Source of the DNA: an uncultured Lutibacter sp.
GTDB taxonomy: Bacteria; Bacteroidota; Bacteroidia; Flavobacteriales; Flavobacteriaceae
Length of the DNA stretch: 34,327 bases
Direction: 5' to 3'
Assembly (NCBI RefSeq): GCF_937891065.1
Contig: NZ_CALAEQ010000002.1
Location: forward strand, 1 to 34,327
Below are positions 1 through 34,327 of this stretch, one piece after another. The translations under genes were made by a program, and so were the position numbers. The number at the start of each line of letters is the position of its first letter. The stretch's first letter is position 1. Below the pieces are notes generated by a model. It worked only from the letters and a program-made list of their open reading frames with translations, made no database searches and was not told the origin of the DNA.

Positions 1-735
1 GATTTAATTAAAGAACGATGTACAGATTTAGATTTACTTTCTGTGCAGATGTATGGAAAAATAATGGAGTTACCAGAGCAAATTAAGGATTTTGGTTGGA
101 ATGGACCTTATATGGTTACAGAATGGGGGGCAACTGGACATTGGGAAGTTCCAAAAACCGAATGGAATGTGCCAATTGAAGAAAATAGTACTATAAAAGC
201 TGCTAATTACTTTAAAAGATATAAAGCTGCAATTGAAGCTGATTCTTTACAATGTGTTGGTTCGTATGTGTTTTTATGGGGGCAAAAACAAGAACGCACT
301 CCTACTTGGTACGGTGTAATTTTAGAAGATGGAAAAGAAACGGAATCTGTAGAAATGATGCATTATTTATGGAATGGAACTTGGCCAGAAAACAGAACAC
401 CACAGATTGAATCGTATCTGCTAAATAATAAAACAGCTTATGAAAATGTGATTTTGGAAGCAAACACAGCATATTTAGCAAGTATGAAAATTACTGATTT
501 GGAAAATGATCAATTAAATTACCGTTGGGAAATTTTACCAGAAAGTACCGATTTAAAAGATGGTGGGGATTTTGAAAATAGACCAACTGCTGTTGAATTT
601 ACAATAATTAGTACTAATGAAGGAGAATTAAAATTTAATGCACCTAAAGAAAAAGGAGCATATAGGTTATTTGGATATGTTGATGATGGGCATGAAAATG
701 CGGCAACGGCAAATATTCCGTTTTTAGTTAATTAA
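1..735 (+). CDS. Glycosidase, C-terminal fragment with Ig-like tail (5' end outside window)
   Basis: The reading frame is open from base 1, so this is the end of a longer gene; the ATG at 43 is internal. The fragment starts in the last part of a TIM-barrel glycosidase: the stretch VTEWGATG places a Glu at visible codon 41, the position expected for the nucleophile at the end of barrel strand 7 in clan GH-A enzymes. After about residue 135 comes a roughly 105-residue beta-rich domain (ITDLENDQLNYRWEI, then alternating strands) that looks like an Ig or cadherin-like fold. A barrel followed by an Ig-like domain is the plan reported for GH158 beta-1,3-glucanases, which would suit the neighbouring genes, but I cannot assign the family from this part alone. 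A hairpin repeat follows the stop and separates it from the phosphorylase gene. Confidence 0.65.
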   Translation, partial: DLIKERCTDLDLLSVQMYGKIMELPEQIKDFGWNGPYMVTEWGATGHWEVPKTEWNVPIEENSTIKAANYFKRYKAAIEADSLQCVGSYVFLWGQKQERTPTWYGVILEDGKETESVEMMHYLWNGTWPENRTPQIESYLLNNKTAYENVILEANTAYLASMKITDLENDQLNYRWEILPESTDLKDGGDFENRPTAVEFTIISTNEGELKFNAPKEKGAYRLFGYVDDGHENAATANIPFLVN

Positions 736-768
736 AGGAAGCTGTATAAAAGTAGTGAAAATACATTT

Positions 769-841
769 TGTCAAACTGAGCTTGTCGAAGTTTACATTAA
801 TTACTAGTAAGTTTTTATATTTCGACAAGCTCAATATGACA
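769..841. repeat. REP-like long hairpin between glycosidase and phosphorylase genes
   Basis: Two 21-base arms (769-789 and 821-841) are reverse complements at 19 of 21 positions. They share the core GAGCTTGTCGAA / TTCGACAAGCTC and are separated by a 31-base loop containing the perfect palindrome TTACTAGTAA (801-810). The core resembles a dispersed intergenic palindrome that I recall from many Flavobacteriia genomes. It lies 33 bases after the stop of the first gene and 95 bases before the next start, so it could also act as a transcript 3' end. No long U-run follows the second arm, so a classical intrinsic terminator is not certain. Confidence 0.75.
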
Positions 842-885
842 TAAAATCGTATTGAGAACAAATAAGTTATTGTTAAAAAAAGTGC

Positions 886-914
886 AAACCTTACACATTA
901 ATATCGCAAGGTTT
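886..914. promoter_or_regulatory. Small inverted repeat upstream of the phosphorylase gene
   Basis: AAACCTT (886-892) and AAGGTTT (908-914) are perfect reverse complements around a 15-base loop, ending 21 bases before the phosphorylase ATG. It could be an operator or a leader hairpin for the operon that begins with this gene. I found no good TTG/TAnnTTTG promoter next to it, and a 7-bp repeat in AT-rich DNA can arise by chance. Confidence 0.25.
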
Positions 915-935
915 TAGAATAAAATTAGAAGCATA

Positions 936-3900
936 ATGAGTAAACAGAATTTGATATATATAGGAAACAAGGAAGCTTCATTTGAGGCGAATGAGGTAAA
1001 AGGTAAGTTAGTAACGGTTGGAGATGAAAGTTACTACAAAATTTCGAATGTTGACGAAATGAGACCTTTTTTTATGAGTATTGTTAGTAACTCTAACCAT
1101 TGGATGTTTTTGTCTAGCAATGGTGGATTAACTGCAGGAAGAAAAAACAGTGAAAATGCGCTATTTCCTTATTATACTGATGATAAGATTACTGAATCAG
1201 TTGAAATTACAGGGAGTAAAACAATTGTTCAGATTCACGCTCAAGGCAAAACTTTTTTATGGGAGCCATTTTCAAAAAGATATGAAGGTATTTATAAAAT
1301 TAGTAGAAATTTGTACAAGAACAACTATGGAAACAAAGTTATTTTTGAAGAAATTAATCACGATTTAGGAGTTACTTTTAAGTATCATTGGAATTCGAGT
1401 GACAAATTTGGTTTTGTGAAAAAATCAACATTAGTTAACAATACCAACAAATCAATTCAGTTAACTATTTTAGACGGTATTCAAAATATATTGCCTTACG
1501 GTGTTTCATCAGATTTGCAAAATGCTAGTAGTAATTTGGTGGATGCTTACAAAAAATGTGAATTAGAAACTGATTCAGGATTAGGGATTTTTGCTTTAAG
1601 CGCTATTATTGTTGATAAAGCAGAACCTAGTGAGGCATTAAAAGCAAACATTGTATGGTCTTTTGGAATTGAAAATCCAACTTATTTATTGTCTTCGTTG
1701 CAATTAGATGATTTTAGAAAAGGAAAGGAAATTCAGCAAGAAATAGATATTAAAGCCGAAAAAGGTGCTTATTTTATTTGTACAGATGTAACCTTAGAAC
1801 CTGAAAGTGATAAAAATTGGAACATTATAGCTGATGTAAATCAATCTATAGTTGCTATTACTAAAATTAAAGAAATTATTAAAAATGAATCGAATTTAAT
1901 TGCTTTAGTTGATGAAGATATTCAATTAGGATCTAATCAATTGCTTCAATTAAATGGTGCATCTGATGGAATGCAATTAACTGCCGATAAATTAAGAAAC
2001 ACGAGGCATTTTTCGAACACCCTTTTTAATATTATGCGTGGTGGTATTTTTGATGACAATTATCAAATTGAAAAAGGAGATTTCATAAAATATATTGGAA
2101 ACGCTAATAAAAAAGTACATAAAGAAAAAGAAGAAATATTAAAGCAACTTCCTGAATTATTTACACTTAACTATTTAAAGGAACTTGCAAAAAATAATCA
2201 AGACAAGAATTTTAAACGTCTTTGTTTTGAATATATGCCATTAAAATTTAGTAGACGACATGGAGATCCAAGTCGTCCTTGGAATAAATTTTCTATCAAT
2301 ACAAGAAGTGAAGTTGATGGCTCAAAAATATTGGATTATGAAGGTAACTGGAGAGATATTTTTCAAAACTGGGAAGCTTTAGCACATTCATATCCTGAGT
2401 TTATTGAGAGTATGATTCATAAGTTTTTAAACGCCACAACATTTGACGGTTACAATCCTTATCGAGTTACCAAAGATGGTTTTGATTGGGAAACCATTGA
2501 ACCAGACAATCCTTGGTCGTATATTGGATATTGGGGAGATCATCAAATAATCTATTTGTTGAAATTCTTAGAATTTATTGAAAAGCATTATCCAGCTAAA
2601 TTAGCAAGCTATTTTAGTCAAGAGCTTTTTGTATATGCAAATGTTCCTTATAAAATAAAAAATTATAAATCTATTTTAGCAAATCCAAAAGACACTATTG
2701 AATTTGATTTAGAGTTGGATGAAGAGCTCAACCTAAAAAAGAAAGAATTAGGAGCAGATGGAGCTTTATTGATAGATAAAAATCAAGCTATTTATAAAGT
2801 GAATTTGGTTGAGAAATTGTTAGCAACAGTGTTAGCAAAGGTTTCCAATTTTATTCCTGAGGGAGGAATTTGGATGAGTACACAACGACCTGAATGGAAT
2901 GATGCGAACAATGCTTTAGTTGGTAATGGAGTTTCAATGGTTACTTTGTATTATTTACGTCGCTTTTTAAATTTCTTCCAAGAAATGGTTTCAAATACTG
3001 ATTTGGATTCAGTAGAAGTTTCGGAAGAACTTGCGTTGTTTTTTAATGAAGTTTTATCAACCTTTAATGAAAATAAAAATTTATTAGCTGGAAAAATTTC
3101 AGATAAAGACAGAAAGAAAATATTAGATGGTCTTGGAAATGCAGGAGGTAATTTTAGAACTGGTATTTATGAAAACGGATTTTCAAGTAACAAAGGAACT
3201 ATTTCAAAAACAGATTTATTAGACTTTGCTAAAATTACACTTGAATTTATTGACCATTCTATTTTAGCCAATAAGAGAGCTGATAAATTATACCACGCTT
3301 ATAATTTAATGACTGTTAATAATAATGAAGAAATAGTAATATCTTATTTGCCAGAAATGTTGGAAGGTCAGGTTGCTGTTTTAAGTTCTGGTTTTATTTC
3401 TGGAACGGATTCATTAGAATTGTTAGATGCTTTAAAAAGCAGTGCTTTATTTAGAGACGATCAATACAGCTATATATTATACCCAAATAAAGAGTTACCA
3501 AGATTCAACGATAAAAATAATATTTCGGCTAATAATGTTGAGAAATCCGCATTATTGAAGCAACTTTTAACCGATAGAAATACTCAAATTATTGAAAAAG
3601 ATGTTTTGGGGAATTGCCATTTTAATGGAAACTTCAACAATGCAAACAGTCTTAAAGATGCTTTAGCTCAATTGCCAGAAGATAAATATTCATCTCTTAT
3701 TGAAAAGGATGAGAAATTAGTCTTAGCTATTTTTGAAGAAATTTTTAATCATAAATCTTTTACAGGAAGATCAGGAACATTTTTCGGGTATGAAGGATTG
3801 GGTTCTATTTACTGGCACATGGTTTCTAAATTATTATTAAGTGTTCAAGAAACCTGTTTAATGTCCCTTTCAAATAAAGAAAGTGAAGTTACCATTGGAA

Positions 3901-4400
3901 AATTATTAGATCATTATTACGAAATAAACGAAGGAATTGGGGTGCATAAATCACCCGAATTATATGGTGCATTTCCAACCGATCCATATTCACATACACC
4001 AGGAGGAAAAGGAGCACAACAGCCAGGAATGACAGGTCAAGTGAAAGAAGATATTTTAAGTCGTTTTGGTGAATTAGGCGTTTTTGTTGAAGAAGGAAAA
4101 TTAGTTTTTAATCCAAGATTGTTAAGAAGGGACGAATTTTTAAAAGGACCAAAAGTATTTAAATACACAAATATCAACAAAGAAGTAAATGAAATTGAAT
4201 TAGAAAAAGACTCACTTGGTTTTACCTATTGCCAAATTCCAATCATCTACAAATTATCAAAAAAACAAGGAGTGAAAGTTATTTTTAATAACAATTCAAT
4301 TATTGAATTTGATAGCCTTCAACTCGATTCACAAACAAGTAAAAAAGTGTTTGAAAGAACAGCTGAAATTAATCAAGTAATTGTGTATTTAAACAAGTAA
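936..4400 (+). CDS. GH149-type beta-1,3-glucan phosphorylase
   Basis: This would cleave beta-1,3-gluco-oligosaccharides with inorganic phosphate from the non-reducing end, giving glucose 1-phosphate and saving ATP. There is no signal peptide, so it acts in the cytoplasm on imported oligosaccharides. Its 1154 residues are much longer than GH94 enzymes and fit GH149. The motif RPEWNDANNALVGNG carries Asp656, aligned with the general acid of the DWND motif in GH94-like phosphorylases. Near the C-terminus PYSHTPGGKGAQQPGMTG is the expected glycine-rich phosphate-binding part. A substrate-site segment EGNWRDIFQNWEALA lies near residue 470. It is followed after 8 bases by a GH3 gene, so the two are probably co-transcribed. 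GH161, another long beta-1,3-glucan phosphorylase family, is the main alternative. Confidence 0.82.
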   Translation: MSKQNLIYIGNKEASFEANEVKGKLVTVGDESYYKISNVDEMRPFFMSIVSNSNHWMFLSSNGGLTAGRKNSENALFPYYTDDKITESVEITGSKTIVQIHAQGKTFLWEPFSKRYEGIYKISRNLYKNNYGNKVIFEEINHDLGVTFKYHWNSSDKFGFVKKSTLVNNTNKSIQLTILDGIQNILPYGVSSDLQNASSNLVDAYKKCELETDSGLGIFALSAIIVDKAEPSEALKANIVWSFGIENPTYLLSSLQLDDFRKGKEIQQEIDIKAEKGAYFICTDVTLEPESDKNWNIIADVNQSIVAITKIKEIIKNESNLIALVDEDIQLGSNQLLQLNGASDGMQLTADKLRNTRHFSNTLFNIMRGGIFDDNYQIEKGDFIKYIGNANKKVHKEKEEILKQLPELFTLNYLKELAKNNQDKNFKRLCFEYMPLKFSRRHGDPSRPWNKFSINTRSEVDGSKILDYEGNWRDIFQNWEALAHSYPEFIESMIHKFLNATTFDGYNPYRVTKDGFDWETIEPDNPWSYIGYWGDHQIIYLLKFLEFIEKHYPAKLASYFSQELFVYANVPYKIKNYKSILANPKDTIEFDLELDEELNLKKKELGADGALLIDKNQAIYKVNLVEKLLATVLAKVSNFIPEGGIWMSTQRPEWNDANNALVGNGVSMVTLYYLRRFLNFFQEMVSNTDLDSVEVSEELALFFNEVLSTFNENKNLLAGKISDKDRKKILDGLGNAGGNFRTGIYENGFSSNKGTISKTDLLDFAKITLEFIDHSILANKRADKLYHAYNLMTVNNNEEIVISYLPEMLEGQVAVLSSGFISGTDSLELLDALKSSALFRDDQYSYILYPNKELPRFNDKNNISANNVEKSALLKQLLTDRNTQIIEKDVLGNCHFNGNFNNANSLKDALAQLPEDKYSSLIEKDEKLVLAIFEEIFNHKSFTGRSGTFFGYEGLGSIYWHMVSKLLLSVQETCLMSLSNKESEVTIGKLLDHYYEINEGIGVHKSPELYGAFPTDPYSHTPGGKGAQQPGMTGQVKEDILSRFGELGVFVEEGKLVFNPRLLRRDEFLKGPKVFKYTNINKEVNEIELEKDSLGFTYCQIPIIYKLSKKQGVKVIFNNNSIIEFDSLQLDSQTSKKVFERTAEINQVIVYLNK

Positions 4401-4408
4401 TTTTTAAG

Positions 4409-6208
4409 ATGAGAAAACTAATTTCAATAGTAATTATAGCCTTAATAGTTTTTAGTTGTGCTAAAAAACAAACGAAAATAATTAATAAAGAGGCGATAAT
4501 TGAATTTAAAGTTGACTCGTTATTAGCACTCATGACCTTAGAAGAAAAAATAGGTCAAATGACACAAGTAAGGCATTTTGATAATATTACTGACGACGAA
4601 ATAGCTACCAAATTTATTGGCTCTGTAATTCATACAAATGGACCTAATCCTGGAGAAGGTGCTGCAGGCTGGCAAGCTAAATTTGTTTCACTTCAAAAAA
4701 AAGCTTTATCATCCAGATTGGGAATTCCATTGTTATTTGGCGTAGATGCAGTTCATGGTCAAAATACTTTTGATGGTGCTACCATATTCCCTCATAATAT
4801 TGGAATGGGAGCTACAGCTAATGCCAAACTAGTGGAAGAAGCTGCAGCCATTACAGCTGTTGAAGCTCAGGCCACAGGTTTTAATTGGGTGTTTTCGCCT
4901 TGTATTGCCATTCCTTATAATGAAAAATGGGGACGAGTTTATGAAGCGTTTTCTGAAAGTACTGAATTAACACAAGTATTAACTAAAGCTTCGGTGAGAG
5001 GTCATCAAGGTGATTTATCTAAAAGCAATACAGTAATGGCTACGGCAAAACACTTTATTGGTGATGGATCTACAGATTTTGGTACTGAAGGTGGAAATAC
5101 GTCAATTAGCATGCAAGAGGTTTATGAACGTTTGTTACCACCGTATCGCGATGCTGTTAATGAAGGCGTTGGTGCTGTAATGGTTTCATTTAATACTTTG
5201 TCAGACAAATCAATGCACGCACATAAAGAAATGATTACTGGCGTGCTTAAAGATAGTTTGGGTTTTGATGGAATAGTGCTTACTGACTGGAAGGGCTACT
5301 CAAGATTTGGTGAAAATGACATAATAAATGCAGGAGTAGATATGGTGATGGCAGTAGATGGTGATTTAGACATATTTCAGCAAGGATTGAAAAAAGGAGT
5401 TGATAGTGATTATGTTTCACAAGAAAGAGTTGATGATGCTGTAAGACGAATTTTACGTCAAAAATATAGATTGGGTTTGTTTGAACATCCTTTTCCAGAT
5501 GCTAATTTAATAGCAGAGATTGGAAGTCCTTCACATAGAGAAAAGGCAAAACAAGCGGTTCGAGAATCGTTGGTTTTACTTAAAAATGAAAACAAGGCTT
5601 TACCAATTGATAAAGCAACTAAAAAAATTATTGTTGTTGGTGAACATGCCAATAATACAGGATTACAATCTGGTGGCTGGACAATTACTTGGCAAGGAAA
5701 AGATGAAAATTATAGTGGAGCAACTACCATTTTAGAGGGTATTAAAGGAATTGCAGATGGTGAAGTTATTTATGATGAATTTGGGAGCGATAATCATAAA
5801 GATGCTGATTTAATTATAGTGGTTGTTGGTGAAACTCCTTATGCTGAGTTTTTTGGAGATGTAGGAGATGGTAGTGGAAAATATCAGTTAACCTTAACGG
5901 ATGAACATCAAAAATATGTTAGCAAATATGCTAGTAAAGGCCAAAAATTAATTGTTGTATTAATATCAGGTAGACCTTTGGTGGTTACTAATCAAATAGA
6001 TCAGTCTGATGCTTTTATTGCTGCTTGGTTACCTGGATCTGAAGGGAAAGGGATTGCAGAAGTACTTTTTGGAGATTATAATTTTAAAGGGAAATTACCA
6101 CATTCTTGGCCAAATGCTGTTGAAGATTTCAACGGTAAGTTTGGTCCTAATTTTTGGGATACATCAATTACGCCTTTATATATATTTGGTTATGGGCTTA
6201 ATTATTAA
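4409..6208 (+). CDS. GH3 exo-beta-glucanase / beta-glucosidase, lipoprotein
   Basis: This enzyme should remove glucose from the non-reducing ends of beta-glucan oligosaccharides in the periplasm. The N-terminus is a lipoprotein signal (lipobox VFSC, Cys17). At 599 residues with only the barrel and the alpha/beta sandwich domain, it matches the short GH3 type of barley exoglucanase ExoI and lacks the fibronectin-like third domain of the other GH3 in this locus. Visible motifs are FGVDAVHGQNTFDGATIFPHN in the barrel, the nucleophile Asp293 in VLTDWKG, and Glu480 in GETPYAEFFGD, which aligns with the acid/base of ExoI. The ExoI subgroup accepts beta-1,3- and beta-1,4-linked glucose, which fits a laminarin locus. 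It sits 8 bases after the phosphorylase and 19 bases before the GH17 gene. Confidence 0.88.
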   Translation: MRKLISIVIIALIVFSCAKKQTKIINKEAIIEFKVDSLLALMTLEEKIGQMTQVRHFDNITDDEIATKFIGSVIHTNGPNPGEGAAGWQAKFVSLQKKALSSRLGIPLLFGVDAVHGQNTFDGATIFPHNIGMGATANAKLVEEAAAITAVEAQATGFNWVFSPCIAIPYNEKWGRVYEAFSESTELTQVLTKASVRGHQGDLSKSNTVMATAKHFIGDGSTDFGTEGGNTSISMQEVYERLLPPYRDAVNEGVGAVMVSFNTLSDKSMHAHKEMITGVLKDSLGFDGIVLTDWKGYSRFGENDIINAGVDMVMAVDGDLDIFQQGLKKGVDSDYVSQERVDDAVRRILRQKYRLGLFEHPFPDANLIAEIGSPSHREKAKQAVRESLVLLKNENKALPIDKATKKIIVVGEHANNTGLQSGGWTITWQGKDENYSGATTILEGIKGIADGEVIYDEFGSDNHKDADLIIVVVGETPYAEFFGDVGDGSGKYQLTLTDEHQKYVSKYASKGQKLIVVLISGRPLVVTNQIDQSDAFIAAWLPGSEGKGIAEVLFGDYNFKGKLPHSWPNAVEDFNGKFGPNFWDTSITPLYIFGYGLNY

Positions 6209-6227
6209 TATTAAAAATACTTAACAA

Positions 6228-7496
6228 ATGAATAAAATATTTAAAATAGTTTCAACTATCCTAATTTTATTTTCTATGATTGGATGTTCCCAAGAACCAA
6301 AAACCACAAAAATAACAGCCTCTGATATTTTAGGAAATCCTGAATATTTAGCAATTTCATATGGTGGTTTTCGAGAAAATACACGAGATGTAGTTCCTTC
6401 GGTTGAACAAATTAAAGAGGATATGAAAATTTTAGCAACTATGAATGTTAAAATTTTAAGAACTTACAATGTACATTTAGATGAGGTATCAAATCTGTTA
6501 AAAGCAATCTCAGAACTTAAAAAAGAAGATCCAACTTTTGAAATGTATGTAATGTTAGGAGCCTGGATTGATTGTAAAAATTCTTGGACCGAATTAGAGC
6601 CAGATCACAATTTAGAAAGTGAAAGAAATGCTGTTGAAATAGCCAGAGCAGTAGAATTAACTAAAAAGTATGCGGATATTATTAAAGTTATAGCAGTTGG
6701 AAATGAGGCGATGATTCGTTGGGCGACAAGTTATTATGTACAACCCAATGTAATTTTAAAATGGGTCAACCATTTACAAGAAATAAAAAAGAAAGGAGAG
6801 CTTCCTGCTGATTTATGGATAACCAGTTCCGATGATTTTGCATCTTGGGGAGGTGGAGATACTAGTTATCGCACAAAAGATTTGGAACAATTAATCAAAG
6901 CAGTTGATTATGTCTCAATGCATACATATCCGATGCACAATTCTTACTACAATCCGGAATTTTGGGTAGTTCCAAACACTGAAAACAATTTTACCGATAC
7001 TGAAAAAGTGGATGCCGCTATGTTACGTGCACTGGAATTTGCAAAGAATCAATATCAAGAGGTTTCAAGCTATGTGAAAAGTATAGATTCAACGAAAACA
7101 ATTCATATTGGTGAATCGGGTTGGACAACAATTTCTGATGGGCATTATGGAGAAAAAAGCTCAAGAGCTGCTGATGAATACAAAGCAGGAACTTATTATA
7201 AATTAATGCGTGAATGGACTAACAAAGAAAAAATTTCATTATTCTATTTTGAAGCTTTTGACGAACAATGGAAAGATGCTAAAAACCCAGTAGGTTCAGA
7301 AAATCATTTTGGTTTAATCAATTTAAAAGGAGAAGCGAAATTTGCTATCTGGGAAATGGTTGACGCAGGTGCTTTTGATGGATTGACTAGAGATGGCATG
7401 CAAATTACCAAAACATATAATGGTGATAAAAATGCATTGATGCAAGATGTATTTACACCGCCATTGGCAAGTGAAAAAGATGTGTCACCAAAATAA
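6228..7496 (+). CDS. GH17 endo-beta-1,3-glucanase, lipoprotein
   Basis: An endo-acting beta-1,3-glucanase of the kind found in marine flavobacterial laminarin loci. The first 20 residues form a lipoprotein signal (lipobox MIGC, Cys20), so the enzyme is anchored in the cell envelope. The GH17 barrel covers about residues 35-385. The acid/base is Glu160 in VGNEAM and the nucleophile is Glu296 in GESGW; the motifs VDYVSMHTYP and FEAFDEQWK are also typical. The C-terminus ends QDVFTPPLASEKDVSPK, and a diverged copy of these last 17 codons plus stop occurs again at 8980-9033 (see that entry). The downstream intracellular GH17-like gene at 15947 is clearly related along its whole length. Confidence 0.9.
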   Translation: MNKIFKIVSTILILFSMIGCSQEPKTTKITASDILGNPEYLAISYGGFRENTRDVVPSVEQIKEDMKILATMNVKILRTYNVHLDEVSNLLKAISELKKEDPTFEMYVMLGAWIDCKNSWTELEPDHNLESERNAVEIARAVELTKKYADIIKVIAVGNEAMIRWATSYYVQPNVILKWVNHLQEIKKKGELPADLWITSSDDFASWGGGDTSYRTKDLEQLIKAVDYVSMHTYPMHNSYYNPEFWVVPNTENNFTDTEKVDAAMLRALEFAKNQYQEVSSYVKSIDSTKTIHIGESGWTTISDGHYGEKSSRAADEYKAGTYYKLMREWTNKEKISLFYFEAFDEQWKDAKNPVGSENHFGLINLKGEAKFAIWEMVDAGAFDGLTRDGMQITKTYNGDKNALMQDVFTPPLASEKDVSPK

Positions 7497-7527
7497 ATAT
7501 GTTGTTAAACAACCCTAAGAAAAAGTA

Positions 7528-7653
7528 TAAACCAATATAATGAACCATTATAAAACAGATCCAAAGGGCATTGTGTTAATCGTTGATAAATTAGCGTTTT
7601 GGTCAGGATATATAGCGAATCAGTTATTCCCTGCGGTATTGGGTGTTTTTATG
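7528..7653 (+). repeat. Direct repeat copy 1: leader and 5' end of a symporter gene, fused to GH16
   Basis: The 13 bases at 7528-7540 (TAAACCAATATAA) are identical to 9078-9090, and the next 38 codons align without a gap to the first 38 codons of the symporter gene at 9094. By hand count, 24 of the first 45 amino acids are identical. The DNA is clearly diverged, including at third codon positions, so the copy is old or came from a different paralog. The longest shared run in the coding part is TTGGGTGTTTTTATG at the end of the repeat. Confidence 0.85.
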
Positions 7654-8934
7654 TTGCTTATTCTTCAATCATGTAGTAATGATAATGATGACAAAAAAGA
7701 AGCTATTCAACCATCAAACCTTACTGTTAATTCAGAAATTATTGGAACATCTACAGAAAAACCGAATGGTGACGGAACTGGTGTTGTAAACTTTACAATT
7801 AACGCAACCAATGCTAGTTCATATAAAGTGCTAATTAATGGAGAAACTAAAGATTTAACATCTAATACTTTCTCTTATACTTTTAAATCAATAGGTACTA
7901 TAAACTACACAATCATTGTTTCAGCATATAACTTAGACGATTTTATAAGTACTACTATTACCTTAACTGTATTTGTAGGTCAGGAAGAAATAGAAGGTTT
8001 GTTGTGGTCTGATGAGTTTAACAATAACAGTTTAGATTTAACCAAATGGAATATAGAAACTGGTACTGGCGTGAATGGAGATTGGGGAACCGGACAATTA
8101 GATAGAGCTACTGAAAGGCCAGAAAATATTAGATTTGATAATAGCATTGCAAATGCTGATGGAGGATGTTTGGTGATTACAACCCGAAAAGAATCGTACA
8201 TAGATAGAGACTACACTAGTGGTAGAATAAATACAGCAAACAATGCTTCTTGGGGGCCTGGACATCGAATAGTGGCTCGTGTATATGCCAAAGGTGTTAA
8301 GCATCAAGGTCAAGGTTTTGCTTTTTGGATGATGCCTCAAGAAAAACCTGCAAACTTAGATTTTATTATGTGGCCACAAGGAGGAGAAATTGATGTTATG
8401 GAATATGTAGGAGCGATTCCTTTTAATAATTTAGGGACTGTGCATTATGCTTGGGAATGGCAAAATAATGAATACCAAGATTGGAATCATGGACATTTAG
8501 GAGGATATTATAATTATGAAACCGAACAAACACCTAATCCATCCGAACCAGAATATGGTAATTACCCACCAGCAGATGAAGATAAAACAGCAGGGAGTGC
8601 TGAATTTCATGAGTATGGTATTGATTGGTATAGTGATAGAATAGAGTTTTTTATAGATGAGAATGTGTATCATATTCATTATTTTAATGATGGTGATATT
8701 TACAATCTTGATGGACAAGATGAAATTTCGGTAAAAACGATAGATGGTAGACGTGTTAATACATCTGAATATTCAAATCATTTTGATGAATGGCATCCGT
8801 TTGAACATAAAATGAATGCAATTTTAAGTGGTGGTGTTGGTGGAAGTGAATATACTTATGGTGGCGCTATTGTTCCAGAAGCAGAATTCCCATGTGATGT
8901 TTATATAGATTGGGTGCGTGTTTATGCATTATAA
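7540..8934 (+). CDS. GH16 endo-beta-1,3-glucanase (laminarinase), lipoprotein with symporter-derived N-terminus
   Basis: The GH16 domain (about residues 150-464) carries the active-site motif GGEIDVMEYVG with nucleophile Glu283, Asp285 and acid/base Glu288, in the bulged ExDxxE form usual for laminarinases. Residues 57-147 look like a PKD/Ig-like domain. Lipobox LQSC gives Cys45, followed by an acidic SNDNDDKK stretch, so the mature protein is a lipoprotein, probably at the cell surface. The unusual part is residues 1-38: HYK, KLAF and ANQLFPA-LGVFM match the N-terminus of the GPH symporter encoded next. The start at 7540 is preferred because the next in-frame ATG (codon 38) would leave only a seven-residue lead before Cys45, without any positive charge. 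The first transmembrane helix of a transporter seems to have become a signal peptide. Confidence 0.9.
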   Translation: MNHYKTDPKGIVLIVDKLAFWSGYIANQLFPAVLGVFMLLILQSCSNDNDDKKEAIQPSNLTVNSEIIGTSTEKPNGDGTGVVNFTINATNASSYKVLINGETKDLTSNTFSYTFKSIGTINYTIIVSAYNLDDFISTTITLTVFVGQEEIEGLLWSDEFNNNSLDLTKWNIETGTGVNGDWGTGQLDRATERPENIRFDNSIANADGGCLVITTRKESYIDRDYTSGRINTANNASWGPGHRIVARVYAKGVKHQGQGFAFWMMPQEKPANLDFIMWPQGGEIDVMEYVGAIPFNNLGTVHYAWEWQNNEYQDWNHGHLGGYYNYETEQTPNPSEPEYGNYPPADEDKTAGSAEFHEYGIDWYSDRIEFFIDENVYHIHYFNDGDIYNLDGQDEISVKTIDGRRVNTSEYSNHFDEWHPFEHKMNAILSGGVGGSEYTYGGAIVPEAEFPCDVYIDWVRVYAL

Positions 8935-8979
8935 AAAATTAGGAAGACGCTTGAAGCTAATTAACATTTTTTTATTTTT

Positions 8980-9033
8980 AAAGATGTTTTGGCACCAACA
9001 TTAACCAGTGAAATAGAAATAGTAAATAATTAA
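8980..9033 (+). pseudogene. Ghost of a GH17 C-terminus (last 17 codons and stop)
   Basis: Reading from 8980 gives KDVLAPTLTSEIEIVNN and a stop, which aligns without gaps, stop to stop, with the end of the GH17 lipoprotein (QDVFTPPLASEKDVSPK, 7443-7496). Six of 17 residues are identical with several conservative changes, and I count 35 of 54 bases identical. An in-frame stop at 8962-8964 closes the frame five codons upstream, so nothing larger is encoded. The remnant lies 60 bases before the symporter gene, the same order (GH17 tail, then symporter head) as at 7443-7653. Confidence 0.6.
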
Positions 9034-9077
9034 TTTAGAGTATAGTTACAATATCTAAAAAACAATATAAACCAACT

Positions 9078-9207
9078 TAAACCAATATAAATAATGAAAC
9101 ATTATAAAATAGCAACAGAAGATGTTGTTCCCTTAGGCCAGAAATTAGCCTTTGGATCTGGGCATTTAGCCAATCAATTATTTCCTGCAGCATTGGGTGT
9201 TTTTATG
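9078..9207 (+). repeat. Direct repeat copy 2: leader and 5' end of the intact symporter gene
   Basis: This is the intact partner of the repeat at 7528-7653. It comprises 13 identical leader bases (9078-9090), a three-base insertion before the ATG, and the first 38 codons of the symporter. Confidence 0.85.
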
Positions 9208-10551
9208 GTTGTGTTAGTAATGTCTTTAGGGATGAATCCGATTTTAGCAGGTTTGTTAGGTGCATTACCTAGATTTTTAGATGCACTTACCGACCCAATT
9301 ATGGGGTTTATTTCAGATAATACAAAGTCCAAATGGGGAAGAAGAAAACCTTATATACTTGTAGGTAGTGTTATTTCCGGAATAGCATATATGATTATGT
9401 GGCAATTAAATCCTGAAGATTCTGAAATGTATAATTTCTTTTATTTCTTGGTTGTATCGCTTTTCTTTTACATTGGTTATACCATTTTTGCAACGCCATT
9501 AATTGGTTTGGGTTATGAAATGACACCTGATTATAATGAGCGTACTCGTCTAATGGCAGTTTCGCAATTTATGGGACAAATGGCTTGGGTAATTGCGCCA
9601 TGGTTTTGGGTAATTATTTATGATCAATCATTATTTGAAAGTGCACCTGAAGGAGCTAAAGTAATGGCCATTTGGGTTGGAGGTTTGTGTATGGTTTTAG
9701 GAATTATGCCCGCTCTCTTCAACAAAGAAATGGAAGTTGATAAAAGTAAATTGAAAAACCTATCAAAAGGAGAATTAGCAGCAAATACAAAAGAATTTAT
9801 TAGAGGAATTGTATTAACTGTTAAAAATAAACAGTTTATGAAATTGTGTGGCGCTACTTTCTTTATTTTTAATGGGTTTCAAACAATTGCACAGTTTTCA
9901 TTTTTTATAATTGTTTATTATTTATTTCAGGGAGACACAGCTTTAGCAGGTTCTTGGCCAGCTTGGTTTGGAACTGTAAGTGCGTTGGCTACTATGTTTT
10001 TAGTAATTCCTGTTGTTACCAAAATTTCAGAAAAAATTGGGAAACGAAAAGCGTTTGTTGTAGCTACGTTACTTTCAATTGTTGGGTATATTTTAAAATG
10101 GTGGGGATTTGATCCTAGTAATCCGTGGTTAATGTTTATGCCTATTCCTTTCCTTTCTTTTGGAATTGGAGGTTTGTTTACCTTAATGATGTCAATGACA
10201 GCTGATGTTTGCGATTTAGACGAATTAAACAATGGTGAACGTCGTGAAGGAATGTTTGGAGCAGTTTACTGGTGGATGGTGAAATTAGGAACTGCCTTGG
10301 CAATGCTTTCAAGTGGTGTTGTTTTACAAATGGTTGGTTTCGATGAAAGTATCCAAGTTCAATCTGTAGAAACGCTGACCAATTTACGTTTAGCAGATAT
10401 AATTATTCCAATAATTGCAGCCTTAATTGCCATTCTATTAGTCTGGAGATATAATATAACTGAAGAGAGAGCACATGAAATTAAAGTTGCATTAGTAAAG
10501 CGCCGTGCTGAAATAGCGTTAGAAGATAATAAAAGTAAACCAAAGTATTAG
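9094..10551 (+). CDS. GPH-family sugar:cation symporter (MFS superfamily)
   Basis: A 485-residue inner-membrane transporter with about twelve predicted hydrophobic helices. The family signature RFLDALTDP (residues 60-68) followed by FISDNTKSKWGRRKPY (about 72-87) is diagnostic for glycoside-pentoside-hexuronide:cation symporters. In this setting it should carry glucose or short beta-1,3-gluco-oligosaccharides from periplasm to cytoplasm, feeding the phosphorylase and the signal-less GH17s. The GPH family is known for disaccharides and glycosides; the exact substrate here is inferred from the locus. Its first 38 codons recur, diverged, at the start of the GH16 gene. Confidence 0.9.
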   Translation: MKHYKIATEDVVPLGQKLAFGSGHLANQLFPAALGVFMVVLVMSLGMNPILAGLLGALPRFLDALTDPIMGFISDNTKSKWGRRKPYILVGSVISGIAYMIMWQLNPEDSEMYNFFYFLVVSLFFYIGYTIFATPLIGLGYEMTPDYNERTRLMAVSQFMGQMAWVIAPWFWVIIYDQSLFESAPEGAKVMAIWVGGLCMVLGIMPALFNKEMEVDKSKLKNLSKGELAANTKEFIRGIVLTVKNKQFMKLCGATFFIFNGFQTIAQFSFFIIVYYLFQGDTALAGSWPAWFGTVSALATMFLVIPVVTKISEKIGKRKAFVVATLLSIVGYILKWWGFDPSNPWLMFMPIPFLSFGIGGLFTLMMSMTADVCDLDELNNGERREGMFGAVYWWMVKLGTALAMLSSGVVLQMVGFDESIQVQSVETLTNLRLADIIIPIIAALIAILLVWRYNITEERAHEIKVALVKRRAEIALEDNKSKPKY

Positions 10552-10604
10552 CCTTTGAAAGCTTTTTGGCTGATTTCAGTTGTCTATTCCAAAATTTAAA
10601 ACAC

Positions 10605-10630
10605 AGTACATTTATTGTTGATAATGTACT
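10605..10630. promoter_or_regulatory. Inverted repeat with possible promoter before the large GH3 gene
   Basis: AGTACATT (10605-10612) and AATGTACT (10623-10630) are perfect reverse complements around a 10-base loop, ending 13 bases before the GH3 start codon. The left arm overlaps TACATTTA (10607-10614), one base off the Bacteroidota -7 element TAnnTTTG, with a TTG at 10580-10582 as a possible -33 element (24-base spacer, slightly long). It could be an internal promoter with an operator. Confidence 0.3.
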
Positions 10631-10643
10631 TAAAGAAATAATC

Positions 10644-13001
10644 ATGAAAAAAGTAGTATTAATTTCATTCCTAGTTTTAATTACTATGAATTTAAAAGCT
10701 CAAACCCAAGAAGAAAATATGCTTCAAAAAAAGATTACGCAACTAATTTCTGAATTAACCATTGAAGAAAAAGTTGCCCTTTGTTCTGGTCGCGATGATT
10801 GGAGTACAATGCCTATTGAGCGATTAGATATTCCATGGATTTGGCTATCTGATGGTCCTCATGGGTTGCGCAGAGCACCTGAAACTAATAAACCTGGTTA
10901 CGGAGATCAGTTATTAGCAACTTGTTTTCCAACAGCTTCAGCATTAGCGGCAACTTGGGATGTAGATTTAATCTATAAGGTTGGGCAAACACTTGGTGAA
11001 GAATCACAAGCTTTGGATGTTAATGTTTTATTAGGTCCAGGCGTAAATATAAAACGATCGGTTCTAGGAGGCCGAAATTTTGAATACTTTTCAGAAGATC
11101 CAATTTTATCAGGAGAAATGGGTGCGGCATTTATAAATGGAGTTCAAAGTCAGGGAGTAGGAACTTCACTTAAACATTTTGCTGCTAATAACGTTGAAAC
11201 CATGCGTATGTATAATAGTTCTAATATGGACAATCGTACCTTGAATGAAATATACCTAACACCTTTTGAGATTGCAGTAAAGAAAGCACAACCTTGGACT
11301 GTTATGGCTTGTTATAATAGGGTTCAAGGTGTTTATGGAACACAAAGCCCTTATTTATTAACTGAAATTCTTAAAAAAGACTGGGGGTTTGAAGGAATTG
11401 TTGTTTCAGATTGGTTTGCAGTTATAGATAGAGTAGAAGCTATGAAAGCAGGAATGCATATAGAAATGCCAAAAGTAAGTGTTGTTAATAATGCCATAGC
11501 TGTGGAAGCTATTAAAAATGGAGAATTGGATATAGCAGTTGTAGATGCATTGGTAAAAGAAATTTTGACCGTTGTTTTTAAAGCAAAATCACTTGAAAAA
11601 GAAGATGTAATATTGAATGTTGAAAAAGATCACACATTTGCAAGAAAAGTAGCATCTGAAGCAGCCACTTTATTGAAAAATGACCGTCAAGTTTTACCTA
11701 TAACTAAAGAAAAATATAAAAAAATAGCTATTATTGGTGAGTTTGCTGCTGAGCCTCGTTATCAAGGAAATGGAAGTTCGCAAGTGCGACCAACCAAGCT
11801 TGACAATGCCTTAGAGATTATAAAAAAAGAATACGGAAATGATATTGAAATTAGCTATGCTCAAGGATACAATTTAGCGGATGATAACGATGTGTCATTA
11901 ATTGCAGAGGCTAAAAAAATAGCTGCTTCTGCTGATGTTGCTTTGGTTTTTGCAGGTTTACCGTTACAATATGAATCAGAAGGTATTGATAGAACCCATA
12001 TAGATATGCCACCTTCTCATAATAAATTAATGAGCGAAATAGCAGCTGTTCAAAAAAATACAGTAGCTGTGCTTACCAATGGAAGTGCTGTTACAATGCC
12101 TTGGCTTCACAATGTTTCTGGTGTTTTGGAAACTTGGCTAGGCGGTCAGGCAGGTGCAGGAGGAATAGCAGATGTGTTATTTGGTAAAGTAAATCCATCT
12201 GGTAAATTGGCGGAAACTTTTCCAATGCGTTTAGAAGATACTCCAGCATTTTTCAACTTTCCTGGTGAACAAGGAGATGTGTTGTATGGAGAACGGTTTT
12301 TTGTGGGATATCGTTATTACGATGAACGAAAAATTGAGCCGTTATTTCCTTTCGGACATGGATTGTCGTATACCAATTTTGAATATAGCGATTTAAAAGT
12401 ATCATCAAAAAACACGACAAATAAAGAAGGTTTAACAGTAAGTGTAACTGTAAAAAACACAGGAGATGTTAAAGGTAAAGAAATAGTACAATTGTATGTT
12501 TCAGATTCTAAAAGCACCTTACAACGTCCTGAGAAAGAATTAAAGAAATTTGTAAAAATTGAGTTGGAATCGGGAGAAGAAAAAACAGTGACATTTAAAT
12601 TAGAAAGCCGTGATTTTTCTTATTTTGATGCAAAAAGAAATATGTGGATTGCCGAAAGTGGAGAGTTTATTATTTCAGCGGCTGCTTCTTCAAGAGATAT
12701 TAGATTAACGGAAAAGGTCAATCTTCAATCAACACAAGTTGTTCCATTAGCATTTGATGAATTCACATTTTTTCTAGAATATTGGAATAATAAACAAACG
12801 CGTGAAATTTTATTGGAATATATGCCAAATTGGATTAGAGGAATTGTTACAGAAGGTGACGAAGCTGAGATTAGAGAATATCAAGGTTTTATGGTAGAAC
12901 ACCCTTTAATTAAATATCCATATATAACTCATGGTGAAATTACTCATGAGCAAGTAATTGAAATTGTTGAAAAGTGTAAAGATTTAACATATAATCCATA
13001 G
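10644..13001 (+). CDS. GH3 beta-glucosidase, three-domain type with fibronectin III-like domain
   Basis: A secreted, probably periplasmic beta-glucosidase that releases glucose from beta-gluco-oligosaccharides. I place the start at 10644 because it begins a clean signal peptide (MKKVVLISFLVLITMNLKAQ, cleavage after Ala19); the in-frame ATG at 10566 would add 26 residues of unlikely sequence. Domains in order: the barrel with HFAANNVE and the nucleophile Asp256 in VVSDWF; the alpha/beta sandwich with YESEGIDR, where Glu446 is the probable acid/base; a fibronectin III-like domain (about 595-690) with FGHGLSYTNFEY before it; and a helical tail of about 90 residues (TREILLEYMPNWIRG) of a type seen after the third domain in some GH3 proteins. 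It has a different architecture from the short GH3 at 4409, suggesting different chain-length or linkage preference. Confidence 0.9.
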   Translation: MKKVVLISFLVLITMNLKAQTQEENMLQKKITQLISELTIEEKVALCSGRDDWSTMPIERLDIPWIWLSDGPHGLRRAPETNKPGYGDQLLATCFPTASALAATWDVDLIYKVGQTLGEESQALDVNVLLGPGVNIKRSVLGGRNFEYFSEDPILSGEMGAAFINGVQSQGVGTSLKHFAANNVETMRMYNSSNMDNRTLNEIYLTPFEIAVKKAQPWTVMACYNRVQGVYGTQSPYLLTEILKKDWGFEGIVVSDWFAVIDRVEAMKAGMHIEMPKVSVVNNAIAVEAIKNGELDIAVVDALVKEILTVVFKAKSLEKEDVILNVEKDHTFARKVASEAATLLKNDRQVLPITKEKYKKIAIIGEFAAEPRYQGNGSSQVRPTKLDNALEIIKKEYGNDIEISYAQGYNLADDNDVSLIAEAKKIAASADVALVFAGLPLQYESEGIDRTHIDMPPSHNKLMSEIAAVQKNTVAVLTNGSAVTMPWLHNVSGVLETWLGGQAGAGGIADVLFGKVNPSGKLAETFPMRLEDTPAFFNFPGEQGDVLYGERFFVGYRYYDERKIEPLFPFGHGLSYTNFEYSDLKVSSKNTTNKEGLTVSVTVKNTGDVKGKEIVQLYVSDSKSTLQRPEKELKKFVKIELESGEEKTVTFKLESRDFSYFDAKRNMWIAESGEFIISAAASSRDIRLTEKVNLQSTQVVPLAFDEFTFFLEYWNNKQTREILLEYMPNWIRGIVTEGDEAEIREYQGFMVEHPLIKYPYITHGEITHEQVIEIVEKCKDLTYNP

Positions 13002-13055
13002 TTTTTATTTGAAAGAAATGCAGTTGTAATCTCATTAAAAAATTTTATAAAAAAA

Positions 13056-14090
13056 ATGATTAAAAAATTCAAAATAGCAATTATTCTTAGTTTTATTGTG
13101 TTTTTAAATTATGCATTGGTTTCTTGCCAAGAGAAAAACAATAAAGATGTGGTGACAATTTCAGAACGAAAAATACTAGTAAATGATTCTGTTTATCAAA
13201 TAAAAGGTGTTTGCTATCACCCTGTTCCAAAAGGTAGTGATAAGAGGAGTTTTAGTAATTTAACTAAGGATTTAGCTTTGATGGTTGAAGCAGGTATCAA
13301 TACCATTCGTGTGTATGAACCAATTGATGATAAAGCTGTTTTAGATGAAATATATGAAGCCGGACTTAAGGTTATTATAGGTATTGGATATAACCAAAAT
13401 GGAAATTTTGATATTCTTTCAGGTTCATTTATTAATTACATAAATACTTACAAAAACCATAATGCAATATTGTTATGGGAACTCGGCAATGAATATAATT
13501 ATCACCCTGAGTGGTTTAGTGGCGATATAAAAAACTGGTACGTAGCTTTAAATAATGCTGCAGATTTAATTCATCAAACGGATCAAAATCATCCAGTTGC
13601 AACTGCACATGGAGAATTACCTGATGCACTAACACTTTCATTAACCGAAAATATTGATGTTTGGGGAATAAATATTTATAGGTGGGACAATCCATCAAGT
13701 TTTTTTTCTGAATGGAGTGCTTTAAGTGATAAACCGATGTATTTTTCAGAAGCAGGAGCAGATAGTTATATGACTATTTCAAAAGGCGACTATGAGCAAG
13801 GTTCAAACGAAAAAGCGCAAGCTGATGCAACAAAAAATATTTTAGAAAACATATTTAAAAATTCAAATTCTCATAATGGTGTAACTCTATATGCATTTGT
13901 TGATGAATTATGGAAAGCAGGTAATAATGACAGTCAAGATCCTGGTGGTTGGGCTCCAAATAGTAGTGGAGTTCCTTATGATGGTACACCAAATGAAGAA
14001 TATTGGGGCATCGTAGATATTGATAGAAATAAAAAAGAAGTATTTAATGTGGTAAAAGAAATTTATACGAACATTAATAATTCCAATTAA
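13056..14090 (+). CDS. Clan GH-A glycosidase-like lipoprotein, family uncertain
   Basis: A 344-residue lipoprotein (lipobox LVSC, Cys24) whose mature part is a single TIM barrel. The barrel opens with IKGVCYHPVPKGSDKRSF and AGINTIRVYEPIDD, which resemble the GH2 barrel domain and GH72 beta-1,3-glucanosyltransferases. The two catalytic glutamates expected for clan GH-A are visible: acid/base Glu146 in WELGNEYN and nucleophile Glu232 in FSEAGADSY. A segment near the end, DPGGWAPNSSGVPYDG, is distinctive but I cannot tie it to a described family. The enzyme is likely to act on beta-glucan fragments in the periplasm, either by hydrolysis or transglycosylation. It follows the GH3 by 54 bases and is followed by the mutarotase-like gene. 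Confidence 0.7.
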   Translation: MIKKFKIAIILSFIVFLNYALVSCQEKNNKDVVTISERKILVNDSVYQIKGVCYHPVPKGSDKRSFSNLTKDLALMVEAGINTIRVYEPIDDKAVLDEIYEAGLKVIIGIGYNQNGNFDILSGSFINYINTYKNHNAILLWELGNEYNYHPEWFSGDIKNWYVALNNAADLIHQTDQNHPVATAHGELPDALTLSLTENIDVWGINIYRWDNPSSFFSEWSALSDKPMYFSEAGADSYMTISKGDYEQGSNEKAQADATKNILENIFKNSNSHNGVTLYAFVDELWKAGNNDSQDPGGWAPNSSGVPYDGTPNEEYWGIVDIDRNKKEVFNVVKEIYTNINNSN

Positions 14091-14115
14091 ATCAAATAGC
14101 ATAAATAATAAAGTA

Positions 14116-15000
14116 TTGAAGCAAGTATTAAAAAATAAAAATATTGAAATTCAAATAGATTTTCCGATGGAAAACTATAAGAAATCTAGATTTGATTGGA
14201 CAGGTAAAATTTCTGCAGTTATTTATAAAAATAAACAGCTAACTGCCAACGAAAAATTAAATAATCAAAATGATAGTCTTGATGGAAAAGGTTTTTATAA
14301 TGAATTTGGTATTGAGCTTCCTATTGGATTTGACGAAATAAAAGAAGGAGAATGGTTTCACAAAATAGGAGTTGGACTTCTTAAAAAAGAGGGGGCTAAT
14401 TATCTTTTTAATGAAAATTATGAAATCCAACCTGCTAAATTTGAAGTAACAACCTTAACTAATAAAATAAAAATTGACTGTGAATCAAGAAGTATGAACG
14501 GTTTTTCATATCATTTAATAAAAGACATAGAATTATTTGAAAATAGCTTTGTACTTGGCTATTCTTTAAAAAATACTGGGCTAAAAAAAATTATTACCAA
14601 TGAGTATAGCCATAATTTTATTTCAATTGATAAAGAGTTGATTGATTCAAATTATGTGTTAAAATTTCCATTTCAGTTAAATTCAGCATTATTTGATGCG
14701 ACTGTAAACCCAAAAGAAAATATATTAATTCAAACCAATGAATTTACATTCAAAGACAATGTTAAAGATGAATTCTTTTTTAGTAATCTTTCAGCTGGGA
14801 AAAAGGTAAATGCTTCATGGGAATTAATAAACAAAAAAGCAAAAATAGGAATACGTGAAACAGGTAGTTTTGAAACTTCAAAAATTAATCTTTGGGGATC
14901 AAATCATGTAATAAGCCCAGAGCTGTTTTTTGAAATAAATTTAAACCCGAACCAAGAATTAAAGTGGTCTAGAACCTATAATTTGTTTGAAATTGAATAA
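14116..15000 (+). CDS. Mutarotase-like (galactose mutarotase superfamily) hypothetical protein
   Basis: A 294-residue protein without signal peptide, so cytoplasmic. The sequence is beta-rich with features of the galactose mutarotase-like beta-sandwich: an N-terminal SRFDWTGKISAV segment, GFYNEFGIELPIGFDE, GEWFHKIGVG, a central NEYSHNFISID strand with a histidine at a plausible active site, and a C-terminal SPELFFEINLNPNQELKWSR strand. Such proteins may convert sugar anomers or only bind sugars; I cannot tell. The start is taken as TTG at 14116, since the strand KNIEIQIDFP that usually opens this fold lies before the first in-frame ATG at 14167. The gene sits between envelope and cytoplasmic glycosidases; its role could be anomer adjustment of products of the GH17s or symporter substrates. 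Confidence 0.6.
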   Translation: MKQVLKNKNIEIQIDFPMENYKKSRFDWTGKISAVIYKNKQLTANEKLNNQNDSLDGKGFYNEFGIELPIGFDEIKEGEWFHKIGVGLLKKEGANYLFNENYEIQPAKFEVTTLTNKIKIDCESRSMNGFSYHLIKDIELFENSFVLGYSLKNTGLKKIITNEYSHNFISIDKELIDSNYVLKFPFQLNSALFDATVNPKENILIQTNEFTFKDNVKDEFFFSNLSAGKKVNASWELINKKAKIGIRETGSFETSKINLWGSNHVISPELFFEINLNPNQELKWSRTYNLFEIE

Positions 15001-15032
15001 AAAATATCATAAATAATTAAAATATAAATAAT

Positions 15033-15917
15033 ATGTCAGTTCGCAAAGAAAAAATAATGGCATTGGCAGGAGAAAATTTTGCTAATAAAACGGATAAAGA
15101 ATTACAATTGTTATTTTCTGATGTGTTAAATAACGGAATGCATGGTATAGGATTCAGCCCTTATCTTGAAAATCAAAAACCTGGTGAGCAAATTACCGAA
15201 GATCAGATTCGAAGAAGAATGGAAATAATTAAACCATACACAAAATGGATTCGCTCTTTTTCTTGTACTGATGGAAATGAACACATTCCTCGCATTGCTC
15301 ATGAATACGGAATTAAAACATTAGTTGGAGCTTGGCTTGGAACCGATGAGAAAATTAATGAACAAGAGATTCAAAATGTGATTAAGATTGCTAAAGCAGG
15401 TCACGCAGATATCGTTGCTGTTGGAAATGAAGTAATGTATCGTGGAGATTTAACAGAGATTGAGTTAATAAACTTCATTAAACGTGTTAAGAAAGAAATC
15501 CCTAATATTCCTGTTGGTTATGTAGATGCATATTACGAATTTGAAAAACGACCAAATATTACGGAAGTTTGTGATGTAATTCTTGCAAATTGTTATCCGT
15601 TTTGGGAAGGCTGCCATATAGATTATTCATTGGTTTATATGAAAGATATGTACCATAGAGCAAAGAAAGCTGGAAATGGAAAAAAAGTAATTATTTCAGA
15701 AGCAGGTTGGCCAAGTAAAGGTCAAACTTTTCATGGCGCACAACCTTCTCATGAAAATGCTATTAGTTATTTTATGAATACTCAATTGTGGTCTAAAGAA
15801 GAAGATATTGACATTTTCTACTTTTCATCTTTTGATGAGCCTTGGAAAATTGGTGCAGAAGGAGATGTTGGTGCCTATTGGGGTTTATGGGATAAAAATG
15901 AAAAATTGAAATATTAA
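15033..15917 (+). CDS. GH17-like glucanase or transglycosylase without signal peptide (first of pair)
   Basis: A 294-residue GH17 barrel with acid/base Glu133 in VGNEVM and nucleophile Glu223 in SEAGWP. It has no signal peptide or hydrophobic N-terminus (MSVRKEKIMALAGENFANK), so it should be cytoplasmic, unlike the usual secreted GH17 enzymes. Sequence NGMHGIGFSPY near residue 35 and YFSSFDEPWK at about 267 are typical of the family. It is followed 29 bases later by a second signal-less GH17 that is only distantly similar. Possible roles are cleavage of imported beta-1,3-oligosaccharides, transglycosylation to adjust chain length for the phosphorylase, or action on a different beta-linked glucan. 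Confidence 0.8.
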   Translation: MSVRKEKIMALAGENFANKTDKELQLLFSDVLNNGMHGIGFSPYLENQKPGEQITEDQIRRRMEIIKPYTKWIRSFSCTDGNEHIPRIAHEYGIKTLVGAWLGTDEKINEQEIQNVIKIAKAGHADIVAVGNEVMYRGDLTEIELINFIKRVKKEIPNIPVGYVDAYYEFEKRPNITEVCDVILANCYPFWEGCHIDYSLVYMKDMYHRAKKAGNGKKVIISEAGWPSKGQTFHGAQPSHENAISYFMNTQLWSKEEDIDIFYFSSFDEPWKIGAEGDVGAYWGLWDKNEKLKY

Positions 15918-15946
15918 AAGTTAAAACTACTACTAAAAATAACTGA

Positions 15947-16894
15947 ATGAATTTAAGGACAGGATTAAATGTAGAACCAGGCAAGGCTATTTGTTATTCT
16001 GGCTTTAGAGAAGGGCAAGAACCAGGAGGAATTGTTCCAAGTTATGATGAAATAAAAGAAGATCTTCTAATACTCCATAATCATTGGAAATATCTTCGTT
16101 TATACGATTGTGATGAACATTCTGAAATAGTTTTGGATGTTATTCAGAATGAAAAGCTAAATTTTAAGGTGATGCTTGGAGCCTACATAGGAGCTGAAAT
16201 GAATAATTTTGGTTGTCCATGGGGAGGTTCATATTCTGAAGAACAATTAATCATAAATAAAGATAGAAATTTAAAGCAAATTCAAAAATTAATAAGACTT
16301 GCGAACCAATATCCTGATATTATTTTCTCATTATCTGCAGGGAATGAAGCAACTGTTGATTGGACAGATCATTTCGTTCCTGTAAAAAGTGTTATCAACT
16401 ATGTGAAAATGCTAAAAAAAGGAGCTAAACAACCAGTTACTTTTTGCGAAAATTACGTTCCTTGGCTCGATAAGTTAAAAGGGTTGGTTGAGGAAGTCGA
16501 TTTTATCTCTATACATACCTACCCAGTTTGGGAATACAAAAACATACACGAAGCTTTAGAATATACAAAAGATAATTATTTTGCAGTAGCCAATAAATAT
16601 CCTAACAAGCCAGTAGTAATAACCGAAGCAGGTTGGGCAACCAATTCAAACGGAAGAGGAATTTGCCCTAGCAACGTAAGCGAAGAATTACAAAATACTT
16701 ATTATAATGATTTGGTGAATTGGAGTGAAGAAGCAGAGATTCTTACTTTTGTTTTTGAAGCTTTTGACGAGCCTTGGAAAGGTTCAAATGAACCCCTTGA
16801 ACCAGAAAAGCATTGGGGTTTATTTACTGTCGATAGAAAACCTAAATTAGTAATGAGAGAACTTTATTCAGATTTACTTTCTACTGAACAATAA
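15947..16894 (+). CDS. GH17-like glucanase or transglycosylase without signal peptide (second of pair)
   Basis: A 315-residue GH17 barrel with acid/base Glu134 in AGNEAT and nucleophile Glu227 in TEAGW. It begins directly with the barrel (MNLRTGLNVEPGKAICYSGF) and lacks an export signal. It is closer to the lipoprotein GH17 at 6228 than to its neighbour at 15033: compare AICYSGFREG with AISYGGFREN, VDFISIHTYP with VDYVSMHTYP, and FEAFDEPWK with FEAFDEQWK. It looks like a cytoplasmic paralog of that enzyme. The pair probably acts together in the cytoplasm on material imported by the symporter. Confidence 0.82.
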   Translation: MNLRTGLNVEPGKAICYSGFREGQEPGGIVPSYDEIKEDLLILHNHWKYLRLYDCDEHSEIVLDVIQNEKLNFKVMLGAYIGAEMNNFGCPWGGSYSEEQLIINKDRNLKQIQKLIRLANQYPDIIFSLSAGNEATVDWTDHFVPVKSVINYVKMLKKGAKQPVTFCENYVPWLDKLKGLVEEVDFISIHTYPVWEYKNIHEALEYTKDNYFAVANKYPNKPVVITEAGWATNSNGRGICPSNVSEELQNTYYNDLVNWSEEAEILTFVFEAFDEPWKGSNEPLEPEKHWGLFTVDRKPKLVMRELYSDLLSTEQ

Positions 16895-16944
16895 ATTAAA
16901 AATTGTAATAAACAATAGTATTCAATTTAGCAAAATATTAAATC

Positions 16945-17601
16945 ATGAAAATTAAAAAAAGCCTTTTAATATTATTTCTATTTATTTCATTTACTTCTTT
17001 TTCACAAGAATATAATAAAATATGGAAAGCTGAAATTGACGCTTTTGATATCTTAAATGGAGATGCTCCATCGCAAGAAGGAATTCTTTTTACAGGAAGT
17101 TCATCAATACGATTGTGGAAAAATCCTGCTAAAGATTTTAACAACAATAAAATTTTGAATAGAGGTTTTGGAGGTTCCCAAATAATAGATTTAATTGAAA
17201 ATTTTGACCAAGTAATTTTAAAATATCACCCAAAAAAAATAGTCATTTATTCAGGCGATAATGATATTGAAGCAGGGAAATCTGCTGAAATTGTTTTTGG
17301 TGATTTTTGTACTTTATATGGAATGATAAAAGCAAAGCTTCCAAATGCAGAAGTATATTATATTGCAATTAAACCAAGTTTAAACAGGTGGGCTAAAGTA
17401 TTGGAAATGAAAAAAGCCAATACTATGATTCATGAATTTTTGAATTACAAGCAAAATGCAGTTTTCGTAGATGTTTTTTCTCCCATGATTGGAGTGTCAG
17501 GAAAACCTCTTGATAAATGGTTTATTAAAGATGGTTTGCATATGACTGATGAAGGATATCAATTATGGACTGAAATTTTAACACCATATATTAAGGATTA
17601 A
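16945..17601 (+). CDS. Secreted SGNH/GDSL-type hydrolase
   Basis: A 218-residue protein with a signal peptide (cleavage near Ser20, before Gln-Glu-Tyr), so periplasmic or secreted. The SGNH blocks are visible: GSSSI (catalytic Ser53), NRGFGGS with the oxyanion glycine, SGDND with the block III asparagine, and DGLHMTDEGY near the C-terminus supplying Asp and His. The family includes carbohydrate esterases, so removal of an acetyl or similar ester from the glycan is a fair guess from its place next to a GH2 gene, but the substrate is not shown by the sequence. It lies 50 bases after the GH17 pair and 29 bases before the GH2 gene. Confidence 0.8.
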   Translation: MKIKKSLLILFLFISFTSFSQEYNKIWKAEIDAFDILNGDAPSQEGILFTGSSSIRLWKNPAKDFNNNKILNRGFGGSQIIDLIENFDQVILKYHPKKIVIYSGDNDIEAGKSAEIVFGDFCTLYGMIKAKLPNAEVYYIAIKPSLNRWAKVLEMKKANTMIHEFLNYKQNAVFVDVFSPMIGVSGKPLDKWFIKDGLHMTDEGYQLWTEILTPYIKD

Positions 17602-17630
17602 CACTCTTATTTTAAATTTAATATCGAATT

Positions 17631-19451
17631 ATGTTAAAACATTTATTAATAAAAATTTTACTAATTATTCCATTTATTTCAATTTCTCAAGAGTTGTTAA
17701 TTAATACTTCAAACAGAAATATTACATCACTAAATGGAACTTGGAGTTATATTGTAGATCCTTATGAAACAGGTTATTACAATTACAGATACGAACCATA
17801 TGATCAATTGTCTGAAAATAACAATTCCGCATTTTATAATAATTATCATACTACTGATAAATTAGAACTCGTGGAGTATGATTTTGATAAATCACTTACA
17901 CTAACAGTTCCAGGTGATTGGAATTCTCAATACGAAAAGCTCTTTTATTATGAAGGTACAGTTTGGTATAAACGATCTTTTGATTATTCGTTTTTAAATG
18001 AAAATAATAGATTGTTTGTATACTTTGGCGCCATAAATTACAAAGCTGAGGTTTATTTAAATGGAAAAAAATTAGGTACACATGAAGGTGGTTTTACACC
18101 ATTTAATTTTGAAGTATCTGGAATTGTAAAGCCAACAAACAATTATTTAGTTGTAAAAGTTGATAATAAACGTTTTAAAGAAGCAGTGCCAACAATTAAT
18201 ACAGATTGGTGGAATTATGGCGGAATTACCAGAGATGTAAAACTAATTGAAGAGCCTAAAACGTATATTCAAAATTATAAAGTGCAACTTAAAAAAGGTG
18301 CTTCAAAAATAATTAGTGGATATGTGAAATTGAATGATGGTTCTACAAAAGAAGAAGTAACAATTTCAATACCTGAATTAAAAATTAATAAGTCATTTAT
18401 AAGTGATGATAAAGGAGTAGTTCAGTTTGAAATAAAAACGAAAAATATCAGTTTTTGGTCACCAGAATCTCCAAAATTATATGATGTTTTTATTAAAACT
18501 ACACAGCAAACTTTAAAAGATGAAATAGGTTTTAGAACAATTGAAACGGTTGGCCCAGATATTTTATTAAATGGAAAATCTATTTTTTTAAGAGGAATTT
18601 GTATTCATGAAGAAAATGCCATGCGAGGAGCTAGAGCCTATAATGAAGCTGATGCATTGGTAGCACTAAATTGGGCCAAAGAATTGGGCTGTAATTATGT
18701 TAGGTTAGCTCATTATCCACATAACGAGCATATAGTAAAATTAGCAGATAAAATGGGGATGATGGTTTGGGAGGAAATTCCAGTATATTGGACCGTTGAT
18801 TTTACCAATGAGACAACTTTAAACAATGCTAAAAATCAACTAACTGAAGCGATTACAAGAGATAAAAACAGAGCTTCAATTATCATTTGGTCAATGGCAA
18901 ATGAGACGCCTCCTTCTAATGATAGAAACACATTTTTAAAGAATCTTATCAATCATTCTAAATCATTAGATGATACAAGATTGGTAAGCGCAGCTCTTGA
19001 AAAACATTTTAAAGATGGTGTGAATGTTGTTGATGATGAAATTGGAAATTATTTGGACATTGTTGCATTTAATCAATACACTGGTTGGTATGGTGGGTCT
19101 TTAGAAGATGCTCCTAACGCAAAATGGGATATTAAATTTAATAAACCTGTTGTAATTTCAGAATTTGGAGGTGGTGCTTTACAGGGTTTACATGGAACAA
19201 TACAAGAACGTTGGACAGAAGAATATCAAGAATATTTGTATGTGCAAAATCTAAAAATGATTGAAAAAATTCCAAATATAAGAGGGGTTAGCCCTTGGAT
19301 TTTAAATGATTTTCGATCTCCAAAAAGAGTACTTCCAAACATTCAAGATGGTTGGAATAGGAAAGGATTAATCTCAAACCACGGCATAAAAAAGAAAGCA
19401 TTTTTTACCGTCCAAGAATTTTATAAGAATATAAAACTTCAATATCAATAA
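17631..19451 (+). CDS. GH2 glycosidase (beta-glucuronidase/beta-galactosidase-like)
   Basis: A 606-residue secreted enzyme (signal peptide cleaved near Ser19). Domain order is the usual GH2 one: a sugar-binding jelly roll (about 25-215, with SLNGTWSY and YEGTVWYKRSF), an Ig-like domain (about 216-305), and the barrel, which opens with the boundary motif FLRGICIHEE. The acid/base is Glu425 in WSMANETPP and the nucleophile is Glu511 in VISEFGGGAL. The length is that of bacterial beta-glucuronidases rather than of the 1000-residue LacZ type. GH2 covers beta-galactosidase, beta-mannosidase and beta-glucuronidase, so substrate cannot be fixed; its presence suggests the target glycan carries something besides plain beta-1,3-glucose. 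Confidence 0.88.
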   Translation: MLKHLLIKILLIIPFISISQELLINTSNRNITSLNGTWSYIVDPYETGYYNYRYEPYDQLSENNNSAFYNNYHTTDKLELVEYDFDKSLTLTVPGDWNSQYEKLFYYEGTVWYKRSFDYSFLNENNRLFVYFGAINYKAEVYLNGKKLGTHEGGFTPFNFEVSGIVKPTNNYLVVKVDNKRFKEAVPTINTDWWNYGGITRDVKLIEEPKTYIQNYKVQLKKGASKIISGYVKLNDGSTKEEVTISIPELKINKSFISDDKGVVQFEIKTKNISFWSPESPKLYDVFIKTTQQTLKDEIGFRTIETVGPDILLNGKSIFLRGICIHEENAMRGARAYNEADALVALNWAKELGCNYVRLAHYPHNEHIVKLADKMGMMVWEEIPVYWTVDFTNETTLNNAKNQLTEAITRDKNRASIIIWSMANETPPSNDRNTFLKNLINHSKSLDDTRLVSAALEKHFKDGVNVVDDEIGNYLDIVAFNQYTGWYGGSLEDAPNAKWDIKFNKPVVISEFGGGALQGLHGTIQERWTEEYQEYLYVQNLKMIEKIPNIRGVSPWILNDFRSPKRVLPNIQDGWNRKGLISNHGIKKKAFFTVQEFYKNIKLQYQ

Positions 19452-19468
19452 ATAATATATTATTAAAA

Positions 19469-21010
19469 ATGTCACATAAAATATCTTTTAAGTTACCAAA
19501 TCTCAAACGTCATCTTTACTATTTATTAATAATTGTAAGTGTTCTTTTAACATCTTGTAGTGATGATAGCCCAAGTATTCCTCCTATTATTGAAGGAACC
19601 GAATTAGTTGATTTTGCTTTTTTAAAGGTGAATAACCCTAGTCTTTCAAGCGATATTTATTTAAACAAAGTGGAAAACACTTTTAAAGGAAGAGTTTCAT
19701 ATAGCACAGATATTAAAAATCTTGTGGCAACATACATTCATAATGGATTAAAAGTTGAAGTGAATAACGTTGCCCAAGAAGTAGGAACAACATTGAATGA
19801 TTTTAAAAATCCAGTAACTTTTATAGTTAAAACAACCGACGGAAGAGAACAAAATTATGAGGTTGATGTAACATATTTTACAGGGTTGCCTATTGTTTAC
19901 CTAATAACAGATGGCAATGCAGCAATAGACTCAAAAGATGATTATAGAGAAGGAGATATAATAATAGAAGGAGGAAGAAATTTTATTGATTTTGACGAAA
20001 CTTCAATGGAAATTAGAGGTAGAGGAAATTCTACTTGGTGGCTACACCCAAAAAAGCCTTATCAAATGAAATTGAGTAATAAAACAGAAGTATTAGGAAT
20101 GCCAAAAGATAAAAAATGGATTTTTTTGGCCGAACACTCAGATAAAACTTTGATGCGTAATACAATAGCATTTGAAATGGGTTATTTGAGTAAACTAGAT
20201 TGGACTCCAAAATCTGAATATGCTGAAGTTTTTGTGAATAATGAGTATTCAGGAACTTATAATATTTCACAAAAAGTTGAGGAAAGTAGCAACAGAGTTG
20301 ATTTAGGCGATACAGGTTATTTATTAGAAATAGATCAATTAGAAAGATTAGATCCCGATGATGTGTATTTTAGAACAAACGATTTTTTAATAAATATAAA
20401 GGAACCAGATTTAGAATATGGAAGCACTACTTTTAATTATGTAAAAGATTTAGTAAATGAATTTGAAATTGTTTTAAAAAGTTCAGATTTTAAAAATCCA
20501 ACTTCGGGTTATGCGAAATACATTGATGTAGATAGCTTTATTGATTGGTATTTGATAAGTGAAATTACAAAAAATCAAGATTCAAAAAGTTTCTCTAGTA
20601 TTTTTTTAAATGTAATTCCTGGTGAAAAAATTAAAATGGGACCACTTTGGGATTTTGATTTGGCTTTTGGAAACGTAAACTACTCAGACGCTACAAACCC
20701 AACAGGTTTTTGGGTAAAAGAACATAAATGGTATGCTCGTCTTTTTGAAGATCCGACTTTTGTAAATAAAATAAAGTCTCGTTTTGCTTATTTTAAAAAC
20801 AATCAAAACCTCATTTTAAATAAAATGGATTTTTATGCAAATTATTTAAAATATGCCCAAGATGAAAATGATATAAAATGGAATACTTTGGGTAATTATG
20901 TTTGGCCAAATCCAGTGGTTTATAATACTTATGAAGAAGAAGTTGATCATTTAAAAACTTGGTATACAACAAGAATGGAATGGTTGGATGGAGCATATAT
21001 GGATTTATAA
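19469..21010 (+). CDS. CotH-domain lipoprotein with DUF5018-like N-terminal domain
   Basis: A 513-residue lipoprotein with a long N-terminal region and lipobox LTSC (Cys30). Residues about 45-135 form a beta domain ending NPVTFIVKTTDGREQNYEV, as in DUF5018-type surface domains. The rest is a CotH-like protein-kinase-fold domain: GRGNSTW (184-190), KTLMRNTIAFEMG, FVNNEYSGTYNISQKVE, and GPLWDFDLAFG (391-401), where Asp395/Asp397 match the metal-binding DFD motif. CotH proteins are atypical kinases first known from spore coats; in Bacteroidota they occur as cell-surface lipoproteins, and what they phosphorylate or bind is not known. As last gene of the glucan cluster, 17 bases behind GH2, it may be a surface binding or modifying factor. 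Confidence 0.82.
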   Translation: MSHKISFKLPNLKRHLYYLLIIVSVLLTSCSDDSPSIPPIIEGTELVDFAFLKVNNPSLSSDIYLNKVENTFKGRVSYSTDIKNLVATYIHNGLKVEVNNVAQEVGTTLNDFKNPVTFIVKTTDGREQNYEVDVTYFTGLPIVYLITDGNAAIDSKDDYREGDIIIEGGRNFIDFDETSMEIRGRGNSTWWLHPKKPYQMKLSNKTEVLGMPKDKKWIFLAEHSDKTLMRNTIAFEMGYLSKLDWTPKSEYAEVFVNNEYSGTYNISQKVEESSNRVDLGDTGYLLEIDQLERLDPDDVYFRTNDFLINIKEPDLEYGSTTFNYVKDLVNEFEIVLKSSDFKNPTSGYAKYIDVDSFIDWYLISEITKNQDSKSFSSIFLNVIPGEKIKMGPLWDFDLAFGNVNYSDATNPTGFWVKEHKWYARLFEDPTFVNKIKSRFAYFKNNQNLILNKMDFYANYLKYAQDENDIKWNTLGNYVWPNPVVYNTYEEEVDHLKTWYTTRMEWLDGAYMDL

Positions 21011-21131
21011 AAAAGATAAAAAGACTTTCTAAAACAAAGAAATTTTAATTTAATTATATTTAATGCTTTTTGAGGGTTGACAATATAAATGTGATCGATT
21101 TTTTTTGATAGGTTAACGTAATTTAAGGAAA

Positions 21132-22049
21132 TTAAATAATCTCAAACACTTTACCAGCTTCAGCTAAAAAAGTGTTTTTAAATACTTCTTGGGCTTCAGT
21201 TTTAAAGGCTTCAATATTTTTATATCTTCCGCTATAGTGACCAACAATTAATTGTTTTACGTTTGCTTGTTTTGCAATATTTGCTGCTTGAGATGCGGTT
21301 GAGTGTTTTGTTTTAGCAGCTAGTTCTTCTCTGTCCTTCAAAAAAGTGGTTTCATGGTATAAACAGCTAGCATTTTTTATAATTGGAACAATTTCAGGGA
21401 AATATGAAGTATCACTGCAAAAAGCATAACTTTTAGTTTTTTCTGGATCTAAGGTCAGTATTTCATTTTTTAATACTTTACCGTTTTTCAACGTAAAATC
21501 TCTACCAATTTTTAAATTTTGATAATCGCAAATTTCAATTTCAGGATAATTGAGTATAGCGTTCATATCTAATTTACGTTCTCCGATTTTTTCTTTAAAT
21601 AAAAAACCGTTCGTATAAATTCGATGATCTAATGGAATGGTAAATACTTCAACTTTATCATCTTCAAAAATAAGTTCACTTTTTTCAGAAGAAAGTTCGT
21701 GAAATAATAAAGGATAATGTGTCCAGGAATTTGAGAGCTTTAATTGTAAAGTAATAATTTCTTTCAATCCTTTTGGACCGTAAATATGCAATTCAGTTTC
21801 TCTGTTTAACAGTCTAAAAGTAGCTACTAAACCTATCAAACCATAAATATGATCACCGTGTAAATGAGAAATGAAAATGTGTTTAATTTTAGAAAATTTA
21901 ATACCATATTTACGCAATTGTACTTGAGTTCCTTCACCACAATCAATCAAAAAGTTATGATTTTTAATTTCTAAAAACTGAGATGTTGGGTGAGCGTTTA
22001 CTCTTGGTGTAGCAGAATGGCAACCTAAAATTGTGAGTTTTAAGCTCAT
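21132..22049 (-). CDS. rnz: Ribonuclease Z (tRNA 3' endonuclease)
   Basis: A 305-residue metallo-beta-lactamase-fold nuclease that trims tRNA precursors at the 3' end. The zinc motif HLHGDH lies at residues 62-67, FLIDCGEGTQ at 33-42, CSDTSY supplies the bridging aspartate, and VGHYSGRY near the end carries the last histidine ligand. Length is normal for the short bacterial form. Its start overlaps the stop of the preceding small gene by four bases, so the two are translationally coupled and rnz is the last gene of the pyr operon. Confidence 0.95.
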   Translation of the reverse strand: MSLKLTILGCHSATPRVNAHPTSQFLEIKNHNFLIDCGEGTQVQLRKYGIKFSKIKHIFISHLHGDHIYGLIGLVATFRLLNRETELHIYGPKGLKEIITLQLKLSNSWTHYPLLFHELSSEKSELIFEDDKVEVFTIPLDHRIYTNGFLFKEKIGERKLDMNAILNYPEIEICDYQNLKIGRDFTLKNGKVLKNEILTLDPEKTKSYAFCSDTSYFPEIVPIIKNASCLYHETTFLKDREELAAKTKHSTASQAANIAKQANVKQLIVGHYSGRYKNIEAFKTEAQEVFKNTFLAEAGKVFEII

Positions 22050-22408
22050 CTAATAACAATTCTTTTTGAGATGACTTCTGTTTCAGTTTGAAGTGTATAT
22101 ATGTACATTCCTTTAATTAAATCATCACGATTAAATAGAATAGCATTGTAACCAATTTTAGAATTAACTTGTTCAATATATACAGTTTTACCCAATAAAT
22201 TTTTTACTGTAAATTCAATTTGTTGAATTATAGTAGATTGAAAATTAATTTTAGTTGCTACATTAAAAGGATTGGGATAAGCAGAAATTGAAGACAATGT
22301 TGCCTGTGGCTCATTTTTTTTAATAACAATAGTATTCTTTTCATTTTGCTGCGCAAAAGAAAAAGCAGAAAACAATAAAATAGTTATTAAAAGTAGTTTT
22401 TTCATCAA
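22046..22408 (-). CDS. Stand-alone T9SS C-terminal sorting domain protein
   Basis: A 120-residue protein made of only a signal peptide (cleavage after about Ala19), a short charged linker and a type A T9SS sorting domain: ISAYPNPFNVATKINFQS, then VKNLLGKTVY, then LIKGMYIYTLQTETEVISKRIVIR at the end. Such domains normally sit at the C-terminus of large secreted enzymes, where they direct export across the outer membrane and are cut off. Here there is almost no cargo (about 15 residues). It could be a degenerate remnant or a small functional factor; its overlap with rnz and its intact reading frame favour a maintained gene. Confidence 0.8.
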   Translation of the reverse strand: MMKKLLLITILLFSAFSFAQQNEKNTIVIKKNEPQATLSSISAYPNPFNVATKINFQSTIIQQIEFTVKNLLGKTVYIEQVNSKIGYNAILFNRDDLIKGMYIYTLQTETEVISKRIVIR

Positions 22409-22423
22409 TAAGCCAAATTGGTT

Positions 22424-22756
22424 TTAAAATCCTAAATCTCGTTCAATAGCATCCATTTCAAGTATGTCTATCGCCTCTGTTAATGTTGGCACAACATTTA
22501 ATTCATCTGGAATATTATCAATATTTATTCCTTTGCAAATAAGCACAAAACTTGTGCCATTTTTTATATGTTGTTTACTTAGTTTCAAAAATAAGATTAA
22601 TTCTTTAATATTTATGTTAAATTTTTCTGAAAAATCAATAATTAAATTTTCATTTTTAAATTCTTGATAGCGGTTTTTAAAATCTAATAAAAAATCTGAA
22701 ACTGATTTTGTGTTTGGTTTTATATGTGTGTAATTTTTAGTTTTTGTACTAAACAT
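22424..22756 (-). CDS. Small STAS-like protein associated with rnz
   Basis: A 110-residue cytoplasmic protein with alternating strands and helices: NLIIDFSEKFN, a helix KELILFLKLSKQHIKNG, strand TSFVLICKGI, then DELNVVPTLTEAIDIL. The pattern matches the STAS/anti-sigma-antagonist fold, without a clear phosphorylatable serine in the usual place. Comparable proteins sit beside rnz in Flavobacteriia and are sometimes annotated as ribonuclease Z by proximity. It lies 5 bases after pyrB and 15 bases before the sorting-domain gene. No function can be given from sequence. Confidence 0.75.
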   Translation of the reverse strand: MFSTKTKNYTHIKPNTKSVSDFLLDFKNRYQEFKNENLIIDFSEKFNINIKELILFLKLSKQHIKNGTSFVLICKGINIDNIPDELNVVPTLTEAIDILEMDAIERDLGF

Positions 22757-22761
22757 AACAG

Positions 22762-23691
22762 CTATTGTTTAATTTGTTGAGCTAATAAGTAGATAACCGC
22801 CATACGAATGGCAACTCCATTTTCAACTTGATTTAAAATTATAGATTGATCAGAATCAGCAACATCACTTGATATCTCAACACCTCTGTTAATTGGTCCT
22901 GGGTGCATTATCACAATTTTCTTGTCGAGTGAATTTAATAACTTTTTATTAATTCCAAATAGTTGAGAATATTCTCTTGTTGAAGGGAAATAATTAATTT
23001 CCATTCGTTCATTTTGAACTCTTAATACATTTGCCACATCACACCAATCTAATGCTTTTTTAATATCGTATTCAATACTAACTCCTAAACTTTCAATGTA
23101 TTTAGGAATTAATGTTTTAGGTCCACAAACTTTAATTTCAGCACCTTGTAATTTTAAAGCATAAATATTTGAAAGTGCAACTCGAGAATGTAAAATATCA
23201 CCAACTATCAATACTTTTTTACCTGTAACACTTCCTAATTTTTCACGAATAGAATAGGAATCTAAAAGCGCTTGTGTTGGATGTTCATGAGTACCATCGC
23301 CTGCATTTATGATTTTAGCATTTACATGGTTAGATAAAAAGTCACAAGCTCCAACATTTGGATGCCTCATTACTATAATATCAACTTTCATTGATAAAAT
23401 ATTATTAACAGTGTCAATTAAAGTTTCTCCTTTTTTTACGGAAGATTGGCTTGCTGAAAAGTTAATAACATCAGCAGATAACCTTTTTTCAGCCAATTCA
23501 AAAGAAAGTTTAGTTCGAGTACTGTTTTCAAAAAATATATTAGCAATAGTAATGTCTCTTAATGAAGGTACTTTTTTAATTGACCGATTTATAACTTCTT
23601 TAAAGTGATCAGCTGTTTTAAAAATTAAGTCTATATCAGCTTTGTTTAAATGTTTTATCCCTAAAAGGTGTTGTACGCTTAACTGACTCAT
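22762..23691 (-). CDS. pyrB: Aspartate carbamoyltransferase catalytic subunit
   Basis: This catalyses the first committed step of pyrimidine synthesis, joining carbamoyl phosphate and aspartate in the cytoplasm. The carbamoyl-phosphate motif FFENSTRTKLSFE (Ser57-Thr60) is intact, as are HPTQALLD and HPGPINRGVE. The 309-residue length is normal for the catalytic chain. No pyrI regulatory subunit is adjacent. The gene starts 4 bases after the pyrR stop, so the two are co-transcribed. Confidence 0.96.
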   Translation of the reverse strand: MSQLSVQHLLGIKHLNKADIDLIFKTADHFKEVINRSIKKVPSLRDITIANIFFENSTRTKLSFELAEKRLSADVINFSASQSSVKKGETLIDTVNNILSMKVDIIVMRHPNVGACDFLSNHVNAKIINAGDGTHEHPTQALLDSYSIREKLGSVTGKKVLIVGDILHSRVALSNIYALKLQGAEIKVCGPKTLIPKYIESLGVSIEYDIKKALDWCDVANVLRVQNERMEINYFPSTREYSQLFGINKKLLNSLDKKIVIMHPGPINRGVEISSDVADSDQSIILNQVENGVAIRMAVIYLLAQQIKQ

Positions 23692-23695
23692 AAAA

Positions 23696-24235
23696 CTAAT
23701 TATTAATTATATATACTGCATCTTTTGTGTCTTTTTCTTTCCAATGCACTGTTACTTTTTCTTCGTTAATAACATCAACTTGTCTTCCTAAATAATTGGG
23801 TTGTATTGGTAAGTGACGACTAAACCTTCGGTCAATTAAAACCAAAAGTTCAATGTTTGAAGGTCTTCCAAATGATTGAATAGCTGTTAAAGCAGCACGA
23901 ATACTTCTACCTGAAAAAAGTACATCATCAATAAAAACTACTTTTTTATCTTCAACAATAAAATCTATATGTGTTTTATTTGCTTCTAAAGGAGCTTCAC
24001 GTCGTCTAAAGTCATCTCTATAAAAAGTGATGTCTAAATGCCCTAATTTTATATTTGAAATTGCATAATCGTTTTGCAGAATGCTTGCTAAACGCTCAGC
24101 TAGATAAATACCTCTAGGTTGAATTCCTATAAGAACCGTATTTTCAAAATTATTATGGTTTTCAATTAACTGACATGCTAATCGATGTAATATAATGTGA
24201 ATTTCTTTAGAGTTAAGTAGCGTTTTTTTACTCAT
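23696..24235 (-). CDS. pyrR: PyrR bifunctional regulator / uracil phosphoribosyltransferase
   Basis: A 179-residue PyrR homologue. The PRPP-binding motif VVFIDDVLFSGRSIRAAL lies at about 99-116, and ITFYRDDFRRR and the C-terminal VINEEKVTVHW are typical. In Gram-positive bacteria PyrR attenuates pyr transcription by binding leader RNA; in Bacteroidota the regulatory role is less clear. I chose the ATG at 24235 over the one at 24250 because MSKKTLLNSKEI is the usual beginning and because the upstream ATG would start inside the palindrome at the predicted transcription start. The operon continues pyrB, STAS-like gene, T9SS tail gene, rnz. Confidence 0.93.
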   Translation of the reverse strand: MSKKTLLNSKEIHIILHRLACQLIENHNNFENTVLIGIQPRGIYLAERLASILQNDYAISNIKLGHLDITFYRDDFRRREAPLEANKTHIDFIVEDKKVVFIDDVLFSGRSIRAALTAIQSFGRPSNIELLVLIDRRFSRHLPIQPNYLGRQVDVINEEKVTVHWKEKDTKDAVYIINN

Positions 24236-24242
24236 GACAATA

Positions 24243-24269
24243 CCAAACATTGTTTGGAAAACAAATATA
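24243..24269 (-). promoter_or_regulatory. Probable pyrR operon promoter element with palindrome
   Basis: On the minus strand TATATTTG (24269-24262) fits the Bacteroidota -7 consensus TAnnTTTG. Just downstream, CCAAACATTGTTTGG (24243-24257) is a perfect palindrome with 6-bp arms and a 3-base centre, covering the expected transcription start. No clear TTG is found 17-23 bases upstream of the -7 element, so the promoter is incomplete. The palindrome could be an operator, or a short 5' hairpin in the leader. Confidence 0.45.
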
Positions 24270-24372
24270 CAGCATTTTGTTAATTAATTTGTTAAAAAGA
24301 TTAGAAGTTTAGTTTAAAAATTTTGAAAAGTTCTTGTACTTTTATTGTTATAGAAATAAGCTATTCTTTCAT

Positions 24373-25767
24373 ATGCCTTTAACTCCAAAAGAGAATAATA
24401 TTCCATTATCAAAATTTGAATCAATGCTTAAAACAAATAGCATTTATTTTTTCGACTCAATTGAATTTGAGGAGATTATACATAGCTATTTAGATTCTGG
24501 AAAAAATTCTTTAGCAAAAAAAGCTATAAAATTAGGTTTAGATCAACATCCAAAATCTGTGTTGTTAAAATTACTTCAGGCTGAATTATTAATTTTTGAT
24601 GGTGAAATTGACAAAGCTTCTACTTTATTAAAAGAATTACAAGCTATTGAACCAACCAATGATGAGGTATATGTTCAACAAGCAAATCTCTGTTCAAAAA
24701 AAGATGACCATAGTGGGGCAATAGATTTATTGAAAATTGCTTTACTTTATACAGATGATGAAGCTGATATCTTATCCTTATTAGGAATGGAGTATTTATT
24801 CTTAGATGATTTTGATCAGGCCAGAATTAATTTTGAGAAGTGTTTAGAATTTGATTTGGAAGATTATTCGTCTCTTTACAATGCAGTTTATTGTTTTGAT
24901 ATGCAAAATAAGCATCAAGAAGCGGCAGAATATTTAAATTTGTACATTAATAAAGATCCTTATAGTGAAGTAGCTTGGCATCAATTAGGGCGTCAATATT
25001 TTATTTTAGAAAATTATAATGAAGCCGTAAGAGCGTTTGATTATGCAGTGCTAATTGATGAATATTTTGTAGGTGCATACCTTGAAAAAGCGAAGACTTT
25101 AGAAGAATTAAATCGTTTTGAAGAAGCTATTGAAAATTATAAAAAAACGATTGAATTGGATGATCCAACATCGTTTGTTTATTTACGAATTGGAAAATGT
25201 TATGAAGATTTAAACAAAGCAAATTTAGCGATTCAATATTATAAAAAAGCAACTCATGAAGACCCATTATTAGATAAAGCTTGGTTCGCAATTACAAACG
25301 TTTACCTTAAAAATAGAAACTTTAGTAAAGCATTGTTTTATATTGATAAAGCCATTGAAATTGATGAGCAAAACACCATTTATTGGCGTAAATATGCTGA
25401 AATTAATTTAAATCTGAATCTTTTTGAAGAAGCTGTAAATGGTTTTCAACAGTGCATTTTATTACAAGATAAAGATCTTATAATTTGGCTAGGATTAAGT
25501 GATACTTTATCATATTTAGGTGAATATGAAGATGCATTAAAAAATTTATTGAAAGCAAAAACTTATTTTAAGGATTTTGCAGAAATAGAATATAGGGTAA
25601 GTGCACTTTATTTTAAATTTAAAAATTCTAAAAAAGGAACAACACATTTAAAAGCAGCCTTATCTATAGATTTTGAATCTAAAAACATTTTGAAAGAGTT
25701 ATTTCCAGATGTTTTTAAAATGAAAGAGGTAAAAGACATTATAAGAGGTTTCAAAAAAAAATTGTAA
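24373..25767 (+). CDS. Tetratricopeptide repeat protein
   Basis: A 464-residue cytoplasmic protein of roughly ten to twelve consecutive TPR units; clear ones include EVAWHQLGRQYFILENYNEA, AYLEKAKTLEELNRFEEAI and FVYLRIGKCYEDLNKANLAI. No signal peptide, membrane helix or catalytic domain is visible, so it is probably a scaffold for protein-protein contacts. I take the ATG at 24373 as start (MPLTPKENNIPLSKFE); an upstream TTG at 24334 would add 13 aromatic-rich residues that look untranslated. It heads the block with two DUF368 genes and aroE, a neighbourhood that seems conserved in Flavobacteriia. Confidence 0.88.
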   Translation: MPLTPKENNIPLSKFESMLKTNSIYFFDSIEFEEIIHSYLDSGKNSLAKKAIKLGLDQHPKSVLLKLLQAELLIFDGEIDKASTLLKELQAIEPTNDEVYVQQANLCSKKDDHSGAIDLLKIALLYTDDEADILSLLGMEYLFLDDFDQARINFEKCLEFDLEDYSSLYNAVYCFDMQNKHQEAAEYLNLYINKDPYSEVAWHQLGRQYFILENYNEAVRAFDYAVLIDEYFVGAYLEKAKTLEELNRFEEAIENYKKTIELDDPTSFVYLRIGKCYEDLNKANLAIQYYKKATHEDPLLDKAWFAITNVYLKNRNFSKALFYIDKAIEIDEQNTIYWRKYAEINLNLNLFEEAVNGFQQCILLQDKDLIIWLGLSDTLSYLGEYEDALKNLLKAKTYFKDFAEIEYRVSALYFKFKNSKKGTTHLKAALSIDFESKNILKELFPDVFKMKEVKDIIRGFKKKL

Positions 25768-25776
25768 TAAAAATGT

Positions 25777-25784
25777 TACATTTG
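25777..25784 (+). promoter_or_regulatory. Possible -7 promoter element before the first DUF368 gene
   Basis: TACATTTG exactly fits the Bacteroidota -7 consensus TAnnTTTG and lies 22 bases before the ATG at 25807. The nearest TTG upstream (25762-25764) is only 12 bases away, too close for the usual -33 spacing, so support rests on the -7 element alone. Confidence 0.4.
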
Positions 25785-25806
25785 TGCATCTAAGATTTGA
25801 AGGCAA

Positions 25807-26739
25807 ATGCAACAAAGAAAATTCATTCATTATTTTATAATCTCCTTAAAAGGAATGGCAATGGGAGCCGCCGATATTGTGCCAGGTGTTTCTGGTGGTA
25901 CAATAGCTTTTATTTCAGGTATTTATGAGGAATTATTGACATCAATTAGTGCTGTTAATTTTTCAATATTAAAATTGTTAAAAACCAAGGGTATTAAAGC
26001 CTTTTGGAAAGCTGTTAATGGCAATTTTTTATTGGCATTAATTATAGGAATTTTTACAAGTATATTATCTTTAGCAAAATTGATTTCTTGGCTATTAGAG
26101 CATCAGCCAATTTTGGTTTGGTCATTCTTTTTTGGGTTGGTTTTGGCAAGTATTTTATACATTGGGAAACAAATTACAAAGTGGAATAGTATTACAATTA
26201 CAGGGTTATTACTTGGAGCTGGAATCGCATATTATATTACAACTTTGCAACCTTTAATTTCAGAAAATTCATCACCGTTATTTTTGTTTTTAGCAGGTGC
26301 GATAGCAATTTGCGCCATGATTTTACCTGGAATTTCTGGTGCTTTTATTTTGGTGTTATTAGGAGCTTATAAGCCAGTATTAGATGCAATTCATAATAGA
26401 GATTTTAAATTATTAATCATTTTAGCTTCTGGTGCCATCGTTGGATTATTATCTTTTTCAAAATTGTTAAAATGGTTATTTAATAATTATAAAAATTACA
26501 CTTTAGTTGTGTTAACAGGTTTTATTTTAGGTTCATTAAATAAAATTTGGCCTTGGAAACAAACATTAACTTGGCGAGTTAATTCTCATGGAATAGAAGT
26601 GCCTTTTAACCAACAAAGTATTTCTCCTTTTTCTTTTGAAGGAGATTCACAATTAGGAATGGCAATACTTCTTTCAATAGTTGGATTTGCAGTGATTCTA
26701 CTATTAGAAAAAATAGCTAATAGTTCAAGTAAAGAATAA
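25807..26739 (+). CDS. DUF368 membrane protein (polyprenyl-phosphate transporter family), copy 1
   Basis: A 310-residue polytopic inner-membrane protein of the DUF368 family (PF04018). The family signature appears twice, as in an inverted-repeat transporter: GMAMGAADIVPGVSGGT (about 16-32) and MILPGISGAFILVLLGAY (about 171-188). DUF368 proteins were shown in other bacteria to recycle undecaprenyl phosphate across the membrane (PopT), supporting cell-wall and surface-glycan synthesis. The function here is inferred from family. It is followed after 3 bases by a second family member. Confidence 0.9.
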   Translation: MQQRKFIHYFIISLKGMAMGAADIVPGVSGGTIAFISGIYEELLTSISAVNFSILKLLKTKGIKAFWKAVNGNFLLALIIGIFTSILSLAKLISWLLEHQPILVWSFFFGLVLASILYIGKQITKWNSITITGLLLGAGIAYYITTLQPLISENSSPLFLFLAGAIAICAMILPGISGAFILVLLGAYKPVLDAIHNRDFKLLIILASGAIVGLLSFSKLLKWLFNNYKNYTLVVLTGFILGSLNKIWPWKQTLTWRVNSHGIEVPFNQQSISPFSFEGDSQLGMAILLSIVGFAVILLLEKIANSSSKE

Positions 26740-26742
26740 TTT

Positions 26743-27765
26743 ATGGCAAGAGAACGTAGTTTGTTAGATAAGTTTTTCCTTTTTATTAAGGGGCTTTCTA
26801 TGGGAACTGCAAATAAAGTTCCTGGGGTTTCTGGTGGAACAGTTTCTTTTGTTTTAGGTTTTTATGAAGAAATGATTTATTCGTTTCGGAAGATTAATTA
26901 TAAAGCCTTTTTATTATTAATAAATGGCCGATTTAAAAGTTTTTATAAATACACAAATGCTACGTTTTTACTACTTGTTTTTGGAGGAAGCATGTTTAGT
27001 TACTTTAGTGTTTCTCTTGTATTAGATTATTTATTGCAGCAATACGAATTGTATGTTTGGAGTTCTTTTTTTGGATTGATTTTAGGCTCCATTTATTACA
27101 TTTCTAAAGATTTTAAAGATTGGCGTGCGAGTAATATAATATCAATAGCGATTGGAATTGGACTTGGAGTTGCCATAAGCTTTATGAACCCAGCAAAAGA
27201 GAACGATAATTTATGGTTTGTTTTTGCTTGTGGAATTATTGGCGTTTCAGGAATGACTTTACCTGGACTTTCAGGTTCATTTATTTTAATTTTATTAGGG
27301 AACTATGTGTTGTTACTAGTAGATTCTGTAACCATGTTATATAAAACTATTGCCGAAGTTTTTATGGGCGATTTTAGTTTTATGGATAGTGAAGAAAGAA
27401 TACGATATCTTAAAATTATAGCATCTTTTACAGGAGGCTCAGCATTTGGTTTGGTGTTCACATCTCATATTTTAGGATATGTATTAAAGCGCTGGCACCA
27501 AATTGTTACAGCTTTAATTATTGGTTTTATAACAGGCTCTTTAGGAATTGTTTGGCCTTGGAAGAAAGAAATATATAAAATAGATAACGGTAAAGAGTTA
27601 ATTGATATTCATGGAAATAAAGTAATTGAAAATTTTCAAAGATATTTTCCTGACTTTTCACTGCAGGAAACCTGGATGGCTATTTTATTTATTATAGTAG
27701 GTTTAGGAGTTGTTTTATTAATTGATAAATATGGTGCAGACCGCAAAGAATATATTGATGGATAG
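26743..27765 (+). CDS. DUF368 membrane protein (polyprenyl-phosphate transporter family), copy 2
   Basis: A 340-residue polytopic membrane protein with the same two signatures as its neighbour: GLSMGTANKVPGVSGGT (about 17-33) and MTLPGLSGSFILILLGNY. The copies are clearly diverged, so the duplication is old. This copy has longer loops (VDSVTMLYKTIAEVFMGDFSFMDSE after the second signature). The gene is only 3 bases behind copy 1, and its end overlaps the aroE start by 8 bases. Tandem copies could form a heteromer or handle different lipid carriers. Confidence 0.9.
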   Translation: MARERSLLDKFFLFIKGLSMGTANKVPGVSGGTVSFVLGFYEEMIYSFRKINYKAFLLLINGRFKSFYKYTNATFLLLVFGGSMFSYFSVSLVLDYLLQQYELYVWSSFFGLILGSIYYISKDFKDWRASNIISIAIGIGLGVAISFMNPAKENDNLWFVFACGIIGVSGMTLPGLSGSFILILLGNYVLLLVDSVTMLYKTIAEVFMGDFSFMDSEERIRYLKIIASFTGGSAFGLVFTSHILGYVLKRWHQIVTALIIGFITGSLGIVWPWKKEIYKIDNGKELIDIHGNKVIENFQRYFPDFSLQETWMAILFIIVGLGVVLLIDKYGADRKEYIDG

Positions 27766-28504
27766 TCGTTTTAAATTTGGTTTGATAGGAAAGAATATTT
27801 CCTATTCTTTTTCGAAAAAATATTTTACAGATAAATTTCAAAAGTTAGGTTTAAATACCTATAAATATAATAATTATGATATTCCTGAAATTGAAGAATT
27901 TCCTTTTATTATATATCAGCAAGAAGAAAAATTTCAAGGGTTTAGCGTTACAATCCCTTATAAACAATCTATTATAAAATATTTAGATGAAGTTGAAGAA
28001 GATGCGCAAAAAATAGGAGCTGTAAATACTATAAAAATTACAGATGACAATAGATTAATTGGCTATAATACTGATGTTTATGGTTTTGAGAAATCAATTG
28101 AGCCTTTATTGCAAAAACACCACAATAAAGCACTTATTTTAGGTACAGGTGGCGTTTCTAAGGCCATTGCTTATGTTTTAGAAAAATTAAAAATAAACTT
28201 TAAATTTGTTTCAAGAAATATTTCAGAAAACAGTTTGGGGTATCCAATTTTAGATCAAAATATTCTTAATGAATATACTGTGATTATAAATTGCACACCA
28301 GTTGGAACTTACCCCGATATTGATAATTCTCCTAACATTCCGTATGAATTTATCACAGATAAACACTTGTTATTTGATTTAATTTATAACCCTTCAGAAA
28401 CTAAATTTTTACAGGAAGGTAGAAAGAGAGGTGCCATTATAAAAAATGGACATGAAATGCTTGAATTGCAAGCAGAAAAGTCTTGGGAAATATGGAATTC
28501 CTAA
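27758..28504 (+). CDS. aroE: Shikimate dehydrogenase
   Basis: This reduces 3-dehydroshikimate to shikimate with NADPH in aromatic amino acid synthesis. The 248 residues show GLIGKNISYSFSKKYF at the shikimate site, SVTIPYKQ with catalytic Lys69, GYNTDVYGF with catalytic Asp106, the nucleotide-binding loop LGTGGVSKA, NCTPVGTYP, and the closing NGHEMLELQAE. I start it at the ATG at 27758, inside the end of the DUF368 gene, because MDSRFKFGLIG is the normal beginning; the in-frame ATGs at 27722 and 27731 would add 12 or 9 residues of a foreign frame. A little shorter than E. coli AroE (272). Confidence 0.93.
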   Translation: MDSRFKFGLIGKNISYSFSKKYFTDKFQKLGLNTYKYNNYDIPEIEEFPFIIYQQEEKFQGFSVTIPYKQSIIKYLDEVEEDAQKIGAVNTIKITDDNRLIGYNTDVYGFEKSIEPLLQKHHNKALILGTGGVSKAIAYVLEKLKINFKFVSRNISENSLGYPILDQNILNEYTVIINCTPVGTYPDIDNSPNIPYEFITDKHLLFDLIYNPSETKFLQEGRKRGAIIKNGHEMLELQAEKSWEIWNS

Positions 28505-28555
28505 AAAAGAAATCCCTAAATTTACGCAACTTTAAATAAAATTATACATCTTATA

Positions 28556-28589
28556 TTGAAATAGGATTTTTATAAAATAACTATTTTTA
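28556..28589 (+). promoter_or_regulatory. Weak candidate promoter before the DUF349 gene
   Basis: TTG at 28556-28558 and TATTTTTA at 28582-28589 are 23 bases apart, near the Bacteroidota pattern TTG-N(17-23)-TAnnTTTG with one mismatch in the -7 element. In such AT-rich DNA this could be chance. Confidence 0.25.
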
Positions 28590-28632
28590 GAATTATTAAT
28601 GAAATAATTAACCGAACCTTAAACATTTTTAT

Positions 28633-30663
28633 ATGTTAGACGAAAGTAAAATAATGCCAAGTGAAGAAGAAAACAATGAGACTCCACAAAATTCTGAAAT
28701 TCAAGAAGAAAACTCAACAACTAACAACATAACTGCAGATGAAGTTTCTTCAAAAAGCGAAGTTGTAGAAGAAGTTGAAAAAGTAGAGTTACCAACAGTA
28801 GATGATGCTGTTTTAAAATCTGAAAGTTCAGATGAAAAAGACGAAACTGAAATTTTACCTAAAGTTGAAACTCCTTCAGTGAATAAAGCAATTGACGAAA
28901 TTGAAACTAAAATTGCTGAGAGTTCAGAAAAAATAGTACCTGCTGCTATTGAAATGCTTGATTACGAAAGTCTAAGTTTAGAGGATTTGGTTATAGAATT
29001 AGGCAAACTTGTTAAAGAACATCCTGTACAAAATATTCATAATAATGTTAATAATATTAAAAACGCATTTAATATTAAATTTGGTGAAATTTTAAAAAAT
29101 GAAAAAGCCAAGTTTTTAGAAAGTGGAGGTAATGTTATTGATTTTCAATACAATAATCCTGTTAAATCTAATTATAATAGTATTTTATACGATTATAAAA
29201 TAAAGAAAACTGAGTTTTATGCAAAACAAGACAGTCAACTAGATGAGAATCTTAAAAATAAACTTAATGTAATTGAAGAGCTAAAGCATTTAATAGATAA
29301 TGCAGATGGAGCTACAATGTATAAAGTTTTTAAAGATATACAGGGTAAATGGAGAGAAATAGGCCCAATTCCAAAAGCAAAATACAATGATACTTGGAGA
29401 ACATATGAACACCATGTTGAGCGATTTTATGATTTATTACATTTAAGTAATGATTTAAGGGATTTAGATTTTAAACACAATTATGAAGAAAAATTAGCAC
29501 TTGTTGTTAAAGCTGAAGAATTGGCTGAATTAGAAGATATTAATTTTGCTTTTAATGAATTACAAATTTTACATAAACTTTGGAAGGAAGAAGTAGGTCC
29601 TGTTGGTCGTGAACATAGAGAAGAAGTTTGGAATCGTTTTAGTGCTGCTACAAAAAAAGTACACGATAAACGTCATGAGTTTTTTAAAGATTTAAGATCT
29701 AAGTTTGATGATAATGTTGATGAAAAATTAGCCGTTATTTCGAAAATTGAAGAAATTGATACTTCAAAAAATAAAAGTAGAGCTGATTGGCAAAAGAGCA
29801 TTAAAGAGCTTGAAGATTTACGTTCAACATTTTTTAGTATAGGTCAGGTTCCAAGAGCTAAAAGCAATGAAATTTGGTCTAAATTTAAAGAGGTAACAAA
29901 AAAGTTTAATGTTGATAAAAATAACTTTTTTAAAGAAGTAAAGAATGAACATTTAGAAAATTTAAATCAAAAAAAGTTATTGATTGAGCGTGCAAAAGAA
30001 TTAAAAGATAGTGAAGATTGGGAGGTTGCAACTGATATCATGAAAAAGATACAAGCTGATTGGAAAAAAATAGGACACGTTCCTCGTAAATATTCTGATA
30101 AGTTATGGAAAGAATTTAAAGACGCTTGTAATCATTATTTTGATAGACTTCATTCTGAACAAGATGCTGATAATAAAGTAGAAATGGAAGTTTTTATTAA
30201 GAAAAAAGATCTTTTAGCAGAAATTAAAAGCACGGTTGAAAGCGATACAGAAATAACATTAGATAATCTTAAAGAATATGTAAGTGATTGGCGTGATTTA
30301 GGTAGAGTGCCTTTTGAAATGAAACATATTGAAGCTAAATTTAATAAAGTAATTGATAAAATTGTTGAAACAAGTACTATAGAAGCTAAGGATGTTGAAA
30401 TGATTAAGTTTGAAAACTTAGTGAATAGTTACTTAGAGCAAAAAAATTATCATAAACTAAATGGAGAGCAACTTTTCGTTAGAAAAAAGGTTGATGAAAC
30501 TGTTAGAGAAATTCAACAATTAGAAAACAATATAGGATTTATTTCAAATGCTACTGCTGATAATCCTTTGCTTAAAAACGTTATGGATAATATTGCAGTT
30601 TATAAGCAGAAATTAGAAGTCTGGAAAATTAAATTAGAATATTTAAAGAAATTAGATTATTAA
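28633..30663 (+). CDS. DUF349 repeat protein
   Basis: A 676-residue cytoplasmic, mostly helical and highly charged protein. After an acidic, low-complexity N-terminus of about 105 residues come five DUF349 units recognised by their W/G/P pattern: KWREIGPIPKAKYNDTW, LWKEEVGPVGREHREEVW, FFSIGQVPRAKSNEIW, DWKKIGHVPRKYSDKLW, and DWRDLGRVPFEMKHIE. The molecular function of DUF349 proteins is not established. A 128-base AT-rich gap separates it from aroE, so it probably has its own promoter, and a strong terminator follows. Confidence 0.88.
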   Translation: MLDESKIMPSEEENNETPQNSEIQEENSTTNNITADEVSSKSEVVEEVEKVELPTVDDAVLKSESSDEKDETEILPKVETPSVNKAIDEIETKIAESSEKIVPAAIEMLDYESLSLEDLVIELGKLVKEHPVQNIHNNVNNIKNAFNIKFGEILKNEKAKFLESGGNVIDFQYNNPVKSNYNSILYDYKIKKTEFYAKQDSQLDENLKNKLNVIEELKHLIDNADGATMYKVFKDIQGKWREIGPIPKAKYNDTWRTYEHHVERFYDLLHLSNDLRDLDFKHNYEEKLALVVKAEELAELEDINFAFNELQILHKLWKEEVGPVGREHREEVWNRFSAATKKVHDKRHEFFKDLRSKFDDNVDEKLAVISKIEEIDTSKNKSRADWQKSIKELEDLRSTFFSIGQVPRAKSNEIWSKFKEVTKKFNVDKNNFFKEVKNEHLENLNQKKLLIERAKELKDSEDWEVATDIMKKIQADWKKIGHVPRKYSDKLWKEFKDACNHYFDRLHSEQDADNKVEMEVFIKKKDLLAEIKSTVESDTEITLDNLKEYVSDWRDLGRVPFEMKHIEAKFNKVIDKIVETSTIEAKDVEMIKFENLVNSYLEQKNYHKLNGEQLFVRKKVDETVREIQQLENNIGFISNATADNPLLKNVMDNIAVYKQKLEVWKIKLEYLKKLDY

Positions 30664-30701
30664 ATAAAAAAGAGGCTTCATATGAAGCCTCTTTTTTATT
30701 T
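30662..30701. terminator. Perfect 40-bp palindromic bidirectional terminator
   Basis: Bases 30662-30681 are the exact reverse complement of 30682-30701. The GC-rich core GAGGCTTCAT/ATGAAGCCTC is flanked by A-runs on the left and T-runs on the right, so it reads as stem plus U-tract in both directions. It begins within the stop codon of the DUF349 gene and lies between two convergent genes, terminating both. Confidence 0.93.
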
Positions 30702-30794
30702 ACATACTTTAACTTTAATGAGATATCAACTTAATCGAGCTCAAATAATTATTATTTAAGTTGTGAGATAATGAGCAAATTAGCTTTTTCATGA

Positions 30795-33700
30795 TTATTG
30801 CTTTATTATTTTAAGTGATACAGGTTTCTCTAATTTTATTTTAGCAATGTACAATCCTGTTGGATGGTTTTCAATATTTAATTGAACCTTACCATAAACA
30901 ATAGGGTATGTTTTTACTGAAATTAACTGAGATTGAATCGTATACAATTCAATAACTACTTCTTTTTGAGACATTGGCAAAGCAATATCAAATAAACCAT
31001 TGGTTGGATTTGGATATGCGATTATTTCATCCATTAACATAATTGCTTTTGAATAAACACCCTCACAAGATACAGCTGTTTTAACTTCAACAACATCTCC
31101 TTGTTTTATATCAACATTAAATAAAGGTGAATTTGTTGTAAAACTCTCTTCTCCATTCACATAAATAGTAAATGGCGCTGTTCCTTGTTCTATTTCTATA
31201 GAAGCTTTCCCAGAAGCAATACTTGATTTTCCTGATATAGTTGTGCCTTCTATAACTTCTACAGTGTAGCACTGCTCATAAGTTTCTCCTGAAACTGAAA
31301 TACATACTATATAAATTCCTGGATCTAAATTATCTGCATTAAAATTAGTTGTGTTTGTAAATGTATCATTTGGAGTTCCATTAATAGTAGTCGTATAAGT
31401 ATAATTTTTATTTGCAGAAATTGAAATTTGTCCATTATTTTTATTTGGACAGGTTTCACTAGTTACAATTACTTCAAAATTATTGGAAGGTAACATGAAG
31501 CAACCTGATGCATTTACTATTGCTCCTGCAGTTGTTCCAGAGCAAAGGTCAACTGAATTATCAACACCATCATTATCATCATCTCCGTTTGGTGTTGTAT
31601 CACAAACATCTCCTTCACCATCATTATCCGTATCTAATTGATCTGGATTTGGTGTGTTTGGACAGTTGTCATTTGAGTCTAAAATACCGTCATTATCAGT
31701 ATCTAAAGTCGATAAATTTGTAGTTGAATATAATCTATATTCACCAGGATTTAAAGTTATTGACTCTGATGTATTGGTCACATTTTTTTCGTCACCTGTA
31801 AAATATTCATACCAAGTACCTGTTTGTGTAAATGGAGTAATAATAGATTTATTGGTAACGTCAAAATTTCCGATTACAACAACATCCATTGACGCGTGTC
31901 TTAAGACAATTGATTTTGTTAAACTTCCAACATTTAATGTATAATCTGTAGTATTAAATACGGGTTGTTCTTTTTTTAGACGAATTAATTTAGACCATAC
32001 ATCATAGATGTTTTTTCTATTTACATCATCAAAATATTCCCAACGAATAGGTTTTCTATCAACTCTACCTGGATCATCAATACTAACATCGTAACCAAGT
32101 TCTCCAAATTGCCATATCATTTTCGGACCTGGAATTGTGAAGAAAAATGCCCCAGCCAATTCCTGTCTAGATAACGCAATATTTAGGTTTCTAACGTTGT
32201 GATTAGGATTTGTACTATTTCCAAACGTTAAGTTTTTATACATTAAACGTTCTTCATCATGACTTTCCATATAACCAATAACATTTGGATTATTCCAACC
32301 TCTTTGCTTGTATGAAATCCATGATAAGTCTGTATCAGAGCTCCAACCCATCGTATTTTGACTATAGTTATGATTCATATTTCCCCAAAGCATAATACCA
32401 TAATTTGCCAATTCTTTTTCTTCAGAATTATCAGACAAATGTTCAAAAATCACATAAGGTTTATTAGAAGGATTGTTGTTCCAAACATGGTCAGCATAAT
32501 TTTTTAAAATTGCAATTCTTGATGCATCGTATGCACTTGCCCAGTTATCTGCACCTGTGTAAATTGTATTTGAAAACCCTTTAGTAAAATCGAATCTAAA
32601 ACCATCAATTTTATATTCATCCATCCAATAAGATAAAACATCATTAAAAAACTCAGTAGTATGTGATGATTCATGGTTAAAATCATAACCCCAATGTGCG
32701 CTTGTATTATCAACTAAATTGTGGTTTACATTGTACCAAGGATTATCAGCAGCAGGTTTATTATCTTCACTATTCCAGTACATTTGAAGCAATGGAGATT
32801 GGCCAAATGAATGGTTAAACACTACATCAGCTAAAACAGCAATACCACGTTCATGGCAAGCATCAACAAAATTTTTGAAATCGTTTTTTGTGCCATAAGC
32901 TTTATCCAAAGCCATATATAGGGCTGGGTTATAACCCCAACTGTCAGCTCCCTCAAATTCATTTATTGGCATTAATTCAATTGCGTTTACCCCTAAAGTT
33001 TCTAAATAATCTAAATAAGTTAATGCTTCATTATATGAGTCAGATTCAGTAAAATCTCTTATATGTAATTCGTAAATTATTAAATTGTCTTGGGCAGGTT
33101 TTATAAAATTAGTTACATTCCAAGTATAGTTAGATTCATTAATTAAAAAAGTTGAAACAAAGCCTGTTGTTAAACCAGTAGGGTAGGATTTTAAATTTGG
33201 ATAATTTCCAACTTTAATATATTGATCATTCCAAGGGTCTAATATTTTTTCTGAATAAGGATCAACAACTTTAATGTTATAATCAATTAAATATTGATAA
33301 GCATATTCCGTATTAATATCTAAATTAGGTATGGTAAGCCAGAAATCATCACCATCTTTAAATAGTTGGTATGATGCATTTAAAGTCCAGTTATTAAAAT
33401 CACCTAATAGAAGCACATCAATTTTTAGCGGTGCTTTTAATAAGAAGGTAACTGAATTATCAGAATTTTTATTGACACCATATTTTAATCCTGTAGGTTG
33501 TGTAGCTGTTTGTGTAGCAGATTTCACATAAACAGAAATTGTTGTTTCTTTTGTTTCGCTACCTGTTGTTGCAATAGCTTTTAAAGTTTGAACTCCTGAA
33601 GTTGTTAAGGAATAAGAAGTTAAAATTGAAGTTGAATTAGTTGCAGTTTTAATAGAAACATTATTTACAAAGAGTTCTAAATTTGAAGCAATTGATGATT

Positions 33701-34199
33701 CTGCAGTAATTGTAATATTGTCATTTAAAGTATAGGCACTTTCATTTATAGGAGTGGTAAAAGTAATGTTTAAACCCGCAGGATAAATTGGCACAAAAAT
33801 ATCAGGTCTAGATTGTTTTGAACCATCAGAAGATCTAAAAACTAAAGCGATGTTTGTTATTGTTTCTGAAGTTGGGATACCATAAAAAGTAAAAACATCA
33901 GGTGAAATTATTAAAGTATATAAATTTGAATTAGAATTATCACGAGTAAGTTTCGCTTTATTAATATTTTGAGACCATCCGGCTATAACATATTTCCAGT
34001 CTGAGTTACTTGAAGAGTTTGAAGTAATAACCCCAGTATGTGCATAAATATCTCCTGTAAAATTGGCTAACTCGGTTCCAGTAGCATTAAATGTTATTGT
34101 AATTTCATCATTAGCTGTTGGTAAAGTAGGGGATGTGGTTACTTGTGAAAACACAAGTATTGGTGCTAAAAAAAGTAATATAAGTAATAATTTTTTCAT
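30795..34199 (-). CDS. Secreted multidomain GH13 alpha-amylase with TSP3 repeats and T9SS sorting domain
   Basis: A 1134-residue extracellular alpha-glucan-degrading enzyme. Order: signal peptide (cleaved near Ser18); an N-terminal beta domain (about 20-148) resembling SusE/SusF-like starch-binding modules; an Ig-like domain (about 150-230); a CBM48-like module (FLLKAPLKIDVLLLGDFNNW); the GH13 barrel from about 370; thrombospondin type 3 calcium repeats (DTDNDGILDSNDNCPNTPNP onward); further beta domains; and a T9SS type A sorting domain (IIAYPNPTNGLFDIALP to the end). Catalytic residues are nucleophile Asp537 in GFRFDF, acid/base Glu586 in IFEHLSD, and Asp648 in ESHDEER, with DVVFNHS as conserved region I. 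It is probably part of a separate starch/glycogen locus continuing past the window. Confidence 0.93.
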   Translation of the reverse strand: MKKLLLILLFLAPILVFSQVTTSPTLPTANDEITITFNATGTELANFTGDIYAHTGVITSNSSSNSDWKYVIAGWSQNINKAKLTRDNSNSNLYTLIISPDVFTFYGIPTSETITNIALVFRSSDGSKQSRPDIFVPIYPAGLNITFTTPINESAYTLNDNITITAESSIASNLELFVNNVSIKTATNSTSILTSYSLTTSGVQTLKAIATTGSETKETTISVYVKSATQTATQPTGLKYGVNKNSDNSVTFLLKAPLKIDVLLLGDFNNWTLNASYQLFKDGDDFWLTIPNLDINTEYAYQYLIDYNIKVVDPYSEKILDPWNDQYIKVGNYPNLKSYPTGLTTGFVSTFLINESNYTWNVTNFIKPAQDNLIIYELHIRDFTESDSYNEALTYLDYLETLGVNAIELMPINEFEGADSWGYNPALYMALDKAYGTKNDFKNFVDACHERGIAVLADVVFNHSFGQSPLLQMYWNSEDNKPAADNPWYNVNHNLVDNTSAHWGYDFNHESSHTTEFFNDVLSYWMDEYKIDGFRFDFTKGFSNTIYTGADNWASAYDASRIAILKNYADHVWNNNPSNKPYVIFEHLSDNSEEKELANYGIMLWGNMNHNYSQNTMGWSSDTDLSWISYKQRGWNNPNVIGYMESHDEERLMYKNLTFGNSTNPNHNVRNLNIALSRQELAGAFFFTIPGPKMIWQFGELGYDVSIDDPGRVDRKPIRWEYFDDVNRKNIYDVWSKLIRLKKEQPVFNTTDYTLNVGSLTKSIVLRHASMDVVVIGNFDVTNKSIITPFTQTGTWYEYFTGDEKNVTNTSESITLNPGEYRLYSTTNLSTLDTDNDGILDSNDNCPNTPNPDQLDTDNDGEGDVCDTTPNGDDDNDGVDNSVDLCSGTTAGAIVNASGCFMLPSNNFEVIVTSETCPNKNNGQISISANKNYTYTTTINGTPNDTFTNTTNFNADNLDPGIYIVCISVSGETYEQCYTVEVIEGTTISGKSSIASGKASIEIEQGTAPFTIYVNGEESFTTNSPLFNVDIKQGDVVEVKTAVSCEGVYSKAIMLMDEIIAYPNPTNGLFDIALPMSQKEVVIELYTIQSQLISVKTYPIVYGKVQLNIENHPTGLYIAKIKLEKPVSLKIIKQ

Positions 34200-34277
34200 C
34201 TATAGGTTTATTATGGTACTAAATGCAATGAACCGGAATTAATTAATAAACGAGTTCTTAGCAGAAAGTTAAATTAT

Positions 34278-34313
34278 AAATAGGCCGCTTATTAAACCAT
34301 AAGCAGCCTATTT
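34278..34313. terminator. Hairpin terminator upstream of the amylase gene
   Basis: Arms 34278-34292 and 34299-34313 pair at 14 of 15 positions around a 6-base loop (TAAACC), with AT-rich flanks on both sides. It lies 79 bases upstream of the amylase start, so it most likely ends a gene beyond the window edge, for example an upstream minus-strand gene; either orientation is possible. Confidence 0.7.
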
Positions 34314-34327
34314 ATTTTACTAATAAA

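Follow-up and report, generated by a model that had tools for sequence, protein, structure and literature searches.

A putative GH16 beta-glucanase gene of an uncultured Lutibacter begins with codons homologous to the start of a GPH-family sugar symporter

The origin of bacterial export signals can rarely be traced, since these signals diverge fast. The first helix of an MFS transporter inserts N-inside, in the same orientation as a signal peptide, and in laboratory MFS-PhoA topology fusions an enzyme attached to the first helix of such a symporter is exported. Among natural systems, fusions of an MFS symporter with a GH17 glycosidase have been described in flavobacterial laminarin loci, such as FbGH17b (FORMB_24740) of Formosa in the available text of PMC6246565, and work on Enterobacterales, in the accessible part of PMC5952966, reports that signal peptides were gained through the gain of an N-terminal region or through point changes. 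Among the titles and abstract openings listed by our searches of open-licence literature, none told of a transporter helix turned into a lipoprotein signal, which is weak evidence of absence.

Here, we describe a candidate for such a case in an uncultured Lutibacter sp. (contig NZ_CALAEQ010000002.1 of assembly GCF_937891065.1). The analysed stretch of 34,327 nucleotides is referred to as the window, and its relevant features are collected in Table 1.

Table 1. Features of the GH17-GPH region and its surroundings in the window
Feature	Position	Strand	Basis or remark
GH149 beta-1,3-glucan phosphorylase	936-4400		NF058639; no Pfam family at E 0.01
GH17 lipoprotein gene, usual upstream neighbour of GPH	6228..7496	+	PF00332 E 6.3e-6, 26.5 bits, just below gathering score 28.2
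13-base leader TAAACCAATATAA	7528..7540	+	Identical to 9078-9090
GH16 gene	7540-8934	+	464 aa
GPH-derived codons 1-38 of GH16 gene	7540..7653	+	Homology to GPH symporters
Remnant of GH16's own signal, LLILQS and lipobox Cys45 (LQSC)	7654..7674	+	Orthologue signals end ...ILSC, ...LQSC and similar
Mature GH16 part	7675..8934	+	PF00722 E 6.2e-8; 66-72% identity to 8 orthologues
Probable relic of second GH17 3' end, KDVLAPTLTSEIEIVNN*	8980..9033	+	GH17-tail profile; weak blastn match
Second copy of 13-base leader TAAACCAATATAA	9078..9090	+	Sequence identity
Intact MFS sugar symporter of the GPH family (485 aa)	9094..10551	+	Pfam MFS_2 E 2.7e-68; TIGR00792 E 1.4e-58, below curated cut-off

In 10 of 13 related loci the GH17 gene is directly followed by the GPH symporter gene, with gaps of 31-103 bp, the loci of G037, G016 and G026 being ordered otherwise. 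The corresponding gap in the window measures 1597 bp and is occupied by a GH16 gene, which has no match between GH17 and GPH in any of the 13 related loci. The symporter behind it, at 9094, shares 92-94% amino acid identity with those of G031, G020, G021 and G032. Several observations on relatives of this locus deserve mention in their own right. In G017 (L087:7762-7872), a stretch of 37 residues between GPH and CotH is 86% identical to the product of the TIM-barrel glycosidase gene at window position 13056, and is probably a relic and a sign of piecemeal gene loss in the locus. In loci L089 and L090 (G031 and G025), GPH and GH3 are 97.3% and 93.4% identical, compared with 71.5% for GH149 and 76.0% for GH17, and the GPH-GH3 block may therefore move between species independently. 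Lastly, a single ORF of G016 (L097:14015-16375, by Pfam) combines a GPH symporter with a GH17 domain at the C-terminus, the type of fusion described in the available text of PMC6246565; candidate frames of this type, of 785-802 aa, also occur in G249, G237, G254, G062, G121, G216 and G063, the Pfam check having covered G016.

The GH16 ORF matches Pfam PF00722 with 32.7 bits (cut-off 22), and its translation contains GEIDVMEY, which conforms to the GH16 catalytic motif E-x-D-x-x-E, so that domain and motif identify the product as a putative beta-glucanase. Its mature part runs from an acidic linker, SNDNDD, through an N-terminal segment to the catalytic domain with GEIDVMEY. Pfam detected no MFS family in the ORF or in its residues 1-38, that is, no complete GPH transporter of the 12-helix MFS_2 kind.

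The start of the gene, however, resembles that of the symporter at 9094, as a preliminary description of the window had claimed. Comparing 7301-7900 with 8951-9500 by blastn returned one strong match, between 7528-7653 and 9078-9207 (94/130 identities, 72.5 bits, E 9e-17), which confirms this likeness. Codons 1-38 align without gaps at 23/38 identical residues and 82/114 identical nucleotides, and the earlier hand count of 24 identities over residues 1-45 is exact. The BLOSUM62 score of the fragment against the symporter was 116, with a maximum of 28 in 20,000 shuffles, and the nucleotide identity of 82/114 compares with a shuffle maximum of 52 (again 20,000 shuffles). Against 12 GPHs, 21-28 of the 38 residues are identical. 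The likeness also stops where it had been said to stop: identity in 30-base blocks amounts to 21, 18, 21 and 24 up to 7659 and to 5-10 thereafter, and past the junction only 1 of 7 residues (39-45) is shared. Together, these alignments show codons 1-38 of the GH16 gene to be homologous to codons 1-38 of GPH symporters, with similarity ending sharply at 7653. The fragment comprises the start codon, the cytoplasmic n-region and the front part of TM helix 1, with helix limits judged by hydropathy. As for the leader, the preliminary description was right about the shared 13 bases and the gap-free codon match, but the leader sits 4 bases off relative to the coding match; among 10 relatives listed, 7 have the motif AAACCAA 5' of their GPH start. 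Inspection by eye for microhomology at the junction revealed nothing clear. We also considered placing a recombination breakpoint by sliding identity and rejected this approach: several of six pairs do show an increase where the GPH begins, but it may reflect protein conservation.

Within the genus, the fragment was matched in 16 of 38 genomes. The window's own genome carries both the chimera and the symporter; in 14 of the 15 others, those covered by translation, the matching frames continue as GPH, and G033 has frames of 527 and 535 aa. The chimera was found in one of the 38. The 30 other fragment-matching loci (L057-L085 and L099) likewise all continue as GPH, L071 being cut by the contig end. 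Matches to the GPH N-terminus with an internal stop occur in G220 (C96:4174-4275) and G239 (C1:2003157-2003282), in frames of 39 and 103 aa, and are possible GPH relics. The chimera is known from one draft genome only, an assembly of 276 contigs with a completeness of 95.2 and a contamination of 2.25, which would suit an assembly artefact that joined two sequences at 7653. We nevertheless judge such a misjoin very improbable: the junction is in frame and at a functionally sensible place, the assembly holds no other close GH16 copy and no GPH of the G035 type (see below) that could have been misjoined, and the 3' side carries a probable diverged GH17 relic, which is not expected from a simple misjoin.

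A scan of species genomes placed relatives of the GH16 at 23 loci. Eight of them (L033-L038, L042 and L043, with L038 cut by the contig), from Flagellimonas, Muricauda/Allomuricauda, Tamlana and MAGs, are close orthologues, their N-terminal part included, and all eight have ordinary short lipoprotein signals with the lipobox Cys at positions 17-27, counted from the first in-frame ATG (GTG in L035). A ninth, contig-cut relative, L031, has its Cys at 18, and in L039-L041 (67-69% identity) the alignment to the window protein begins only at about residue 136 and the signal is of another type, which lacks a lipobox. The 38-residue fragment had no match (E 1e-3) in the 52 loci with GH16 relatives, flanks of up to 6 kb included, where the sole GPH-like match was a 23% one in L044; the idea that the chimera was already present in GH16 orthologues elsewhere was rejected on these grounds. 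A transporter-like N-terminus common to the orthologues, which the preliminary description had named as fatal to its proposal, was thus not encountered in the loci examined. Listed ORFs in four of the close loci show GH5 with CBM and GH30 as neighbours (L033, L035, L038) or, in L037, the order GH30, GH5 and then GH3, the last directly upstream of GH16. Of 397 family genomes sampled, only the window's own matched the GH16 at E<=1e-60; named loci outside this sample match as well.

Had the original signal been replaced, as initially proposed? In part: the symporter leader, start codon and helix-1 front occupy the place of the orthologues' n-region and front h-region, but the enzyme's own LLILQS and lipobox were retained. 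The best 13-residue hydrophobic core of the composite, residues 30-42, combines the transporter helix part FPAVLGVFM with the native LLIL and has a mean hydropathy of 2.72 (eight orthologues 2.45-3.42, L031 2.17). It is preceded by 29 residues of net charge +1, compared with 0-14 residues in the eight orthologues, and followed by the lipobox LQSC with Cys45 and by SNDNDDK; a positive n-region, a hydrophobic core and a lipobox are therefore all present. The Cys of a lipoprotein is expected within about residues 15-35 under a PROSITE-type rule, which Cys45 violates; among 76 lipobox ORFs collected by regex from the window and from 36 loci, the other 75 have their Cys at position 34 or less. In-frame ATGs before Cys45 lie at 7540 and 7651, and because a start at 7651 leaves only 7 residues before the Cys, the transporter start at 7540 must be used, unless translation begins at GTG7573.

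With the hydrophobic core, the lipobox and the acidic linker intact, the GH16 product most likely remains a lipoprotein, one whose signal is unusually long. An acidic linker after the lipobox Cys is of the export-signal type. Alternatively, the fusion could be real and its N-terminus an uncleaved inner-membrane anchor or a poor export signal, leaving a tethered or useless enzyme. The length of the signal, 44 residues and thus beyond that of any other ORF in the screen, would agree with this reading, as would the source of the fragment, a permanent TM helix. We consider it unlikely all the same, given that the helix is trimmed to a lipoprotein-like core right before the LQSC lipobox and acidic linker, and that ORF and catalytic motif are intact.

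The fragment itself has changed in a manner compatible with loss of transporter function. It departs from the GPHs at four invariant residues (D10G, G21W, L25I and A33V), or five if G011 is left out (P13L), with the loss of an acid, a proline and a glycine; among the 12 GPHs, 10 show no such departure, whereas G011 shows one and G247 three. Conserved nucleotides have changed at 12 places, and 9 of these changes are nonsynonymous. The dN/dS values between fragment and GPHs were 0.08-0.27 where dS was computable (2 of 12 pairs were saturated), which, as each path includes the GPH side, are no proof of selection after the fusion. The comparison suggests that the fragment peptide is not freely drifting.

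Given that the intact symporter lies next to the chimera and bears the identical 13-base leader, it had been taken as the donor, and one could picture its 5' end as duplicated in place, capturing the GH16. However, the GPHs of G035 and G017, with 28/38 identical residues (87-88/114 nucleotides) and the shared residues TDPK, resemble the fragment more closely than does the symporter at 9094 with 23/38; to G031 of the 9094 group it has 27/38 identical residues but 83/114 nucleotides. In trees, the split that places the fragment outside the 9094 group received ultrafast bootstrap values of 97 on nucleotides and 86 on amino acids, the pairing of fragment and G035 reached 65 on nucleotides, and inner amino acid nodes stood at 49-52. 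The AU test rejected the fragment as sister to 9094 (p 0.021 on nucleotides, 0.013 on amino acids), in an alignment of only 38 codons with a long branch, whereas a placement anywhere within the 9094 group was rejected on amino acids (0.022) and retained on nucleotides (0.092), and KH and SH rejected none of these placements (p 0.06-0.08 for sisterhood with 9094). Furthermore, dS between fragment and 9094 was 1.13 (24 synonymous sites) versus 0.36 between 9094 and G032, so that the split of fragment and 9094 would predate that of 9094 and G032, and G032 has only a 38% relative of the GH16. Duplication of the neighbouring symporter thus appears quite unlikely, a recent in-place event being disfavoured by identity, dS and AU alike, and the claim for the neighbour as donor is probably wrong. 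The likely donor is a GPH lineage of the G035 type. A second close GPH or GH17 in the assembly was considered as a source and dismissed: besides 6228, 9094 and the fragment, the assembly, at 95.2% completeness, yielded only matches of 21-37% identity and no close second GPH.

The other side of the GH16 gene carries a further trace. The stretch 8980-9033 (KDVLAPTLTSEIEIVNN) resembles the C-termini of the relatives' GH17 proteins, for example LLKEVLAPPLANEIKK in G021. With a GH17-tail profile of 12 positions built from the tails of 10 relatives, it scored 16.9. In the 34 kb window only the true GH17 scored higher (33.7), the next place followed at 14.9, and 8935-9093 shuffled 2000 times by mononucleotides never reached 16.9. 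A weak blastn match to the GH17 end (28/37, E 0.003) was also found, and the 60 bases that separate the stop of this stretch from the symporter are a usual distance at a GH17-GPH junction. We therefore regard 8980-9033 as a probable and well-supported remainder of the 3' end of a second GH17, the margin over the next place in the window being small (16.9 versus 14.9). The preceding bases, 8935-8979, were considered as a 3' flank brought along from GH16 orthologues; comparison with seven such flanks gave above-chance matches only at the gene end itself and lent this idea no support. Since an intact GH17 and a broken GPH lie to the left of the GH16, and a broken GH17 and an intact GPH to its right, the gene seems to sit between two GH17-GPH junctions.

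We thus favour, as the probable history, that the GH16 was inserted between two diverged GH17-GPH junctions and fused in frame to the broken GPH, which put a symporter-derived start on a lipoprotein signal. A GH16 of the kind seen in GH30-GH5 beta-glucan loci would have arrived, probably by horizontal transfer, in a GH149-GH3-GH17-GPH locus, presumed to serve laminarin. On the left, the first symporter would have been cut at codon 38/39, and on the right, the second GH17 within its final ~17 codons; the two junction copies might go back to a tandem duplication, to an incoming locus beside a resident one or to other recombination. Being in frame, the left junction would have supplied the symporter leader, the start codon, the cytoplasmic n-region and the front of TM helix 1, and joined them to the six residues that end the GH16's own signal and to its lipobox. 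As MFS helix 1 is oriented N-inside like a signal peptide, Sec insertion followed by Lgt and LspA processing is the likely route: the composite segment would enter Sec N-inside as TM1 does, the product would be processed at Cys45, and the acidic linker would direct the lipoprotein outward. That the chimera works as an export signal is what we infer from its composition.

More tentatively, and with considerable doubt, the symporter helix may now be a working, selected lipoprotein signal that keeps co-translational (SRP/YidC-type) targeting, with the GH17-GPH region as a recurrent site of symporter-glycosidase fusion. If this were true, a surface glucanase would be made and inserted like a transporter. 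The favoured history suggests a one-step takeover of local expression and export parts by a transferred enzyme. In the chimera one can recognise the family of the donor, the leader, the junction and the signal that was replaced; it is an N-terminal exchange with an unusually legible history and offers a natural test of a transporter helix serving as a lipoprotein signal.

How, then, does the chimera compare with known systems? Close GH16 orthologues reside in the flavobacterial GH30-GH5-GH16 loci (L033, L035, L037 and L038), where they have an ordinary lipoprotein signal and, unlike the chimera, no GPH-derived start. Compared with MFS-PhoA fusions, the chimera is natural, and its helix ends in a lipobox. 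It shares with the signal gains and losses of Enterobacterales an export signal altered among orthologues via the gain of an N-terminal region; there, the mechanism section of PMC5952966 names no source of the gained regions, while here the family of the source is identifiable along with leader and junction, and the new region took the place of an existing signal. The chimera resembles FbGH17b, as described in the available text of PMC6246565, in that an MFS symporter and a laminarin-active glycosidase meet in one ORF in the same type of locus, but FbGH17b joins a complete 12-helix transporter to a C-terminal GH17, whereas the chimera employs 38 residues of the transporter only, as the signal of a GH16.
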